From NCBI RefSeq assembly GCF_001746415.1, contig NZ_MEHJ01000001.1:2873001-2937000 (forward strand): a DNA stretch of 64,000 nucleotides, written 5' to 3'. Shown here piece after piece: positions 1-64,000 of this stretch (position 1 is its first letter; every line of letters begins with the position of its first letter). Under the pieces are notes generated by a model. The model did no database searches. It was not told where the DNA came from and saw only the letters and a list, made by a program, of their open reading frames with translations. The position numbers and the translations under genes were made by a program. This DNA comes from Streptomyces agglomeratus. GTDB lineage: Bacteria; Actinomycetota; Actinomycetes; Streptomycetales; Streptomycetaceae.

Positions 1-1
1 G

Positions 2-250
2 GGGGTCGACGGCTGGGTGATCGATACGCCCGGTGTCCGTTCCTTCGGGCTGAACCACGTGGATCCCTCACGCGTCATCCTCGCCTTCCCCGACCTCGAA
101 CCGGGAACGGAGGGCTGCCCGCGCGGTTGCAGCCACGACGAGGCGGAGTGCGCGCTGGACCAGTGGGTGGCCGACGGTCACGCCGATCCGGCCAGGCTCG
201 ACTCGCTGCGCCGTCTGCTCGCGACGCGGGAGCGGCGCGAAGGCGACTGA
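2..250 (+). CDS. rsgA: Ribosome small-subunit-dependent GTPase A, C-terminal fragment
   Basis: This is the 3' end of a gene that begins before the window. The visible frame opens with the GTPase G3 motif DTPGVRSFGL. It continues into the C-terminal zinc-binding region, with Cys, His and Cys residues in the CPRGCSHDEAEC stretch, typical of RsgA/YjeQ. RsgA is a circularly permuted GTPase that checks late maturation of the 30S subunit. About 82 residues remain, so the OB-fold domain and the other G motifs lie outside. The end of the protein is normal and nothing suggests a pseudogene. Identification is strong from the DTPGVR...GL motif plus the zinc knuckle. Confidence 0.9.
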   Translation, partial: GVDGWVIDTPGVRSFGLNHVDPSRVILAFPDLEPGTEGCPRGCSHDEAECALDQWVADGHADPARLDSLRRLLATRERREGD

Positions 251-339
251 TCACGCCGCGTTTACGTCTGCGGGCCCTCAATGGGGGCATAATCCACCAA
301 GTCAGACGAAGCAGTCACCGACGCTGGAGGAAACCGACC

Positions 340-663
340 ATGGCGTGGCTGCTGGTGATGGTGGCGGGACTGCTGGAAACCGGCTTCGCGGTCTGCCTGA
401 AGCTATCCCACGGGTTCACCAGACTCTGGCCCACGGTCGCGTTCTGCGCCTTCGCGCTGGGCAGCTTCGGCCTGTTGACGCTGGCGCTGCGCAGGCTCGA
501 CGTGGGGCCGGCGTACGCGGTGTGGACGGGCATCGGCGCCGCGGGCACCGCGATCTACGGGATGATCTTCCTCGGCGACATGGTCTCCACGCTCAAGCTG
601 ATCTCCATCTCACTGGTGATCATCGGCGTCATCGGCCTCCAGCTCTCGGGCTCGGCCCACTGA
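340..663 (+). CDS. sugE: SMR-family guanidinium/quaternary ammonium exporter (Gdx/SugE type)
   Basis: A 107-residue protein with four predicted membrane helices, the normal SMR length. Glu13, in the first helix (GLLETGFAVCLKLSHGF), is the family's proton/substrate-coupling residue. The sequence follows the SugE/Gdx subgroup (LETxFAVxLKxSHGF, AYAVWTGIGAAGTA) rather than EmrE. Established work on that subgroup shows guanidinium/H+ antiport as a dual-topology dimer. The ATG is preceded by GGAGGA about eight bases upstream. The reading frame stays open further upstream but shows no family similarity there. Its last 35 bases overlap the end of the convergent TetR gene, which is a candidate regulator. 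No recognisable guanidine riboswitch is seen in the 89-base leader. Confidence 0.88.
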   Translation: MAWLLVMVAGLLETGFAVCLKLSHGFTRLWPTVAFCAFALGSFGLLTLALRRLDVGPAYAVWTGIGAAGTAIYGMIFLGDMVSTLKLISISLVIIGVIGLQLSGSAH

Positions 664-1306
664 GCCCCGGACCGCCGCCGCCCGCCGTCCCGCCCGCCGC
701 CCCGCCCAGAGCGGTCCGCAGTATCCGCGCGAAGTCGTCCCCCGACGCCGCGGGTGCCACGACGTACGACAGTGCGAGACGGACGGCCAGTTCACAGCGG
801 TACGCGACGACCGCCGCCTCTTCCTTCGTACGACCCGTGCCGAGCGCGGCGAGCGACCTTTCCCGTACGGCCGCGACCAGTTCGGCGGCTCCCGGCGAGC
901 CGGCGTCGGCGCGGCGCTGGGCAGGCACCGGGGACACCGCGGTCCCGAGGACGTAGCGGGCGGGGCCCGGTCCGGGCAGCCACTCGCCCCAGCAGCCGGT
1001 GAGCAGGGCGCGGACGAGCGAATTGGCGCGGGCGGCGCCGACGGTCCACTCGGCGACGGCCACGAGCCGGTCGTCGACGCCCGCCGGCCGCCCCGCCAGC
1101 GCCCGCTCCACACCGGTCAGGTACCCGTCCGCCTCACGCCGCACGAGCGCGCGGGCGAGACCGTCCTTGCTGCCGAACTCGTTGTAGAGGGTCTGCCGCG
1201 AGACCCGGGCGGCCGCGGCCACGTCCACCATCCGCACACCGGACCACGGGCGGCGCGCGAGCGCGGTGAGGGCGGCGTCCAGCAGGGCCTGTCGAGCTGT
1301 GGCCAT
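629..1306 (-). CDS. TetR-family transcriptional regulator
   Basis: About 225 residues. The N-terminal helix-turn-helix is clear: residues 1-50 start MATARQALLDAALTALARR and carry the signature VAAAARVSRQTLYNEFGSK. The remainder is a diverged ligand-binding domain, followed by a glycine/proline-rich tail of about 30 residues. I chose the ATG where TetR homology starts, because the upstream extension is arginine-rich and unconserved. The gene converges on and overlaps the end of the SMR exporter gene, and diverges from hisN. On its own strand a TTGACA-like hexamer lies at 1361-1366, with a spaced AACTCT at 1338-1343. It may control the exporter or itself. No ligand can be inferred. Confidence 0.85.
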   Translation of the reverse strand: MATARQALLDAALTALARRPWSGVRMVDVAAAARVSRQTLYNEFGSKDGLARALVRREADGYLTGVERALAGRPAGVDDRLVAVAEWTVGAARANSLVRALLTGCWGEWLPGPGPARYVLGTAVSPVPAQRRADAGSPGAAELVAAVRERSLAALGTGRTKEEAAVVAYRCELAVRLALSYVVAPAASGDDFARILRTALGGAAGGTAGGGGPGLSGPSPRAGGR

Positions 1307-1466
1307 CGCGTCGCCTCCCCGGCTCTGCTCCGCTTTCAGAGTTGACGCGCCGCGGGGCACTGTCAATGGCGCCCGGGCGGCGGTGCGGGGAGCGCGCGGA
1401 CGGGGGACCGCGCCCGCACAGCGAGACCGTGTGGTTCGCGCACAACACGGTCGATACTGTTCAGTC

Positions 1467-2261
1467 ATGCCCGACTATCACGATGATCTGCGCTTTGCCC
1501 ATGTCCTCGCGGACGCCGCGGACGCCACGACGATGGAGCGCTTCAAGGCTCTGGATCTCAAGGTCGAGACGAAACCGGACATGACACCGGTGACGGAGGC
1601 CGACAAGGCCGCCGAGGAGCTGATCCGCAGCCACCTGCACCGCGGCAGGCCGCGAGACGCCGTTCTGGGCGAGGAGTACGGGCTCCAGGGAACGGGCCCG
1701 CGCCGCTGGGTGGTCGACCCGATCGACGGTACGAAGAACTACGTGCGCGGCGTACCGGTGTGGGCGACCCTGATCTCCCTCATGGAAGCCGGCGAGCACG
1801 GTTTCCAGCCCGTGATGGGCGTCGTGTCCGCGCCGGCGCTGGGCCGCCGCTGGTGGGCGGCGAAGGGCGGCGGGGCGTACACCGGGCGCAGCCTCACCTC
1901 CGCGACCCGGCTCCACGTGTCCAAGGTCGACCGGATCGAGAACGCGTCCTTCGCGTACTCCTCGCTCAGCGGCTGGGAGGAGCGGGGCCGGCTCGACGGC
2001 TTCCTGAACCTGACCCGCGACTGCTGGCGGACGCGCGGCTACGGCGACTTCTGGCCGTACATGATGGTCGCCGAGGGCGCGGTGGACATCTGCGCCGAAC
2101 CCGAGCTCTCGCTCTGGGACATGGCCGCGAACGCGATCATCGTCCAGGAGGCGGGCGGTGTCTTCACCAGCCTCGAAGGAGTGACGGGCCCGCACGGCGG
2201 CAACGCCGCGGCGTCCAACGGCCTGCTCCACGAGGAGATGCTGAACTACCTCCGCGACTAG
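1467..2261 (+). CDS. hisN: Histidinol-phosphatase, inositol monophosphatase family
   Basis: A 264-residue IMPase-fold phosphatase. It has the two metal-binding signatures: GEE at residues 68-70, and WVVDPIDGTKNY from residue 81, where the aspartates bind Mg2+. A C-terminal LSLWDMAAN motif supplies the last metal/substrate aspartate. Actinobacterial orthologues dephosphorylate L-histidinol phosphate in histidine biosynthesis. The long N-terminal match to that subgroup (FAHVLADAADATTMERFKALDLKVETKPD) favours HisN over a generic inositol phosphatase. The ATG is where homology starts; no strong Shine-Dalgarno is visible, so the message may be leaderless or weakly led. Substrate choice is by family similarity, not proven here. 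Confidence 0.88.
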   Translation: MPDYHDDLRFAHVLADAADATTMERFKALDLKVETKPDMTPVTEADKAAEELIRSHLHRGRPRDAVLGEEYGLQGTGPRRWVVDPIDGTKNYVRGVPVWATLISLMEAGEHGFQPVMGVVSAPALGRRWWAAKGGGAYTGRSLTSATRLHVSKVDRIENASFAYSSLSGWEERGRLDGFLNLTRDCWRTRGYGDFWPYMMVAEGAVDICAEPELSLWDMAANAIIVQEAGGVFTSLEGVTGPHGGNAAASNGLLHEEMLNYLRD

Positions 2262-2449
2262 CGGCTCCGCCCCCGCGCCCGGGAAACCGGCGCGCGGGGG
2301 CAAATGATCACGCGATACGCCTCCCGCGCCCTCTTGTTGCCTTCCCGCCCGCCTGCCACTCTGACAGTCCCCCCACTTGTGAACTTGTGAATCGGTTCTC
2401 GTAGCGCGGTGCTCTCGACAACCGCTTCACCAAGGAGGTGGCTCTGTCC

Positions 2450-2863
2450 ATGCTCGTCCGTGACGCCATGAGCACGGTGGTCCTCACCATCGGCCCCGCC
2501 CACACACTCCGCCAGGCAGCCCGTCTGATGGCGGAGCGCCGCGTCGGGGCGGCCGTCGTCCTCGACACCGACGCCGGCGGAGTCGGCATTCTGACCGAAC
2601 GCGACATCCTCGTCTCCGTCGGGTCGGGCCAGAACCCCGACCTCGAAACGGCCGGCACCCACACCACCACCGACGTCGTCTTCGCGGCGCCGTCCTGGAC
2701 GCTGGAGGACGCCGCCGACGCCATGGCACACGGCGGCTTCCGGCACCTGATCGTGCTGGACGGCACCGGGCCCGTCGGCGTCGTCTCCGTACGCGACATC
2801 ATCCGCTGCTGGGCGCCGGGCCGCAGACAGCAACGGTCGCAACCGGACGCCCTGGTGGGTTGA
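2450..2863 (+). CDS. CBS-domain pair protein
   Basis: A 137-residue stand-alone Bateman module. The first CBS repeat covers about residues 1-60 (VRDAMSTVVLTIGP... VGILTERDIL) and the second about 75-130 (FAAPSWTLEDAADAMAHGGFRHLIVLD... GVVSVRDII). Such proteins bind adenosyl nucleotides and act as small regulators; partner and ligand are unknown. I chose the ATG because a near-perfect AAGGAGG at 2432-2438 precedes it by 11 bases. The in-frame GTG at 2438 overlaps that ribosome-binding site and is unlikely. The C-terminus is short and basic (GRRQQRSQ). It converges on the catalase gene across a shared terminator region. Confidence 0.85.
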   Translation: MLVRDAMSTVVLTIGPAHTLRQAARLMAERRVGAAVVLDTDAGGVGILTERDILVSVGSGQNPDLETAGTHTTTDVVFAAPSWTLEDAADAMAHGGFRHLIVLDGTGPVGVVSVRDIIRCWAPGRRQQRSQPDALVG

Positions 2864-2895
2864 GCGACACGGGCGACCCAGCGCCCCAGCGACAC

Positions 2896-2930
2896 GAGCA
2901 GCCGAGCAGCCGAGCAGCTGAGCGGCCGAG
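2896..2930. repeat. Short 9-bp tandem repeat (GAGCAGCCG)
   Basis: Four consecutive near-identical 9-base units lie between the convergent CBS and catalase genes. They are non-coding in context. Confidence 0.6.
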
Positions 2931-2942
2931 CGGAGCGCGAAG

Positions 2943-2979
2943 GAGGGCCGGACTCCTCTCGGGGAGGAATCCGGCCCTC
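2943..2979. terminator. Bidirectional hairpin between CBS gene and katA
   Basis: GAGGGCCGGA (2943-2952) pairs perfectly with TCCGGCCCTC (2970-2979). A second small stem can form inside the loop. It sits in the convergent intergenic space and could end both transcripts. There is no clear U-tract, as is usual in Streptomyces. Confidence 0.65.
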
Positions 2980-3001
2980 TGCCTACGGCAAGCGGTCCGT
3001 A

Positions 3002-4453
3002 CTAGCCGCGCAGGGCCTGGACCGCGGCTTCCAGCCGCTTGCCGAAGTCACCGTCCGCCTGACGGAAGTTGTTGACCGCGCGCTCCGCGATGTCGTCGCG
3101 CGACACCTTGGAGATGAACTGGGCCAGGTTGTCGATCAGGCGGCCCTTCTCGTCCTCGGACATCAGGCGGTAGAGGTTGCCCGCCTGGACGAAGTCGTCG
3201 TCCTCGGCGTGGTTCGGCGCCTCGTGGTTGCCGGTGGCGCCGGTGACCGGGACGGGCTCCCACAGCGGCCGGCCCGTCTGCGCGGGGCCGCCGAAGCTGT
3301 TGGGCTCGTAGTTCTTGGTGCCCTTGTGGCGGCCGTCGTACAGGTAGCCGTCACGGGAGTTCGTCCGCGCCTCGGTGGCGTGCGGGCGGTTCACCGGCAG
3401 GTGGTCGGCGTTGATGCCGACGCGGTAGCGGTGCGCGTCGCCGTACGCGAAGAGGCGGCCCTGGAGCATCTTGTCGGGCGACGGGCCGATGCCCGGCACG
3501 AAGTGCGCGGGGCTGAATATCGACTGCTCGACCTCGGCGAAGATGTTCTCCGGGTTGCGGTTGAGCTCCAGCTTGCCGATCTCGATCGGCGGGTAGTCCG
3601 CGTGCGGCCAGACCTTGGTCAGGTCGAACGGGTTGAAGCGGTACGTCGCCGCCTCGGCCGCCGGCATGATCTGCACCTGCACGGTCCAGGACGGGAACTC
3701 GCCGCGCTCGATGGCCTCGCGCAGGTCGCGCTGGTGCGAGTCGGGGTCGACGCCGGAGAGGCGGTTGGCCTCGTCGGTGGTGAGGTTCTTGATGCCCTGG
3801 TCGGTCTTGAAGTGGTACTTGACCCAGAAGACCTCGCCGGCCTCGTTGTTCCACTGGTACGTGTGCGAGCCGTACCCGTTCATGTGCCGCAGCGTCGCCG
3901 GGATGCCGCGGTCACCGAACAGCCAGGTCACCTGGTGCGTCGACTCGGGGCTCAGGCCCCAGAAGTCCCACACGTTGTCGGCTTCCTGCGAGCCGGTGTA
4001 CGGGTCGCGCTTCTGCGTGTGGATGAAGTCGGGGAACTTGATGGCGTCCTTGATGAAGAAGACGGGGGTGTTGTTCCCGACGAGGTCGTAGTTCCCCTCC
4101 TCCGTGTAGAACTTCAGCGCGAAGCCGCGGGGGTCGCGCACGGCGTCCGCGGAGCCGAGGTTGCCCGCGACCGTGGAGAAGCGCAGGAACGTTTCGGTCT
4201 TCTTGCCGACCTCGGAGAGGAACTTCGCCCGCGTCCACTGCGAGACGTCACGGGTGACGGTGAAGGTGCCGTACGCGCCGGCGCCGCGCGCGTGGACGAT
4301 GCGCTCCGGAATGCGCTCGCGGTTGAAGTGCGCGAGCTTCTCGAGCAGCGCCTGGTCCTGAACCAGAACGGGGCCGCCGACGCCAGCGGTCTCGCTGTTC
4401 TGGTTGTCGGCGACCGGCGCGCCGGCCTCCGTGGTAAGCGGTCCCTGCGTCAC
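3002..4453 (-). CDS. katA: Monofunctional haem catalase
   Basis: A 483-residue small-subunit catalase that converts H2O2 to water and oxygen. Visible motifs are the distal histidine in [12 protein letters not shown], the distal asparagine in [11 protein letters not shown], and the proximal haem tyrosine in [15 protein letters not shown] chose the GTG start (protein [10 protein letters not shown]...) because an AGGAGG lies seven bases upstream of it. The in-frame ATG at 4471 would add six residues but has a poor ribosome site, and that AGGAGG would then be inside the gene. The divergent neighbour is a Fur-family regulator, with a perfect palindrome between them. This is the arrangement of the known Streptomyces katA/catR peroxide-response pair. 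Confidence 0.95.
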
Positions 4454-4513
4454 GTGCGCCTCCTGCGTCATACCTGCAAGTCCTGTCCCTTGGCGTTTGC
4501 CGTTCCCGATCCT

Positions 4514-4527
4514 ACAATGGACATTGT
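4514..4527. promoter_or_regulatory. Perfect palindrome, probable CatR/PerR-type operator
   Basis: ACAATG-GA-CATTGT is a perfect 6+2+6 inverted repeat in the catR-katA intergenic region, about 60 bases from the katA start. PerR-like Fur proteins bind AT-rich palindromes of this kind, and this one is a conspicuous AT-rich island in a GC-rich context. It overlaps the expected katA promoter region. Binding is inferred. Confidence 0.65.
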
Positions 4528-4595
4528 CTAAGTCAAGCAATCATCCAAAGTCACACCTGTTCGGGACCTGGTCCCTCCACTGTTAGGCTGGTCCC

Positions 4596-5012
4596 ATGAG
4601 TGACCTGTTGGAACGACTGCGCGGACGCGGCTGGCGTATGACCGCACAGCGGCGCGTCGTGGCCGAAGTCCTCGACGGGGACCACATCCACCTGACCGCC
4701 GACGAGGTGCACGCGCGCGCCGTCGCGAAGCTGCCGGAGATCTCCCGGGCGACCGTCTACAACACGCTGGGCGAGATGGTGTCCCTCGGCGAGGTGCTGG
4801 AGGTCTCCACGGACCGCCGGGCGAAGCGGTACGACCCGAACGCGCACCGCCCGCACCAGCACCTGGTGTGCGCGCAGTGCGGCGCCATACGGGACGTACA
4901 CCCGGTCGGCAATCCCCTGACGGACCTGCCGGACACCGAGCGCTTCGGCTTCACGATCTCGGACGTGGAAGTGACCTACCGGGGCACGTGCCCCAACTGC
5001 GCCTCCGCCTGA
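4596..5012 (+). CDS. catR: Fur-family peroxide-responsive repressor (CatR/PerR type)
   Basis: A 138-residue Fur/PerR protein. The winged-helix DNA-binding domain (RMTAQRRVVAEVL... LPEISRATVYNTLGEMVSLGEV) covers residues 1-80. The dimerisation domain has the two structural zinc pairs, Cys92/Cys95 and Cys132/Cys135, plus a histidine-rich HRPHQH stretch for the regulatory metal. In Streptomyces the CatR repressor next to the major catalase gene loses DNA binding when oxidised by peroxide. The divergent katA and the palindrome at 4514-4527 support the same role here. There is no strong Shine-Dalgarno before the ATG. The gene is followed by an 18-bp perfect terminator hairpin. Confidence 0.9.
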   Translation: MSDLLERLRGRGWRMTAQRRVVAEVLDGDHIHLTADEVHARAVAKLPEISRATVYNTLGEMVSLGEVLEVSTDRRAKRYDPNAHRPHQHLVCAQCGAIRDVHPVGNPLTDLPDTERFGFTISDVEVTYRGTCPNCASA

Positions 5013-5033
5013 CGCGCAACAACGCACAGCGCC

Positions 5034-5072
5034 AGAAGGGCCCGGCACCAGATCCTGGTGCCGGGCCCTTCT
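5034..5072 (+). terminator. Strong hairpin terminator after catR
   Basis: A perfect 18-bp stem: AGAAGGGCCCGGCACCAG at 5034-5051 pairs with 5055-5072 around a three-base loop. It lies 21 bases after the catR stop. Confidence 0.9.
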
Positions 5073-5123
5073 CGTGGCCTGCGCGTGTTGGGTGTGCGAC
5101 GCCCGCACGTGTTCCGTGTACGA

Positions 5124-5159
5124 CGAAGGCCCGGATCTCTTTCAAGATCCGGGCCTTCG
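5124..5159 (-). terminator. Terminator of the first initiator tRNA gene
   Basis: CGAAGGCCCGGATCT pairs perfectly (15 bp) with AGATCCGGGCCTTCG across a CTTTCA loop. It lies just past the tRNA 3' end on the minus strand. A near copy follows the second tRNA. Confidence 0.85.
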
Positions 5160-5172
5160 GCTACCTTTTCAG

Positions 5173-5246
5173 TAGCGGGGACAGGATTTGAACCTGCGAC
5201 CTCTGGGTTATGAGCCCAGCGAGCTACCGAGCTGCTCCACCCCGCG
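5173..5246 (-). tRNA. tRNA-fMet (CAT), initiator, copy 1
   Basis: Read on the minus strand this folds as a full cloverleaf of 74 bases, with no encoded CCA. The anticodon loop CTCATAA sits on a stem carrying the three G-C pairs (GGG...CCC) diagnostic of initiator tRNA. The acceptor has the unpaired first position (C1 opposite U72) seen in actinobacterial initiators. The T-arm GTTCAAATC is intact. It is base-for-base identical to the second copy at 7971-8044. Confidence 0.96.
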
Positions 5247-5290
5247 TCGGTAAACACGACTCTACGTCGTGCCGCCGACCAGCGCAAATC

Positions 5291-5396
5291 CGTTCCCGCA
5301 CGCCCGTTCCCGTACGAAGCGGTGAACCGTTCCCGTACGAGACGGTGACTCGTTCCCGTACGAGACGGTGACCCGTTCCCGTGCGTGGCGTTGACC
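5291..5396. repeat. 23-bp tandem repeat upstream of the first initiator tRNA
   Basis: CGTTCCCGTACGAGACGGTGA-type units start at 5305, 5328, 5351 and 5374, a regular 23-base period, with a partial unit at 5291. They lie between the end of the Sel1-repeat gene and the 5' end of the tRNA on the minus strand. They could therefore influence tRNA expression. They do not encode a plausible gene. Confidence 0.75.
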
Positions 5397-5447
5397 TGTG
5401 GTGAACAGTGGCGAAACGATCCGCCAGCAGCCGGGGCCACGCCGGGT

Positions 5448-7757
5448 CTACGCCGTGAGCTCCTGGTGCAGCGCCTCGCGCAACCGTGCCGCACGCTCCG
5501 CGACCTCGGCCGGCCCGAGCTCCACCGCCCGCGCGCACCACCGCTCGCCCTCGTCGAGCTCGCCGTGCCGGGCGGCGAGCAGCGCGAGGCGCAGCGCGGC
5601 TCGGCCGTGACCCGCGTGGGCGGCGCGGGACCACCACAGAGCCGCCTCCGGCTCGCTGCCCTCGCGGGCCAGCAGCAGTCCGAGGTTGAAGGCGCCGTTG
5701 CGGCTGCCCGCCTCGGCGGCCTCCCGGTACCAGCGGGCGGCGCCCTCCAGGTCGCCGCGGCCCGCGGCGAGCATGCCCACGCGCACCTGGGCGCGGCGGT
5801 GCCCCTGCTCGGCGGCCCGCTCGTACCACTCCTCGCACTCGGTCTTCTCGCTCAGCGGCTCACCGAGCCCGGGCGGGCCGGCGGGCGGCTGCCTGCTGTC
5901 GAGCAGCGTGGCGAGCCGGAACGCCGCCTCGGCGCTGCCGCTGCCCGCCGCGCAGCGCAGGTGCCGCTCGGCGTCCTGGTCCTCGCCGTCGCGCAGCAGG
6001 GCGATGCCGACCTGGAGCGCCGCCTCGGTGTGACCGGCGGCGGCGGCGCGCTCGTACCAGGCGAAGGCCGTACGGTCGTCGTCGCGACCCGCGTAGAGAA
6101 TGCCGAGATTGAAGGCGGCGTCGACGCTGCCCGCCTCGGCGGCCTTGGAGAACCACGGCTCGGCGCCCGCCGCGTCGCCGCCCTGGAGCAGCAGGATGGC
6201 GAGCGCGTTGGCGGCCTCGCGGTGGCCCGCGTAGGCGGCGCGCCGGTACCACTGGTCGGCCTGTGCGGTACGCCCCTGGGCGGCGCAGAGCAGCCCGAGG
6301 TTGTACGCCCCGTTCACGTCTCCCGCGTCCAGGGCGGCGCGGTACCAGCGCTCGGCGGTCTGCTGCTCGCCACGGGCGGCGTGCAGGGCGCCCAGCGCGT
6401 TGGCGGCGTTGCCGTCACCGTCCTGGGCGGCGCGCAGCCACCACACGGCGGCACTCTCCTCGTCCCCGGCGTCGCGCAGCAGGAAGCCCAGGGCGCACGC
6501 CGCCCGCGCCTCGCCGTCCTTGGCGGAGGTCAGGTACCAGCGCCCGGCCTCCTTGAGCTCGCCGCGCTCCTCCAGGATGGCGCCGAGGTGCAGGGCGGCA
6601 CGCCGGTGCCCGCGCGCGGCGGCCTGCCGGTACCACTGCTCGGCCTCCACGGCGGGGGGCAGCTCCCCGGCGGCGATCCCGGTGTGCCGGGTGCCGGTGC
6701 CGAACGGTCCGCCGCCGGTACGCCGGTTCCCGGCGCCCGTGGCGTGCCGGGTGCCGGTGGCCTGGCCCGCACCGTCCTCACCGGAAGCCTCGTGCGCACC
6801 GGTGTCCGTGCCGCCCGCGTCCGCGCCGCCGCGGGCGGGCCGGCCGGTACCGGTGGCGGGGACGGTGGCCGCACCGGCCCCGGCGTACCCGTCACCGGGG
6901 TAACGGGTGCCCGAGGGGCCGAGGCCGGGCGCGGTCCCGGAGCCCGCGCCGGAGCCCGCGCCCGCTCCGGAGCCGGAGTGCCGGGTGTTCGTGTCGAAGT
7001 CGAGGCGCCCCCTGCCCCTGCTGACCACGGCGGGGAGACCGGCGCCGAGCACGCCCGCGGCCGCACCGGCGCCACGGGCCCCGTTCGGTCCGCCCGCGCC
7101 CGTACCCGATGCCACCGCGCGCCTCGCGCGCGCGTCGGCGCCCCCCGGCGCCGCTGCGGGGTCGGGCACACCGGCGTGCGCCTCGGCGGCGGCGCGGCGG
7201 TCCAGGGTGCGGGCGAGGCGGTACGCGGCTTCCCGGTGGCCCTGCTCGGCTGCGGCGCGCAGCCACCGCTCGGCGCCCACGTCGCTGCGATGTTCCAGGA
7301 GGTCGGCGAGGGCGTACGCCCCCAGCGCGTGCCCCTGCTCGGCGGACTGGCGCAGCCAGTACTCGGCGGCGGGTTCGTCGCCGCGCTCACGGTAGTGGCG
7401 TCCGAGGGCGTGCGCGGCGGCTGCGGAGCCGGCCACGGCGGCGATGCGCCACCACCCGGCCGCCTCGTCGGCGTATCCGCGCTGGTGCAGGAGTACGCCC
7501 AGATTGTTCGCGGCGGCGCGGTCGCCGTCGGCGGTGGCGGCGCGAAGGTGCGGCTCGGCGCCGTCGAGGTCGCCGCGGCGCAGCAGCAGCGAGCCGAGCA
7601 CGCTCATGGCCTCGGTGTCGCCCTTCTCGGCGGCGGTCCGGTGGCGCGCCTCGAACTCGGCCTCGGCGGTGTCCACGGTGTCAACAGCGTGCTCCTGGTC
7701 TCGCTGCACAAACCGCCCTGTCTCCAACAGAGTTGTCCTGTCCCCCATAAAAACCAT
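5448..7757 (-). CDS. Sel1/TPR-repeat protein
   Basis: A 769-residue protein built of about 18 Sel1-like helical repeats of roughly 35 residues. The recurring pattern is ...AAEQGHREAAYRLA... and ...WYRxAAxAGxxxAAxxLGxLL. One block precedes and a longer block follows a low-complexity Gly/Ala/Thr/Pro insert at about residues 215-370 (TGTRHATGAGNRRTGGG-like). Sel1 arrays are protein-interaction scaffolds. No enzymatic domain, signal peptide or membrane segment is visible, so a cytoplasmic scaffold is likely. Starts at 7757 (ATG) and 7748 (ATG) are both possible; neither has a good ribosome site. The two initiator tRNAs flank it on the same strand. Confidence 0.85.
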   Translation of the reverse strand: MVFMGDRTTLLETGRFVQRDQEHAVDTVDTAEAEFEARHRTAAEKGDTEAMSVLGSLLLRRGDLDGAEPHLRAATADGDRAAANNLGVLLHQRGYADEAAGWWRIAAVAGSAAAAHALGRHYRERGDEPAAEYWLRQSAEQGHALGAYALADLLEHRSDVGAERWLRAAAEQGHREAAYRLARTLDRRAAAEAHAGVPDPAAAPGGADARARRAVASGTGAGGPNGARGAGAAAGVLGAGLPAVVSRGRGRLDFDTNTRHSGSGAGAGSGAGSGTAPGLGPSGTRYPGDGYAGAGAATVPATGTGRPARGGADAGGTDTGAHEASGEDGAGQATGTRHATGAGNRRTGGGPFGTGTRHTGIAAGELPPAVEAEQWYRQAAARGHRRAALHLGAILEERGELKEAGRWYLTSAKDGEARAACALGFLLRDAGDEESAAVWWLRAAQDGDGNAANALGALHAARGEQQTAERWYRAALDAGDVNGAYNLGLLCAAQGRTAQADQWYRRAAYAGHREAANALAILLLQGGDAAGAEPWFSKAAEAGSVDAAFNLGILYAGRDDDRTAFAWYERAAAAGHTEAALQVGIALLRDGEDQDAERHLRCAAGSGSAEAAFRLATLLDSRQPPAGPPGLGEPLSEKTECEEWYERAAEQGHRRAQVRVGMLAAGRGDLEGAARWYREAAEAGSRNGAFNLGLLLAREGSEPEAALWWSRAAHAGHGRAALRLALLAARHGELDEGERWCARAVELGPAEVAERAARLREALHQELTA

Positions 7758-7925
7758 CGTCGCACCACCCGCAACCCGCGTACACCTGGTATACCGCAGC
7801 CAGTGAGGTCACTTCAGCGTTTTGTCGACATGCCCACAGAGAGACACTCCAAACGCTCAATCACCAACTCCCCCCATCAGAGGGACGCTTCGTACGGGCG
7901 CGCGAGCTTCCGCGCGCACAACAAA

Positions 7926-7953
7926 GGCCCGGATCTCTTTCGAGATCCGGGCC
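7926..7953 (-). terminator. Terminator of the second initiator tRNA gene
   Basis: GGCCCGGATCTC pairs perfectly with GAGATCCGGGCC across TTTC. On the minus strand it is followed by TTTGT. It is nearly identical to the hairpin after the first copy. Confidence 0.85.
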
Positions 7954-7970
7954 CTCGTCTTCTTCTTCAG

Positions 7971-8044
7971 TAGCGGGGACAGGATTTGAACCTGCGACCT
8001 CTGGGTTATGAGCCCAGCGAGCTACCGAGCTGCTCCACCCCGCG
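7971..8044 (-). tRNA. tRNA-fMet (CAT), initiator, copy 2
   Basis: It has the same 74-base sequence as the first copy, including the GGG/CCC anticodon stem, C1/U72 and absent CCA. Similarity extends into the 3' flank and terminator, so tRNA plus terminator were duplicated together. It lies immediately downstream of the UPF0182 gene on the same strand. Confidence 0.96.
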
Positions 8045-8094
8045 CCGTTGTGTTCAAACAGTACCACGGCGCGGGGATGTCCCAGCTCAGCTGC

Positions 8095-11046
8095 CTAGTC
8101 GCCCTTCCCGTCCTGCTCGGCGGCCTTCTCGGGCTTCTCCGTGCTCCCCGGCTTCTCGGGGTTCCCGCCCTCGGCACCCTGCTCGGCCGGCGCCTCCGTC
8201 CGGGCCCCGGCGTCGGCTGCCCGCTGAAGCGCGTCCTGGAGCTTCTCCTGCGCCTTGCCGTAGGCCGTCCAGTCCTGCTGCTTCAGCGCCTCCTGGCCCT
8301 CGTCGTACGCCTTCTGGGCGTCCTCGATGGCCTTCTGGAGCGACTCGTCGCCGTCGGACGGCGGCGGCCTGGTGGTGTCGTCGTCACCGTCGCCCGGCGG
8401 CGGAGGCGTTTCGCCCTCCTCACCGAAGACGGCGTTCAGCGCCTCACCCAGCGTGTCCTTGAAGACGGTCTCCCTGCCGTACGAGACGGCGACCTTCTTC
8501 AGCAGCGGATAGGCGTTGTTGCCCTGCGCGTACACCGGCTCGACGTACAGGAAGCCGTCGTTCAGCGGGATCGTCAGCAGGTTGCCGTACTCGATGTCCG
8601 AGTTGGCGCCCTTCATGTTCCTGACGAACTCGGCGACTTCGGCGTTGCTGTTGAGGCGGTTCTGCACCTGCTGCGGACCCGGCACGTCGCCCGTGACTCT
8701 CAGGAGCCTTATCGTGCCGTAGTCCTTGCTCGAAGCGTCGGCGTCGACCGCCATGAAGGCGCCGAGGTTCGGTCGCCCGTTGGGGGTGAACGTCGTCGTG
8801 AGCGAGAACTTCCGGTCCTGCTCCTGCGGCATCTTGAGGCTCAGGTAGTACGGCGGTACGGAGCTCTTCTCGCCGGTCGTCGGGTCGTCCGGCACCTGCC
8901 ACGCGTCACTGCCGCTGTAGAACTGCGACGGGCTCTCGACGTGGTAGCGGGTGAGCAGCTCGCGCTGCACCTTGAAGAGGTCCTGCGGGTAGCGCAGGTG
9001 CTGCATCAGCGCCGGGTCGATCTCGCCCCTCGGCTGCACCGTGTCCGGGAACGCCTTCATCCAGGTCTTGAGGACCGGGTCCTCGGTGTCCCACTGGTAC
9101 AGCTTGACCGTGCCGTCGTACGCGTCGACGGTGGCCTTCACCGAATTGCGGATGTAGTTGACCTGGTTCTGCTGGGCGATCACCGCGCGCTGGCTGTCGG
9201 TCTGGGACAGCGAGTCGGCCGTGGTGTCCCCCAGCGTCGTACGCGAGGCGTAGGGGTAGCCGTTCGTAGTGGTGTACGCGTCGACGATCCACTGGACGCG
9301 CCCGCCGACGACCGCCGGGTAGGCGTCGCCGTCGAGGGACAGCCAGGGCGCGACCGCCTCGACCCGCTCCTTGGGCGTGCGGTTGTAGAGAATCCGCGAG
9401 CCCTCACCGATGGCTCCCGAGTAGAGGATCTGCGGCTCGCTGAAGGCCACCGCGTAGGCGGCGCGGTTCAGCGGGTTCGACAGATTGACTCCGCTCTTGC
9501 CCTTGTAGCTCGTGGTCTTGGTGGGCTCGCCGTTCTTCTCGTAGTCGAGCTCCTTCTGCGGGCCGCCCACGATCGAGTACTGCTCGGTCTTCTCGCCGTA
9601 GTAGATCCGCTGCTCGTACTCGCCGAGCATGCCCTGGGACGGCAGGCCGGACTCGATGAAGTCCGGGGCGCCCTCGGTGTCCGGCTTGACCGCGGTGCCC
9701 TTCGCCGCGACCACGCCGTATCCGTGGGTGTACGTGAAGTGGTCGTTGATCCAGTTGCGCTTGGGGATGCCCTTGAGGTCGAGCTCGCGCAGACCGACGA
9801 CCGTGTCCTGGCCCTTGTACCGGTCCACGTCGAGCGTCGTCGGGAACTGGTAGTACTTGCGCTCCTGCTGGAGCTGGTCGAAGGTCGGCGGGACGACGTT
9901 CGGGTCGATCAGCCGGTAGCTGGCCGCCGAGTCGGCGTCCTTGCGCAGCTGGGAGTTGTCCTTGCTGTCGCCGACGCCCTGGTAGTCGTCCACCTTCGCG
10001 TCGTCGATGCCGTACGCCTTGCGCGTCGCGTCGATGTTCTTCTTGATGTACGGCGCTTCCTTGGCCTGCTCGTTCGGCTGGACCTGGAACTTCTGCACGA
10101 TCGCCGGGTAGAGCCCGCCGATCAGGATCGCCGAGAGCACCATGAGGCCGAAACCGATGACGGGCAGCTGCCAGGTGCGGCGCCACAGCGTCGCGAAGAA
10201 CAGCAGCGCGCAGATGACGGCGATGCAGAAGAGGATCGTCTTCGCCGGGAGGTAGGCGTTCGCGTCGACGTACCGCAGACCCGCCCAGTTGCCCGTGGCC
10301 TTGAAGTCACTGGACTTCACCGCCAGGCCGTACCGGTCGAGCCAGTACGCGACGGCCTTGAGCGCCACGAAGAGGCCGAGCAGGACCGACAGGTGGCCGG
10401 TCGCCGCGGCGGTGGCCCTGGCGCCGGGGCTGGTGATCCGCAGTCCGCCGTACAGGTAGTGCACCAGCGCGGCGGCGATCAGCGAGAGCACGGCGGCCGC
10501 GAAGCCGAAGCCGAGCAGGAAGCGGTACCAGGGCAGGTCGAACGCGAAGAACGACACGTCCAGCTGGAACTGCGGGTCCTTCTGCCCGAACGACACGCCG
10601 TTGATCCACATGAGCCAGGTACGCCACTGACCGGACGCCGAGGCGCCGGCGATCAGCCCGACCAGAGCGGTTACCCCGAGGAGCACCCACTTCTTGTACG
10701 GGGCGATGCCCATCCGGTAGCGGTCCAGGTTCTGCTGCTCCAGGGACATCGCGCTCAGCGGCGGCCTGAGCCGGTGCGCGAGCCAGATGTTCACGCCGAC
10801 GGCCAGGGCCATCAGCAGCCCGAAGACGGCGAAGAGCCCGATCTTGGTCCACAGGGTGGTGGTGAAAACGGACGAATATCTGACCGAGCGGTACCAGAGC
10901 CAGTCCGTCCAGAACCCGGCGAACATGACGAAAGCCATGGCCAGGACGGCCAGGACGCCCAATGTCATGAGCAGGGTCCGGACACGCCGGGACGGGCGGC
11001 CGACTCTGATCCGTGGCCCTTGCGGGCCTCCGCCGCGGTCCGGCAT
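8095..11046 (-). CDS. UPF0182-family large membrane protein
   Basis: About 983 residues. The N-terminal third carries some seven membrane helices, e.g. [40 protein letters not shown] and [20 protein letters not shown]. It is followed by a large extracytoplasmic domain (about residues 330-880) and an acidic, low-complexity tail rich in E, P, G and D. This matches UPF0182/COG1615, conserved across actinobacteria and cyanobacteria; its function is not established. I chose the ATG giving [20 protein letters not shown] because homology starts there. An in-frame GTG at 11067 lies nearer a GAGGTG. It is divergent from the PPA1309 gene, as expected for the Rv3193c-type neighbourhood. Confidence 0.9.
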
Positions 11047-11173
11047 CTGGAAAGCCAAGGTGCGCACCTCGAAAGTTCGCTGTCGTAGAAGCAGGCTCCG
11101 CGATCGTAGAGCCCACTCATGCAACTTACTGAAGCTTTACTCAGTTCCCGCTTTGGGGTCCGAAGGAGGCAGG

Positions 11174-11740
11174 ATGTCGACCATGTCCAACGTTTCTCCC
11201 TCCGGGCCCCCCATGGCCACGAGCCCGCTCACCCGCGCCGTGCTCGAAATCGACGAATACACCTCCGGCCTCGGCTGGGACCAGCCCGCCAGGCTCTTCG
11301 CCCTGGTCGACACCGCCCAGCTGCGTGCCCAGGAGCCGGGCCTCGCCGCCCAGCTCGGTCTCGCCGAGGGTGAGCCGGCGGCCACGCTCACGCCCGTCGA
11401 GCAGGAAGAGATTCCGGCGGGCACCGCGCTCGACGAGTTCCTCGCGACGATCGCCTGGCCCGACGCGGTGGCCGGATGCGCGCTCACGGTGGAGCGGCTG
11501 ATGCTCCCGCCGTCCGCCGAGGCGTCCGTCCCCGAGGGCCTGAACGAGGCCCAGCTGGCGAAGTGGGTGGCGAAGCACCCCGACCGCCAGGAGGTCCGCA
11601 TGACGGTGGCCGTGCTGCGCAACGGCGTACGCGAGTCGGCGCTGCGGCTGCGGGAGAAGGACTCCCCGACCGAGGTGCTCACCGGAGCCATGCTCGTTCC
11701 GGGTCTCGCCGAGGCGCTGGCCGCGACCTTCGAGGCGTAG
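11174..11740 (+). CDS. PPA1309-family protein
   Basis: A soluble, acidic protein of about 188 residues. Recognisable family blocks are RAVLEIDEYTSGLGWDQPARLFALV, LDEFLATIAWPDAVAGCALTVERLMLPP and RMTVAVLRNGVRESALRLRE. The family is widespread in actinobacteria and has no known function. I chose the ATG with GGAGG five bases upstream; ATGs at 11183 and 11213 are alternatives. It is divergently transcribed from the UPF0182 gene and convergent with the YlbL-type protease, with only 47 bases between the stops. No signal peptide or membrane segment is seen. Confidence 0.8.
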   Translation: MSTMSNVSPSGPPMATSPLTRAVLEIDEYTSGLGWDQPARLFALVDTAQLRAQEPGLAAQLGLAEGEPAATLTPVEQEEIPAGTALDEFLATIAWPDAVAGCALTVERLMLPPSAEASVPEGLNEAQLAKWVAKHPDRQEVRMTVAVLRNGVRESALRLREKDSPTEVLTGAMLVPGLAEALAATFEA

Positions 11741-11787
11741 GCACCGCGCGTCCCGTGGGGGCCGCGGTCGCCCGTGCGGGCCGGCGG

Positions 11788-12876
11788 TCAGCCCGTCGTG
11801 CACCGCGGCAGGCCGGCCGTGTCCCCCGCGCGGATCTTCTCCAGCGACTTCTTCGCGTCGTCGATCGTCTTGACCTTCACCAGGGTCAGGCCGTCCGGGA
11901 TGTCCGTCGCCGCCGACGCGCAGTTGTCGGCGGGCGTCAGGAAGTACTCGGCGCCCGCGTTGCGCGCGCCGACCGTCTTCATCTCGATGCCGCCGATCGG
12001 GCCGACCTTGCCGGCCTCGTCGATCGTGCCGGTCCCCGCCACGAACTTTCCGCCGGTCAGAGGGCCGGGGGTGAGCTTGTCGACGATGCCGAGCGAGAAC
12101 ATCAGGCCCGCGCTCGGACCGCCGACGTCGGCCAGCTTGATGTCGATGTTGAACGGGAAGGTGTGGTCGGGCCCCGCCTGGATGCCGACGATGGCGCGGT
12201 CGTCGTCGCCGGCCTTCTTGGTGGTGATGGCGATGTCCTCGCTGCCCACCGGCTCCTTGCCCGCCTTCTCCGCCGCGGCCGCGTCCTTCGCGGGGACGAT
12301 CGTGAAGACGACCTTCTCCGTGGGCTTGTGCTTGGTCACGAGCCCGGCGACGTCCTTGGGGTCCTTGACGGGCGTACCGTCCACGGCCTTGATGACATCG
12401 CCCGCGTGCAGCCTGCCCTCGGCGGGGCTGTTCTTGAGAACGGTCGACACGACGACCCGCGTCCGCACCGGAATGCCCAGTTCCCGCAGAGCCGCCGTCT
12501 TGGCGCTCTCCTGGGACTGGCTGAATTCCTCGGCGTTCTCCTGCGTCGACTCTTCCTCGGTCTTGCCGTCCGGGTAAAGAGTGTCGTGCGGGACCACCAC
12601 GCTGTCGTGCGCCAGCCAGCCGTAGACCGCTTCGACGAGGTTCATCCTGTAGTCCGCGCCGGTGACTCTGACCGTAGTCATGTTGAGATTGCCGCTCGTG
12701 GGGTACGTCTTGCGACCGGAGATCTGGAGTACCGGTTCGCCGCGCGCCTCACCGAGAGTGTTGACCGTCGGGCCGGGAGACATCTCCGAGTACGGGACTT
12801 TGATGAATACGCCCGCGCACAGCAGCGCGATCAGGATGAGGGTGGAGGCGAGCATCGTCGCTGTGCGGCGTGGCAT
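11788..12876 (-). CDS. Secreted/membrane-anchored PDZ-Lon-like protease (YlbL type)
   Basis: A 362-residue protein with an N-terminal membrane anchor (ATMLASTLILIALLCAGVFI). A PDZ domain follows at about residues 120-205 (VVVSTVLKNSPAEGRLHAGDVIKAVDG), then a C-terminal Lon-type (S16) serine protease domain. The catalytic dyad is visible: Ser255 in DVGGPSAGLMFSLG and Lys300 in GPIGGIEMKTVGA. This domain order is that of Bacillus YlbL and mycobacterial Rv3194c, proteases acting outside the membrane. The ATG marks the start of the transmembrane helix; the reading frame upstream is unconserved. The 56-residue membrane protein just upstream may be co-transcribed. Confidence 0.9.
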   Translation of the reverse strand: MPRRTATMLASTLILIALLCAGVFIKVPYSEMSPGPTVNTLGEARGEPVLQISGRKTYPTSGNLNMTTVRVTGADYRMNLVEAVYGWLAHDSVVVPHDTLYPDGKTEEESTQENAEEFSQSQESAKTAALRELGIPVRTRVVVSTVLKNSPAEGRLHAGDVIKAVDGTPVKDPKDVAGLVTKHKPTEKVVFTIVPAKDAAAAEKAGKEPVGSEDIAITTKKAGDDDRAIVGIQAGPDHTFPFNIDIKLADVGGPSAGLMFSLGIVDKLTPGPLTGGKFVAGTGTIDEAGKVGPIGGIEMKTVGARNAGAEYFLTPADNCASAATDIPDGLTLVKVKTIDDAKKSLEKIRAGDTAGLPRCTTG

Positions 12877-12975
12877 GGAACGACAGTACGGGACGGGCCT
12901 GTCAGTACACCGCTGGGGCCGGTCCGTACGGGGCCCGGAGGCCCGGACGTACGGTCGGGGCAGCTTCACGCGGCG

Positions 12976-13146
12976 TCAGACGGGGTCCGGACCGGAGTGG
13001 GACTTCTCCATCGCCTCACGGAACCGCGCGTAGCCGGCGAGTTCGGAGACGTCGCCGGCCGTTCGATTTCTGGCAGCCCAGCTTCCCCATATCGCAGCAC
13101 CAAGTGCGGCGACAAGCGGAATCAGCAACCACGCGAGTGCCGCCAT
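12976..13146 (-). CDS. Small single-pass membrane protein, 56 residues
   Basis: This short frame starts with ATG, preceded at the right distance by GGGAGG. It encodes one strongly hydrophobic segment (ALAWLLIPLVAALGAAIWGSW) followed by a charged cytoplasmic-looking tail (ARNRTAGDVSELAGYARFREAMEK). The ribosome site, the sharp hydrophobic-to-charged transition and the position 99 bases before the YlbL-type protease start on the same strand support a real gene. I do not recognise a named family. It may be a partner or regulator of the neighbouring membrane protease, but that is inference from position only. Confidence 0.72.
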   Translation of the reverse strand: MAALAWLLIPLVAALGAAIWGSWAARNRTAGDVSELAGYARFREAMEKSHSGPDPV

Positions 13147-13284
13147 TCCGACCTCCCGACCCCTAGGACCGACCGCATTCGGCCGATCAGCAGATTAGCC
13201 ACCGGTGCGTCCAACGCTCACGGCAGGGGCCCGGTTACGCAAATCGGGGCGCTTGCGCGCCTACCGGGTTTCAGCGGAGATCCA

Positions 13285-13746
13285 TCAGCACGCGCCGACC
13301 CACTCCTCCGTCCCGTCGGAGAAGGTCTGGTGCTTCCAGATGGGCACTTCGTGCTTGAGATCGTCGATCAGCCTGCGGCATGCCTCGAAAGCCTCGCCCC
13401 GGTGCGGGCAGGACACCGCGACGACGACCGCGAGGTCGCCGACTCGCAGGTCACCCACACGGTGGACGGCCGCCAGAGCGCGGACGGGGAAATCCGCGGC
13501 GACCTTTTCGGCCACACGGCGTAGCTCGTCCTCCGCCGAGGGGTGGCAGGAGTAGCCGAGCTTGTCGACGTCCGCGCCCCCGTCGTGGTTGCGCACGGTG
13601 CCGACGAACAGCGCCGTGCCGCCCGCGGCGTCGTCCCCCACCGCCCGGAAGACCTCGTCGAGGGAGAGCGGGGTGTCGCGAATCGCCAGCAGCCGGATGG
13701 GGTCCTGCGCCGCCTGCTCGCCCGGGTGGGAGTACGTGCCTGCCAT
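13285..13746 (-). CDS. moaE: Molybdopterin synthase catalytic subunit
   Basis: A 153-residue MoaE. Family motifs seen are FVGTVRNHDGG (Arg52, His54), HRVGDLRVGDLAVVVAVSCPHRGEAFEACR, and the catalytic lysine region KHEVPIWKHQTF with Lys131 and Lys138. MoaE with thiocarboxylated MoaD converts precursor Z to molybdopterin; here MoaD is not adjacent. The sulphur donor route may involve MoeZ, encoded at 47-48 kb. An ATG three codons upstream (13755) is also possible, and no strong ribosome site separates them. Upstream lies a degenerate tandem repeat that replaces a normal intergenic region. Confidence 0.92.
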   Translation of the reverse strand: MAGTYSHPGEQAAQDPIRLLAIRDTPLSLDEVFRAVGDDAAGGTALFVGTVRNHDGGADVDKLGYSCHPSAEDELRRVAEKVAADFPVRALAAVHRVGDLRVGDLAVVVAVSCPHRGEAFEACRRLIDDLKHEVPIWKHQTFSDGTEEWVGAC

Positions 13747-13820
13747 GCTGCCCATCGTGCCGTACCGCACTGGCATACGGAATAGCGCTTTCGACCGGCT
13801 GTGCGGGACCGCCGTATGGA

Positions 13821-13964
13821 GAGTCCTACATGCGGGAGTCCTGCGTACGGGAGTCCTGCACACGGGTCCTGCATGCCGGAGTCCTGCACACGGGGTCCTG
13901 CATGCGGGAGTCCTGACGCGGGGGTCCTTACGCGGGGGTCCTGACGCGGGGGTCCTACATGCGG
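13821..13964. repeat. Degenerate 14-15-bp tandem repeat (GGGAGTCCTGCAYRC)
   Basis: About ten imperfect copies of a 13-16-base unit with core GGGAGTCCTGC/GGGGGTCCTGACGC run between the moaE start and the end of the SDR gene. Later units are more alike (GGGGGTCCTGACGC), suggesting recent slippage. It is open in several frames but has no coding character of its own. Confidence 0.8.
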
Positions 13965-15088
13965 CCCCTGGCCTTTCGTACGCGGCGTACCAGCGCGGCC
14001 GTGCCCAGCAGGGCGACCGTGGCGCCCGCGGCGCCCGCCGCCGTGGCGTCCTTGCGGCCGAGGCGGCGGCCCGCGACGGTGTGCCGGCCGGCGACCTCCT
14101 CCAGCAGTTCGCTCAGTACCTCCTCGTTGGTCCACTGCGGCCGCCAGCCCGCGGCGTGCAGCCGGCTCACGCTCACCACCCACGGGTGCATGGTGTAGGC
14201 GAGGTCCCCGGCCGGGGACGGCGTGAGGCCGATCCGGTGCAGCCGGGCCGCGGCGCCCAGGGCCACCGCGGACGGCAGCTCCATGCGGCGGATGCCGCTG
14301 AGCTCCTCGATCTCCGCCTGTTCCAGCCAGCCGTCGCAGCCGACCGCCAGCTCGCCGTCGACCTTCTCCAGCGCGGCGTACTCCAGCGCGCTGACCAGGT
14401 CCTCGACGTGGCAGAACTGCCAGGTGGGGCGGGAACCGGCGACGACGAGGAGGCGGGGCGACTCGAAGTAGCGGGTGAGGGCGGTGTCCGTACCGCCGAC
14501 CAGGACGGCGGGACGTACCACCGTGACGTTGAGGCCGGGGTGCGCGCGGGGCGCACGGCGGCCCAGCCGTTCGATTTCGAGGAGGTCGCCGACACCGGCG
14601 GCCTCCGCCGTGGCGCGCAGCTCCGCGTCCTCGGACAGCGGGATGTCGTTGTCGGGCAGGGCGCCGTAGACCATCGCCGACGTGCACAGCACGACGCGGT
14701 GGACTCCGGCCGCCGCTGCGGCGGTGAGCACCGTCTGGGTGCCCCGGACGTTGTACGCCGTACGGGCGGCGGGGTCGGACTCCAGGTCGAGGTCGAGAGC
14801 GAGGTGCACCACGACGTCGGCACCCCGCAGCTTCTCCGCGATGGCGGGGTCGCGTACGTCCAGGATGTGCCACTGCGCCTCGGCGACCTCGCCGCGGCGC
14901 TCGTCGATCGCGACGACCTGTTTGATCTCCTCGGACGCGGCGAGGCGCCGGGTCAGCAGCGCGCCGATGCCCGAGGCGGCACCCGTGACCGCGACGACGG
15001 GACCACGGCCGGCCCGGGGCGAGTCGTTTCGCCTCTGGCGAACTTCGGCGTTCTGCGATGCGCGAACCTGCGGATCTGGGGAACTCAC
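13955..15088 (-). CDS. SDR-family NAD(P)-dependent epimerase/dehydratase-like protein
   Basis: A 377-residue extended SDR. The cofactor glycine motif is VVAVTGAASGIGALL near residue 30. The usual HLALDLD, VLCTSAMVYGALPDN and TVVRPAVLVGG blocks follow, then a substrate-binding half with WQFCHVEDL. The classical YxxxK pair is not obvious, so catalysis is uncertain. A C-terminal alanine-rich hydrophobic segment (TAAGAAGATVALLGTAALV) before a basic tail may tether it to the membrane. I chose the GTG with CTGGAG about eight bases upstream; the longer frame to 15295 is unconserved. It is divergent from the DUF2342 metalloprotease gene. Substrate unknown. Confidence 0.82.
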   Translation of the reverse strand: MSSPDPQVRASQNAEVRQRRNDSPRAGRGPVVAVTGAASGIGALLTRRLAASEEIKQVVAIDERRGEVAEAQWHILDVRDPAIAEKLRGADVVVHLALDLDLESDPAARTAYNVRGTQTVLTAAAAAGVHRVVLCTSAMVYGALPDNDIPLSEDAELRATAEAAGVGDLLEIERLGRRAPRAHPGLNVTVVRPAVLVGGTDTALTRYFESPRLLVVAGSRPTWQFCHVEDLVSALEYAALEKVDGELAVGCDGWLEQAEIEELSGIRRMELPSAVALGAAARLHRIGLTPSPAGDLAYTMHPWVVSVSRLHAAGWRPQWTNEEVLSELLEEVAGRHTVAGRRLGRKDATAAGAAGATVALLGTAALVRRVRKARGRM

Positions 15089-15279
15089 CAGGCGTCTCCA
15101 GCGGTTGTCTTCAGTACGTACACGCGTTGGCGCGTACGGACCAGGTGGCGTCCATCCTGCCGCAGGCAGAGTCCTGGCGGAGCACCGAGCCCTTCTCGGG
15201 TTCCGGTGTCTACGCTGGGTGGTGATGTCGGGCAGCTGCCGCCGGCCTGAGCCGGCGGCCTTACGAGCCGAGGAAACCC

Positions 15280-16746
15280 GTGAGTGACACCCCATTCGGA
15301 TTCGGCCTTCCGCCGGAGGAGCCGGAGGACGGCGACGATGGCAAGAAGAAGGGCAGCGAGGGAGGTGGCCAGGGTGGCCAGGGTCCGGCGAACCCGTTCG
15401 GCGGGTTCGGCGGTCTGCCGGGCGGCTCGGGCGGTCAGGGCGGCCCGGGCGGAGACAATCCGTTCGCCGCGATGTTCGGTTCGCTGAACCCGAACGACCT
15501 GGGGGCGGCGTTCCAGCAGCTCGGGCAGATGCTCAGCTACGAGGGCGGTCCCGTGAACTGGGACATGGCCAAGGACATCGCCCGCCAGACGGTCTCGGCC
15601 GGCACCGCCGACGGCACCAAGGACTCCAGCGTGAGCCCAGGTGAGCGGTCGGCGGTCGAGGAGGCGGTGCGTCTCGCCGATCTGTGGCTGGACGGCGTGA
15701 CCTCGATGCCCTCCGGTGCGGCCACGTCGGTGGCGTGGAGCCGCGCGGAGTGGGTCGAGGCGACCCTGCCGGCGTGGAAGCAGCTCGTGGACCCGGTCGC
15801 CGAGCGCGTCGGAGCGGCCATGGGCGACGTACTGCCCGAGGAGATGCAGGCCATGGCGGGCCCGCTGCTCGGGATGATGCGGTCCATGGGCGGGGCGATG
15901 TTCGGCCAGCAGATCGGGCAGGCCGTCGGCGTACTGGCGGGCGAGGTGGTCGGATCGACCGATATCGGTCTGCCGCTGGGCCCGGCCGGCAAGGCCGCGC
16001 TGCTGCCGCTGAACATCGAGGCGTTCGGCAAGGACCTGGGCGTCGACAAGAACGAGGTGCGGCTGTATCTGGCGCTGCGCGAGGCCGCCCACCAGCGGCT
16101 TTTCGCTCATGTGCCGTGGCTGCGCTCGCACCTGTTCGGCGCGGTCGAGGGGTACGCGCGCGGCATCGAGGTCGACACTTCGAAGCTTGAGGACGTGGTC
16201 GGCCAGCTCGACCCCTCGCACCCGGAGCAGCTTCAGGAAGCGCTCCAGCAGGGCATGTTCCAGCCGGAGGACACCCCGGCGCAGAAGGCGGCGCTGGCCC
16301 GTCTGGAGACGGCGCTCGCGCTCGTCGAGGGCTGGGTGGACGCCGTCGTGCACGAGGCGGCGAAGCCCCGGCTGACGTCCGCCGACGCGCTGCGCGAGAC
16401 GCTGCGCAGGCGCCGGGCGTCCGGCGGCCCCGCCGAGCAGACGTTCGCGACACTGATCGGTCTGGAACTGCGACCGCGTCGCCTGCGGGACGCCGCACGG
16501 CTGTGGGCCTCGCTCACGGACGCGCGCGGTCTGGACGGGCGCGACGCGCTGTGGGAGCACCCGGACATGCTGCCGACGGCCGACGACCTGGACGACCCGG
16601 ACGGGTTCGTGCACCGCGAGCAGATGGACTTCTCCGAGCTCGACAAGATGCTCGGCGAGGCGGCCGGCGGCACGCGGAAGCCGGACCTGACGAAGGACAC
16701 CGACGCCGACGACGGGACCGGCACAGAGGGCGACAGCGACAAGTGA
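15280..16746 (+). CDS. DUF2342-family zinc-dependent metalloprotease-like protein
   Basis: A 488-residue protein with a disordered Gly/Glu-rich N-terminus (about 60 residues) followed by the conserved DUF2342 domain. The putative metal site is around REAAHQRLFAHVPWL near residue 270, with further conserved blocks GQQIGQAVGVLAGEVVGSTDIGLPL and EGWVDAVVHEAA. The family is annotated as zinc metallopeptidase-like from structural similarity; an enzymatic role is unproven. A GTG start follows GAGGAAA. The stop overlaps the Nudix start in GTGA, so the two are translationally coupled. In mycobacteria the same family (Rv3195) also sits near the YlbL-type and UPF0182 genes. Confidence 0.85.
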   Translation: MSDTPFGFGLPPEEPEDGDDGKKKGSEGGGQGGQGPANPFGGFGGLPGGSGGQGGPGGDNPFAAMFGSLNPNDLGAAFQQLGQMLSYEGGPVNWDMAKDIARQTVSAGTADGTKDSSVSPGERSAVEEAVRLADLWLDGVTSMPSGAATSVAWSRAEWVEATLPAWKQLVDPVAERVGAAMGDVLPEEMQAMAGPLLGMMRSMGGAMFGQQIGQAVGVLAGEVVGSTDIGLPLGPAGKAALLPLNIEAFGKDLGVDKNEVRLYLALREAAHQRLFAHVPWLRSHLFGAVEGYARGIEVDTSKLEDVVGQLDPSHPEQLQEALQQGMFQPEDTPAQKAALARLETALALVEGWVDAVVHEAAKPRLTSADALRETLRRRRASGGPAEQTFATLIGLELRPRRLRDAARLWASLTDARGLDGRDALWEHPDMLPTADDLDDPDGFVHREQMDFSELDKMLGEAAGGTRKPDLTKDTDADDGTGTEGDSDK

Positions 16747-17264
16747 GCCTGCACGACGACGCGGTCCTCGTACTCAAGCGCTACGAGGACCAGGAGGAAC
16801 TGCGCGACGCCTATCTGGATCACCTGTCGGCGCACCCGGACGGGATGTGGAAGGCGTGCGAGGCCGGGCATGTCACGGCGAGCGCGCTGGTCGTCGATGC
16901 CGGACGCGGACGGGTGCTGCTCACGCTGCACAAGAAGCTGAACATGTGGCTCCAGATGGGTGGCCACTGCGAGCCGGGCGACGCGACGCTCAGTGACGCG
17001 GCGCTGCGTGAGGCCACCGAGGAGTCCGGCATCGCGGGGCTGACCCTGCTGCCCGTGGGGCCGGTGCGGCTGGACCGGCACCCGATTCCCGCCCCCTGCA
17101 ACTGGCACCTCGACGTCCAGTACGCGGCGCTGGCGCCGGGCGGCGCTGTCGAGGCGATCAGCGAGGAGTCGCTGGACCTGCGCTGGTTCTCGTACGACGA
17201 AGTGGCGGGCGTGGCGGACGAGTCGGTCGTAAGGCTGATGGAACGTACGCGCGCGGCGCTGTAG
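16743..17264 (+). CDS. Nudix hydrolase with diverged Nudix box
   Basis: A 173-residue Nudix-fold protein. The box reads GGHCEPGDATLSDAALREATEESGI. Compared with the consensus Gx5Ex7REUxEExGU it has Asp instead of the first Glu and one extra residue before RE; the REATEESGI half with the catalytic glutamates is intact. A hydrolase is therefore still likely, but the substrate (nucleoside diphosphate derivative) is unknown. The GTG overlaps the upstream stop by four bases, which fixes the start. It converges on the AIM24 operon across a bidirectional terminator. Confidence 0.85.
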   Translation: MSLHDDAVLVLKRYEDQEELRDAYLDHLSAHPDGMWKACEAGHVTASALVVDAGRGRVLLTLHKKLNMWLQMGGHCEPGDATLSDAALREATEESGIAGLTLLPVGPVRLDRHPIPAPCNWHLDVQYAALAPGGAVEAISEESLDLRWFSYDEVAGVADESVVRLMERTRAAL

Positions 17265-17288
17265 ACGGCGTACGCGCACAGGTGACAC

Positions 17289-17322
17289 GTAAGGGGCGGG
17301 CCCTTATGAGCCCGCCCCTTAC
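17289..17322. terminator. Bidirectional terminator between Nudix gene and AIM24 operon
   Basis: GTAAGGGGCGGGC (17289-17301) pairs perfectly with GCCCGCCCCTTAC (17310-17322), eight-base loop, between two convergent stops. Confidence 0.88.
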
Positions 17323-17348
17323 CCGCGCCCCAGGGGCGGCCGGTCCGG

Positions 17349-18104
17349 TCAGTTCCAGGCGTTGTTCTGGTTCTGGCCGCGGGCGCCCTGCTGGCCCACG
17401 CCGAACTGCGCGGCGATGCCCTCGCCGAGCTGAGCGTTCTGCGGCGGCATCACCTCGCTGGGCTGTACGAGCGCGAAGCCCTGCCCGAGGAAGCTGAGTT
17501 CCCACCCTTCACCGGTGGTACCGCGCCGCCGGCGGACGTTCGACGAGTGCGTCTGGGCCTGCATCTGCACGCGCAGGGAGCTGGACCAGGCGACGATCGC
17601 GTCGGCGTCGGCGTTGACGTACTTGTCCGGCGTGACCTGGAGCATCAGGGGCTGGCCCGAGGTCATCAGCGCGACCTTGCCCTGCCCGGTGATGTTGAGC
17701 TGGTACTTGCCGGTGCCGGAGATGCCGTACTGGCTGTCCACGGCGATGACTTCGGTGTGGAGCGAGGAGTCCAGCGCCAGGACGTACGCGCTGTCCACGG
17801 TCATGCCCTCGCGGTCGACGTCCACGAGGTGGACGTACTGCGCGAGATTGGCGAGGTAGACGGTGCCCTGCCCGGAGCAGCGCATCAGGTCGAGGCCCTC
17901 ACCGGTGTTGGCGCGGGCACGGCGCTGGCCGCTCGACTGGTACTCGCCGTCGAAATCGATCAGGCCCTGGTACGCGACCATGGCGCCCTTGCGGGCCAGG
18001 ACGTCGTCGTGGCCGGTCAGCGAGACCCGCAGGAGCTGCGGGTTCTGCACCGTGTACCGGTCCTGGGACTGCTGTTCGGTGTGACTGAAAAGCGGGCTCT
18101 GCAT
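17349..18104 (-). CDS. AIM24-family beta-helical protein, copy C (last gene of TerD/AIM24 operon)
   Basis: A 251-residue single-domain AIM24 (TRAP-like beta-barrel) protein. Typical blocks are VLARKGAMVAYQGLIDFDGEYQ, GEGLDLMRCSGQGTVYLANLAQYVHLVDVDREGMTVDSAYVLALDSSL and GEGWELSFLGQGFALVQPSE. The C-terminus is Gln/Asn-rich. It lacks a signal peptide and membrane helices. It ends a three-gene operon whose members all carry this domain, which implies a shared complex. AIM24 proteins are poorly understood; the yeast namesake is mitochondrial. Function here is not established. Confidence 0.85.
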   Translation of the reverse strand: MQSPLFSHTEQQSQDRYTVQNPQLLRVSLTGHDDVLARKGAMVAYQGLIDFDGEYQSSGQRRARANTGEGLDLMRCSGQGTVYLANLAQYVHLVDVDREGMTVDSAYVLALDSSLHTEVIAVDSQYGISGTGKYQLNITGQGKVALMTSGQPLMLQVTPDKYVNADADAIVAWSSSLRVQMQAQTHSSNVRRRRGTTGEGWELSFLGQGFALVQPSEVMPPQNAQLGEGIAAQFGVGQQGARGQNQNNAWN

Positions 18105-18123
18105 GATGTGTTCTCGCTCCCCC

Positions 18124-18804
18124 TCAGCCCCGGACCCGCAGGCGGTCGGTGCTGTCCTCGCTGGGCTGTACGACGACGATTCCCTCGCCGGAGAAGGCCA
18201 TCTGGTACGCCTCTCCGCTGCCCCGCCCGACGAGGGCGGACGCCTTGAAGCTGCGCTTGCCCTTCACCTTGAGGTTCGGGGACCAGGCGACCAGGGAGTC
18301 GGGGTCGACGTACGTCTCGTCCTCGCCTCGGCCGCACTCGACGACGATCGGCGTACCGCGGGAGGTCAGAGCGACCCAGCCGGTGCCCGCGATCTCGACG
18401 TTCCACAGGCCCTGACCGGCGAACTTGGCCATGCCCTTGACCTTTTCCACGCCCCACTGGAGGTGCGCGTCGAAGGCGAGCACGTTGCTGCCGTTGACCG
18501 AGAGCGAGTCGTTGTTCAGGTTGATGACGACGACGTCCGCGCCGTAGTCGGCGAGGTAGAGCAGGCCGTCACCGGCGCACTTCATGATCGGCGCGCCCTC
18601 GCCCGTGACCCACTGGGCCGCGATCTGGCGGGCCGCCGGCGGGTTCGGTTCGTACTGGATGAAGCCCTCGTACGCCACCATCGAGCCGGTGCGCGCGTAC
18701 AGGTCCTGGCCGGTGGCCATGGCGACCTTGAGCATCGCGCGCCCGTGGTTCTCCATACGGGCCGCGATCGGGGTCGGGGCGTAGCCCGCGAGTTGCTGGT
18801 TCAT
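18124..18804 (-). CDS. AIM24-family protein, copy B
   Basis: A 226-residue paralogue of its two neighbours, with the same pattern (LYARTGSMVAYEGFIQY, GAPIMKCAGDGLLYLADYGADVVVINLNNDSLSVNGSNVLAFDAHL, AFSGEGIVVVQPSED). The ATG is preceded by GAGGGAG, and the gap to the upstream TerD-AIM24 gene is 11 bases, indicating one transcript. It is diverged from the other two copies, so the paralogues are old rather than a recent duplication. Cytoplasmic, function unknown. Confidence 0.85.
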   Translation of the reverse strand: MNQQLAGYAPTPIAARMENHGRAMLKVAMATGQDLYARTGSMVAYEGFIQYEPNPPAARQIAAQWVTGEGAPIMKCAGDGLLYLADYGADVVVINLNNDSLSVNGSNVLAFDAHLQWGVEKVKGMAKFAGQGLWNVEIAGTGWVALTSRGTPIVVECGRGEDETYVDPDSLVAWSPNLKVKGKRSFKASALVGRGSGEAYQMAFSGEGIVVVQPSEDSTDRLRVRG

Positions 18805-18815
18805 GACGGGCTCCC

Positions 18816-20474
18816 TCAGACCTCGTAGGGCTGGACGACGATGAAGTTTCCGGGTGCTCCCCGGAATTGCAGGTTGACGGTCTCTCCGCTGTGGCCCGGG
18901 TAGGCGTTGCGGCGCAGCCGCACCTGGCTGGAGAGGATCACCTGGGACGCCGAGGACCACGCGACGACCGCGTTGGCGTCGGCGAACGTGGTCGGCGTGA
19001 CCGGCAGGACGACGGGGATGCCGTGCGTCTTCACGACGACGGTGCCCGTTCCCTGGAACTGCATGGTGAACAGGGCGCCGCCGGGGATGCAGTGCCCCTC
19101 GATGCGGCGGACCTCGTACTGGAGCGACTCGTCGAACGCGAGAACGTTCTCCGCGGAGACGCAGATACCGTCTCCCTGGAGCTCGATGGGGTGCAGGTGC
19201 GCGCCCTCCTCCGCGAGGAAGACCTGGCCGCGGCCGGAGCAGCGCATCAACTGCATCTCCTGGCCGGTCGCGTTGCCCACGATGCGGCCGGTGAAGCCCG
19301 CGCCCTTGTGACTGAAGTCGACTTTGCCCTGGTACATCACCATGCTGCCCTGGCGGGCGAGGACCGCGGTACCGCCCATGCCGAGCTCGACCCGCATGAG
19401 CTGCTGGTTCTGCGGGGTCCAGCGCTGGCCGGTGGCTGCTTCGCGGTACGGCTGGAGGGCCGCCTTGAGGCCGCCGCCACCCTGCGGGGCGCCTTGCGGG
19501 ACACCTTGGGGCATTCCCTGCGGTGCGCCCGGCGGCATGCCCGGGGCCTGTCCGTACGGGGCGGGCTGTCCGTAGCCGCCGGGTCCGGCCGGGGGCTGGG
19601 CCTGGCCGGGGAACTGACCCGGCATCTGGCCCGGGACCTGGCCGGGAACCTGTCCGAACTGCGGCTGCTGGGGCTGCTGAGGCGGCTGGCCGTACGGCGA
19701 CGGCGGGGCCGACGGTGCGGCGCCGGCCTGCGGCGGCATCGGCATCGGCGCTGCGACCGTCGGTGCGGCGTACGTCTGCGGTGCGGGCTGCTGCTGCGGT
19801 GCGGGCTGCTGAGGCGGCGCGAAGCCCTGCGCAGGGGCCGGAGCCGGCGGCGTCGTGGGTGCGCCGAAGGACGGGGCGGGCTGCGCCGCCTGGGGCGGCG
19901 GGGCGAAGGAGGGCGCCGCGGCCTGCGGCTGCGCGGCCGGCTGTTCCTCGGCCACCTCGCCGCCGAAGTTCTTCAGCAGGGCGTCGAGTCCGCCGTCGAA
20001 GCCCTGGCCGATCGCGGCGAACCGCCAGACGTCCTTGAGGTAGAAGTCGCCCAGCATCACGGCGCGCTCGGTCGTGAACTCGGAGCCCGTGAAGGCGTAC
20101 CTGACGACCTCTTCACCGCCCGCGACGATCCGGATGTATCCGGGCCCCACCTGCGACATCTGCCCCGGACCGTCGATCGTCGCGGTGAAGGAGAGCCGGT
20201 GGATGCCGGCCGGGACGCGGTCCAGCGTGACCCGGAAGGACTCGGTGTCTCCCGACTGCGCGCCGAGTTGCTGAATGGACTCCTCGGGCGACTTCGGCTG
20301 ATTGAAGAAAATGAAATACCGGTCGTCCGAAAGCTGCTCGTTGGCGTCGAGCCCGAAGCAGCTGATGTCGAAGGTCAGTCCGGGCGCCGCGATCTGCACT
20401 CCTACGTACAGATCGGTGCCGGCTGTGAGGTCACTGATCTTGGCCTTGTGGCCGCGTTGAAATTCCCTGGCCAT
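18816..20474 (-). CDS. TerD-AIM24 fusion protein
   Basis: A 552-residue two-domain protein. Residues 1-180 are a TerD/TerE-type Ca2+-binding domain (TAGTDLYVGVQIAAPGLTFDISCFGLDANEQLSDDRYFIFFNQ... VMLGDFYLKDVWRFAAIGQGF). Residues 180-350 form a Pro/Gln/Ala/Gly-rich flexible linker. The C-terminal about 200 residues are an AIM24 domain (VLARQGSMVMYQGKVDFSHKGAGF). TerD proteins belong to the tellurite/stress-response Ter systems and bind calcium through acidic loops. The fusion physically links that system to the two AIM24 proteins downstream. No TerB, TerC or TerF genes are visible nearby, so this is not a classical ter cluster. Confidence 0.88.
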   Translation of the reverse strand: MAREFQRGHKAKISDLTAGTDLYVGVQIAAPGLTFDISCFGLDANEQLSDDRYFIFFNQPKSPEESIQQLGAQSGDTESFRVTLDRVPAGIHRLSFTATIDGPGQMSQVGPGYIRIVAGGEEVVRYAFTGSEFTTERAVMLGDFYLKDVWRFAAIGQGFDGGLDALLKNFGGEVAEEQPAAQPQAAAPSFAPPPQAAQPAPSFGAPTTPPAPAPAQGFAPPQQPAPQQQPAPQTYAAPTVAAPMPMPPQAGAAPSAPPSPYGQPPQQPQQPQFGQVPGQVPGQMPGQFPGQAQPPAGPGGYGQPAPYGQAPGMPPGAPQGMPQGVPQGAPQGGGGLKAALQPYREAATGQRWTPQNQQLMRVELGMGGTAVLARQGSMVMYQGKVDFSHKGAGFTGRIVGNATGQEMQLMRCSGRGQVFLAEEGAHLHPIELQGDGICVSAENVLAFDESLQYEVRRIEGHCIPGGALFTMQFQGTGTVVVKTHGIPVVLPVTPTTFADANAVVAWSSASQVILSSQVRLRRNAYPGHSGETVNLQFRGAPGNFIVVQPYEV

Positions 20475-20581
20475 GCGTAACGACCGTCCCCCATCCCAAG
20501 GTGAATGCGTCGCGTCAGGCTAACCCGCGAATGTGCGCATCCGGTCAGGCCGGTACACACTCGGTACACAATCACCGAGGG

Positions 20582-21157
20582 TCACTCGGTGCGTGCGCCG
20601 GGCAGGTACGGCAGCCGCTCGGCAGCGACCACTCCTTCGAGGTACCCGCGGGCGCGCTCGGTGCGCGGGTACGCCTCCAAGAGCCGCCAGAAGCGGGGGC
20701 CGTGCCCCGGTACGAGCAGATGGGCGAGCTCGTGGAGGAGCACGTAGTCGACGACGTACTCCGGCATGCCCTGAAGGCGGTGCGAGAGCCGGATGCTGCC
20801 TTCGGCCGGGGTGCACGATCCCCAACGGGTGTTCTGGTTCGTCACCCAGCGCACGGAGACGGGGCGCGCCCTGCCGTCGAAGTACTGGGCGGACAGCCGG
20901 TCGGCGCGCTCGGCGAGTTCGGCGTCACCGAAGACGCGCTTGTTCTCCTGGGCGGCGAGCTTGTCGAGCATCACCGTCACCCAGCGCTGCTCCTCCGCCT
21001 CCGACATCCGGTCGGGGATGAGCACGATCGTGCGGTCGCCCTCCCGGTACGCGGAGACCGTTCTGCTGCGGCGGGCACTTCTGCGGACCTCGACAGCGCT
21101 CGACCGCGAGCCGCGGGGCGGCTGAGGTGTCGCACTGTGCAGGGGGTCGACGGGCAC
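20582..21157 (-). CDS. YgjP-like (DUF45) zinc metallopeptidase
   Basis: A 191-residue protein of the YgjP/WLM-related family. The metal site is HELAH at 142-146 with the third ligand in GHGPRFW (His152). The conserved NTRWGSCTPAEGSIRLSHRL block precedes it. A GTG start is used; there is no good ribosome site, and the first 20 residues are Pro/Ser/Arg-rich. Members are typically small cytoplasmic metallopeptidases of unknown substrate. It is divergent from the ThiF-like gene and upstream, on the same strand, of the TerD-AIM24 operon. Confidence 0.87.
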   Translation of the reverse strand: MPVDPLHSATPQPPRGSRSSAVEVRRSARRSRTVSAYREGDRTIVLIPDRMSEAEEQRWVTVMLDKLAAQENKRVFGDAELAERADRLSAQYFDGRARPVSVRWVTNQNTRWGSCTPAEGSIRLSHRLQGMPEYVVDYVLLHELAHLLVPGHGPRFWRLLEAYPRTERARGYLEGVVAAERLPYLPGARTE

Positions 21158-21367
21158 GCCACGACGTTACCCGCTGCCCGTGGCGGAAGTCCTACCTCCG
21201 GTTGGTTCGAACGCGATCCACTCCGTGGGGTGGGGCATTTGAACGACCGGTATGACTGATACGACGAATACACAGCACCTGTGGACAACTTTCGCCCCTC
21301 TTCGAGCATGCCGTGCATTCTGGGATCCGAAAGCGGATCTTGCGACAGACCGACGGGGGACGGCGAT

Positions 21368-22522
21368 ATGCATCCGATGGTGAAGCCCGCGCTGCGGCGA
21401 GCGTGGCGCGACCGGCAGACCGTGCAATTCGGCATGACGTCCGCACACGCGGTGACGGTGGGCCCGGTGGACACGGCGACGGGGAGTTTCCTCGGGCTGC
21501 TCGACGGAACGCGCGGCCTGCCACTGCTGCGGGAGGAAGCGCGGGCCATGGGGCTGCCCGACGGACGGGTGGACGACCTGGTGGAGCGGCTGACGGCGGC
21601 GGGTCTGATCGACGACGCGACGGCGGGCGGTGCGCAGGCGGACGCGCTGCGGGGGCGCGCCGACGTGTTCGACCGGCTCCGTCCCGACCTGGCGTCCCTT
21701 TCGGTGGTGCACCGCGAACCGGGCGGCGGGGCACGGCGGCTGGCGGCCCGCCGCGCGATGCGGGTTCAGGTGCGGGGCGCCGGACGGGTCGGCGCGACCG
21801 TCGCGTCGGTGCTGGCCGCCGCAGGCGTGGGACGGGTCGAGGTGCTGGACGGCGGGTGTACGGAGCGCTGGGACGTCGCGCCGGGCGGGCTGGGGGCGGA
21901 ATCGGTGGGCGGCCGGCGGGACGTGGCGGCGCGGCAGTTGGTGCGCCGGGCAGCGCCCGGCCGACTTCCGCGTGCGGCGGAGAGCGCCGGGGCGGCGGGC
22001 GACACGGGCCGGGGCGAGCCGGCGCTTTCACTGGTGATCGTGGCGCCCCGGGACGGAACCGCCGCTTACGCGCCCGACCCCGTCACCGCCGAGCCGTGGC
22101 TGCGTTCGGGAACTCCCCATCTCTACGCGGGGGTCGTCGAGGCGACGGGGGTGGTGGGGCCGCTGGTCCTGCCGGGCGGGAGTGCGTGCGCGGGCTGTAT
22201 GGCGCTGGGGCGGGCCGACCGGGATCCGGGATGGCCGCGCATGCTGGCGCAGTGGCGCTCCGGCCGGGGCGGGCCCGTACCGGGATGTGACATCGGTCTC
22301 GCGGCGTCGGTGGCGGGGCTGGCGGCGGCGCACGCCCTGTCCTTCCTGGACGGTGAGCTGCCGGCCACTACGGGGGTGCGCTGGGAGGTCTCGATGCCGC
22401 TCCTGGACTGGCGGCAGGAGCACATGGCGCCGCACCGCGACTGCTCCTGCGGCGCGGGTGGGCAGACTGAGGGGGAGTGCGCCTCGGCAGCCCGGGAGCC
22501 ACAGGACACAATGGCGGGGTGA
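21368..22522 (+). CDS. ThiF/E1-like protein related to TOMM cyclodehydratase C-domains
   Basis: A 384-residue protein. The centre (about residues 130-240) has an E1-like Rossmann motif, VRGAGRVGATVASVLAAAGVGRVEVLDGG. Two cysteine pairs, CAGC in GSACAGCMALG and CSC in HRDCSCGAG, form the structural zinc site of the family. The N-terminal half resembles the peptide-clamp (RRE-like) portion of bacteriocin cyclodehydratase C-proteins. There is no YcaO, dehydrogenase or precursor peptide nearby, so it is an orphan and may serve an unrelated adenylation or binding role. The ATG at 21368 follows a GGGGGA. It is followed closely by the ABC1 kinase gene. Confidence 0.75.
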   Translation: MHPMVKPALRRAWRDRQTVQFGMTSAHAVTVGPVDTATGSFLGLLDGTRGLPLLREEARAMGLPDGRVDDLVERLTAAGLIDDATAGGAQADALRGRADVFDRLRPDLASLSVVHREPGGGARRLAARRAMRVQVRGAGRVGATVASVLAAAGVGRVEVLDGGCTERWDVAPGGLGAESVGGRRDVAARQLVRRAAPGRLPRAAESAGAAGDTGRGEPALSLVIVAPRDGTAAYAPDPVTAEPWLRSGTPHLYAGVVEATGVVGPLVLPGGSACAGCMALGRADRDPGWPRMLAQWRSGRGGPVPGCDIGLAASVAGLAAAHALSFLDGELPATTGVRWEVSMPLLDWRQEHMAPHRDCSCGAGGQTEGECASAAREPQDTMAG

Positions 22523-22564
22523 CCGTCGCTGGCGGCCACGGGTGTCTGGGATTTGGAGGGGCTC

Positions 22565-23962
22565 ATGTCTGATCTTCCCCGGAAGGCGGTCACCCGAACC
22601 GCCAAGCTGGCGGCACTGCCACTGGGCTTCGCCGGCCGAGCCACCTGGGGCCTGGGCAAGCGGATCGGCGGCAAGTCGGCCGAGATCGTGAGCCGCGAGC
22701 TCCAACAGCGCACGGCCGACCAGTTGTTCAAGGTCCTCGGCGAGCTGAAGGGCGGTGCGATGAAGCTGGGGCAGGCCCTGTCCGTCTTCGAGTCCGCCCT
22801 GCCCGAAGAGGTCGCGGGGCCGTACCGGGCGGCGCTCACCAAGCTTCAGGAAGCCGCGCCGCCGATGCCGACCCGCACGGTGCACGCGGTGCTGGAAGAG
22901 CGGCTCGGGGCACGATGGCGCGACATGTTCCAGGAGTTCGAGGACAAGCCCTCGGCCGCGGCTTCGATCGGCCAGGTGCACCGGGCGGTGTGGCACGACG
23001 GGCGCGCGGTGGCCGTCAAGGTCCAGTACCCGGGAGCCGGGGACGCGCTGCTTTCGGATCTGAACCAACTGAGCCGTTTCGCCAGGCTGCTCGGTCCGCT
23101 GGTCCCGGGCATGGACATCAAGCCGCTCATCACCGAGCTGCGCGACCGGGTGTCGGAGGAGCTGGACTACGAACTGGAGGCCCAGGCACAGCAGCAGCAC
23201 GCGGAGATGTTCGCGGACGACCCGGACGTGGTGGTCCCCGGTGTGGTGCACCAGAGCGATCAGGTACTGGTGACCGAGTGGATCGACGGCATACCGATGG
23301 CCGATGTGATCTCGGACGGGACGACGGAGCAGCGGGACCGGGCGGGGCAACTGCTGGCCCGCTTCCTCTTCTCGGGACCCGCCCGCACGGGCCTGCTGCA
23401 CGCGGACCCGCATCCGGGCAACTTCCGGCTGCTGCCCGTGGACGGCGCGGACGCCGAGGACGACGGCAACGGCGAGTCCGGGGCGGTCGGTCAATGGCGG
23501 CTCGGGGTACTGGACTTCGGCACGGTCGACCGGCTGCCCGGCGGGCTGCCCGCGACGATCGGCACCTCGCTGCGGATGACGATCGACGGTGAGGCCGAGG
23601 CGGTGTACGAGCTGCTCCGGGAGGAGGGCTTCGTGAAGGACAACATCGAGCTCGACCCGGACGCGGTGCTGGACTACCTTCTGCCGATCATCGAGCCCGC
23701 GCAGGCGGAGGAGTTCACGTTCACCCGGAGCTGGATACGGCAGCAGGCGGCACGCATCGCCGATGTGCGCTCCCCCGCCCACCAGTTGGGCAAGCAGCTA
23801 AATCTGCCGCCGGCCTACCTGCTGATCCACCGGGTGACGCTGAGCACCATCGGAGTGCTCTGCCAGCTGGGTGCGACCGTACGGCTTCGGCAGGAACTGG
23901 AGGAGTGGATGCCGGGCTTCCTCGCCGACGAGGACGAGGACGGGGCGGCGGCCGGGGCGTGA
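22565..23962 (+). CDS. ABC1/AarF (UbiB-ADCK) family atypical kinase
   Basis: A 465-residue atypical protein kinase-like protein. Family signatures are present in order: the KxGQ motif (GGAMKLGQALSVFESALPEE), AAASIGQVHRA replacing the P-loop, the lysine in AVKVQYPGAGD, ADPHPGNF for the catalytic loop, and VLDFGTVDRL for the metal aspartate. Homologues in other bacteria support quinone biosynthesis or lipid handling with ATPase activity. The Mycobacterium counterpart is Rv3197, adjacent to whiB7, and wblC lies 0.7 kb away here too. The ATG is preceded by GGAGGG; the TTG at 22553 overlaps that site. Confidence 0.92.
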   Translation: MSDLPRKAVTRTAKLAALPLGFAGRATWGLGKRIGGKSAEIVSRELQQRTADQLFKVLGELKGGAMKLGQALSVFESALPEEVAGPYRAALTKLQEAAPPMPTRTVHAVLEERLGARWRDMFQEFEDKPSAAASIGQVHRAVWHDGRAVAVKVQYPGAGDALLSDLNQLSRFARLLGPLVPGMDIKPLITELRDRVSEELDYELEAQAQQQHAEMFADDPDVVVPGVVHQSDQVLVTEWIDGIPMADVISDGTTEQRDRAGQLLARFLFSGPARTGLLHADPHPGNFRLLPVDGADAEDDGNGESGAVGQWRLGVLDFGTVDRLPGGLPATIGTSLRMTIDGEAEAVYELLREEGFVKDNIELDPDAVLDYLLPIIEPAQAEEFTFTRSWIRQQAARIADVRSPAHQLGKQLNLPPAYLLIHRVTLSTIGVLCQLGATVRLRQELEEWMPGFLADEDEDGAAAGA

Positions 23963-23971
23963 GCGGCCCGT

Positions 23972-24199
23972 TCACCACCAGGGCGAATCGAGCCGGCCCT
24001 CGATCGCCCTGAGGTTGGCGCGCGCGCATGCGTCGCAGAAGTAGCGGCGGTGGCCGTTCTCCACGGAGCAGGTCCAGGTCAGTGGTGTGCCCTCGGCCCG
24101 CTTGCCGCAGCGGGAGCACACGATGGGCTCACCGTCCGGCTCCGCCGGATCAGGAGGCTGCTCGGGAGACCGGGGGTCCTCCCCGGGAGAACTCAGCAC
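23972..24199 (-). CDS. Small zinc-ribbon protein, 75 residues
   Basis: It has two CxxC knuckles (CSRCGK and CDAC) with an extra cysteine and histidine between (WTCSVENGHRRYFC), forming a treble-clef-like zinc ribbon. The first 35 residues are Pro/Glu/Asp-rich and probably disordered. I chose the GTG start, since the residues before it are unconserved and arginine-rich. It converges on the ABC1 gene with nine bases between stops. Protein or nucleic-acid binding is possible; no function can be assigned. Confidence 0.75.
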   Translation of the reverse strand: MLSSPGEDPRSPEQPPDPAEPDGEPIVCSRCGKRAEGTPLTWTCSVENGHRRYFCDACARANLRAIEGRLDSPWW

Positions 24200-24245
24200 T
24201 CCGTGACGATATCCCCGACGCGGGCGCGGCGGTCGGCACAACGCA

Positions 24246-24281
24246 CCGCGGGGGCCGGTCCGTCAGGACCGGCCCCCGCGG
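24246..24281 (-). terminator. Terminator of the wblC operon
   Basis: A 16-bp perfect stem: CCGCGGGGGCCGGTCC pairs with GGACCGGCCCCCGCGG around GTCA. It lies just downstream of the last gene of the wblC transcript. Confidence 0.85.
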
Positions 24282-24319
24282 GGAGCTCCCTCAATTGCTG
24301 CCTGCTGGGCACATGCCTG

Positions 24320-24643
24320 TTACTGCATGACCGCCATGGCCAGAGCGCGGCGGGCCCGCAGTGAGACGCGCTCGGCGCGCCGCTGCATCCGCCGGGCGGC
24401 GACCAGGCGCACGGCCTGGTGTTCCGACTCGGCTTCCCGCCGGCGTTCTTGCATATGGGCACGGGCCAGGGCTTCTGGGATGAGTTGCATCTCGCGGTTC
24501 CTGTTCTGACGCGAGTCGTTCGCGCCGGTGATCGTGACGTCGTGGGTAGCGGAGCCGAAGGGCTCGCTGGGGGAAGAGGTCATCGGGGCCTGCTTCTTGG
24601 GATCGTGCGTATGGGGTCGGTCGATGGTTCCGGTGACGTTCAT
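24320..24643 (-). CDS. Hypothetical basic protein coupled to wblC
   Basis: A 107-residue protein. The N-terminal half is polar; the C-terminal half is a highly basic, Arg/Ala/Met-rich helix (MQERRREAESEHQAVRLVAARRMQRRAERVS), probably a coiled coil or RNA/ribosome-binding helix. Its ATG overlaps the wblC stop (ATGA), so translation is coupled and it should share the antibiotic-stress induction of wblC. I do not recognise a named family. An internal ATG at 24583 could give a shorter product. Confidence 0.7.
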   Translation of the reverse strand: MNVTGTIDRPHTHDPKKQAPMTSSPSEPFGSATHDVTITGANDSRQNRNREMQLIPEALARAHMQERRREAESEHQAVRLVAARRMQRRAERVSLRARRALAMAVMQ

Positions 24644-25026
24644 GCCGCGACCGGGTTCTTGCGCGGGCGGCCACGCGGCCGCTTGCGGGCAACGACGACA
24701 CCCTGGACGAAGAGCTCGCCACCCCAGACGCCCCAGGGCTCGCGGCGCTCCTTGGCGCCGGCGAGGCACGCCTCGACCAGCGGGCAGGTGCGGCAGAGCG
24801 ACTTGGCGTACTCGACATCCGCCGGGGACTCGGCGAAGAAGACCTCCGGGTCGTACGAACGGCAGGGGACGGGCACGCCGAGGTTCTCGATGGCGTCGTC
24901 GAGCGCGGTGAGCGCGGTGAGGGGGGCGAGGGGGGTCGGGGCAGTCAAGGCGGAGTCCTCCGTGAGACCGGGCGGGGTGATCGTTTGGGAAGGCGGTACG
25001 GACGGGGCGTGCGTGTCGAGTTGCAC
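24640..25026 (-). CDS. wblC: WhiB-family Fe-S transcription factor WblC (WhiB7)
   Basis: A 128-residue WhiB-like protein. The four iron-sulphur cysteines are Cys55, Cys78, Cys81 and Cys87 (CRTCPLVEAC). The WhiB turn is EPWGVWGGE. The C-terminus carries an AT-hook, RGRPRK at 118-123, which distinguishes WhiB7/WblC from other Wbl proteins. WblC binds the housekeeping sigma factor and activates intrinsic antibiotic-resistance genes under ribosome stress. The GTG start follows GAGGA. Upstream lies a long leader with its own ORF, an attenuator hairpin and an AT-rich promoter, consistent with known ribosome-mediated control of this gene. The next gene overlaps by four bases. Confidence 0.94.
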   Translation of the reverse strand: MQLDTHAPSVPPSQTITPPGLTEDSALTAPTPLAPLTALTALDDAIENLGVPVPCRSYDPEVFFAESPADVEYAKSLCRTCPLVEACLAGAKERREPWGVWGGELFVQGVVVARKRPRGRPRKNPVAA

Positions 25027-25126
25027 GGTGGTTTTTTCCTCGTCGAGTCGTTCCGGCCGGTCGGCCGGGTGGCGGTTGCTGTCCCGAGGCCCCTCCGTTC
25101 CGCTCTTCCCGTTCGGGAAAAACAGA

Positions 25127-25161
25127 AGGGCCGCGGATCCCTGGTGGGGTTCCGCGGCCCT
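25127..25161 (-). terminator. Attenuator (intrinsic terminator) in the wblC leader
   Basis: On the minus strand AGGGCCGCGGA (25161-25151) pairs perfectly with TCCGCGGCCCT (25137-25127) and is followed by TCTGTTTTT. This is a rare U-tract terminator for this GC-rich genome. It lies about 100 bases upstream of wblC and 24 bases beyond the leader ORF stop, as expected for premature termination control. Confidence 0.85.
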
Positions 25162-25171
25162 GGAGGCGCCT

Positions 25172-25190
25172 GCCTGATCCTGGATCAGGC
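25172..25190 (-). promoter_or_regulatory. Inverted repeat overlapping the leader-ORF stop
   Basis: GCCTGATCC-T-GGATCAGGC is a perfect 9-bp inverted repeat spanning the stop codon of the leader ORF and adjoining the attenuator. It could exchange pairing with the terminator stem or be masked by a terminating ribosome. Confidence 0.5.
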
Positions 25191-25499
25191 TGGATCACTC
25201 CAGGGTTCGAGCCCACGGAAGGCCCACATCGTGTGGTGCTGCGTCGTCTGCTTCTTGAATCCGGCACCGGCGGCCGCAAGGGCATAGGTCTTCACCTGTG
25301 CCGCTGCTACTGCTGCTTCCGGTGCCTCGGTCGGTCGCTCATTGCGCGCCAGGACCAGGACGGGGAGGCTCGCCAGGGACGCGGGACGGACGGCGGCAAT
25401 GCCGCCGGACATACCGGTGCCCCGGAGCGAGGAGCCGAGCGGGCAGGAAGCGACGACCGAGCGATCGGTCATTTTGGTGAAGGTCATGAAGCTGGTCAC
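25185..25499 (-). CDS. Upstream leader ORF of wblC (regulatory uORF candidate)
   Basis: A 104-codon frame in the wblC leader. It begins with GTG nine bases after a strong GAGGAGG and ends 24 bases before the attenuator stem. The peptide (MTSFMTFTKMTDRSVVASCPLG... LEPWSDPA) has no recognised domain and a mixed polar composition. In Streptomyces and mycobacteria, translation of an ORF in this leader is reported to couple ribosome inhibition to wblC/whiB7 readthrough. The placement here fits that model. Whether the whole frame or a shorter one starting at the internal ATGs is used cannot be told from sequence. Confidence 0.6.
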   Translation of the reverse strand: MTSFMTFTKMTDRSVVASCPLGSSLRGTGMSGGIAAVRPASLASLPVLVLARNERPTEAPEAAVAAAQVKTYALAAAGAGFKKQTTQHHTMWAFRGLEPWSDPA

Positions 25500-25617
25500 T
25501 GGGCTCGCCTCCTCTCGGCGTCTCGGGGACCTGGTGGCACGAGGCCGGTCCCTACGTATTCGGATAAGTACAGCACGGAATCAGGGCTTCAGAGAAGTCG
25601 CTGTTCCCGTGGTTAAG

Positions 25618-25660
25618 AACCTATGGGGCTTGCCCTGGCATGCGCAAACTATTTTTTCGA
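25618..25660 (-). promoter_or_regulatory. Putative WblC-dependent promoter of wblC
   Basis: On the minus strand an AT-rich run (TCGAAAAAATAGT) directly abuts TTGCGC (25647-25642), followed after 18 bases by TAGGTT (25623-25618). WhiB7-regulated promoters are known to need an A/T-rich stretch just upstream of the -35 element, read by the AT-hook. It lies immediately past the uvrD2 stop. Confidence 0.5.
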
Positions 25661-25670
25661 CGAGTTTGAA

Positions 25671-27878
25671 TCAGTCTTCCTCGTCGGCCTCTCCGAGGTC
25701 GTGACCTGCGCAGAGGGCCAGCACATCGGCTCCGAAACGCTCCAGCTTCCGCGCGCCGACCCCCGAGATGACGGCCAGTTCGCCCGGCTCGCCCGGCGCC
25801 GCCTCGGCGATCGCCATCAGCGTCTTGTCGGTGAAGACGCAGTACGCGGGCTGGCCCAGCTCCCGCGCCTGGCCGGCCCGCCAGGCGTGCAGCCGTTCGT
25901 ACAGCGCCTCGTCCATGTCCGACGGGCAGTCCTCGCAGCGCATCAGTTTCACCTCACCGGCGTCGGTGAGGGTCTTTCCGCACACCCGGCACAGGGCCGA
26001 GGAGCGGCGCCGGCGCTTGGGCGCACCACCGATGGCGGTTCCTGTGCCGGTGCCGCCGCTGCCGCGCACGACGCTCGCGCCGCCGCCCGCACCACGGCCG
26101 CCGGAGGCGGCGGAGCCGGGGCGCAACCCGTTCAGGAAACGGCTCGGGCGGCGGGAGGCCCGGCCGCCCGGGGAGCGGGACAGTGCCCAGGACAGGCCCA
26201 GATGCAGACGGGCGCGCGTGACGCCTACGTACAGCAGGCGCCGCTCCTCCTCGACCTGCTCGTCGGTCTTGGCGTACGTGATCGGCATCATGCCCTCGGT
26301 GAGACCGACCAGGAACACGGCGTCCCACTCCAGGCCCTTCGCGGAGTGCAGCGAGGCGAGGGTCACTCCCTGGACGGTGGGCGCGTGCTGGGCGGCCGCG
26401 CGCTCGTCGAGTTCGGCCACGAGGTCGGAGAGCGTCGCCGCGGGCCTGGTCTGCGCGAAGTCCTCGGCGAGACGGACCAGTGCGGCCAGCGACTCCCACT
26501 GGTCACGCACCGCGCCGGAGCCGGCCGGGGGCTGAGTGGTCCAGCCGTTGCCACTGAGGACGGCGCGGGTCTGGGAGGGGAGGTCGACGACATCGTCGAG
26601 CAGCGGGTCGTTGTCGCCGAAGCGGGCGGCGCTGCGCAGACCGTTGATGGCCTTGCGCACCTCCTGGCGCTCGAAGAACCGCTCGGCGCCGCGAAGCTGG
26701 TAGGGCACCCCGGCGTCGGCCAGTGCCTGCTCGTAGACCTCCGACTGGGCGTTGATGCGGTACAGCACGGCGATCTCGCCGGCCGGCACGCCCGCGGCGA
26801 CGAGGTCGCGGATGCGGCGGGCGGTGCCCTCGGCCTCGGCGGGCTCGTCCGCGTACTCCGTATAGACGGGGTCGGGGCCGGGCTCCCGCTGGGAAACCAG
26901 TTCCAGACGGTGCTCGGCGGCCCGGCCGTGCGCCTGGGCGAGCAGCCCGTTGGCCAGGTGGACGACCTGCGGCGTCGAGCGGTAGTCGCGGACCAGCTTC
27001 ACGACCGTGGCGTCCGCGTACTTGGTGCGGAAGTCCAGCAGGTAGTCCGGGGTGGCGCCGGTGAAGGAGTAGATCGTCTGGCTGGCGTCGCCGACGACGC
27101 ACAGGTTCGGCCGGTCCCCCAGCCACAGCTCCAGCAGCCGCTGCTGGAGCGGGCTGACGTCCTGGTACTCGTCCACCACGAAGTGCTGGTACTGGCTGCG
27201 CACGTGGTCGGCGATGTCGTGCCGGTCCTGGAGGATGCCGACGGTGAGGAGAAGCACGTCCTCGAAGTCGATCATCCCTCGGTCGCGCTTGAGCTGCTCG
27301 TACATCGCGTAGATCTGCGAGATCTCCGCCGCGTCCCTCGGAGCGTCACGGCCCGCCTTGGCCGCCACGGCCGGATAGTCACCGGGGACGGTCTGTGTGA
27401 CCTTCGCCCACTCGATCTCGCCCGTCACGTCCCGGAGCTCGTTGCGGTCGAGCCGGACACGGCAGCGCGCCGCCGCCTCGGCGACCAGCTGGATCTTGCG
27501 CTCGACGAGCCGGGGCAGGTCACCACCGACTGCTTTCGGCCAGAAGTACTGGAGCTGGCGGAGCGCCGCGGAGTGGAAGGTGCGCGCCTGGACACCGCCC
27601 GCACCGAGCTGGCGCAGCCGTCCGCGCATCTCCCCCGCGGCGCGGTTCGTGAACGTGACGGCCAGCACACTGGCGGGCTGGAGGACCCCGGCGCGCACGC
27701 CGTACGCGATGCGGTGCGTGATGGCGCGTGTCTTGCCGGTGCCGGCCCCGGCCAGCACGCACACCGGACCGTGCAGGGCCGTCGCGACCTGGCGCTGCTC
27801 GGGGTCGAGCCCTTCGAGCACCGCGTCCGCCGAGTCGGGGACCTGCGGGAAGAGAGAGGAGTGCGTTGCTGCTGTCAC
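25671..27878 (-). CDS. uvrD2: UvrD2-type superfamily 1A DNA helicase with tetracysteine and HRDC domains
   Basis: A 735-residue SF1A helicase. Motifs seen are Walker A (LAGAGTGKTRAI), Ia (TFTNRAAGEM), II (VVDEYQD), III (VVGDASQTIYSFTGA), IV-V (TLASLHSAKGLEWD) and VI (LLYVGVTRA). After the motor comes a Gly/Ser linker, a four-cysteine cluster (CRVCG...CEDC) and a C-terminal HRDC domain (AYCVFTDKTLMAIAEAAPG). This tail defines actinobacterial UvrD2, a Ku-independent 3'-5' helicase that is essential in mycobacteria. The GTG at 27878 is the start where homology begins. It is divergent from mycoredoxin, as in Mycobacterium (Rv3198c/Rv3198A). Confidence 0.93.
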   Translation of the reverse strand: MTAATHSSLFPQVPDSADAVLEGLDPEQRQVATALHGPVCVLAGAGTGKTRAITHRIAYGVRAGVLQPASVLAVTFTNRAAGEMRGRLRQLGAGGVQARTFHSAALRQLQYFWPKAVGGDLPRLVERKIQLVAEAAARCRVRLDRNELRDVTGEIEWAKVTQTVPGDYPAVAAKAGRDAPRDAAEISQIYAMYEQLKRDRGMIDFEDVLLLTVGILQDRHDIADHVRSQYQHFVVDEYQDVSPLQQRLLELWLGDRPNLCVVGDASQTIYSFTGATPDYLLDFRTKYADATVVKLVRDYRSTPQVVHLANGLLAQAHGRAAEHRLELVSQREPGPDPVYTEYADEPAEAEGTARRIRDLVAAGVPAGEIAVLYRINAQSEVYEQALADAGVPYQLRGAERFFERQEVRKAINGLRSAARFGDNDPLLDDVVDLPSQTRAVLSGNGWTTQPPAGSGAVRDQWESLAALVRLAEDFAQTRPAATLSDLVAELDERAAAQHAPTVQGVTLASLHSAKGLEWDAVFLVGLTEGMMPITYAKTDEQVEEERRLLYVGVTRARLHLGLSWALSRSPGGRASRRPSRFLNGLRPGSAASGGRGAGGGASVVRGSGGTGTGTAIGGAPKRRRRSSALCRVCGKTLTDAGEVKLMRCEDCPSDMDEALYERLHAWRAGQARELGQPAYCVFTDKTLMAIAEAAPGEPGELAVISGVGARKLERFGADVLALCAGHDLGEADEED

Positions 27879-28053
27879 CCCGCCATGCTGCCAGGTCGCA
27901 AGAGGTGGATGCGGCGCTTGTCCACAGGCCCGGGCTTCCGGTCGTACTAATGCGGGAATGGCGGTCGGGTCCCGTACGTTCGACTCACTGGCATTCCGAC
28001 GCGCTGGGGAAACGGACCCCAGTGGACTTCAGCGAACCAGAGGAGCGCATTCG

Positions 28054-28308
28054 ATGCAGGGCACAGTGACGATGTACAGCACGACGTGGTGCGGCTACTG
28101 CCGTCGGCTCAAGAGCCAGATGGACCGTGAGGGCATCGCGTACACCGAGATCAACATCGAGCTGGACCCTGAGTCGGCGGCCTTCGTCGAGAAGGCGAAT
28201 GGCGGAAACCAGACGGTCCCGACCGTCCTCGTGGTTCCCGCCTCTGGTGAGCAGGCGGTCATGACCAACCCCAGCCTCGCGCAGGTCAAGCAGGCGCTGG
28301 CCGTCTGA
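28054..28308 (+). CDS. mrx1: Mycoredoxin (glutaredoxin-fold mycothiol-disulfide reductase)
   Basis: An 84-residue glutaredoxin-fold protein. The active site Cys13-Gly-Tyr-Cys16 (TTWCGYC) is the CGYC form of mycoredoxin-1. A cis-proline follows in QTVPTVLV. It reduces mycothiol mixed disulfides on proteins using mycothiol and NADPH-dependent mycothione reductase, replacing the glutathione system in actinobacteria. The ATG has GAGGAG eight bases upstream. It ends at a strong terminator shared with nudC. Confidence 0.93.
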   Translation: MQGTVTMYSTTWCGYCRRLKSQMDREGIAYTEINIELDPESAAFVEKANGGNQTVPTVLVVPASGEQAVMTNPSLAQVKQALAV

Positions 28309-28343
28309 CGCGCGTACGGACGAGCGCGCGGACGAGCACGTGA

Positions 28344-28380
28344 CGGAAGGGCCCCGGGCGGTGACGCCGGGGCCCTTCCG
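28344..28380. terminator. Bidirectional terminator between mycoredoxin and nudC
   Basis: CGGAAGGGCCCCGG pairs perfectly (14 bp) with CCGGGGCCCTTCCG, nine-base loop, between convergent genes. Confidence 0.88.
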
Positions 28381-28425
28381 TATGCGCGACGCGTGTGCGC
28401 GGCGCGTGCGGTTCGGTTGCCGGTG

Positions 28426-29550
28426 CTACGGATTCACCGGCTTCGGCAGGGGCTCGCCGTACCAGAGCTCCACCAGGCGGGCCGCGATCGAGATGCCCGA
28501 CGGGGGCAGGATCTCGCCGGACTCGATGGCGGCGCGCAGGTCGTCCCTGGAGAACCAGCGCGCCTCCTCGATCTCGTCGCCGTCCACGTTGATCTCCGAC
28601 GACGTGGCACGCGCCATGAAGCCCAGCATCAGGCTGGACGGGAACGGCCACGGCTGGCTGGCGACGTACTCGACGCGGCCGACCGTGACGCCCGCCTCCT
28701 CGAAGACCTCACGGGCCACCGATTCCTCGATCGTCTCGCCCGGCTCCACAAAGCCCGCGAGCGTCGAGAACCGGCCTTCCGGCCAGTGCACCTGGCGGCC
28801 GAGGAGCGCCCGGTCCTCCTCGTCCGTGACCAGCATGATCACGGCGGGGTCGGTACGCGGGTAGTGCTCGGCGCCGCACGCCTGGCAGCGCCGGATGTGC
28901 CCGGCCGCCGCGATGACGGTGCGCTCGCCGCAGCGCGAACAGAAGCGGTGCAGCCGCTGCCAGTTCTCCAGGGCCACCGCGTGGACCATCAGCCCCGCGT
29001 CGCGCGGTCCGAGCAGGAGCCCGGCCTCGCGCAGGCCGGCGGGGCGCGCGGACTGGTCCATGCGGCCCGGAAGGGAGTCCTTCTGGAGGGCGAAGTAGCT
29101 GACGCCGTCCTCGTCCGTACCGAGGAAGTAGCGGTGGGTCTCGGTGACCGGCGCCTCGAAGGCCGGAGTCATCACGAGTTCGGTGCGGCCGTCCGGGGTG
29201 TCGTCTATCAGCGCCTGTCCGCCGGAGACCACGAAGACGCGGGTCGTCGGGTGGCTCCACGCCGCGGCCAGCCACGCCTCGTCGAGGCGGTGGTGGGCGG
29301 CGCGGTCGATGCCGCTGGGAGCGGTGAGCCCGATCGGCTGCTCGGTGACGGCGGCACCGTCGGCACTGCCCGCGCCGGCCGACGCGTCGGCGTTGGCCGC
29401 GCTGCTCGCGCTGCTTGTGATGCCCGCGCTGTCCGTGGTGCCCGCGCTGTCCGTGGTGCCCACGTTGCTTGTGGTGGTCACGGTCTTCGTGGCGTCCGTA
29501 CTGTCCATGCTCACTGCGGGTAGGCCGGTCTGGTCGGTCGAGGTGCTCAC
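28426..29550 (-). CDS. nudC: NAD+/NADH pyrophosphatase (decapping Nudix hydrolase NudC)
   Basis: A 374-residue NudC. Signatures are the zinc ribbon (CSRCG...CQACG), YPRTDPAVI, a perfect Nudix box (GFVEPGETIEESVAREVFEEAGV) and the NudC-specific SQPWPFPSSLM. It hydrolyses NADH/NAD+ and can remove NAD caps from RNA. The N-terminal 60 residues are a Thr/Ser/Ala/Asp low-complexity extension with direct repeats (GTTDSAGTTDSAG) absent from typical NudC. If translation began at the ATG (29508) most of it would remain. The GTG start has GGAAG nearby. It is 44 bases downstream of the M20 dipeptidase gene. Confidence 0.92.
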   Translation of the reverse strand: MSTSTDQTGLPAVSMDSTDATKTVTTTSNVGTTDSAGTTDSAGITSSASSAANADASAGAGSADGAAVTEQPIGLTAPSGIDRAAHHRLDEAWLAAAWSHPTTRVFVVSGGQALIDDTPDGRTELVMTPAFEAPVTETHRYFLGTDEDGVSYFALQKDSLPGRMDQSARPAGLREAGLLLGPRDAGLMVHAVALENWQRLHRFCSRCGERTVIAAAGHIRRCQACGAEHYPRTDPAVIMLVTDEEDRALLGRQVHWPEGRFSTLAGFVEPGETIEESVAREVFEEAGVTVGRVEYVASQPWPFPSSLMLGFMARATSSEINVDGDEIEEARWFSRDDLRAAIESGEILPPSGISIAARLVELWYGEPLPKPVNP

Positions 29551-29594
29551 AGGTGCTTCCAACTCCCCCTGGTGGATTCGGACGGGTGTCAGGT

Positions 29595-30995
29595 TCAGGA
29601 GGCGCGCCAGTGCGCCGCGAGGTCGCCCCACAGGTACGCGGCGGTTTCGACGCCCTTGAAGAGCAGGTCGAGCTCGACCTTCTCGTTGGGTGCGTGCCAG
29701 CCGTCGGACGGTACGGAGATGCCCAGGAAGAGTACGGGCGCACCGAGTACGTCCTGGAGATCGGCCGCGGGCCCCGAGCCGCCCTCGCGGGTGAAGAGGA
29801 TCTTCCGGCCGAACGCGCGGCCCATGGCCCGTACGACGGACTGGAGGGCGGGGTGGTCGAGCGGCGTCAGACACGGCCGGGTGGCGGCGCCGAACGTGAT
29901 CTCGTGGCGGATTCCGGCCGGGACGCGGGTGGCGGTCCAGTCGCGTACAGACTGCTCGATCTTGTCCGGGTCCTGGCCCGCGACCAGGCGGAACGACAGC
30001 TTCAGGTGCGCGGAGGACGGGACGATCGTCTTGCCGCCGGGGCCCTGGTAGCCGCCGCCGATGCCGTTGACCTCGGCGGTCGGGCGGGCCCAGACGCGCT
30101 CCAGGGTGGTGTGACCGGCCTCGCCGAGGGTGGCCCGTGACTTGGCCGTACCCAGCCATTCGGCCTCGTCGAACGGAAGCTCGGCGAACAGTTCGCGCTC
30201 GCGGTCGGTGAGCGCGACGATCCCGTCGTAGAAACCGGGGATCGTGACGTGCTCGTCCTCGTCGTGGAGCGCCGCTACGAGACGGGCGGCGACGGTGGCC
30301 GGGTTGGGTACGGCGCCGCCGAAGGACCCCGAGTGGATGTCCTGGTCCGGTCCGTACAGCTCGATCTCGCAGTCCGCCACGCCGCGCATGCCGGTGCAGA
30401 CGGTCGGGGTGTCCTCGGACCACATGCCGGTGTCGGAGACGATCACGGCGTCGGCGGTGAGGCGCTGGGCGCGCTCCTCGACCAGGGCGCGGAAGTGCGG
30501 GGAGCCGGACTCCTCCTCACCCTCGATGAGGAGCTTGAGGTTGACGGCGGGGGTGGTGCGGCCGGTGGCGGCGAGGTGCGCGCGGACTCCGAGGGTGTGG
30601 AAGAACACCTGGCCCTTGTCGTCCGCCGCGCCGCGGGCGTAGAGCCGGCCGTCGACGATCTCCGGCTCGAAGGGGTCGGTGTGCCAGCCGTCCTCACGCG
30701 CGGCGGGCTGCACGTCGTGGTGTCCGTACACGAGCACGGTGGGGGCGGCAGGGTCGCCGCTCGGCCACTCGGCGAAGACCGCCGGGGCGCCCGCCGTGGG
30801 CCAGATCTCGGTGACCGGGAAGCCGGTCTCCCGGAGCTTCGCGGACAGCCATTCGGCGCTGCGCCGTACGTCGGCGGCGTGGTCCGGCTGCGCCGACACG
30901 GACGGGATGCGGAGCCAGTCGGCGAGGTCGCCGAGGAAGGCCGCGCGGTGCGTGTCGATGTACGTACGGACGACGCTGTCCGGGGTGTCGCTCAT
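29595..30995 (-). CDS. M20-family dipeptidase
   Basis: A 466-residue metallopeptidase of the M20 (carnosinase/PepV-like) type. The metal and catalytic residues are visible: His92 and Asp94 in YGHHDVQP, Asp126 in RGAADDKGQ, and the Glu pair 160-161 in IEGEEESGS. Dimerisation-domain motifs DIHSGSFGGAVPNP and GGYQGPGGKTIVP follow. It cleaves dipeptides, possibly mycothiol-related or cell-wall peptides; the substrate is not evident. The start lies ten bases after the adnB stop, so it is in the adnB transcript. Cytoplasmic, no signal peptide. Confidence 0.9.
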   Translation of the reverse strand: MSDTPDSVVRTYIDTHRAAFLGDLADWLRIPSVSAQPDHAADVRRSAEWLSAKLRETGFPVTEIWPTAGAPAVFAEWPSGDPAAPTVLVYGHHDVQPAAREDGWHTDPFEPEIVDGRLYARGAADDKGQVFFHTLGVRAHLAATGRTTPAVNLKLLIEGEEESGSPHFRALVEERAQRLTADAVIVSDTGMWSEDTPTVCTGMRGVADCEIELYGPDQDIHSGSFGGAVPNPATVAARLVAALHDEDEHVTIPGFYDGIVALTDRERELFAELPFDEAEWLGTAKSRATLGEAGHTTLERVWARPTAEVNGIGGGYQGPGGKTIVPSSAHLKLSFRLVAGQDPDKIEQSVRDWTATRVPAGIRHEITFGAATRPCLTPLDHPALQSVVRAMGRAFGRKILFTREGGSGPAADLQDVLGAPVLFLGISVPSDGWHAPNEKVELDLLFKGVETAAYLWGDLAAHWRAS

Positions 30996-31005
30996 GGCCC
31001 CGAGC

Positions 31006-34000
31006 CTATCCGGCCGCCGGACCGGGCTCGTCCAGCAGGATCCGCTCCAGCCGGGCGCGGTCGGGGAGGTTGGCAGGGCGGGCGATTTCGCCGGTGCGCA
31101 CGTAGAGGAACGCGGCGCCCACCGAGTCCAGGGGCAGGTCGTACTGCTCGGCCCAGGCGAGGCGGTAGACGGCGAGCTGGAGGGGGTCGGCGGCTCGCGT
31201 GCGGCTCGTCTTCCAGTCGACGATCTCGTACGCGCCGGTCTCCTCGTCGCGGTAGACGGCGTCTATCCGGCCCCGGATCACGCGGCCCGCGAGTGTGAGG
31301 TGGAAGGGGGCCTCGACGCGGTACGGGGTGCGGCGGGCGTACGGGGTGCGTTCGAACGCCTCCTTGAGCTCCGCCAGGTCGCGCTCGTCCGCGATCTCGG
31401 CGTCGGTCTCGTCACGGCCGGGCAGCTCGTCCGGGCCGAGCATGGGCAGCGGCAGCTCTTCGAACCGCGACTCCACCCAGGCGTGGAAACGGGTGCCACG
31501 GCGGGCGGCGGGCTGGGGCGGGCGCGGCATGGGACGGGCGAGTTCGTGGGCGAAGCCGTCGGGGTCGGCGGCGAGGCGCAGGAGCTGGGAAGCCGTGAGG
31601 GACGGCGGTACGGGAACGTCGCGGGTGGTGGCGCGGGCACGGCGCAGCTCACCGGCGAGAGCGTCGAGGTCCCGGTCCCAGGAGGCGACCGCGCGGGCCT
31701 CTTCCGGGGTGAGGACGGCTTGCGAGGGGGTTCCCCGGAAGCCGGGGGCGCTCGCCCCGGCGTCTGCCGCGCGGCGCGGGGCGGAGGCCCCGGCCGGCCG
31801 TGTCGGCGGTACGGCGGGGGCGTCGGTGGGGTGGGGGCGGGCGTGCCCGGCGTCGTGGTGCGGAGCGGACGGTACGGCGGTCGCGTACTCGCCGCCGTCG
31901 AGCGCCTCCGCACGCGAGTGGGTCCGGGCGGCGGGCACGGCGCCGGGGGGAAGTGCGGGCTCGGAGTGGGGGCGTGCGTGAGCCTCGGCCCCGCTGCGGC
32001 CGCCTGTCGCGGAGGCAGCGCCGTGCGCGGCAGGAGTGTCGGTTCCGGCCTGCGGGTCGATGTGGGGGTCTGCGTGGGGGGCTGTCCCGAGATGGGCGTT
32101 GCTGTAGGGATCGGTACCTGAATCGGCACCGGCCGCAGCCGCGGCGTCGACCTCGGCATCGGTATCGGTATCGGCATCGGCATCGGCATCGGCATCGGCA
32201 TCGGCATCGGCCTGAGGGTGGGTCTTCGCCTCGGGCGCCGCCCCCGCGCCGACGGCGTCGATCGCCGCCGTGACGTCCGTGGTCCGCTCCGCCGCGTGCG
32301 CCGGCCGCTTCGTGAGCAGACTGTCCCAGTCGGCCGGGGACGCGTCGTAATCCGCTTCGAAGTCGGGCTCCGGTTCGAAGTCGGGCTCAAAGTTCGGCTC
32401 GTACTCCGGCTCCCCGGGCTCGTCGAAGTCGGCGGGGGGAGCCTCCTCCGCCGCCCACTCCGCCGCCTCGTCGGTCCCTTCCGTAGCCAGGCTCCGCAAG
32501 TGCGCCATGACCGTCTCGGCCGCCCGGCGGCGGCGCTCCATCGACGTCGGGTCCAGAGGCAGCGGCCACGCCCGGTCCGCCGCCGACTCACGCAGCGAGG
32601 GATTCTCCTCGCCCTCCGCAGGCTCGTCCGCCCATGCCTCGATCTCGCCGAACCCGGCCGCGCAGTGGTCGTACAGCTCCCGCAGGAAGCCGGAGGGCCC
32701 GCGCGGCTTCTTCTGGGTCGGACCCCACCAGTGACCCGAGCCCAGCAGCAGCGAGCGCGGGCGCGTGAACGTGACGTACCCGAGGCGCAGTTCCTCGGTG
32801 TGCTGGTGGGCCTTCATCGCGTCCTTGAACGCCTTGACGCCCTTGGCGTCCCAGTCGGTGACGTCCGGGAGCGTCTTCGCGTCGCCGCGCAGCGCGTGCG
32901 GCAGGACCTTCGCCTGCGAGGCCCAGGAGTCGCGGGACTGCTCACTCGGGAAGTGGCCCGCGACCAGGCCCGGCGCCGCCACGACGTCCCACTCCAGGCC
33001 CTTGGACTTGTGGGCGGTGAGGACCTTCACGGTGTTCTCGCCACCGGGCAGGGCGTTGTCCAGGCCCTTCTCGTACTGGGCGGCCGTGCGCAGGAAGGCG
33101 AGGAAGGCCAGTAGGTTCGCCTCGCCGTCCAGGGCGGCGAATCCCGCCGCGGTGTCCAGGAAGTTGCTCAGTGTCTCGCGGCGGCGGGCGGCCAGGGCGT
33201 GCGGGGACGCGGACAGTTCCACTTCGAGGCCCGTCGTGGCGAGCACCCGGTGCAGTACGTCCATGAGCGGGTCCGCGAGCGAGCGCCGCAGGTCGCGCAG
33301 CTCGGCCGCCAGGCGGGCGAAACGGACCCGGGCGTCGGCGGAGAAGGGCAGGCCGTCGTCCGGGCCGCCGCCGGACTCCAGGAACGTGTCGAGCGCGTCC
33401 GCCAGCGAGATGACCTCCGCCGGGTCCACGCCCTCGACCGCCTCGGCCAGCCTCCCGTCGGGGTCCGCGTCCGCGTCGACGCCCGCAGCGCGGTGGACGA
33501 GCAGCCGTGCTCGGCGGCCGAGCAGCGCCAGGTCGCGCGGGCCGATGCGCCAGCGCGGGCCCGTGAGGATGCGTACGAGCGAGGCGTTGGCTCCGGGGTC
33601 CTGGAGGACTTCGCAGACCGCGACGAGGTCCGCGACCTCCGGGAGGTGCAGCAGTCCGGAGAGGCCGACCACCTCGACCGGTACGTCGCGGGCCACCAGC
33701 GCGCCCTGGATCTCGGCGAAGTCGCCCGCCGTACGGCACAGGACGGCGATCTCGCCGGGCTCCTTTCCCGTACGGACGAGGTGGGCTATGGAGTCGGCCA
33801 GCCACGCGATCTCCTCCGCGTGGGTGGGGAGCAGGGCGCAGCGGACGATGCCGTCGCGCTCGGCGCCCGGAGCCGGACGCAGCGCCTCAACACCCTCGTG
33901 CATGGCGCGCAGCGGGACGGCGAGGCCGTTGGCGAGGTCGAGGAGGCGGCCGCCACTGCGGCGGTTCTCGCTGAGCGAGAAGCGGGCGGCGGGGGTTCCG

Positions 34001-34983
34001 TCGGCGTACGGGAAGTGGGTGGGGAAGTCGTCGAGGTTGGCGACGGACGCCCCGCGCCAGCCGTAGATCGCCTGGCAGGGGTCGCCGACCGCCGTCACCG
34101 CGTGCCCTGTGCCGCCGCCGAACAGCCCCGAAAGGAGGAGGCGCTGGGCGACGGACGTGTCCTGGTACTCGTCGAGCAGGACCACCCGGAACTCGTCGCG
34201 CAGGATCCGGCCGGCCTCCTCACTGGTGAGCGCGAGCTCGGCGGAGAGCGCGATCTGGTCACCGAAGTCGAGGAGGTCACGGCTGCGCTTGGCCTCGCGG
34301 TAGCGCGTGGTGAGGTCGAGGAGTTCGAGGCGGGCGGTGGCGGCCTCGGGGACCTTGCGCAGGTCGGCGTTGGAGAGCTTGACGGACGCGAGCGTGTGCA
34401 GCAGCTCGGTGTCGTACGCCGCGAGGTGGGTCGGCGGCACGAGGTGCTCGGCCAGCTCCGCGTCCAGTGCCAGCAGGTCGCTGACCAGTGCGGGGAAGGA
34501 TTTCGTCAGCGCCGGGTACGGTCCGGGCGCCTCCCGCAGCACCCGCGCGGCGAGCTGGTAGCGGGTGGCGTCGGCGAGGAGGCGGGCGGTCGGTTCGAGG
34601 CCGATGCGCAGGCCGTGCTCGGCGAGGAGCTGTCCGGCGAAGGCGTGGTACGTCGAGATCCGGGGCTCGCCGGGAGGGTTGTCGGGGTCGATGACGTCGG
34701 GGTCGGTCACCCCGGCACGGATCAGTGCCTTGCGGACGCGCTCGGCCAGCTCCCCGGCCGCCTTGTTGGTGAAGGTCAGGCCGAGCACCTGCTCGGGGGC
34801 GACCTGTCCGGTGCCGACCAGCCACACCACCCGCGCGGCCATGACCGTCGTCTTGCCCGAACCGGCTCCGGCCACGATGACCTGCGGGGCAGGCGGTGCG
34901 ACGATGCACGCCATCTGCTCCGGGGTGAACGGGATGCCGAGGAGCTCTTTGAGCTGCTCGGGGTCGGTGATTCGGGCTGACAC
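31006..34983 (-). CDS. adnB: AdnB-like helicase-nuclease subunit
   Basis: About 1,325 residues. An N-terminal UvrD-type motor (Walker A VAGAGSGKTTVMAARV, motif II LLDEYQDTS, motif III AVGDPCQAIYGWRGA, late motif VLTAHKSKGLEWD) joins a C-terminal RecB-like PD-(D/E)xK nuclease (YEIVDWKTSRTRAADPLQLAVYRLAW). Between them lies a very long acidic, low-complexity linker (about residues 840-1120), including a run of alternating Asp-Ala encoded by a hexanucleotide repeat. AdnA-AdnB resects double-strand ends in actinobacteria. The A/B naming follows gene order in mycobacteria and is tentative. I chose the GTG; the TTG ten codons upstream is alternative. Confidence 0.87.
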   Translation of the reverse strand: MSARITDPEQLKELLGIPFTPEQMACIVAPPAPQVIVAGAGSGKTTVMAARVVWLVGTGQVAPEQVLGLTFTNKAAGELAERVRKALIRAGVTDPDVIDPDNPPGEPRISTYHAFAGQLLAEHGLRIGLEPTARLLADATRYQLAARVLREAPGPYPALTKSFPALVSDLLALDAELAEHLVPPTHLAAYDTELLHTLASVKLSNADLRKVPEAATARLELLDLTTRYREAKRSRDLLDFGDQIALSAELALTSEEAGRILRDEFRVVLLDEYQDTSVAQRLLLSGLFGGGTGHAVTAVGDPCQAIYGWRGASVANLDDFPTHFPYADGTPAARFSLSENRRSGGRLLDLANGLAVPLRAMHEGVEALRPAPGAERDGIVRCALLPTHAEEIAWLADSIAHLVRTGKEPGEIAVLCRTAGDFAEIQGALVARDVPVEVVGLSGLLHLPEVADLVAVCEVLQDPGANASLVRILTGPRWRIGPRDLALLGRRARLLVHRAAGVDADADPDGRLAEAVEGVDPAEVISLADALDTFLESGGGPDDGLPFSADARVRFARLAAELRDLRRSLADPLMDVLHRVLATTGLEVELSASPHALAARRRETLSNFLDTAAGFAALDGEANLLAFLAFLRTAAQYEKGLDNALPGGENTVKVLTAHKSKGLEWDVVAAPGLVAGHFPSEQSRDSWASQAKVLPHALRGDAKTLPDVTDWDAKGVKAFKDAMKAHQHTEELRLGYVTFTRPRSLLLGSGHWWGPTQKKPRGPSGFLRELYDHCAAGFGEIEAWADEPAEGEENPSLRESAADRAWPLPLDPTSMERRRRAAETVMAHLRSLATEGTDEAAEWAAEEAPPADFDEPGEPEYEPNFEPDFEPEPDFEADYDASPADWDSLLTKRPAHAAERTTDVTAAIDAVGAGAAPEAKTHPQADADADADADADADTDTDAEVDAAAAAGADSGTDPYSNAHLGTAPHADPHIDPQAGTDTPAAHGAASATGGRSGAEAHARPHSEPALPPGAVPAARTHSRAEALDGGEYATAVPSAPHHDAGHARPHPTDAPAVPPTRPAGASAPRRAADAGASAPGFRGTPSQAVLTPEEARAVASWDRDLDALAGELRRARATTRDVPVPPSLTASQLLRLAADPDGFAHELARPMPRPPQPAARRGTRFHAWVESRFEELPLPMLGPDELPGRDETDAEIADERDLAELKEAFERTPYARRTPYRVEAPFHLTLAGRVIRGRIDAVYRDEETGAYEIVDWKTSRTRAADPLQLAVYRLAWAEQYDLPLDSVGAAFLYVRTGEIARPANLPDRARLERILLDEPGPAAG
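32155..32210. repeat. GGCATC/GGTATC hexanucleotide microsatellite in adnB
   Basis: About nine to ten consecutive 6-base units (GGCATC with two GGTATC variants) encode the (Asp-Ala)n/(Asp-Thr)n run on the minus strand. Changes in unit number keep the frame, so only linker length would vary. Confidence 0.88.
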
Positions 34984-35097
34984 CCCAGAGAGGCTATCCG
35001 GCCCCACTGACAACGACGGAACGTCGCACGGGGGCTACGGGCTGTCGACAACCCGCTGTCCGGCGGTCTCTGCCCGACGGCGCAGGCGGCGCGGCAG

Positions 35098-35170
35098 GAC
35101 GTCAGGGCAGCGCGGCAGCGCGGCAGGACGTCAGGGCAGGGCGGCAGGGCAGGGCGTCGGGGCGAGGCGG
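35098..35170. repeat. Short direct repeats between adnA and adnB
   Basis: The segment GCGGCAGGACGTCAGGGCAG occurs twice within 40 bases and is followed by further GGCAGGGCAGGG units. It lies in the 231-base gap between the two helicase genes. Confidence 0.6.
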
Positions 35171-35214
35171 CAGGGCTCGGTCCGGTATTCGCCGCTGTGG
35201 GCCGCCCTCGGCTC

Positions 35215-38200
35215 TCACTCCACGATGTGACGGCCCTCCGGCTGCGCGCTGCACGAGGCGCGGAAGGCGCAGTGCGTGCAGTGCTGGCCGGTCGCAGGGC
35301 TGAAGCGTTCGTCCAGTACGCGCCCGGCGGCGGTGGCGAGCAGGTCGCCGACCCATTCACCGGCGAGCGGCTCCTGCGCCTGGATCTTGGGGAGTGCCTC
35401 CCCGCCGTCCTTCTTGGCCGCCGCCTGGCGCAGCTGTACGAGTTCGGCGCCGCCGGGCTCGGGGCGCGTTCCCCCGAACGCCTCGTCGACGGCTCCTTCC
35501 CGTACGGCGAGCTGGTAGACGGCGAGCTGCGGGTGGCGGGCCACCTCGTCGCGCGTGGGGGCGGCCTTCCCGGTCTTGAAGTCGACGACGTACGCGCGTC
35601 CCTCGGCGTCCGTCTCGACGCGGTCCATGGAACCGCGGATGCGGACCTCGTACTCGCCGCCCGCCTCCAGGGTCACGTCGAAGTCGTGCTCGGTGGCGAC
35701 CGGGGTGCGGCCGCCCCGGTCCATGACGTGCCACTGGAGGAAGCGTTCGAGCGCCACGCGCGCGTGCTCCTTCTCCTGCTGGGACTTCCAGGGGGCGTCG
35801 AAGGCGAGGGCGTCCCAGACGGAGTCGAGGCGCTCCATGAGCACGGCGAGGTCGGCGGGCGTACGGCCGGACGCGACCTCGTCGGCGAGGACGTGGACGA
35901 CGTTGCCGAAGCCCTGGGCGGCGGTCGCCGGTGCGTCCGCCTTCACCTCGCGTCCCAGGAACCACTGCAAGGAGCACGTGTTCGCGAGCTGGTCGAGTGC
36001 GCTTCCCGAGAGCGCCACGGGCTGGTCGCGGTCGCGCAGGGGGACGGCGCTGTGCGTCGGGTCGTACAGACCCCACCAGCGGTACGGGTGCGCCGAGGGG
36101 ACCAGCGGCTGGCCGTCCTCGTCGGCGAGGGCGGCGAGGCGGGCCAGTCTGCGGGCGGCCGCGTCGCGCAGGGCGGGGGTCGCCGCCGGGTCGACGGTGG
36201 TGGCGCGCAGTTCGGCCACCAGGGCGGCCACGGCGAGGGGGCGGCGGGGGCGGCCGGTGACGTCCCTGGGCTCCGCGCCGAGCTCGGTGAGGAAGCGCGA
36301 GGGCTGGTCGCCGTCGTCGGCGGGGGCCTTCACGGCGGTGACGACCAGGCGGTCGCGGGCGCGGGTGGCGGCGACGTAGAAGAGCCGGCGTTCCTCGGCG
36401 AGGAGGGCGCCGGGGGTGAGCGGCTCGGCGAGGCCGTCGCGGCCGATCCGGTCCGCTTCGAGAAGCGAACCGCGGCGGCGCAGGTCCGGCCACAGGCCCT
36501 CCTGTACGCCCGCCACGACGACCAGGCTCCACTCCAGCCCTTTCGAGCGGTGCGCGGTCATCAGGCGTACCGCGTCGGGCCGTACGGCGCGCTTGCTGAG
36601 GGTGTCGGCGGCGATGTCCTGTGCGTCGAGCTCTTCCAGGAAGTTCAGGGCGCCGCGCCCGCCGGAGCGTTCCTCGGCGCGTGCCGCGGTGTCGAACAGC
36701 GCGCACACGGCGTCGAGGTCCCGGTCGGCGTTGCGGCCGGCCGCTCCGCCGCGCAGGGCGGCGCGTTCCAGGCGCCTCGGCCAGGAGGTGCCGTTCCACA
36801 GTTCCCAGAGGGCCTCTTCCGCGGTGCCGCCGGCTTCGAGGAGCGTGCGGGCCTCGCGCAGGAGCGCGCCGAGGCGCTGGGCTCCGCGTGCGTACGCCGG
36901 GTCGTGCGCGGCCAGGCGCCCGGGTTCGGCGAGGGCGCGGGCGAGCAGTTCGTCGGAGGGCGGCGGGAGCCGGTTCCCGGCGGCGCGCTCCTCGTCGCGC
37001 AGGGCGCGCCCGAGGCGGCGCAGGTCGGCGGTGTCCATACCGGCGAGCGGCGAGGCGAGCAGCTCGGCGGCGACCTCGGTGCTGAGCCAGGTGGTGGTGG
37101 CGTCGGGAGTGTGATGTTCCGGACTCGGGTCGGCGGGTACGGCCTGCCGGTCCGCGTGGGCACCGGCATCGCCGCGGCGGGCCGGTGGCGCGAGGGCCGC
37201 CTCGGCCACCGCTCGCAGGGCTGTCAGCAGTGGGGTCACCGCCGGTTCGTGGCGCAGGGCCAGGTCGTCTCCGTCGATCTCCAGGGGAACGCCCGCGGAG
37301 GTCAGGGCGCGTCGTACGGCGGGGATCGTACGACCGCCGGCCCGGACCAGTACCGCCATCTCGTTCCACGGCACGCCCTCCTCCAGGTGGGCGCGGCGCA
37401 GGATGTCCGCGATGTTGTCGAGCTCGGTGCCCGCCGTCGGGTACGTGTAGACCTCCGTGCGGCCCCCTTCGCGGACCGGGGCGAGGTCCCTGTGGGCCCG
37501 TACCTTCTCGGCCGGCAGGCGCGTCAGGGGCATCCGGCGGGTGAGCAGACGGGTGGCCTCCAGGAGGGCCTTTCCCGAGCGGCGGGAGGTCGTGAGGACC
37601 TCCACCGGGGAAGGGCTGCCGTCCGTTCCCCGGAACGTGTCCGGGAAGTCGAGGATCCCGCCGACGTCCGCTCCCCGGAACGCGTAGATCGACTGGTCCG
37701 GGTCGCCGAACGCCACCAGGGTGCGTCCGGAACCGGCCAGCGCGCGCAGGAGGCGGACCTGCGCCGGGTCCGTGTCCTGGTACTCGTCGACGAAGACGGC
37801 GTCGTACCGCGCGCTGAGCCGGCCGGTGAGTTCCGCCTGCTCCGCGAGCAGCACCGCGCGGTGGACGAGTTCGGCGTAGTCGAGGACGCCCTGCATGTCG
37901 AGTACGTCGAGATACTCGGCCAGGAAGGCAGCCGCGGCCTTCCAGTCGGGCCGCCCGGTGCGCGTCGCGAAGGCGCCCAGGGCGTCGGGCCCGAGCCCCA
38001 GCTCCCGGCTGCGGGCCAGCACCGCGCGCACCTCGTCGGCGAAGCCCCGTGTCGTGAGGCAGGCGCGCAGCTCGTCCGGCCAGTGCACGGGGGCGGTCCG
38101 GCCGTCCCGTTCCAGGTCCACGTGGCCTGCCAGGAGGTCGCGTACGGCGACGTCCTGTTCGGGGCCGGACAGCAGTCGCAGCGGTTCGCTGAAGAGGTCG

Positions 38201-38706
38201 CTGTCCTGGTGGGCGCGCACCAGGGCGTAGCAGAAGGAGTGGAAGGTGGTCGCCTGCGGTCCGTACGCGCCGCCGAGCCGCAGCGCCATGCGGTCGCGCA
38301 GTTCCACCGCCGCCTTGCGGCTGAACGTGAGTACCAGGACACGCTCCGGGTCGGCCCCCTTGGCGATACGCGCGGCGACCGCTTCCACCAGGGTCGTCGT
38401 CTTGCCGGTGCCGGGGCCCGCGAGGACCAGCAGTGGTCCGCCCGCGTGGTCAACCACCGCACGCTGCCGTGCGTCCAGAAGAGGAGGGTCCACCGGGGCC
38501 GGTCGGGTGCGCACCAGCCGGAACGCGCCGGTGGTCCGCTGCCGGGCCTGACGGTGCGGCGGATTCCAGGCGGATTCCGTGGAAGCCGTGGATCCCAGGA
38601 ACTCCGGGGAGTCCGGGGAGTCCGGGGAGTCCGGGGAAGCAGCGGAGGCTGTGGAACCCGGGGAGTGCGCGGAACCTGGGGAACCTGTGGAAGGGGAGGA
38701 GCTCAC
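35215..38706 (-). CDS. adnA: AdnA-like helicase-nuclease subunit
   Basis: A 1,163-residue partner of the downstream AdnB. The N-terminal motor has Walker A (LAGPGTGKTTTLVEAV), motif II (FVDEYQDTDPAQ), motif III (AFGDPDQSIYAFRGADV) and motif VI region (LFYVAATRARDRLVV). The C-terminal RecB-like nuclease has YVVDFKTGK. The last 25 residues hold a cysteine cluster (HCTHCAFRASC) that likely completes an iron-sulphur or zinc staple. The first 50 residues are a Ser/Pro low-complexity extension with SPD repeats, so a later start is conceivable; the GTG at 38706 has no strong ribosome site. It is followed by adnB, the dipeptidase and nudC. Confidence 0.87.
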   Translation of the reverse strand: MSSSPSTGSPGSAHSPGSTASAASPDSPDSPDSPEFLGSTASTESAWNPPHRQARQRTTGAFRLVRTRPAPVDPPLLDARQRAVVDHAGGPLLVLAGPGTGKTTTLVEAVAARIAKGADPERVLVLTFSRKAAVELRDRMALRLGGAYGPQATTFHSFCYALVRAHQDSDLFSEPLRLLSGPEQDVAVRDLLAGHVDLERDGRTAPVHWPDELRACLTTRGFADEVRAVLARSRELGLGPDALGAFATRTGRPDWKAAAAFLAEYLDVLDMQGVLDYAELVHRAVLLAEQAELTGRLSARYDAVFVDEYQDTDPAQVRLLRALAGSGRTLVAFGDPDQSIYAFRGADVGGILDFPDTFRGTDGSPSPVEVLTTSRRSGKALLEATRLLTRRMPLTRLPAEKVRAHRDLAPVREGGRTEVYTYPTAGTELDNIADILRRAHLEEGVPWNEMAVLVRAGGRTIPAVRRALTSAGVPLEIDGDDLALRHEPAVTPLLTALRAVAEAALAPPARRGDAGAHADRQAVPADPSPEHHTPDATTTWLSTEVAAELLASPLAGMDTADLRRLGRALRDEERAAGNRLPPPSDELLARALAEPGRLAAHDPAYARGAQRLGALLREARTLLEAGGTAEEALWELWNGTSWPRRLERAALRGGAAGRNADRDLDAVCALFDTAARAEERSGGRGALNFLEELDAQDIAADTLSKRAVRPDAVRLMTAHRSKGLEWSLVVVAGVQEGLWPDLRRRGSLLEADRIGRDGLAEPLTPGALLAEERRLFYVAATRARDRLVVTAVKAPADDGDQPSRFLTELGAEPRDVTGRPRRPLAVAALVAELRATTVDPAATPALRDAAARRLARLAALADEDGQPLVPSAHPYRWWGLYDPTHSAVPLRDRDQPVALSGSALDQLANTCSLQWFLGREVKADAPATAAQGFGNVVHVLADEVASGRTPADLAVLMERLDSVWDALAFDAPWKSQQEKEHARVALERFLQWHVMDRGGRTPVATEHDFDVTLEAGGEYEVRIRGSMDRVETDAEGRAYVVDFKTGKAAPTRDEVARHPQLAVYQLAVREGAVDEAFGGTRPEPGGAELVQLRQAAAKKDGGEALPKIQAQEPLAGEWVGDLLATAAGRVLDERFSPATGQHCTHCAFRASCSAQPEGRHIVE
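38606..38640. repeat. 9-bp tandem repeat (GGGGAGTCC) in the adnA 5' end
   Basis: Four near-perfect 9-base units encode SPDSPDSPDSP in the N-terminal extension of AdnA. Confidence 0.75.
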
Positions 38707-38912
38707 GTGGATCGCCGGTCCTGGTGGGTGTACGGGTTGACTTGGCGGCCCGCGCGGGCCGCGGTGGCCGCGGGACGAGTGGGGTGCGCGTGCCGCGTTC
38801 GGACGACGCTACGCCAGTGGGCGGCGGGGACGCAGCGAGTCCGCCTCCCGTACCTCCCGGCGCCCCGTGCGGACCTGGCTTCTCCCGCCACGGCTCCGCA
38901 TGCAGGAAGCTG

Positions 38913-39296
38913 TCAGGTGTGAGTCGTGTGAGCTTGTGCACTTCCGCCGCCGGCCGCGGCGCCGTCCCACCGCGCCCGCTTCATGTCCAGGCGCGGCACA
39001 TGGGTGCCGGACTGCCGGGAGGCCGTCCGCAGCGGCGTGCCCTCCGCGCGGTAGTGGCCCAGCGCGCGCGGTTCGTGGCCGGGCAGCAGTACGCCGTCGG
39101 AACGCACCACGCGCCACCAGGGGGCGCCGCCGCCGTAGAGCGCCATGACCCGCCCCACCTGGCGCGGGCCGCCCTCCTCCAGCCACTCGGCGACGTCCCC
39201 GTACGTCATCACACGGCCGGGTGGAATCATCTCCGCGACCTCCAGCACGCGCTCGGCGTACTCGGGGAGTGCCGGGGTCTCCGATTCGTCGCTCAT
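38913..39296 (-). CDS. Alkyltransferase-like (ATL) protein, MGMT family
   Basis: A 127-residue protein of the MGMT DNA-binding domain family (VLEVAEMIPPGRVMTYGDVAEWL, GGPRQVGRVMALYGG). At the position of the methyl-acceptor PCHR motif it has PWWRVV, with Trp replacing Cys. It therefore cannot transfer alkyl groups and should be an ATL. Known ATLs bind O6-alkylguanine and hand it to nucleotide excision repair. A basic C-terminal tail (THVPRLDMKRARW) follows. Its position upstream of adnA/adnB fits a DNA-repair role and matches Rv3204 beside adnAB. The ATG is chosen by homology; another ATG is three codons upstream. Confidence 0.85.
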   Translation of the reverse strand: MSDESETPALPEYAERVLEVAEMIPPGRVMTYGDVAEWLEEGGPRQVGRVMALYGGGAPWWRVVRSDGVLLPGHEPRALGHYRAEGTPLRTASRQSGTHVPRLDMKRARWDGAAAGGGSAQAHTTHT

Positions 39297-39481
39297 CCGG
39301 TCCATCCTGCACGACGGCACCGACAGCGCGGACTGCGCGGAGGGGCGTACCCCACCCGTCCAGAACACGTGACGCCCGCGCAATGCACCCTGATGCCCCC
39401 CTCTGTCATCCGGTCGTGCCACCATCGTCCGGGCGGTGACAGGTGATACGAGATCAAGAAGAAACGACGAAGGAGCAGGGC

Positions 39482-42154
39482 GTGCAGCCTCCCCCGGCGG
39501 TGAGCACCCCTGGCGCCGAGTCGCACCCTGACGCACCCGAAAGGCCCACCGAGACCATGGACAGCGGGCCCGAAGGAAGCCACATCGACCGCGTCTCCGG
39601 TGACGAACCGCTGCTCTCCGCGCGCGTGCACCGCCCCTCCGACCTGGTACGGCTGCTCGCTGGCGTACTCGGCATCGTCTGCGTGCTCGCCATCGCGGCC
39701 TTCGCGCACGGCACCGCGTCGGGGCTCGAACAGGACATCAGCAAGGGCACGGGTCAGACGCCGGACGTGTTCATCAAGCTGGCCGGCCTGATCTCCAGCA
39801 TCGCCGTGCTGATCCTCCCGGTCGCCTTCGCAATCGAGCGGCTGATCAAACGCGACGGCCTGCGGATCGCCGACGGCGTGCTCGCCGCCGTGCTCGCGCA
39901 CGGTGTGGCGCTCGCCACCGACCTGTGGGTCTCGGACGCCGCCCCGGACACCATCAGGGAAGCGCTCACCCAGGCGACCGCGAACGGCGAACTCACCGAT
40001 CCCGTGCACGGCTACCTCGCGCCCGTCATCGCCTACATGACGGCGGTCGGCATGGCCCGCAGGCCGCGCTGGCGGGTGGCCCTGTGGGCGGTGCTGCTGC
40101 TGAACTCGTTCGCCGTACTGGTCGGCCGCCAGACCACACCGTTCTCGATCATCGTGACCGTGCTGATCGGCTGGACCGTCGCGTACGGGACGCTGTACGC
40201 CGTCGGGTCGCCGAACGTACGGCCCACCGGGCAGACGCTCCTCGCGGGACTGCGGCGCGTGGGCTTCCGTCCCGTGACGGCGATGCGCGCCGAGGACGTG
40301 CCGGACTCCGCCGAGCAGGGCGACCGCGGGCGCCGCTATCTCGTCACCCTGGAGGACGGGCCGCCCCTCGACGTCACGGTCGTGGACCGCGAGCAGCAGG
40401 CCCAGGGGTTCTTCTACCGCGTGTGGCGTCAGGTGACGCTGCGCGGCATCACCCAGCGCCGTTCGATCCAGTCCCTGCGCCAGGCGCTGGAGCAGGAGGC
40501 GCTGCTCGCGTACGCCGCCATCGCGGCCGGGGCCAACGCGCCCAGGCTGATCGCCACGTCCGAGCTCGGCCCGGACGCCGTGATGCTCGTCTACCAGCAC
40601 CTGGGCGGCCGCTCGCTGGACTCGTTGCCCGACGAGGAGATCACCGACGAGCTGCTGCGCGGAGCGTGGCGCCAGGTCAAGGCCCTCCAGTCGCGCCGTA
40701 TCGCGCACCGCAGGCTCGTCGGCGACGCAATCCTGGTGGATCGTTCCGGCAGGGTGATCCTTACCGATCTCCGTGGTGGTGAGATCGCCGCGAGCGACAT
40801 CGTCCTGCGCATGGACGTGGCACAGCTCCTGACGACACTCGGGCTGCGCGCGGGCGCCGAGCGGGCGGTGGCCGCCGCCCTGGAGGTACTGGGACCGGAC
40901 GCGGTCGCCGACAGCCTGCCGCTGCTCCAGCCGATCGCCCTGAGCCGCTCCACGCGCGCGACGCTGCGCAGACTCGCGCGCGAACGCTCCCAGCGCGAGC
41001 GCGAGGCGGTGCTGGAAGCCTCGCAGTCCGCCAAGGCGGAAGGGCGGGGCGCCGACGAGACGGCGGGCACCGGCGGGCGCAAGGACGTACGGGCCGAGAA
41101 GAAGGCCGAGAAGGACGCCATAGAGGAGGCGCTGGAGCAGGCACGGGAAGAGGACCTGCTGTCGCAGATCCGTCACCAGGTGCTGCTCATCCGTCCGCAG
41201 GCACTGGTCGAGCCGGCCCGTCTCGAACGGATCAGACCGCGCACGCTCGTCACCGTCATCGCCGGCGCGTTCGTCGCGTACTTCCTGATCTCGACGTTCA
41301 TGGCCAACGACGTCAGTGAGGCGATCGCGACGGCGGACTGGCGCTGGGCGGCCGTGGCCGTGCTGTTCTCAGCGCTCAGCTATCCGGCCGCCGCGATGAG
41401 CCTGCTGGGATTCGTACCCGAGAAGGTGCCGTTCTGGCGCACGGTCAAGGCGCAGGTGGCGGGGTCCTTCGTGAAGCTGGTCGCGCCGGCGGCGATCGGT
41501 GGCGTGGCCCTGAACACGCGCTTCCTCCAGCGCGCCGGGGTGCGGCCGGGGCTCGCGGTGGCGAGTGTCGGCGCGTCGCAGCTCTTCGGGCTGGCCAGTC
41601 ACATCTCACTGCTGATGGTCTTCGGCTATGTGACGGGCACCGAACGCACCCCCACGCTGTCCCCGTCCAGAACGGTGATCGCCGGGCTGCTGACGGCGGC
41701 TGTGCTGGCTCTCGTGGTGACGGCCGTGCCGCTCCTGCGCAGGTTCGTGGTGACGCGGGTGCGGTCGCTGTTCGCGGGTGTGGTGCCGCGCATGCTCGAC
41801 GTACTCCAGCGGCCTCAGAAGCTGGTCACCGGCATCGGCGGCATGCTGCTGCTGACGGCGGCGTTCGTGATGTGCCTGGACGCATCGGTCCGCGCCTTCG
41901 ACAGTGACGTCCAGCTGAGCTACGCCACCATCGCGCTGATCTTCCTGACCGCCAACGCCCTGGGTTCCGCCGTGCCGACGCCCGGCGGTGTGGGCGCGGT
42001 CGAGGGCGCGCTCATCGCGGCTCTTACCTTCGCGGGGCTGCCCACCGCGATCGCGACCCCGGCCGTGCTGTTGTACCGGCTGCTGACGTTCTGGCTCCCG
42101 GTGCTGCCGGGCTGGCTGTTCTTCAACCATCTGACCCGAAGGGGCCAGCTCTAG
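39482..42154 (+). CDS. Kinase-like plus LPG-synthase-type (UPF0104) membrane protein
   Basis: A protein of about 890 residues. The N-terminal half has about six membrane helices (LVRLLAGVLGIVCVLAIAAF, LISSIAVLILPVAFAIERL and others). A cytoplasmic domain resembling a degenerate protein-kinase fold follows: MLVYQHLGGRSLDSL as hinge, then IAHRRLVGDAILVDRSGRVILTDLRGGEIA where HRD/DFG would be. A charged linker then leads to the C-terminal lysylphosphatidylglycerol-synthase-type membrane region (FVKLVAPAAIGGVALNTRFL, TANALGSAVPTPGGVGAVEGAL). The C-terminal family includes flippases and lipid-handling proteins. The kinase residues look incomplete, so a lipid- or undecaprenyl-sensing role is only a guess. 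GTG start with GGAG upstream. Confidence 0.82.
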   Translation: MQPPPAVSTPGAESHPDAPERPTETMDSGPEGSHIDRVSGDEPLLSARVHRPSDLVRLLAGVLGIVCVLAIAAFAHGTASGLEQDISKGTGQTPDVFIKLAGLISSIAVLILPVAFAIERLIKRDGLRIADGVLAAVLAHGVALATDLWVSDAAPDTIREALTQATANGELTDPVHGYLAPVIAYMTAVGMARRPRWRVALWAVLLLNSFAVLVGRQTTPFSIIVTVLIGWTVAYGTLYAVGSPNVRPTGQTLLAGLRRVGFRPVTAMRAEDVPDSAEQGDRGRRYLVTLEDGPPLDVTVVDREQQAQGFFYRVWRQVTLRGITQRRSIQSLRQALEQEALLAYAAIAAGANAPRLIATSELGPDAVMLVYQHLGGRSLDSLPDEEITDELLRGAWRQVKALQSRRIAHRRLVGDAILVDRSGRVILTDLRGGEIAASDIVLRMDVAQLLTTLGLRAGAERAVAAALEVLGPDAVADSLPLLQPIALSRSTRATLRRLARERSQREREAVLEASQSAKAEGRGADETAGTGGRKDVRAEKKAEKDAIEEALEQAREEDLLSQIRHQVLLIRPQALVEPARLERIRPRTLVTVIAGAFVAYFLISTFMANDVSEAIATADWRWAAVAVLFSALSYPAAAMSLLGFVPEKVPFWRTVKAQVAGSFVKLVAPAAIGGVALNTRFLQRAGVRPGLAVASVGASQLFGLASHISLLMVFGYVTGTERTPTLSPSRTVIAGLLTAAVLALVVTAVPLLRRFVVTRVRSLFAGVVPRMLDVLQRPQKLVTGIGGMLLLTAAFVMCLDASVRAFDSDVQLSYATIALIFLTANALGSAVPTPGGVGAVEGALIAALTFAGLPTAIATPAVLLYRLLTFWLPVLPGWLFFNHLTRRGQL

Positions 42155-42251
42155 GGGCCTCGGGGACCGCTCTCGTACGCCGTCGTTCGTACGCCGTCCG
42201 AATGGCGCTCCCCGGGGCGCACGCTCCCGCACACCGTCGCACGATGGACGT

Positions 42252-43808
42252 ATGCCGACTCCCGCCGCCCTGCGTGCCACGGCCGTCCTTGCCGCGACGG
42301 CCGTTCTCGTGTCCCTCTCCGGCTGTTCCGACAACGGCGACAAGGAAACCGGCGGGGGAAGGGACCTCGCCGCCCAGACGCTCGACTGGGCGGACTGCCC
42401 CGCCCCGTCGGCGGCGGAGGGCGGCGGCGCCTCCCCCTCCCCCCTCCCGGGCGGCGACACGTGGCAGTGCGCGTTCATGGACGTACCGCGCGACTACGCG
42501 AAGCCCGACGGCGACACGATCGAGCTGGCACTCATCCGCGCGAAGGCCCGGGACACGAAGAACCGCATCGGCTCCCTGATCTTCAACTTCGGCGGGCCCG
42601 GCGGCTCGGGACTGACGGGCCTGCCCTCCCTGGCCCCGGAGTACGAGGGACTGCGCTCCCGCTACGACCTGGTGAGCTTCGACCCGCGCGGCGTCGGCCG
42701 CAGCGTGGGCGTCCAGTGCAAGGACGACGAGGAACTCGACGCGTACTACGCCCAGGACAGCACCCCGGACGACGCCGCGGAGGAGAAGACCTTCACCGAC
42801 GGCCTCGCGTCGTACGCCGACGCCTGCGAGGAGAACTCGGGCGAAGAGCTGCCCTACGTCGGCACGACCAACGCCGCCCGCGACATGGACCTCATGCGGC
42901 AGGCTCTCGGCGACGACAAGCTGCACTACTTGGGCATCTCGTACGGCACCGAACTGGGCGGCGTCTACGCCCACTTGTTCCCGAAGAAGGTCGGCAGGGC
43001 GGTCTTCGACGCGGTCGTCGACCCGACCCAGACCTCCGAACGGGGCTCACTCACCCAGGCGAAGGGCTTCCAGCTCGCCTTCGAGAACTTCGCCGAGGAC
43101 TGCGTCCGGCGCGGCGACGCGTGCACGCTGCCCGGCGACTCCGTGAAGGAGATCGAGGACTTCGTCGTCGACCTCCTGGAGCGGCTCGACAAGAAACCCG
43201 TCAAGGGCATCGGCGACCGCGACCTGACCCAGAGCCACGCCACCAACGGCATCGCCCAGACGCTGTACTCCCGGGAGTACTGGAAGTACCTGGAGCAGGG
43301 GCTCGACGACGCGGACGGCGGCAACGGCGAGCTTCTGCTCAGCCTCTCGGACTCCATGAACGGCCGCAATCCCGACGGTACGTACAGCAACCTGGCCGCC
43401 GCCAACGCGGCCATCAACTGCGTGGACGACAAGGCGCGTTACGACATGGAGCGGGCGAAGTCGCAGCTCCCCGCGTTCCGCGCCGCGTCGCGCCTCTTCG
43501 GTGAGGCCTGGGGCTGGGGTCTGATGGGCTGCTCCGCGTGGCCGGTGGACGGCCAGTGGGACACCCCCGACGTGAGCGCGCCGGGCTCGGCCCCGATCCT
43601 CGTCATCGGGACCACCGGCGACCCCGCGACGCCCTACGCGGGCGCGAAGAGGATGGCCGAGGAGCTGGGCAAGGGCGTCGGCATCGAGCTGACGTACAAG
43701 GGCGAGGGCCACGGCGCGTACAGCGGCGGCGACAAGTGCGTGCGGGGCGCCGTGGACGCGTACCTGCTGCGGGGCAAGGTGCCGGCCGACGGGACCGTGT
43801 GCCCCTAG
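42252..43808 (+). CDS. Secreted lipoprotein tripeptidyl aminopeptidase-like hydrolase (copy 1)
   Basis: A 518-residue alpha/beta hydrolase of the Tap/SlpD/SlpE group (peptidase S33). The N-terminus is a lipoprotein signal with lipobox LSGC, Cys25 being the lipidation site. The nucleophile is Ser230 in LGISYGTELGG. The acid residue is expected in GTTGDPATPYAGA and the histidine is in YKGEGHGAYSGG near the C-terminus. The oxyanion region is FNFGGPGGSGL. Streptomyces members cleave N-terminal tripeptides from extracellular proteins. A close homologue follows directly, separated by a four-copy 36-bp repeat. Confidence 0.9.
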   Translation: MPTPAALRATAVLAATAVLVSLSGCSDNGDKETGGGRDLAAQTLDWADCPAPSAAEGGGASPSPLPGGDTWQCAFMDVPRDYAKPDGDTIELALIRAKARDTKNRIGSLIFNFGGPGGSGLTGLPSLAPEYEGLRSRYDLVSFDPRGVGRSVGVQCKDDEELDAYYAQDSTPDDAAEEKTFTDGLASYADACEENSGEELPYVGTTNAARDMDLMRQALGDDKLHYLGISYGTELGGVYAHLFPKKVGRAVFDAVVDPTQTSERGSLTQAKGFQLAFENFAEDCVRRGDACTLPGDSVKEIEDFVVDLLERLDKKPVKGIGDRDLTQSHATNGIAQTLYSREYWKYLEQGLDDADGGNGELLLSLSDSMNGRNPDGTYSNLAAANAAINCVDDKARYDMERAKSQLPAFRAASRLFGEAWGWGLMGCSAWPVDGQWDTPDVSAPGSAPILVIGTTGDPATPYAGAKRMAEELGKGVGIELTYKGEGHGAYSGGDKCVRGAVDAYLLRGKVPADGTVCP

Positions 43809-43810
43809 GT

Positions 43811-43957
43811 CCCCCGGCGGCGAGTGCGTCGACTGCCAGTGGGGGGAAGCCGCCCGGCGGCGAGTGCGACTGTCGATGGGGCACGCCGCCCGGCGGCGAG
43901 TGCGACGGTCGGTGGGGCACGCCGCCCGGCGGCGAGTGCGACTGTCAGTGGGGCCGC
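43811..43957. repeat. 36-bp tandem repeat between paralogous lipoprotein peptidase genes
   Basis: There are four consecutive copies (first about 40 bp, then 36, 36 and 35) beginning CGCCCGGCGGCGAGTGCGAC and ending in TGGGGCACGC. Copies 2 and 3 differ at only a few positions. The array starts just after the stop of copy 1 and ends 48 bases before the start of copy 2, so it must lie in the leader or promoter region of the second gene. Confidence 0.88.
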
Positions 43958-44004
43958 CTAGGATTGCGAATCTGTTTTCGAGTCCTGAGCGCTGGGGAGC
44001 CACC

Positions 44005-45621
44005 ATGGCCAGTCATGTACGGGCAGCCGCCGTGGCAGCCGCTGCGCTCCTCGTCGCGGGAGCGGCCACCGGCTGCGGCAGCGGCTCTGCGGGCGGCGAC
44101 GACCGGCCCGCCGCGTCCTCCACGGCCTCCGCGCCGGCCACTTCCGCCGACCGGGAGCGCGGGCAGGACCCAGGCCCGGACGTGAGCGGCGGCCGGCTGC
44201 CCGCCCTCCCCGCCGCGCTCACCGGCCAGCGGCTCGACTGGAAGCGGTGCGCCGCGCCCGTCGGGGCGGGCCGTGACGCCCGGGCGCCCGGCGGCGACTG
44301 GCAGTGCGCCACCCTGACCGCGCCGCTGGACTACCGCGAGCCGGACGGCGGGACGATCGGCATCGCGCTGATCCGCTCCAGGGCCACGGACAGCGACCGG
44401 CGCGTCGGCTCGCTCCTGTTCAACTTCGGCGGCCCGGGCGGCTCGGGCGTGGCGGGCATGCCCGGCCACGCCCCCGGCTTCACGGCCCTGCACACCCGTT
44501 ACGACCTGGTCGCCTTCGACCCGCGCGGCGTCGCCGCGAGCTCCGCCGTCGTCTGCCGGGACGACCGGCAGACGGAGGCGTCCTTCCGGCTGGACTTCAC
44601 CCCCGACACCCGCGCCGAGGAGAGGAGCTACCTCGACGACGCGGTCGCCTTCGGCGCGGGCTGCGCCAAGCGCTCCGGAAAGGTCCTGCCGCACGTCGGA
44701 ACGAGCAACGCCGCCCGCGACATGGACCTCGTCCGCCAGGTGCTCGGCGACGAGAAGCTGCACTACTTCGGCTTCTCCTACGGCACGGAGCTGGGCGGCA
44801 CGTACGCCCATCTCTTCCCGCGCAGAGTCGGACGCATTGCACTGGACGCGGTCGTCGACCCGTCCGCGGACTTCGTCCGTCACGCGCGCAATCAGGTGCT
44901 CGGTTTCCAGCGCGCCCTGGACAACTACTTCGAGAGCACCGGCACCACCCCGGAGGCCGGTACGGCCCGCCTCGCGCGGCTTCTCGACCGGCTCGACAAG
45001 AAGCCCCTGCCGACCGGGACCGGCCGTCCCCTCACCGAGAGCCTCGCGGTCACGGGAGTGCTGTCGCAGCTCTACGGCGAGGACAGTTGGCCGACGCTCA
45101 CCGCGGCCCTGAACGAGGCGGAGAGCGGCGACGGCGGGACGCTGCTGCGGCTCGCCGACTCGTACAACAACCGCGACGAGAACGGGCGCTACGGCAGGGA
45201 CCAGCACGCCCAGCGCGCCATCAGCTGCGCCGACGCCAAGGGGCGGGTGAGCGCCGAGGAGGTCAGGACGGCCCACCTCGCCGACTTCCGCAAGGTCTCC
45301 CCCGTCTTCGGCCCCTTCCTGGCGTGGGACCTGGCCGGCTGGTGCGCCTCCTGGCCGGTCGACGGCGAGCACGAGACCCCCGAGGTCGGTGCCGAGGGCG
45401 CGGCCCCGATCCTGGTGATCGGCGGCAAGGGCGACTCGGCCACACCGTACGAGGGCTCGCTGCGGATGGTGGAGGAGCTGGGCGAGGGCGTCGGCGTGCA
45501 GATCACGTACGAGGGCGAGGGCCACGGCGCCTACCTCACGGGCAACGGATGCATAGCCAGCGCCGTGGACCGGTACTTCCTGGACGGCAAGGTCCCGGCG
45601 GACAACACCACCTGCTCGTAG
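44005..45621 (+). CDS. Secreted lipoprotein tripeptidyl aminopeptidase-like hydrolase (copy 2)
   Basis: A 538-residue paralogue of the preceding gene with the same layout. It has a lipoprotein signal (lipobox AATGC near residue 25), FNFGGPGGSGVAG, nucleophile Ser258 in FGFSYGTELGG, IGGKGDSATPYEGS where the catalytic acid is expected, and YEGEGHGAYLTG with the histidine. The ATG follows GGGGAG. The aspartate at the usual GDPATP position reads GDSATP, which keeps Asp. About half the residues match copy 1, so duplication is old. The upstream repeat array probably arose later. Predicted to be anchored outside the membrane and to take part in peptide scavenging or protein turnover. Confidence 0.9.
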   Translation: MASHVRAAAVAAAALLVAGAATGCGSGSAGGDDRPAASSTASAPATSADRERGQDPGPDVSGGRLPALPAALTGQRLDWKRCAAPVGAGRDARAPGGDWQCATLTAPLDYREPDGGTIGIALIRSRATDSDRRVGSLLFNFGGPGGSGVAGMPGHAPGFTALHTRYDLVAFDPRGVAASSAVVCRDDRQTEASFRLDFTPDTRAEERSYLDDAVAFGAGCAKRSGKVLPHVGTSNAARDMDLVRQVLGDEKLHYFGFSYGTELGGTYAHLFPRRVGRIALDAVVDPSADFVRHARNQVLGFQRALDNYFESTGTTPEAGTARLARLLDRLDKKPLPTGTGRPLTESLAVTGVLSQLYGEDSWPTLTAALNEAESGDGGTLLRLADSYNNRDENGRYGRDQHAQRAISCADAKGRVSAEEVRTAHLADFRKVSPVFGPFLAWDLAGWCASWPVDGEHETPEVGAEGAAPILVIGGKGDSATPYEGSLRMVEELGEGVGVQITYEGEGHGAYLTGNGCIASAVDRYFLDGKVPADNTTCS

Positions 45622-45687
45622 CAGCGGACAGCGCCGCCCACGGCGTGTACGCCCGGCCTGCCCGCGCACCACTGTCACAGTTGGCGT

Positions 45688-45707
45688 AAATCCCGAATGT
45701 CGGATTT
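45688..45707. promoter_or_regulatory. Inverted repeat before the parA-like gene
   Basis: AAATCC and GGATTT are arranged as an inverted repeat with an eight-base spacer, in an AT-richer segment about 25-40 bases before the start. It could be an operator for autoregulation; this is inference. Confidence 0.35.
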
Positions 45708-45729
45708 GCGTGAATCAGGGAGAGTGGTC

Positions 45730-46494
45730 GTGGCACACGTACACGTGATCCTCAATCAGAAGGGCGGCGTGGGTAAATCCACGCTCGCCGTCAACCTCGC
45801 CGCCGTCACGGCCGACGTGCTCGGCGCCGGGCCCGAGGGCGGGCGGCCGCCCGTCGTCGCCGTCTCGATCGACCCGCAGGGCTCCGCGGTGTGGTGGTCG
45901 GAACGGGTCGGCGACGGCCTGCCGTTCGACTTCGTCCAGGCGCACGACGACCTCCCCGGGCTCGCCGCGCTCTCCCGCATCCCCTCCGCCCAGCACGTCT
46001 TCGTCGACACCCCCGGCTGGCTCGACCTGGCCGGGACCGGCGGCGACGACCCCCTCGGGAGGGGAGCCGCAGCCGACGCGCTGCGCGCCGTCCTGGACAA
46101 CGCGCACGACGTGATCGTGCCCATCGAACCCGAACCACTCGGATTCCAGCCCACCCAGCGCACCGTCGAGCGCGTCGTGAAGCCGCGCGGGCTGCCGTTC
46201 CGCGTGGTCATCAACAACTGGGACCCGCGCGACGGCAAGGCGGACCTCGACCAGACCCGGGCGTTCGTCGAGGCCCAGGGCTGGCCCCTCGCGCGGACCG
46301 TCGTACGCCACTACAAGCTGCACACCCGGGCGTCCGCCGACGGCCTCGTCGTCACGCAGTACGGCGCCAACCGCGTCGCACTCCAGGCCCGCGAGGACTT
46401 CTTCCGGCTCGCGCTGGAGGTCGGCCTGGCGGTGATCCCGGCCCCGGCCAGGCCCCGGCGCGCCCGCGCCGCCAAGAAGGCGGTGAGCCGCTGA
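45730..46494 (+). CDS. ParA-family ATPase
   Basis: A 254-residue ParA/MinD-type ATPase with the deviant Walker A (NQKGGVGKSTLAVNL), AVSIDPQGSAVWWSE as the A' region and VFVDTPGWLDLAG as Walker B. The ATP-sandwich lysine is thus present. The GTG at 45730 lies seven bases after GGGAG; upstream in-frame starts at 45697 and 45724 are less well placed. The stop shares a base with the ParB-like start (TGATG). This is not the origin-proximal soj/spo0J pair, since neither gidB nor rnpA is nearby. It may segregate another cargo or be a captured plasmid cassette. Confidence 0.85.
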   Translation: MAHVHVILNQKGGVGKSTLAVNLAAVTADVLGAGPEGGRPPVVAVSIDPQGSAVWWSERVGDGLPFDFVQAHDDLPGLAALSRIPSAQHVFVDTPGWLDLAGTGGDDPLGRGAAADALRAVLDNAHDVIVPIEPEPLGFQPTQRTVERVVKPRGLPFRVVINNWDPRDGKADLDQTRAFVEAQGWPLARTVVRHYKLHTRASADGLVVTQYGANRVALQAREDFFRLALEVGLAVIPAPARPRRARAAKKAVSR

Positions 46495-47297
46495 TGGGCC
46501 GCCGCACCGACCTCGCCACCCTGCTCACCCCGGGCGACGACCCCGTGCCGCCGGCCGGGCGGGACGCGTACCCGCTGACCGTTCCCGTCACGGACCTCGC
46601 CGAGAACCCCGACAACCCGCGCCACGAGCTGCGCGACCTCGACGGCCTGGCCGAGACGCTGCGCGAACGCGGAGTGCTCCAGGCCCTCGGCGTCGTCTCG
46701 CGCGGCGCCTTCCTCGCCGTGCATCCGCAGCACGAGGGGGCCGTCGGCGACGCCCCGTACGTCGTCCTGCACGGCCACCGCAGGCTCGCGGCCGCAAAGC
46801 TCGCCGGGCTGCGCGAAGTGCCGGTGCTCGTACGGGAGGACGCGACCCGTACGGACGAGGACGCGCTGATCGAGAACGTCCAGCGCGACGACCTCACCGA
46901 GCTGGAACAGGCACAGGCCATCCAGGGCCTGATCACGTCGTACGGCTACTCGCAGCGGCAGGTGGCCGCCCGGATCGGCAAGACCCAGGGGTTCGTGTCC
47001 CAGCGGCTGTCCCTGATGAAGCTGCGCGAAGACCTTCAGGAGGCGCTGGCCGACGGGCGCGTCTCCGTCGAGGACGCCCGGCGCATCGCGCGGCTGCCGC
47101 GCGACGAACAGCGGCTGCCCGGCGACGCGCCCCTCGATGCCCCCGCGCCCGTACCGAAGGCGCGGCGGCGGCGCGATTACGGCGTAATCACCCTCGACAG
47201 CCGCGGTACGCCGGAGGAGCTGGTCGAGGTACTGCGCCGCAACCTGGCGCCCGCCGCGCTGGAAAGGGTGGCCGAACTGCTCGCCGGCGCGCGCTGA
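46494..47297 (+). CDS. ParB/RepB/Spo0J-family protein
   Basis: A 267-residue ParB-like protein. The N-terminal ParB/Srx domain has the CTP-binding region with GHRRLAAAKLAG in place of the canonical GERRxRA, then ENVQRDDLTELEQAQAI. A helix-turn-helix follows at about residues 150-185 (YSQRQVAARIGKTQGFVSQRLSLMKL). The C-terminal dimerisation region is short. The ATG overlaps the parA stop, so the two are coupled. No canonical chromosomal parS (GTTTCACGTGAAAC) was noticed in the window, and the GERR change suggests a different site or altered CTP switch. It ends at a 19-bp perfect terminator. Confidence 0.85.
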   Translation: MGRRTDLATLLTPGDDPVPPAGRDAYPLTVPVTDLAENPDNPRHELRDLDGLAETLRERGVLQALGVVSRGAFLAVHPQHEGAVGDAPYVVLHGHRRLAAAKLAGLREVPVLVREDATRTDEDALIENVQRDDLTELEQAQAIQGLITSYGYSQRQVAARIGKTQGFVSQRLSLMKLREDLQEALADGRVSVEDARRIARLPRDEQRLPGDAPLDAPAPVPKARRRRDYGVITLDSRGTPEELVEVLRRNLAPAALERVAELLAGAR

Positions 47298-47319
47298 CCG
47301 CGCCCTGCCCCCGGACGCG

Positions 47320-47362
47320 CGAAGGGGCCGTCCCGCACATGACGTGCGGGACGGCCCCTTCG
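47320..47362. terminator. Terminator between the parAB-like pair and moeZ
   Basis: CGAAGGGGCCGTCCCGCAC (47320-47338) pairs perfectly with 47344-47362 across ATGAC, a 19-bp stem between convergent genes. Confidence 0.9.
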
Positions 47363-47439
47363 TACATAGACCTGCGTACGACACCAGCAGGGAAACAGCA
47401 GGGCCTGCGAAACCGCGGGGCCCGCGAAAACTGCGGGGC

Positions 47440-48618
47440 CTAGTAGATCGGCTTCTGCGGCTCGATCTGGTTGACCCAGCCGATGACTCCGCCGCCGACG
47501 TGCACCGCATCCGAGAAGCCCGCGGACTTCAGCACCGCGAGGACCTCGGCACTGCGGACACCCGTCTTGCAGTGCAGGACGATGCGCCTGTCCTGCGGCA
47601 TGTCCTGGAGGGCGGAGCCCATGAGGAACTCGTTCTTGGGGATGAGCCGCGCACCCGGAATCGCGACGATCTCGAACTCGTTCGGCTCGCGGACGTCGAT
47701 GATGTCGATCTTCTCGTCGGAGTCGATCCACTCCTTGAGCTGCTTGGGAGTGATCGTCGAACCCAGCGCCGCCTCCTGCGCCTCCTCGGACACGACGCCG
47801 CAGAAGGCTTCGTAGTCGATGAGCTCGGTGACGGTCGGGTTCTCGCCGCAGACCGCGCAGTCGGGGTCCTTGCGGACCTTGACCTGGCGGTACTGCATCT
47901 CCAGGGCGTCGTAGATCATCAGCCGGCCGACCAGCGGGTCACCCACACCGGCCAGCAGCTTGATCGCCTCGGTGACCTGGATCGAGCCGATGGACGCGCA
48001 GAGCACGCCCAGCACGCCGCCCTCGGCGCAGGACGGGACCATGCCCGGCGGCGGGGGCTCGGGGTAGAGGCAGCGGTAGCAGGGGCCGTGCTCGGACCAG
48101 AAGACGGACGCCTGGCCGTCGAAGCGGTAGATCGAGCCCCAGACGTACGGCTTGTTGAGCAGCACGCACGCGTCGTTGACCAGGTAGCGGGTCGCGAAGT
48201 TGTCGGTGCCGTCGACGATCAGGTCGTACTGGGAGAAGATCTCCATCACGTTCTCGGCTTCGAGCCGCTCTTCGTGAAGAACCACATTCACGTACGGGTT
48301 GATGCCGAGGACCGAGTCACGGGCGGACTCGGCCTTCGAGCGGCCGATGTCGGCCTGGCTGTGGATGATCTGGCGTTGCAGGTTCGACTCGTCGACCTCG
48401 TCGAACTCCACGATGCCGAGCGTGCCGACGCCGGCCGCGGCGAGGTACATGAGCGCGGGCGAACCCAGGCCGCCGGCGCCCACGGCGAGCACCTTGGCGT
48501 TCTTCAGCCGCTTCTGCCCGTCCATCCCGACGTCCGGGATGATCAGGTGGCGGGAGTACCTGCGAACCTCGTCAACAGTGAGCTCGGCAGCGGGCTCGAC
48601 CAGGGGTGGCAGCGACAC
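47440..48618 (-). CDS. moeZ: Adenylyltransferase/sulfurtransferase MoeZ
   Basis: A 392-residue two-domain enzyme. The N-terminal E1-like domain carries the nucleotide motif VLAVGAGGLGSPAL, the arginine finger region SNLQRQIIHSQADIGRSKAE, and zinc cysteines CYRC and CAVC. The C-terminal rhodanese domain has the persulfide cysteine in LHCKTGVRSAE. It adenylates and thiocarboxylates sulphur-carrier proteins for molybdopterin, thiamine, cysteine and secondary-metabolite pathways in actinomycetes. The GTG start has GGAG at proper spacing. The stop codon lies near a terminator shared with the ParB-like gene. It probably supplies MoaD for the MoaE encoded at 13.3 kb. Confidence 0.95.
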   Translation of the reverse strand: MSLPPLVEPAAELTVDEVRRYSRHLIIPDVGMDGQKRLKNAKVLAVGAGGLGSPALMYLAAAGVGTLGIVEFDEVDESNLQRQIIHSQADIGRSKAESARDSVLGINPYVNVVLHEERLEAENVMEIFSQYDLIVDGTDNFATRYLVNDACVLLNKPYVWGSIYRFDGQASVFWSEHGPCYRCLYPEPPPPGMVPSCAEGGVLGVLCASIGSIQVTEAIKLLAGVGDPLVGRLMIYDALEMQYRQVKVRKDPDCAVCGENPTVTELIDYEAFCGVVSEEAQEAALGSTITPKQLKEWIDSDEKIDIIDVREPNEFEIVAIPGARLIPKNEFLMGSALQDMPQDRRIVLHCKTGVRSAEVLAVLKSAGFSDAVHVGGGVIGWVNQIEPQKPIY

Positions 48619-48681
48619 GGGGACTCCGTAGGTCGGTCAAACAGTACGGTTGTTCTCCGCGTAACACTGCCACGCCCCTTC

Positions 48682-49467
48682 TCATTCCGAGACACCCGGT
48701 CCGATCCGCGAGACGATTTCGTCCCAGTAGCCGGGCAGAGTCTCGAATGGTGCGTTTTGTCCGTCACCGTCGCTGTAGCCGCAGCCGTAGTCGCCGACGG
48801 CCGTCCGGTCCGTCATGAAGACCGTCCCGGCACCCTGCCAGCGGGCGATACGGACGGCCTCGTCCAGGTGCGTGCGCGGCAGCCCGTGCACCAGGTGGCA
48901 GAAGCGCTCGGGAGGGTGGTCCGCCGTCCATTCCGCCACCTGTGACCAGCGGTAGTCCGTCCACGGCCCCGAGAACGTCACCAGCTGGTCCGCGCTCTCG
49001 GCGTAGCCGGGATACGGGTGTGTGCCGTGCCCGAGGACCAGGTGGGCGCCGTCCTCCGGGACGCCGGACAGTGTGGTGGTCACGCGGCGCACCCCCGGCA
49101 GGTCTGTCCGGTCGCTGGGACAGCGGTCCAGATAGAAGCCGTCGACCCGGTACCAGTCGCGGAACCGGTGCGCGTCGGAGACGAGCTCACCGAAGGAGCG
49201 CGCCCCGTACGCCATGTCGATCCGGCCCAGGACGCGCACCCCGGCGTTGCGGAGGCGGCCTGCGGCCTCCAGGCAGTGCGGGTCGGGGCGGTCGCCCGGC
49301 CCGTCGGCCACGTTGAGCGCCACCCAGTGCAGCGGCGTACCGGGGCGGTTGAGTTCGCCCCACTCGACGGGGGCGACGAGCGGGTGCGCGTACCCGGGGA
49401 CCCCGATGCCCATGCGGTCGGCGGCGGTCGCGGCCTGTTGCCGCCTGGGCCTGGTCAGATGCGGCAT
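48682..49467 (-). CDS. Spherulation-specific family 4 (spherulin-4/GH135-like) protein
   Basis: A 261-residue TIM-barrel-like protein. Family marks are LHWVALNVADGPGDRPDP (the NPxxGPG block), VRVLGRIDMAYGARS and VDGFYLDRCPSD. Asp114 of the last block sits where fungal Sph3 has its catalytic Asp-Glu pair, but the next residue is Arg instead of Glu. Sph3 is a GH135 glycosidase acting on galactosaminogalactan. No signal peptide is visible, unlike secreted members, so a cytoplasmic or membrane-associated role is possible. It is the last gene of an operon with a PelF-like glycosyltransferase and an epimerase, overlapping the latter by 13 bases. Confidence 0.85.
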   Translation of the reverse strand: MPHLTRPRRQQAATAADRMGIGVPGYAHPLVAPVEWGELNRPGTPLHWVALNVADGPGDRPDPHCLEAAGRLRNAGVRVLGRIDMAYGARSFGELVSDAHRFRDWYRVDGFYLDRCPSDRTDLPGVRRVTTTLSGVPEDGAHLVLGHGTHPYPGYAESADQLVTFSGPWTDYRWSQVAEWTADHPPERFCHLVHGLPRTHLDEAVRIARWQGAGTVFMTDRTAVGDYGCGYSDGDGQNAPFETLPGYWDEIVSRIGPGVSE

Positions 49468-50465
49468 GCGGCCTCCATCCAGATGTCGGCGAGCGACTCC
49501 TCCAGGTTGATCCGGGGCCGCCAGCCGAGGCGGTCGCGCGCGGTGCGCACGTCGGCCTGCTGCCAGCTGCCGCAGCCGTCCGGGTACGGGTACGGGGTTC
49601 CCAGGTGATCCGGGGACATCTCGCCGCGTTGCGGCCCCACCGAGGAGAGCACGCTGCCCACTCCGCCGTTGCGCGCGGCCGCCGCCGCGCTGCCCGGGAC
49701 GTAGCCGGAGGGCGCGTCGAGCTCGTGGAGCGCGCCGCCGTAGCCGGCGACCCTGGCCAGGACGGCGGCGGCGTCCCGCAGCCGGACCGCGCGGCCGGTG
49801 CCGATGTTGACGGCGCCCTGCGCGGCGGAGAGCGAGGCCGCGTGCACGGCGCGCGCCACATCGCGTACGTCGACGAAGTCCCGCTGCACGCCGAGGCCGC
49901 TCAGCTTCAGCTCGCCGTCCCCGGACTGCATCGCCCGCCGCATCGCCTCGGCGAGGCGGCCCAGCGGCGAGCCCGCCGGCGTTCCGGGTCCGACCGGTGA
50001 GAAGACCCGGAGCACGACGGCGTCGAGCCCGGAGCCGAGCACCAGCTCGGTGGCGGCGAGCTTGCTGACGCCGTACGGGCCGCCGGGGCGGGGCACGGCG
50101 TCCTCGGCGGTGGACGACCCCGGCTGCGAGGGTCCGTACTCGGCGGCGCAGCCGAGCTGCACGAGCCGCGCTCCGCAGCCGCTGCGGCGCAGTGCCTCGC
50201 AGACGGTCGCGACGGCGACGGTGTTGTGCCGGGTCAGTTCGCGGGCGCCGCCGCGGGTGGCGCCGGCGCAGTTGATGACGACGCCGGGGTGCACGGCGTC
50301 CAGGAAGCGGGTCAGCGCACCGGGGCTGCCGGTGGCGAGGTCGAACCGTACGTCGGCGTCGTCGCCCCGCCCGAGGGCGGTGAGCTGCACGGCCGGGTCG
50401 GCGAGCAGCCGGTCGGCGACGAAGCGGCCGAGATATCCGTTGGCACCCAGCAGCAGCACCCTCAT
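49455..50465 (-). CDS. NAD-dependent sugar epimerase/dehydratase (extended SDR)
   Basis: A 336-residue extended SDR. It has the NAD motif VLLLGANGYLGRFVADRLL at the N-terminus, VINCAGATRGG, catalytic YxxxK in GPYGVSKLAATE, LRVFSPVGPGTPAGS and a C-terminal substrate segment (RPRINLEESLADIW). It should act on a nucleotide sugar such as UDP-hexose or UDP-HexNAc. The ATG follows GAGGGG. The reading frame remains open upstream for about 130 codons across the GGTCCGGT repeat, but that part is Pro/Thr/Asp/His repeats unlike the family. Its operon partners suggest it supplies the sugar donor for an exopolysaccharide. Confidence 0.87.
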   Translation of the reverse strand: MRVLLLGANGYLGRFVADRLLADPAVQLTALGRGDDADVRFDLATGSPGALTRFLDAVHPGVVINCAGATRGGARELTRHNTVAVATVCEALRRSGCGARLVQLGCAAEYGPSQPGSSTAEDAVPRPGGPYGVSKLAATELVLGSGLDAVVLRVFSPVGPGTPAGSPLGRLAEAMRRAMQSGDGELKLSGLGVQRDFVDVRDVARAVHAASLSAAQGAVNIGTGRAVRLRDAAAVLARVAGYGGALHELDAPSGYVPGSAAAAARNGGVGSVLSSVGPQRGEMSPDHLGTPYPYPDGCGSWQQADVRTARDRLGWRPRINLEESLADIWMEAACRI

Positions 50466-50603
50466 CGCGCGTCCCCTCGGTGCCGACCGGCGGAAGTTGG
50501 GGGTTGGGGGGTCATGGTCACGTTCTCCTTCGGGGATGTTGCGGTGAGTGCTGCGGTGTACGCCCGCGGCGTCGGCTCCGCGGGAGGCTGGACGGATTGG
50601 TGC

Positions 50604-50796
50604 GGTCCGGTTCGGTCCGGGTGCGGTGTGGTCCGCTGTGGTGTGGTCCGGTCCGACGGTGGGCCGGTCCGGTGGTGGGCCGGTCCGGTGGTGGGCCGGT
50701 CCGGTCCGACGGTGGTCCGGTCCGGTGTGGTCCGGTCCGGTGGTGGGCCGGTCCGGTGTGGTCCGGTCCGGTTGTGGTCCGGTCCGGTGGTCAGGT
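50604..50796. repeat. GGTCCGGT-type tandem repeat tract
   Basis: About 190 bases of overlapping short units (GGTCCGGT, GGTGGGCCGGTCCGGT, GGTGTGGTCCGGTCC), with strong strand bias of G/T over A/C. The block CCGGTGGTGGGCCGGT recurs several times. It fills most of the 337-base gap between the membrane-protein and epimerase genes. In the epimerase frame it reads as a Pro/Thr/Asp/His-rich repeat. No palindromic spacing or protein-binding array is obvious. Confidence 0.85.
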
Positions 50797-50802
50797 GGTT
50801 GG

Positions 50803-52485
50803 TCAGTGGGGCGGGCCGTGGCGTCCGTCGGGGCCGTGCCGTCCGTCTTGTCGTTCACGGCCGTCCCTTCGGGCCCCGCCGTCCGGCCCCTTCGGGCGGG
50901 GGTCGGCGGTTTCCGGCCGGCCGGCGTGGGCCGAGGTGCGGGAGAGGGCCGCGGTGGCGTGGACCAGCAGGGCGAGCGCGGGCAGGGCGCAGGCGGCGGC
51001 GGGTACGGTGCCCGGGCCGCCGGCCCCGACGAGGTACTCGACGGGCCGGGCGAGGAAGCCGCAGCCGGGCAGGCGGGCCGCCAGTACGGCGGCAAGGGCG
51101 GTGATCTGTAGGGCGGCAGCGGCGGCAAGGCCCGCCTGCGCGGGGCGGGGAAAACCGTGGACGGTGAGCAGCCGGGCGAGGAAGAGGAGCGCGCCCAGAG
51201 CGACGCCGGCGGCGAGAGGGGCCCGGCCGCTGCCCCCGGCCGCGCTCACCACGGCGATCTGGAGACAGAGGAGTACGCCCACGAAGAGCCCGGTGAGGCC
51301 GATCAGGAGCGGACGTACCGACGCCGCGAACTCCTCGGTGCCCCGGCTCGTGGCGAGCTTGCGCCGCGCCTGTACGCCGAGGAGGTGCGCGCACCACGCG
51401 GCCGGGACGAGGGCCCACGCGAGGGCCACGAGCGTCGTGCTCTCCATCGGCCACGGTCCGTCGGGGCCGCCCGCGACGAGCTGACCGAGCAGCCCGTCGC
51501 CGAAGACGGCGTACGCGAGCAGCCAGCACACCCACAGGCGTGCGGCGGGCGCTGTGCGCCCCTCGGCGCGCAGGGGGCCGTGGCGCAGGCACAGGGTGAC
51601 GGCGACCGCGACGACCAGTACCCCGGTCGCGGCGACCGCCCACCCCACGCGGCCTGTGGTGAGTCGGAGCCCGGCGGCCGTGAGGGCGCACGCGACGCCG
51701 GGCAGCAGCGCGTACGCGATCCAGCCGGCGCGCCCCCGGGGCGTACGCGCGGGGGCGTGCACGGCGCTGTCACCGACCCGCGGCACACGTGCGTACAGCT
51801 CCTCGGCCAGCGCGAAGACGTCCCGGTGGCGGAAACGCGCGGCGGTCCTGTCGGTCACCCCGTGCGCTTCGAGCCCGGCGGCGATCTCCAGTGGGTCGAC
51901 GGCCCGCTCGCACAGCTCCCGGTGGCGGTGCATCAGCGCCCGTACCGGGTCCGCGGGTCCACGGCGCGGCGGCGACACGGCGGTGCCGGGGACGGCGGCT
52001 CCCGGGCCGGGGTCGGCGGATGCGGGGGCGGGGGCGGCGGATGCGGGGGGGGCGGCCGTCAGCGGGGCGCCGGTGTCCCACGCGCCGGGACTCAGCGGGG
52101 TACGGGGGGCGTCCCACACGCCCCCGCCGGGGGCAGCCGGTGTACGGGCTGCGCTCATCGACATGCCTCCTCCACTGACGTTCGGTCCACCGGCCCCGCT
52201 CCCGCCCCGAACGCCCCCGGCAACCACCGCAGTTGCGGTCGCGGTCGCGGGGTTCCCGGGCGTGGTCGCGGTCGCCGGCATCGCGGTCGCCGTCCCCGCC
52301 CCACTCCCGGAGGCGAGGGTTCCGGGGGGCGACGCGGTCCCCGCCGTGCCCGATGCCCCCGTGGCAGCCGCTGCCCGTGCGGTGGCCGTTGCCCGAACCG
52401 TGGCCGCTGCTCCCGTGATGGCCGAAGGCCCCGTACCGGCCGAGGGTCTCGCCGGATCCTGCTGTCCGCCGTGTCGCTCAGACAT
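50803..52485 (-). CDS. Polytopic membrane protein of the glycosyltransferase operon
   Basis: A 560-residue protein. Residues 1-190 are low-complexity Ala/Thr/Gly/Pro. Next is a small conserved soluble block (VRALMHRHRELCERAVDPLEIAAGLEAHGVTDRTAARFRHRDVFALAEELY). About eight membrane helices follow from residue 250 on (e.g. IAYALLPGVACALTAAGL, GWAVAATGVLVVAVAVTLCL, LLIGLTGLFVGVLLCLQIAV). The C-terminus is polar with DGRHG repeats. The ATG follows GGGGGAG, and its start overlaps the end of the PelF-like gene by eight bases, fixing the operon. It does not look like a MOP flippase (PelG). It may be a transporter or scaffold for polysaccharide export; no family was recognised. Confidence 0.8.
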   Translation of the reverse strand: MSERHGGQQDPARPSAGTGPSAITGAAATVRATATARAAAATGASGTAGTASPPGTLASGSGAGTATAMPATATTPGNPATATATAVVAGGVRGGSGAGGPNVSGGGMSMSAARTPAAPGGGVWDAPRTPLSPGAWDTGAPLTAAPPASAAPAPASADPGPGAAVPGTAVSPPRRGPADPVRALMHRHRELCERAVDPLEIAAGLEAHGVTDRTAARFRHRDVFALAEELYARVPRVGDSAVHAPARTPRGRAGWIAYALLPGVACALTAAGLRLTTGRVGWAVAATGVLVVAVAVTLCLRHGPLRAEGRTAPAARLWVCWLLAYAVFGDGLLGQLVAGGPDGPWPMESTTLVALAWALVPAAWCAHLLGVQARRKLATSRGTEEFAASVRPLLIGLTGLFVGVLLCLQIAVVSAAGGSGRAPLAAGVALGALLFLARLLTVHGFPRPAQAGLAAAAALQITALAAVLAARLPGCGFLARPVEYLVGAGGPGTVPAAACALPALALLVHATAALSRTSAHAGRPETADPRPKGPDGGARRDGRERQDGRHGPDGRHGPPH

Positions 52486-54163
52486 CCCGCTCCCCCGGTC
52501 CCGTCCCGGCGCCCGCGCCCACCCGCTGCGACGCGCTTGCGGCGTCCGCCCAGCCGGGGCCGGAGGCACCGCGCGCCCAGCTGCCCGGTACATGTGCTTC
52601 CGCCGGGTGGGCGAAGAGCAGGGGTTCGCCGTCCGCGCCCACCGGTTCGCGCCGTACCGGGCAGTGGGAGATCAGCTCCAGGTAAATGCCTCGAAATGCC
52701 GCGAGATTCTGCTCGACGGTGAAGAGTTCGAGCGCGCGTGCCCGCGCCGCCGCTCCCAGCCGTTCGCGCCGCTCGGTATCACGCATCAGCGCCACACAGG
52801 CGTCGGCCAGTGCGCGGGGGTTGCGCGGCGGGACCACGAGCCCTGTGCCGCCGATGATTTCGACGACCGCGCCGACGTCCGTCGATACCGTGGCGCGCCC
52901 GCAGAACATCGCTTCGACCAGGCTGACCGGGAAGCCCTCGACGACGCTGGAGAGGACGACCACGCTCCCCGCCGCGTACGCGTCCACCAGGTCCGGCACC
53001 TCCGGCCCGCCGATCTCCTCGAACGAGACGGGGTTGTCCCCGACGGCGTGCGCGTCGGCCGCCTCGTCGGGGAAGAGCTGGGCGGCCAGGGCCTGGCAGT
53101 GCGCGAGATATCCGGCGGCGACAGCGCTTTGCCCGTACGGGTTGTGGACGATGCGCAACCGGGCCCGCGGCTCCGCCTTCCGCACCTCCGCGAAGGCGTG
53201 CAGCAGCGAGACGAGGTCCTTCGCGGGCTCCACGCGTCCGACCCAGACGAGCGTGCCCGGGTCGCCTCCGTCGCCGCCCTCGCCCAGCCCCGCGAAGCGC
53301 TCGGACTCCATGCCGGGGTAGACCGTACGCAGCTTCGCGCGGTCGGCGCCGCACCGCTCCTGCCACCGCCTGGCGTGCGTATTGCCCGGCGTGATCAGGG
53401 TGGCGCGGTCGTACACCTCGGCGGCGAGCTTGCCGTGGAAGGCGGCGAGCAGCGCCCGTACCGGTGCGCTCCGCCCGGTGCCCCCCTCCGCCAGATAGCG
53501 GGCCCGCAGCTGTACGCCGTACTCGGTGACCAGCAGGGGTACGCCGAAGAAGCGTTTGCCCAACAGCCCCGGCAGGGCGGCGGAGCCACCGGAAGCCGCG
53601 TGGCACAGATCGACGGCACCGAGGCTCCGGTCGTCGTACCAGTCGAGCGACAGGGGCCGCAGCGCGCGCTCCAGCAGGTCGGCGAACGCGAGGTAGTCGG
53701 GGACCTTCGCGGCCTGTACGGCGCGGTTGGCACCGGGGGCGCGGCAGGCGGCCTCCAGGGCGCGTACGGCCACTTCGGAGCGCAGGGCGGCGTAGAGCCC
53801 GCCGTGCTCCGCGGCCAGCTCCGCGAGCCCGTAGAGCCCGGCGGCGAACCGGTCGCCCGCGCTCTCGTCCTCCTGGGCGCAGATCGCGGCGGCGAGCTCC
53901 CGGAAGTGCCCGGCGAACCGGCGCCGTTCGCGCCGCCCGTACGTACGGCCGTCGTCCTGTGGCGCCCACAGCGGTGCGGTACGCACCAGCCGCACGTGGG
54001 GCGGCAGCGGGAGCCGGCCCCGCGCCTCCTGGTCGGCGCTGCGGCTCAGGGCGTAGACATCGAATTCGTGCTGCGCGAGCCCGCGCACGAGCCGGTCGCA
54101 CCAGAGCCTGGAATCACCTGTCGCATACGGGTAGCCACCCTCCGTGAGCAGTGCGATCCGCAC
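52478..54163 (-). CDS. PelF-like family 4 glycosyltransferase (DUF3492 + GT4)
   Basis: A 561-residue GT-B glycosyltransferase. The N-terminal DUF3492 domain typical of PelF is present (RIALLTEGGYPYATGDSRLWCDRLVRGLAQHEFDVYALS, plus LDWYDD...AVDLCHAASGGSAAL). The GT4 half follows: TLVWVGRVEPAKDLVSLLHAF, the donor-site PDLVDAYAAGSVVVLSSVVEGFPVSLVEAMFCGR with the EGFPVSLVEAM glutamates, and STDVGAVVEII. PelF is the cytoplasmic enzyme that polymerises GalNAc/GlcNAc-rich Pel. GTG start; a homology-based choice over the upstream frame. It leads an operon with a membrane protein, an epimerase and a spherulin-4-like protein. Confidence 0.88.
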   Translation of the reverse strand: MRIALLTEGGYPYATGDSRLWCDRLVRGLAQHEFDVYALSRSADQEARGRLPLPPHVRLVRTAPLWAPQDDGRTYGRRERRRFAGHFRELAAAICAQEDESAGDRFAAGLYGLAELAAEHGGLYAALRSEVAVRALEAACRAPGANRAVQAAKVPDYLAFADLLERALRPLSLDWYDDRSLGAVDLCHAASGGSAALPGLLGKRFFGVPLLVTEYGVQLRARYLAEGGTGRSAPVRALLAAFHGKLAAEVYDRATLITPGNTHARRWQERCGADRAKLRTVYPGMESERFAGLGEGGDGGDPGTLVWVGRVEPAKDLVSLLHAFAEVRKAEPRARLRIVHNPYGQSAVAAGYLAHCQALAAQLFPDEAADAHAVGDNPVSFEEIGGPEVPDLVDAYAAGSVVVLSSVVEGFPVSLVEAMFCGRATVSTDVGAVVEIIGGTGLVVPPRNPRALADACVALMRDTERRERLGAAARARALELFTVEQNLAAFRGIYLELISHCPVRREPVGADGEPLLFAHPAEAHVPGSWARGASGPGWADAASASQRVGAGAGTGPGERDV

Positions 54164-54249
54164 GGGCACACCCCCGATCTCCCTTGTGGGCGGCCACCGT
54201 TGGTCCGGCGACTCGCAGCGGGACCGACCGTATGCGGACATGACGGTGA

Positions 54250-54273
54250 CGCGACGGACGGTTGTCCGTCGCG
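54250..54273. terminator. Hairpin upstream of the polysaccharide operon
   Basis: CGCGACGGAC-GGTT-GTCCGTCGCG is a perfect 10-bp stem with a four-base loop, in the gap between the DUF3152 stop and the PelF-like start (both minus strand). It may end the DUF3152 transcript. Confidence 0.55.
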
Positions 54274-54282
54274 CCACCAAAA

Positions 54283-54309
54283 GGGGTGAACCCGCGTAAC
54301 TTTCACCCC
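54283..54309. promoter_or_regulatory. Inverted repeat GGGGTGAA...TTCACCCC upstream of the PelF-like gene
   Basis: A perfect 8-bp inverted repeat with an 11-base spacer, about 120 bases before the operon start. The centre-to-centre spacing suits a dimeric regulator; identity unknown. Confidence 0.4.
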
Positions 54310-54394
54310 GCCGTAGCGTTCTGTCGCGCTAAGGGGAATTTCCGTTACGGAGTGTCAGGCTGCGGCCAGCGCGCGCCGGGGGCCGGCTGTCGGC

Positions 54395-55723
54395 TCAACT
54401 GCCGGGAAAGACCCATGCGTTGGGCTTGCACCGGATGCCTCCGATGTCCAGCGACTTCGTCTGCTGCTGCATGATCGGCGCGAGTTCGCCGGGCGTCTCG
54501 CAGTTCTTGTGACCGTGTCCGAGCCGGTGGCCGACCTCGTGATTGATGAGCATCTGCCGGTACGCGAACATCTTGTCCTTGCCGAAGGTCGGCGCCCCCT
54601 GCGCCCACCGGAAGGCGTTGATCATGACCCGCTCGGTCGCCGCGGAATCGCACGAGACATTGCCGGAAAGCGTGTCGAGACCGGACTTCGCGCACCACTC
54701 GCCGGTGGTCCCGGGGCTCGCCAGCGTGACGACGAAGTCGGGCCGGCCGGACGAGATCCGCTCGAACGTCATCGCACCGTTGTGCGCCCAGCTCCGGTCG
54801 TCGTTGAGCGTCTCCTGCACGGCGCGGGCGAAGAGGGCGCCGTCGAGGCGCAGCCCCTTCTCGACGTCCACCCGGTAGGTGTACTTCTGCCCCTTGCCGG
54901 GCGCCTTGTCGAACCCGCCGATCGCCTGGAACTCGCCCCGGCCGGTGAGCTTCGGGGCGATCGGGTACGTCCGGGACATCTGCTGGTCGTACGTCGCCGG
55001 GGCGGCGGCCGCCTGCTCCCGGGACGGCGTCGGCCGGGGGTCGGAACGTGAGGCGTCGCTCTCGCGGGTGGCCCGGTCCCCGGCCGCCGGGGCGGCCACG
55101 GGGTCCTTCTCGCCCTGGGCGACCTGTCCGGCGACGACCACGGCGAGCACGGTGGTCACCGCGGCGGCGGCGACGCCGGTGAAGGCGCGCCCCTTGCCGC
55201 CCCTGGCAGGTCCGTCGTCGTACGTGTCCGGAGAACCGCCGTCGCCGTCACCGGCGGCAGCCGTCTCGTCCCGCTCCCGGTCGGCGCCCGCGCCGGAAGG
55301 ACCGGTCGCCGGCACCCTCCGCCGCGGTGCGTCGAACGCCTCGACGAACTCCTGCCGGGGCCCCGGAATGCGCGCCCCGGCCGCCGCGTAGCGGGCCTGC
55401 GGCTGCGGCGGGCCCTGCGCCGCCCCCTGCCGGTCGCCGTACCTGCCGTCGGGCGCGGCGCCCCAGCCGCCGCCGGGCTCGCGCTGCTCGGGGTGGCCAC
55501 CGCGCACGTGCGGCACCCCGTGAGCGGGGGTGCCGCCGTACTGCTGTTGCCGCTCCTGTGGCCGCCGGGGGGCGGACGCGGCCTCGTAGTCCGCGGTTCT
55601 CGCACGTCCGCGCCGTCCACCCGGTGCGTCCGGACCTGCCGGCGCCTCCTCGGCGGGCCCCGGTATGGCGGGTTTCCCGGCAGCCCCCTTGGGTGCGGGG
55701 CCTCGGCGACTATGACGTCCCAC
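54395..55723 (-). CDS. DUF3152 membrane-anchored putative zinc metallopeptidase
   Basis: A 442-residue protein. Residues 1-185 are a disordered Pro/Gly/Arg/Gln-rich cytoplasmic stretch. A single transmembrane helix follows (AFTGVAAAAVTTVLAVVVAGQVA), then an extracytoplasmic DUF3152 domain. That domain ends with INHEVGHRLGHGHKNC, an HExxHxxGxxH metzincin-type zinc site, with cysteines that could form disulfides (EWCAKSG, VSCDS, NCETPG, IRCKPN). The family is annotated only as a domain of unknown function, but the zinc motif is unmistakable. The GTG start is nine bases after the upstream hydrolase stop. Mycobacterium has the same gene next to moeZ (Rv3207c). Confidence 0.87.
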   Translation of the reverse strand: MGRHSRRGPAPKGAAGKPAIPGPAEEAPAGPDAPGGRRGRARTADYEAASAPRRPQERQQQYGGTPAHGVPHVRGGHPEQREPGGGWGAAPDGRYGDRQGAAQGPPQPQARYAAAGARIPGPRQEFVEAFDAPRRRVPATGPSGAGADRERDETAAAGDGDGGSPDTYDDGPARGGKGRAFTGVAAAAVTTVLAVVVAGQVAQGEKDPVAAPAAGDRATRESDASRSDPRPTPSREQAAAAPATYDQQMSRTYPIAPKLTGRGEFQAIGGFDKAPGKGQKYTYRVDVEKGLRLDGALFARAVQETLNDDRSWAHNGAMTFERISSGRPDFVVTLASPGTTGEWCAKSGLDTLSGNVSCDSAATERVMINAFRWAQGAPTFGKDKMFAYRQMLINHEVGHRLGHGHKNCETPGELAPIMQQQTKSLDIGGIRCKPNAWVFPGS

Positions 55724-55731
55724 GCGCCGGA

Positions 55732-56697
55732 TCAGCTCCTGCCGCTGTCATTGATCAGTTCCCGGACAGCGCTGGCGACCGCCTCCGGATATTCCATCAT
55801 CGCCACGTGACCGGCGTCGGGCATGGTCAGCAGCCGCGAATCACGGAACGCCGCCGCCGCCCTGCGCGCCATACGGTACGACACGAGTTGATCCCGCCCT
55901 CCGTACACGAGCAGCGTCGGTGCGAGCACCCGCTCCGCCTGCCGCCACAGACCGTGCTGCCCGCCCAGGGTGTACGCGTCGACGATGCCCCGCGCCGAAC
56001 GCGTCATCGCGTCCCAGAAGTACGGCAGTTCCAGCCGCCGTTCCATCTCCTGGACGGCGTTCTGGAAAGCCTCGGGCGTGACGGCCTCGGGATCGCCGTA
56101 ACACAGCGCCATCACGCCGCGCGTCCGCTGCTCCGCGGTCCAGTCCTTGCTGAGCCGGGCGAACAGGGAGGCGACCCCCGGCAGCGCGAGCAGCCCGGTC
56201 GGCACCGCCGTGCGCTGCACCCGGATTTCGGGGAGGGCGGGCGAGACGAGGGTGAGGGTGCGCACCAGGTCGGGCCGGACGGCCGCGACGCGCGTGGCGA
56301 CGGCGCCGCCCAGCGAGTTGCCGAAGAGGTGGACCGGTCCGCGTCCGCTCGCGTCGAGCAGCCGGATGCAGGCGCGGGCCTGGCCGCTGACCGAGTAGTT
56401 GCCGTCGTCGGGCGGCGGGGAATCGCCGAAACCGGGCAGGTCGACCGCCTCGCCGTCCACCTCGTCGGCGAGCAGCGGCATCAGGGCCGACCAGTTCTGC
56501 GAGGATCCGCCGAGTCCGTGCACGTACAGCGCGGGCGGCAGTCCGGCGCGGGCGGCGGGCCGCGCCCGTACGTGCAGCGTCAGTCCGGGGAGCGTGACGG
56601 TGCGCAGCTTCTCGCCCTCGGCGACCCGCACCGCGCTGACCCGCGGCACCGCGGTGGCAGCTGCGAGGCTGGATCCGGGCAGCTCGGTCGAAGACAT
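55732..56697 (-). CDS. Alpha/beta-fold hydrolase
   Basis: A 321-residue hydrolase. Visible are the oxyanion HG motif (LYVHGLGGSSQNWSALM), the nucleophile serine in LFGNSLGGAVATRVAA, the acid in LLVYGGRDQLVSYRMA, and the histidine in PDAGHVAMMEYPEAV. Cytoplasmic, substrate unknown; esterase/lipase or C-C hydrolase are possible. ATG start; the upstream Ala/Ser region is short. It is co-transcribed with the DUF3152 gene and divergent from the small acidic protein. Confidence 0.87.
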   Translation of the reverse strand: MSSTELPGSSLAAATAVPRVSAVRVAEGEKLRTVTLPGLTLHVRARPAARAGLPPALYVHGLGGSSQNWSALMPLLADEVDGEAVDLPGFGDSPPPDDGNYSVSGQARACIRLLDASGRGPVHLFGNSLGGAVATRVAAVRPDLVRTLTLVSPALPEIRVQRTAVPTGLLALPGVASLFARLSKDWTAEQRTRGVMALCYGDPEAVTPEAFQNAVQEMERRLELPYFWDAMTRSARGIVDAYTLGGQHGLWRQAERVLAPTLLVYGGRDQLVSYRMARRAAAAFRDSRLLTMPDAGHVAMMEYPEAVASAVRELINDSGRS

Positions 56698-56813
56698 GCG
56701 GCAATGTTACGAGACGATCACGCACTGAATCGTGTGTTCGCCGTCACAGATCTACCCTCGGAGGCAAAGGGCGTACGCGCCGGCCCGTGCTTCCTCCCGA
56801 AAGGCAGTTCCGC

Positions 56814-57050
56814 ATGCCACTCGATCCGACCGACCCGGAGACTTTCGCAGAGGCGGACGAAGAACCTCTCGAAGAAGAACCGGACGAGCTCGACAACGAC
56901 GCCTCCGAAGCCGACGCCGCGGAGCAGCGCACGGCGTGGCTGGAGGCTCACGACGCTTCCCCCACCGGCATCGACCGGGGCGAGGCGACCGACGGAGACG
57001 CCGCGGAACAGGCCCGCGTCGTGGCCCTGGACGAGGACGACTACCGCTGA
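56814..57050 (+). CDS. Small highly acidic protein, 78 residues
   Basis: The protein is very rich in Asp/Glu (PLDPTDPETFAEADEEPLEEEPDELDNDASEADAAEQ) and ends ARVVALDEDDYR. It is probably disordered. The ATG is chosen because an AAAGG lies about 11 bases upstream; a GTG at 56787 would add nine residues. It has no recognisable domain and no cysteines. Coding-like third-position GC and position between two conserved genes support a real gene. Function unknown. Confidence 0.7.
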   Translation: MPLDPTDPETFAEADEEPLEEEPDELDNDASEADAAEQRTAWLEAHDASPTGIDRGEATDGDAAEQARVVALDEDDYR

Positions 57051-57203
57051 GCGGCCTTCCGTGGCTGTCCGGTCCGTGAAATTCTCCGTCCGCACCGCGC
57101 GCACCCGGGTTACCCAAAAGTACGATGGCGGGCGCGGCGCACACGGCGCACGGAACGGCCGTGCTGTTGAAAGGCCGCGACAATGAAAGACATGGGAGGC
57201 GGC

Positions 57204-57842
57204 GTGACAGCCACCGAGCAGACAGAGGCGGCACGCCCACGCGGCACACGCCTGCCCCGCCGAGCCCGACGCAATCAACTCCTGGGCGCGGCGCAGGAGG
57301 TCTTCGTCGCACAGGGGTACCACTCCGCGGCGATGGACGACATCGCCGAGCGAGCCGGTGTGAGCAAGCCGGTCCTGTACCAGCACTTCCCGGGAAAACT
57401 GGAGCTGTACCTGGCCCTGCTGGACCAGCACTGCGAGTCGCTGCTCCAGGCGGTGCGTACCGCTCTCGCCTCGACCACGGACAACAAGCTCCGCGTAGCC
57501 GCGACGATGGACGCCTACTTCGCGTACGTCCAGGACGAGGGCGGCGCGTTCCGTCTGGTCTTCGAGTCGGACCTGACGAACGAGCCCGCCGTGCGCGAGC
57601 GGGTCGACCGTGTGTCGCTCCAGTGCGCCGAGGCGATCAGTGAGGTCATCGCGGAGGACACCGGCCTGTCCAAGGACGAGTCGATGCTGCTGGCCGTCGG
57701 TCTCGGCGGGGTGTCCCAGGTGGTCGCCCGCTACTGGCTCTCCAGTGGCAGCACGATCCCGCGCGACACCGCGGTGCAGCTGCTGACGTCGCTCGCCTGG
57801 CGCGGCATCGCGGGCTTCCCGCTGCACGGCAGCGAGCACTGA
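57204..57842 (+). CDS. TetR-family transcriptional regulator
   Basis: About 212 residues. The N-terminal helix-turn-helix is RRNQLLGAAQEVFVAQGYHSAAMDDIAERAGVSKPVLYQHFPGKLELYLALL. The C-terminal domain matches TetR_C. I chose the GTG preceded by GGGAGG at five bases; two ATGs up to seven codons earlier lie on the wrong side of that site. The Mycobacterium counterpart at this position is Rv3208, between DUF3152 and DUF3107 genes, so the regulator is part of a conserved neighbourhood. Ligand and targets unknown. Confidence 0.87.
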   Translation: MTATEQTEAARPRGTRLPRRARRNQLLGAAQEVFVAQGYHSAAMDDIAERAGVSKPVLYQHFPGKLELYLALLDQHCESLLQAVRTALASTTDNKLRVAATMDAYFAYVQDEGGAFRLVFESDLTNEPAVRERVDRVSLQCAEAISEVIAEDTGLSKDESMLLAVGLGGVSQVVARYWLSSGSTIPRDTAVQLLTSLAWRGIAGFPLHGSEH

Positions 57843-58045
57843 CGCGGGAACGGCGGGCGTACGTTCCGGGGCGCGTCCGGGGCGTGTCCGGTACGCGTAC
57901 CGCGCGCGTCCCGGATCTGTTCCCGGGCGTGTTCGCTTCTGGCGTGCGGCGTCGGAGCGTTCCGTGTCCCCTCACCGGGCTAATGTGTGCTGCGTACGGC
58001 GCGACGACCGCGCACCGCAGCACTGACCGTCGGAGGGACATAGCC

Positions 58046-58273
58046 GTGGAGGTCAAGATCGGCGTGCAGCACGCGCCCCGGGAGATCGTTCTGGAGAGCG
58101 GGCAGTCCGCCGAGGAGGTCGAGCGCTCGGTATCCGACGCGCTGGCCGGCAAGGCGCAGCTGCTCAGCCTCAAGGACGACAAGGGCCGTACGGTCCTCGT
58201 CCCCGCGGACCGGATCGCCTACGTGGAGATCGGCGAGCCGGCGACGCGCAGGGTGGGCTTCGGCGCGCTGTAG
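58046..58273 (+). CDS. DUF3107-family protein
   Basis: A 75-residue protein matching the actinobacterial DUF3107/TB9.4 family: VKIGVQHAPREIVLESGQSAEEVERSVSDALAG then LSLKDDKGRTVLVPADRIAYVEIGEPATRRVGFG. The GTG is eight bases after GGAGG. It is small, soluble and of unknown function, with an alpha/beta fold expected. Its place directly after the TetR gene parallels Rv3208/Rv3208A. Confidence 0.88.
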   Translation: MEVKIGVQHAPREIVLESGQSAEEVERSVSDALAGKAQLLSLKDDKGRTVLVPADRIAYVEIGEPATRRVGFGAL

Positions 58274-58326
58274 GCGCCGGCTGCCGGGCGGCGCGAGCGG
58301 CTCCGGCAGCACCACACCGCATCACC

Positions 58327-58376
58327 ACAGACGGAACCGGCCCGGTGGGACTTCCCACCGGGCCGGTTCCGTCTGT
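58327..58376. terminator. Long hairpin terminator after the DUF3107 gene
   Basis: A 22-24-bp perfect stem: ACAGACGGAACCGGCCCGGTGGGA pairs with 58353-58376, almost no loop. One of the strongest terminators in the window. Confidence 0.88.
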
Positions 58377-58516
58377 TCGTCTGTCTTGTCCTCCGGGCCG
58401 GCTGTCCTGTCCTCCGGGCCGGCCTGCTCGACCGGCCGGCGGAGGGTTGCCTTCCGCAAGGTGGGGGTAGTACGGGCTGTGACCCATTCGCACCTGGCCG
58501 CACGGGAGGAACCCAC

Positions 58517-58783
58517 GTGATTCTGGAAGCTCTCGGCTCCATCGCCCTCGGCTTCGCCCTCGCCTGGGCGGCCGCCCACCGGCTCGGGGACCGGCTGCCC
58601 GAACGGCGCGTGGTCCTGGCCGCGGGCCCGCTCGGGGCCCTGTTCGGCGCGTACGTCACGCACTCCGCACTCGGCCCCGGCCATGTCGTGGCGACGCTAG
58701 TCGGCGCGGTGGCGGTGGGAGCGGTACTGCTCTCGCTCCTCATCCGCCCCAGGGGTCGCATCCGCCGTTCAGCGGCGGCGTAA
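58517..58783 (+). CDS. Small membrane protein, 88 residues
   Basis: Two to three membrane helices (ALGSIALGFALAWAAAHRL, VVLAAGPLGALFGAYVTHSAL, VATLVGAVAVGAVLLSLLI) then a basic tail (RPRGRIRRS), fitting positive-inside topology. The GTG start follows GGGAGGA at about seven bases. I do not recognise a named family. It converges on the ferritin-like gene. Confidence 0.78.
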   Translation: MILEALGSIALGFALAWAAAHRLGDRLPERRVVLAAGPLGALFGAYVTHSALGPGHVVATLVGAVAVGAVLLSLLIRPRGRIRRSAAA

Positions 58784-58784
58784 C

Positions 58785-58798
58785 GCCCGTTCGCGGGC
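58785..58798. terminator. Short UUCG-loop hairpin between convergent genes
   Basis: GCCCG-TTCG-CGGGC lies between the stops of the small membrane protein and the ferritin-like gene. It is short, so termination strength is uncertain. Confidence 0.45.
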
Positions 58799-59539
58799 TT
58801 ACGCCGCCAGCCCGAGCGCCGCCATGCGCTTGGTGTGGGCCTCGGTGATCCGGGAGAACATCCGCCCCACCTCCGCCAGGTCGAACCCGTCGGCGACGCC
58901 GCCCACGAGCATCGTGGAGAGCGCGTCACGGTCCGCCACCACCCGCTGTGCCTGGGAGAGCGCCTCGCCCATCAGCCTGCGGGCCCACAGCGCGAGGCGG
59001 CCGCCGCAGCGCGGGTCGGCCTCGATCGCGGCGCGCACCTTCTCCACCGCGAAGTTCCCGTGGCCCGTGTCGTCGAGCACGGCGAGGACCAGCGCGCGGG
59101 TGTCCGAGTCGAGCCGCTCCGCCACCTCGCGGTAGAAGTCACTGGCGATCGAGTCACCGACGTACGCCTTGACCAGGCCCTCCAGCCAGTCGGACGGCGC
59201 GGTCTGGCGGTGGAAGTCGTCGAGCGCCTTCGCGAAGGGCTCCATCGCGGCCGTCGGCTCCTCGTCGATCGCCGTCAGCCGGTCCCGCAGCCGCTCGAAG
59301 TGGTGGAACTCCGCCGACGCCATCTTCGCGAGCTCCGCCTTGTCGGCGAGCGTCGGGGCGAGCTTGGCGTCCTCGGCGAGGCGCTCGAAGGCCGCCAGCT
59401 CTCCGTACGCGAGTGCGCCCAGCAGATCCACGACCGCGGCGTGGTAGTTCGGCTCGGTCGACGCCGTGGCCCAGTCCTGGGCGGCGATACCGGTGCGGGG
59501 TGTCTCTTCGGGTGCAGTGGCGTTGTCAGGCGTCTCCAT
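58799..59539 (-). CDS. Ferritin-like fold protein (MiaE-like)
   Basis: A 246-residue four-helix-bundle protein. Carboxylate/histidine ligands are spaced as in diiron ferritin-like proteins: ALAYGELAAFERL, then SAEFHHFERLRDRL, then GDSIASDFYREV, then LDDTGHGNFAVEKV. It resembles the MiaE-like group annotated in actinobacteria; a tRNA-hydroxylase role is not shown. I chose the ATG after which the family homology starts (ETPDNATAPEE); the long upstream frame is unconserved. The gene is divergent from rhlE, matching Rv3210c/Rv3211 in Mycobacterium. Confidence 0.85.
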   Translation of the reverse strand: METPDNATAPEETPRTGIAAQDWATASTEPNYHAAVVDLLGALAYGELAAFERLAEDAKLAPTLADKAELAKMASAEFHHFERLRDRLTAIDEEPTAAMEPFAKALDDFHRQTAPSDWLEGLVKAYVGDSIASDFYREVAERLDSDTRALVLAVLDDTGHGNFAVEKVRAAIEADPRCGGRLALWARRLMGEALSQAQRVVADRDALSTMLVGGVADGFDLAEVGRMFSRITEAHTKRMAALGLAA

Positions 59540-59923
59540 GAACCGCACAATAGCCCGCTCTCCCCGGTCCGTAAGGGCCTGGTCAGCAAGCACGGTCACC
59601 CCGATCCGGGAAATCGTACCGACACACCTGCGCGAATCCGGGGTACAGTGGTAATGCGCCTCGCAAAGTGCCCAAGGCATTACGCGGCGCATCTGAATGA
59701 GGATGCCCGGTCGGTGGCCCGATCGGCTCCGACCCGACAGCCCTCCACGCGGGGCGTACCAAGGCGTACGACCGCAAGATGAGGGGCCCCCTCAGCGACA
59801 CGAGCGCTTGAGCGAAGGCACGTGGTCCCGCGCCTCCCGGCCCGTTTTCGGCCGGACGAGAACCAGGCACGGTACGACCCCCCTCGTTCGCCCCGCGTCG
59901 CGTCTCACAGAAGAGGCAGCACC

Positions 59924-62023
59924 CTGACTACGTTCCGAGACCTCGGGATCCTTTCCGAGACCGCCGAGGCCCTTGAGGCCGTCGGCATCATGTCCCCCTT
60001 TCCCATCCAGGAGATGACGCTCCCCGTCGCGCTTTCCGGCAGCGACGTCATCGGCCAGGCCAAGACCGGCACCGGCAAGACGCTGGGCTTCGGCCTGCCG
60101 CTGCTGGAGCGCGTGACCGTCCCCGCGGACGTCGAGGCCGGCCGGGCGGCGCCCGAGAAGCTGACCGAGGCCCCGCAGGCGCTCGTCGTCGTACCCACCC
60201 GTGAGCTGTGCCAGCAGGTCACCAACGACCTGCTGACCGCCGGCAAGGTGCGCAACGTCCGTGTGCTCGCCATCTACGGCGGCCGTGCGTACGAGCCGCA
60301 GGTCGAGGCGCTCAAGAAGGGCGTCGACATCGTCGTCGGCACCCCCGGGCGTCTGCTGGACCTCGCGGGCCAGAAGAAGCTCGACCTCTCCCACGTGCGT
60401 TCGCTCGTGCTCGACGAGGCCGACGAGATGCTCGACCTGGGCTTCCTGCCCGACGTCGAGAAGATCATGAAGATGCTGCCGCCGAAGCGTCAGACGATGC
60501 TGTTCTCGGCGACCATGCCGGGCGCCGTCATCGGTCTGGCCCGCCGGTACATGTCGCAGCCGACGCACATCAGCGCCACGTCGCCCGACGACGAGGGCGC
60601 GACAGTCGCGAACATCACGCAGCACGTCTTCCGCGCGCACAACATGGACAAGCCGGAGCTCGTCTCCCGCATCCTCCAGGCCGACGGCCGCGGGCTCGCG
60701 ATGATCTTCTGCCGTACGAAGCGCACCGCGGCGGACATCGCCGAGCAGCTGGAGAAGCGCGGCTTCGCCTCCGGCGCGGTCCACGGCGACCTCGGCCAGG
60801 GCGCGCGCGAGCAGGCGCTGCGCGCGTTCCGCAACGGCAAGGTCGACGTGCTGGTCTGCACCGACGTCGCCGCGCGCGGCATCGACGTCGAGGGCGTGAC
60901 CCACGTCATCAACTACCAGTCGCCCGAGGACGAGAAGACGTACCTGCACCGCGTCGGCCGCACCGGCCGCGCGGGCGCGAAGGGCATCGCCGTCACGCTG
61001 GTCGACTGGGACGACATCCCGCGCTGGAAGCTCATCAACAAGGCGCTGGACCTGCCGTTCGACGAGCCGGAGGAGACGTACTCCACTTCGGCCCACCTGT
61101 ACGAGATCCTGAGCATCCCCGCCGGCACGAAGGGCATACTGCCCCGGGCCGACCGGACCCGCGCGGGTCTGCGCGCGGAGCAGGTCGAGGACCTCGGCGA
61201 GACGGGTGGCCGGGGGCGGAAGTCCGCACCGGCCGCCGCAGCGCCGGCCGCCACGGAGGAGCGTGCCCCGCGTACGCCGCGTCAGCGTCGCCGTACGCGC
61301 AATGGCGCTCCGGTGGCGGACGAGGCGATGGCGGTTTCCGCACCCGCCGAGACGCCGAAGGCCGCTGCGGCTCCCGAGGCCGCGGAGGCTCCCGTCGAGC
61401 CCCGCACGCCGCGCCGCCGTCGCCGTACCCGCGCGTCCGAGGCCGTCGTGGAGACGGTGGAGGCCATGGTCCCCGCCCCTGCCGAGGAGCCCGAGGCCCC
61501 GAAGCGCACCCGCCGCCGCATCCGCGCCGCCGACACGGCCGTGGACACGGTCGAGGCCACGGTCCCGGCCCCCGCCGAGGAGCCCGAGGCCCCGAAGCGC
61601 ACCCGCCGCCGCACCCGCGCCGCCGACACGGCCGTGGACACGGTCGAGGCCACGGTCCCGGCCCCCGCCGAGGAGCCCGAGGCCCCGAAGGCGCCCCGTC
61701 GCCGTACCCGCGCCGCGAAGCCGGCCGAGGCGGTCGCCGAGGCCGCCGTGGCCGCCGACGCCGAGGCCGCTCCGGTCAAGACGCCCCGCCGCCGCACCCG
61801 CGCCGCGAAGCCCGCCGAGGCCGCCGAGGTCCCCGCGTCTGCCGAGGCTCCCGTGGCCGCCGACGCCGAGGCCGCTCCGGTCAAGACGCCCCGCCGCCGC
61901 ACCCGCGCCGCGAAGCCCGCCGAGGCCGCCGAGGTCCCCGCGTCCGCCGACGCGGAGGCCGCTCCGGTCAAGGCACCGCGGCGCCGCACCCGTGTGGCCG
62001 CTGCCGCCCAGCCGGAGAGCTGA
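59924..62023 (+). CDS. rhlE: DEAD-box RNA helicase RhlE-type with repeat-rich basic tail
   Basis: About 699 residues. The helicase core (residues 1-410) has AKTGTGKTLGF (motif I), VVPTRELC (Ia), VGTPGRLLD (Ib), LDEADEMLDLGF (II), FSATMP (III) and HRVGRTGRAG (VI), preceded by the Q motif (SPFPIQEMTLPVALSG). The C-terminal about 290 residues are an Ala/Pro/Glu/Arg tail with repeated basic RRRTRAA blocks, probably RNA-binding. The family begins TTFRDLGI. Here that is encoded CTG ACT ACG, with GAGG seven bases upstream, so a CTG start is proposed. The in-frame GTG at 59822 would add 34 arginine-rich residues. Confidence 0.88.
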   Translation: MTTFRDLGILSETAEALEAVGIMSPFPIQEMTLPVALSGSDVIGQAKTGTGKTLGFGLPLLERVTVPADVEAGRAAPEKLTEAPQALVVVPTRELCQQVTNDLLTAGKVRNVRVLAIYGGRAYEPQVEALKKGVDIVVGTPGRLLDLAGQKKLDLSHVRSLVLDEADEMLDLGFLPDVEKIMKMLPPKRQTMLFSATMPGAVIGLARRYMSQPTHISATSPDDEGATVANITQHVFRAHNMDKPELVSRILQADGRGLAMIFCRTKRTAADIAEQLEKRGFASGAVHGDLGQGAREQALRAFRNGKVDVLVCTDVAARGIDVEGVTHVINYQSPEDEKTYLHRVGRTGRAGAKGIAVTLVDWDDIPRWKLINKALDLPFDEPEETYSTSAHLYEILSIPAGTKGILPRADRTRAGLRAEQVEDLGETGGRGRKSAPAAAAPAATEERAPRTPRQRRRTRNGAPVADEAMAVSAPAETPKAAAAPEAAEAPVEPRTPRRRRRTRASEAVVETVEAMVPAPAEEPEAPKRTRRRIRAADTAVDTVEATVPAPAEEPEAPKRTRRRTRAADTAVDTVEATVPAPAEEPEAPKAPRRRTRAAKPAEAVAEAAVAADAEAAPVKTPRRRTRAAKPAEAAEVPASAEAPVAADAEAAPVKTPRRRTRAAKPAEAAEVPASADAEAAPVKAPRRRTRVAAAAQPES
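61481..61988. repeat. 93-bp and 105-bp tandem repeats in the rhlE tail
   Basis: Three units with an exact 93-base period start at 61481, 61574 and 61667 (31-residue unit AEEPEAPKRTRRRxRAADTA...). They are followed by units with a 105-base period starting at 61751 and 61856, and a truncated third from about 61946 (ADAEAAPVKTPRRRTRAAKPAEA...). All keep the reading frame. Confidence 0.9.
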
Positions 62024-62057
62024 GCAAGCGCCGGGTCCTGCGCAGGCAGGTCCCGTA

Positions 62058-62097
62058 CCGACGGCCCGGTCCCCGTTCGCGGGGGCCGGGCCGTCGG
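62058..62097 (+). terminator. Terminator after rhlE
   Basis: CCGACGGCCCGGTCCCC pairs with GGGGGCCGGGCCGTCGG (17 bp including one G-U) around a six-base loop. It lies directly before the next gene. Confidence 0.82.
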
Positions 62098-62114
62098 CGC
62101 GTTAGCCTCGTCGC

Positions 62115-62963
62115 ATGAGCAGGCCGCCCACGTTCACCCCGCCCCCCGGCAGTCGCGCGCTCACCCTGCGCACGCCGCGCGGCGTATTCGCCGCACTCGA
62201 AGCGAAGCCCCGGCACGCGGAACCGAGAGGCACCGCGCTGCTGCTGCCCGGGTACACCGGGAGCAAGGAAGACTTCATCGCCATGCTGGTGCCGCTCGCG
62301 GAGGCGGGCTACCGGGCCGTGGCGGTCGACGGGCGCGGGCAGTACGAGTCCGAGGGTCCGAGCGGCCAAGAGGCTTACTCCCGGCGCGAGTTGGCACTCG
62401 ACGTACTCGCGCAGGCGGAGACGACCGGTGCGCCCGTACACCTCGTCGGACACTCCCTAGGCGGCCAGATCGCCCGGGCGGCCGTGCTGCTGGACGCCTC
62501 GCCGTTCGCCTCGCTGACGCTCATGTCGTCGGGCCCCGCCGAGGTTTCGCCCGCCCAGCAGCAGAAAATCGCCCTGCTGACGCAGGCCCTCGGAGTCATG
62601 ACGATGGATCAGGTCTGGGAGGCCATGCGGGCACTCGATCCGCCCGAGGACACCGACCTGGACGGCACCGCCCTGCACGCCCGCTGGCTGCGGCACAATC
62701 CCGCCCAGCTCGTCGCCACCGGACGGCAGTTGACGGCCGAACCGGACCGCGTGGCGGAACTCGCCGCCGCGGGAATGCCGGTGCACGTGGTGTCGGGGAG
62801 CACGGACGACACCTGGCCGGTGCCCCTGCTCGACGACATGGCCGAACGGCTCGGCGCGGACCGGACGGTGATCGACGGCGCCCAGCACTCGCCGAACACC
62901 GACCGGCCGGAGGCGACCGCGAAGGCACTGGCGGGGTTCTGGGACGCCCTGGGCGCCGTGTGA
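62115..62963 (+). CDS. Alpha/beta-fold hydrolase
   Basis: A 282-residue hydrolase with LLLPGYTGSKEDF as oxyanion loop, nucleophile Ser in LVGHSLGGQIARAAVLL, acid in VVSGSTDDTWPV, and histidine in DGAQHSPNTDRPE. Cytoplasmic, with no signal peptide. ATG start about 18 bases after the rhlE terminator. It belongs to the general esterase/lipase-like group; substrate not evident. Not closely similar to the other hydrolase at 55.7-56.7 kb. Confidence 0.87.
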   Translation: MSRPPTFTPPPGSRALTLRTPRGVFAALEAKPRHAEPRGTALLLPGYTGSKEDFIAMLVPLAEAGYRAVAVDGRGQYESEGPSGQEAYSRRELALDVLAQAETTGAPVHLVGHSLGGQIARAAVLLDASPFASLTLMSSGPAEVSPAQQQKIALLTQALGVMTMDQVWEAMRALDPPEDTDLDGTALHARWLRHNPAQLVATGRQLTAEPDRVAELAAAGMPVHVVSGSTDDTWPVPLLDDMAERLGADRTVIDGAQHSPNTDRPEATAKALAGFWDALGAV

Positions 62964-63041
62964 CGCCGGCCGCCGGCCGCTGACCACCGGTCGCCGGCCG
63001 CCGGTCGCGGCGGACCTCCACCGGTCACCGGGCCCCGGCGG

Positions 63042-63959
63042 CTAGTACTGCGCCTGAAGGTGCTGCCAGAAGCCGTCCCGCAGTGCCCGCCGCAGGTCGG
63101 CGTGGCCGCGCAGGGACCGCTGGAGCAGCCGCTCCGCCTCCACCAGGAGCTCCTGGTCCACGGAACCCGGCAGGTACGGGTGGCCCGGCAGCAGATCGGC
63201 CAGCGATTCACGGCCCCGCGCCCCGAGCCACGCCGCCGCGATCTGAGCGCCGATGAAGCGGACGTCCTCGCGGGAGGGCCGCGGGGTGCCCTCGTTCTCG
63301 TACGTCGTCACCGGACGGCGTGTGACGTACGGCTTGCAGAAGTCGAGGTCGAACGTGCGCTGGCTGTCGACCTCCCACAGGAGCGGCTCCGCCTGATTGC
63401 GCCCCTCCCCCGCCTCGATGCCCCAGAGGTGGACGCGCGCGCCGTACCCCTGCGCGGCCTCGACCGCCGACACCAGGTCCTCGTCCCCGCCGACCAGCGC
63501 CGCGTCGCTGATGGCGCGGTGCCTGGCGAGCGACTCCAGGTCCGTACGGATCAGGGAGTCGACGCCCTTCTGCTGGTTGTTCGCGTTGAGGTTGCCGAGG
63601 CGCACCTTGACGTCGGGAAGCTCGGCGATCGACTGCTGCTCGGTGGTGTGGATGCGGCGCCTGGCTCCGTCGTACCAGTACACCCGCAGCAGCCTGCTGT
63701 CCGCGAAGATCGTCCGGGCCTTGTCGATGAACGCCTCGATCATCCCTTCCGCGTCGAGGTCGAAGGACCTGCGGTCCTCGGTCCCGGTCACGAGCAGACC
63801 GGCAGCCGCGTAGACATACCCGGCGTCGACGAAGATCGCATGGGTGGAGGGGGTCTTCGCCACCTCGGCGAGCATGCGCTGGAGCAGCTCGTTGGTGCGT
63901 TCCAGGCGGGCGGTGACCCTGGCGAGTTCGGTGGGGCCCGAAGGCTGTGCGTCGTCCAT
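63042..63959 (-). CDS. NYN-domain protein (PIN-like nuclease fold)
   Basis: A 305-residue protein. An N-terminal coiled-coil stretch (ELARVTARLERTNELLQRMLAEV) is followed by a NYN domain. The acidic residues expected at the PIN-like metal site are Asp in HAIFVDAGYVYAA, Asp in QQKGVDSLIRTDL, and the Asp pair in LVGGDEDLVSAVEAA. NYN proteins of this type are thought to be RNA-cleaving or RNA-binding; this subgroup is not characterised. The C-terminal 90 residues are a helical extension. The ATG is chosen since the upstream 13 residues are unconserved. Confidence 0.87.
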   Translation of the reverse strand: MDDAQPSGPTELARVTARLERTNELLQRMLAEVAKTPSTHAIFVDAGYVYAAAGLLVTGTEDRRSFDLDAEGMIEAFIDKARTIFADSRLLRVYWYDGARRRIHTTEQQSIAELPDVKVRLGNLNANNQQKGVDSLIRTDLESLARHRAISDAALVGGDEDLVSAVEAAQGYGARVHLWGIEAGEGRNQAEPLLWEVDSQRTFDLDFCKPYVTRRPVTTYENEGTPRPSREDVRFIGAQIAAAWLGARGRESLADLLPGHPYLPGSVDQELLVEAERLLQRSLRGHADLRRALRDGFWQHLQAQY

Positions 63960-64000
63960 ACGGCTCTCATTGTCCGTGGCGTGAGCGAACGGGCACAACC

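Follow-up and report, generated by a model that had tools for sequence, protein, structure and literature searches.

A Streptomyces relative of galactosaminogalactan and Pel-like gene clusters with a spherulin lacking its acid/base glutamate

A gene group of Streptomyces agglomeratus that places a PelF-like glycosyltransferase near a spherulin-4 protein raises the question of whether it makes a GalNAc/Gal exopolymer, as a first-pass annotation had proposed, or whether related machinery has been put to another use. Our best explanation, to which we give a probability of about 0.6, is a repurposed pathway in which the SDR is the conserved enzyme and the spherulin no longer hydrolyses.

Layout of the locus and its relatives

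The window, a stretch of 64,000 nucleotides, was confirmed to hold four minus-strand genes within 48682-54163, encoding a DUF3492/GT4 transferase, a multispanning membrane protein, an SDR and a Spherulin4 protein (Table 1). The annotated layout, with genes overlapping or separated by a repeat array, was borne out, the transferase stop codon (52478-52480) lying in an 8-nt overlap with the inferred membrane-protein ATG at 52485 and the SDR and spherulin genes sharing 13 nt; Pfam confirmed the families assigned to the transferase, SDR and spherulin. The kinship of the locus to galactosaminogalactan (GAG)/Pel machinery likewise stands by sequence.

Table 1. Features of the locus, in window coordinates
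Feature	Position	Strand	Remark
PelF-like GT4 transferase with DUF3492, 561 aa, GTG start	52478..54163	-	Pfam DUF3492 1.3e-31
Multispanning membrane protein, N-terminal soluble domain	50803..52485	-	start inferred; listed ORF 50803-52593
GGTCC-type tandem repeat, between membrane gene and SDR	50598..50791	.	
Inverted repeat CCCGCGG-N8-CCGCGGG, upstream of SDR leader	50563..50584	-	
Micro-ORF, 17 aa, SD AAGGAG; TGA overlaps SDR ATG as ATGA	50462..50515	-	
Extended SDR, 336 aa, reductase-like	49455..50465	-	Pfam Epimerase 1.1e-36
Spherulin4/GH135-fold-family protein, 261 aa, without acid/base Glu	48682..49467	-	Pfam PF12138 1.6e-20

Two paralogous loci of the same genome (types A and B, the window locus being type C) also carry an Agd3-like deacetylase and a GH114 protein. 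By tblastn no Agd3-like deacetylase was found at the window locus, and one was present at L020, L021 and L152; the two GH114 matches of the genome both fall at the other two loci and none at the window locus. The Agd3 assignment is a distant one (PF25115 matched 9 of 19 rows, at 9.1e-07 for the best of them, and CBM87 matched 2 of 19), and the Agd3-like proteins gave no PDB match. With deacetylase and GH114 missing here and present at both paralogous loci, the proposal that this is the GalNAc polymer system could not be upheld; to judge from the gene content, the window locus is a reduced cousin of those two loci and not the best GAG/Pel-like system of the genome.

A single genome, L152 (used in place of the shorter L151), which belongs to another genus of Streptomycetaceae, showed a complete cluster linked to moeZ. 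The cluster encodes an Agd3-like protein, GT, membrane protein, 4,6-dehydratase and nucleotidyltransferase, together with SDR, spherulin and GH114, and moeZ lies ∼2.5 kb downstream with another gene between. In the SDR, GT and spherulin trees A/B split from type C plus L152 with an SH-aLRT of 100 each, and in a larger spherulin tree, extended by three rows of other Actinomycetes, L152 and type C lie on one side of a branch with a support of 99. Because the complete L152 cluster groups with type C, we infer that type C has descended by reduction; these are quick trees, with long-branch warnings that name the L152 SDR, and as the root was placed on A/B, loss as opposed to gain does not strictly follow. 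Against this grouping, the L152 transferase is by plain identity closer to type A (58%) than to the window protein (48%), with little difference for the SDR (57 versus 55%) or the spherulin (51 versus 49%).

Type C membership was chosen by score and by place among the matches listed, and the 20 A/B loci were hand-picked from match lists. Matches covering 55% of the query or less were left out of the gene trees, residue counts and spherulin tree, L042 and L051 out of the trees, residue counts, dN/dS and the micro-ORF and inverted-repeat counts, and L156, L157, L163, L177, L178 and L180, whose contigs equal in length those of loci already included, out of the spherulin tree and the last two counts.

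Active-site residues of the spherulin and the transferase

The window spherulin matched PDB entry 5c5g at 6.7e-06. We take the nucleophile of Sph3 to be Asp166, and the Asp-Glu spacing in the 5c5g alignment, 56 residues, fits 166/222. In PMC12054363 the catalytic pair is printed as Asp196/Glu222. The nucleophile equivalent is kept in the window protein as Asp114, and Ser166 stands at the Glu222 equivalent. Among 64 type C spherulins, 62 have a residue other than Glu at this position, the exceptions being L152 and L155; it is Glu in 22/22 A/B spherulins, in all three rows from other Actinomycetes and in L117, a fourth such row that was left out of the larger spherulin tree. At L155 deacetylase and GH114 were not found despite the retained Glu222, which indicates that the losses did not all occur together. 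Two further residues that never vary in A/B, Asn146 and Tyr82, persist in L152 and in the three other-Actinomycete rows but were lost along with Glu222 (Asn146 kept in 1 and Tyr82 in 3 of 64 type C spherulins). The annotated membership of the spherulin-4/GH135-like sequence family holds, but an active GH135 enzyme is not supported.

Constraint on this protein persists, with 22 of 44 A/B-invariant columns still at least 90% conserved in type C and a median dN/dS of 0.213 (type A 0.260, type B 0.361). No anchor or signal segment was seen in the window spherulin by crude hydropathy, and the same scan gave no segments of at least 1.8 in 64/64 sph3 and 25/25 sph1 sequences, against 19/22 Agd3-like and 15/16 GH114 proteins with such segments.

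For the transferase, the DUF3492 family was confirmed, but the window protein falls narrowly below the NCBIfam PelF equivalog cut-off (98.8 bits versus 100); L020, L021 and L152 score 166, 171 and 163, and the PelG-linked L183 scores 487. In all 36 Streptomyces type C transferases T10 is replaced by G, G17 by D, E or Q, and N283 by P, and H215 is gone from 34; all four residues are kept in A/B (22/22), in L152 and in two transferases whose genes adjoin that of PelG. In GT4 enzymes the Gly loop and the His serve donor binding. The divergence is not restricted to the active site, since 71 of 207 A/B-invariant columns are altered in more than half of type C. H13Y was not counted as evidence, Tyr being found there in PelG-linked transferases too.

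The EX7E motif and the Arg/Lys pair are intact in the window transferase and in most rows (E1 in 30, E2 in 36, R in 26 and K in 29 of 36), so that activity with another donor is possible. This bears on a reading in which the transferase is still active and re-specialised, making a different, non-deacetylated cell-envelope glycan with sugar from the SDR and with the spherulin as a binding subunit only, which we regard as a real possibility, if a minority one. The universal second Glu agrees with it, as do a median dN/dS of 0.247 (type A 0.185, constraint in type C being somewhat weaker than in A/B) and the membrane partner retained in 31 complete loci; against it stand the changes at G17 and H215, residues common to all the comparison groups, and the loss of the first Glu, Arg or Lys in some rows. 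It overlaps our best explanation, and the odds of the two are not exclusive.

The SDR, the membrane protein and conservation in Streptomyces

The catalytic Tyr and Lys (YxxxK) are present in all 39 SDR rows, the window included, as annotated, and the window protein has Cys at a position where the paralogues carry Ser. The suggested Uge3-like epimerase was not supported: the SDR scores 32.7 bits for the GalE equivalog (cut-off 262.3) and lies below all listed NCBIfam equivalog cut-offs, and its best PDB relative is a GDP-6-deoxy-D-lyxo-4-hexulose reductase (2pk3, 3.6e-19). It is thus reductase-like, a putative relative of RMD-type 4-ketoreductases through 2pk3 only, and our searches gave it no specific function. 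The gene is present in 132/132 Streptomyces genomes, with a type C median dN/dS of 0.060, comparable to that of its neighbor moeZ (0.117); in type A the value is 0.357. Of the 38 Streptomyces loci examined, 37 have a micro-ORF whose TGA lies in the overlap with the SDR start, and CCGCGG..CCGCGG stands upstream of the SDR in 14/39 loci, of the GT in 0/38 and of moeZ in 0/39. Rfam gave no match across the SDR leader.

The membrane protein matched no Pfam family and is 24-31% identical in alignment to those of the paralogous loci. It is multispanning as annotated, but the count of eight helices is not settled, the crude hydropathy scan giving 11 segments for the window protein and 4-12 for its orthologues (a single value of 0 came from a misplaced match). 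Profile comparison with PelG showed no similarity, a weak test with a PelG profile of two sequences. A search that scored 8000 candidates gave 1529 matches, the best 120 of which are named hypothetical, uncharacterized or (integral) membrane protein.

The four genes are conserved together in Streptomyces, so that the first of the conditions named as refuting the first-pass annotation does not hold. Transferase and spherulin are at most 8 kb apart in 82 of 101 genomes. For this count each genome had only part of its transferase candidates scored (13 of 43, for instance), which makes the absent transferases upper bounds; L046 (G088), counted among the absences, does hold one. Of 40 genus loci, a non-random sample of 20 with high-scoring transferases and 20 exceptions or lower scorers, 31 show the whole order GT-membrane-SDR-spherulin-moeZ. 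L051 (G010), a stretch with N runs, yielded only fragments of the SDR, the membrane gene and the transferase.

The exceptions invite the reading of an eroding relic: the SDR alone would function today, in a housekeeping role elsewhere, while the other three genes are being lost. The SDR is indeed universal, yet L047-L050 have no spherulin, the transferase of L042-L045 is absent, fragmentary or broken, and the median dN/dS of the membrane protein is 0.378. We think this unlikely, given how often transferase and spherulin remain close together, a spherulin dN/dS not above that of the Glu222-bearing paralogues and a membrane-protein value near those of types A and B (0.355 and 0.320); the medians for SDR, spherulin and transferase show that these genes are still under constraint. 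The system as first annotated, a distinct GalNAc/Gal exopolymer pathway whose Uge3-, Gtb3- and Sph3-like enzymes are catalytically ordinary, fits the domain families and gene neighborhood but is very improbable with the acid/base Glu absent in nearly all type C spherulins, deacetylase and GH114 absent from the locus and the SDR far under the GalE cut-off.

A probably repurposed pathway and its known relatives

In the repurposed pathway that we favor, type C would have lost deacetylase, dehydratase, nucleotidyltransferase and GH114 and been passed on vertically in Streptomycetaceae. The SDR, strongly selected behind its own leader micro-ORF, would act on a cytoplasmic nucleotide sugar; the transferase and membrane protein may form a membrane complex that has abandoned standard PelF chemistry; and the spherulin, presumably cytosolic, would bind a sugar chain or the complex instead of cutting. 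More speculatively, and rather doubtfully, the locus might be a Streptomyces-wide "pseudo-synthase," a former α-1,4-GalNAc-type synthase/hydrolase pair that has given up catalysis and now forms a membrane complex which binds or senses glycan without hydrolysis, coupled to a conserved SDR with its translation-coupled leader. An annotation of GH135 plus PelF-like transferase should not be read as a GalNAc biofilm pathway, and a GAG/Pel-like polymer is more plausible at the two other loci of this genome. The locus is a likely case of an exopolysaccharide cluster that is becoming something else and is yet conserved across an industrially important genus.

In the Gram-positive Pel operon, pelDEADAFG, PelD has an SDR-like N terminus that Whitfield et al. 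2020 (PMC7112168) consider probably inactive in streptococci, clostridia and actinobacteria. This operon shares with the window locus a PelF-family transferase adjoining a membrane protein and an SDR-like part, but the window membrane protein shows no PelG similarity in the weak test with the two-sequence profile, and no PelG was found in this genome by a search that did exceed the cut-off in Thermotoga and in 2 of 119 genomes. The PelD profile PF16963 matched nowhere, controls included, and says nothing on PelD. The fungal galactosaminogalactan cluster, uge3, gtb3, sph3, ega3 and agd3 (PMC7229062, PMC12054363), shares a GT and a GH135-family protein with the window locus, which differs in having no Ega3 or Agd3 counterpart, an SDR that does not score as GalE-type and a spherulin with no anchor or signal by crude hydropathy.

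Bamford et al. 2020 (PMC7229062) describe bacterial Agd3 operons in which a cytoplasmic GT is accompanied by a multispanning membrane protein, often by GH114 and in some Actinobacteria by Spherulin-4, so that the gene combination is not novel as first supposed. The type A and B loci of this genome match this pattern, and Agd3/GH114/Spherulin-4 loci like them are already known. The window type shares the cytoplasmic GT, the multispanning membrane protein and the Spherulin-4 of some such operons; it differs in having neither Agd3-like deacetylase nor GH114, in a spherulin without the acid/base residue and, compared with type A, in an SDR that is far more constrained, and it is a variant of that kind.

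Gene content, layout and conservation of the window locus

The transferase, membrane protein, SDR and spherulin genes described in the first-pass annotation are all present as claimed, and Pfam profiles confirmed DUF3492/GT4, Epimerase and Spherulin4 domains at the window locus, with no Pfam family matched by the membrane protein. The overlapping and repeat-separated arrangement also holds, with an 8-nt overlap of the transferase and membrane genes (using the inferred ATG of the latter), a 13-nt overlap of the SDR and spherulin genes and a GGTCC-type tandem array between the two pairs.

Features mapped in the window
Feature	Position (nt)	Remark
Micro-ORF with Shine-Dalgarno sequence, TGA overlapping SDR ATG (ATGA)	50462-50515 (-)	
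Inverted repeat CCCGCGG-N8-CCGCGGG	50563-50584	further upstream, beyond SDR micro-ORF
DUF3152 protein gene	54395-55723 (-)	weak matrixin-like match; directly upstream of transferase, and close to it in many orthologous loci
Two equal-scoring tRNA genes	5173-5246 and 7971-8044 (-)	

Genome counts and locus order indicate that the four genes are conserved together in Streptomyces. The order transferase-membrane gene-SDR-spherulin-moeZ is complete in 31 of the 40 loci fetched from the genus, and among the matches listed at least 82 of 101 genomes carry the transferase and the spherulin of this moeZ-linked locus type (type C) on one contig and no more than 8 kb apart. Counted separately among these matches, the orthologous transferase is found in at least 90 of the 101 genomes and the spherulin of type C in at least 95; the two lie on separate contigs in 3, whereas 5 have the transferase without the spherulin, 1 has neither and 10 have the spherulin without the transferase, one of which (G088) holds a transferase on inspection of the locus. 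At E 1e-30 the SDR is found in 132/132 Streptomyces genomes and in 0/15 genomes from other families of the order; within Streptomycetaceae it is present in 54 of 61 genomes and 15 of 17 genera. Among the fetched loci, four lack the spherulin (L047-L050), four have a missing, broken or fragmentary transferase (L042-L045) and one containing N runs (L051) yields only fragments of the locus genes. In three Streptomyces loci (L043, L044 and L045), where the transferase is absent or a remnant and the membrane gene was not found, the SDR and spherulin genes are still adjacent. The type C spherulin is the sole spherulin match in 24 genomes (among the matches listed), so that type C is apparently independent of the paralogous loci.

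Active-site residues, selection and the SDR leader

According to PMC12054363, the nucleophile of Sph3 is an Asp and its acid/base is Glu222. The equivalent residue, position 166 of the window spherulin, is Glu in all 22 rows from the paralogous loci (types A and B) and in 3/3 rows from other Actinomycetes, but in just 2 of 64 type C rows (L152, from another Streptomycetaceae genus, and L155); one type C row has Asp, and the window protein has Ser. The catalytic Asp is retained in 50 of the 64. Among the 44 spherulin columns that are invariant in A/B, type C conserves 22 at ≥90% and 7 at <10%, with three of these 7 (Tyr82, Asn146 and the Glu at 166) also common to L152 and the three other-Actinomycete rows. 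The window transferase retains EX7E and Arg/Lys and falls narrowly below the PelF cut-off, with those of locus A (L020), locus B (L021) and L152 above it. At T10, G17, H215 and N283 the type C transferase departs from the residues common to A/B, L152 and a pair of PelG-linked transferases (L184 and the PelF-scoring L183). This divergence is broad, since 71 of 207 A/B-invariant columns are kept in fewer than half of type C rows, and 96 are kept at ≥90%. In the type C SDR, Tyr and Lys are present in 39/39 rows and Ser is replaced by Cys in all 39.

Median dN/dS values (Nei-Gojobori by custom script, up to 10 pairs for type C and 3-6 for the A/B baselines) are 0.060 for the type C SDR (0.357 in type A), 0.117 for moeZ, 0.213 for the spherulin (0.260 in type A, 0.361 in B), 0.247 for the transferase (0.185 in both) and 0.378 for the membrane protein (0.355 and 0.320). 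Against these baselines, the window-type SDR is about 6-fold more constrained than the type A SDR, the spherulin is not relaxed compared with its catalytic-looking A/B cousins, and constraint on the transferase is slightly weaker than in A/B. Although SDR dN/dS is lower than that of moeZ in 7/10 pairs, its dN alone is lower in just 2/10, and constraint on the two is best called comparable.

For 37 of the 38 loci examined in Streptomyces, the SDR is preceded by a short reading frame of 13-38 codons that has a Shine-Dalgarno-like motif and whose TGA overlaps the SDR ATG; limited to 12-30 codons, this micro-ORF is found in 35 of the 38 and in 9 of 43 other Streptomycetaceae rows, counts that may include some chance finds because the script took the best candidate per locus. 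None was found upstream of 12 type A SDRs. Its TGA is fixed by the second codon of the SDR. Because the reading frame is conserved while the peptide is not, we read the micro-ORF as putative translational coupling to the SDR. A CCGCGG-N-CCGCGG inverted repeat lies upstream of this leader in 14/39 loci (shuffle mean 0.145, maximum 2).

Descent and reading of type C

One genome of another Streptomycetaceae genus holds a complete cluster next to moeZ (L152, 1531-16064), separated from it by one gene that reads by eye as biotin synthase. Its SDR and spherulin are marginally closer to the window type (57 and 51% identity) than to type A (55 and 49%), whereas its transferase is closer to type A (58 versus 48%). 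In separate trees of the SDR (42 rows), the transferase (46 rows) and the spherulin (33 rows), L152 groups with type C and apart from A/B at an SH-aLRT of 100; these trees were built quickly, on an assumed root, and carry long-branch warnings. When the spherulin tree was enlarged and given three rows from other Actinomycetes, a branch at 99 still had type C and L152 together on one side. Together, the moeZ-adjacent L152 cluster and the tree grouping suggest that type C derives through loss from an L152-like complete cluster.

Kinship of the loci, synteny, the loss of residues and selection are seen directly in the sequences. In such a reduced locus the spherulin would be cytosolic and serve as a binder, the SDR would be the conserved enzyme acting on a nucleotide sugar, and the chemistry of the transferase may be altered or lost. 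We favor repurposing of type C, in its broad form, with a probability of about 0.6. Re-specialization remains as an overlapping account, so the odds of the readings do not sum to one; that type C is a relic also remains. Among the papers listed from mostly open-access literature, none concerns the moeZ-linked locus in its title or the start of its abstract, and no paper was found on DUF3492 with Streptomyces.

Paralogous loci and known Agd3 operons

The window genome encodes three DUF3492 transferases, each with a spherulin nearby. Locus A comprises, in order, Agd3-like, GT, membrane, 4,6-dehydratase (LegB-like, 452 bits versus a cut-off of 475), nucleotidyltransferase, SDR, spherulin and GH114 genes, and locus B comprises Agd3-like, GT, membrane, spherulin and GH114 genes; both GH114 matches of the genome fall in these loci. 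The Agd3 assignment is distant, with PF25115 matched by 9/19 rows (best 9.1e-07) and CBM87 by 2/19, and no solved chain was found for the Agd3-like protein by single sequence or by profile. The two clusters are better candidates than the window locus for a GAG/Pel-like polymer. They are also of an already known kind, since PMC7229062 describes bacterial Agd3 operons that carry a cytoplasmic GT, a multispanning membrane protein and GH114, with Spherulin-4 also part of them in some Actinobacteria.
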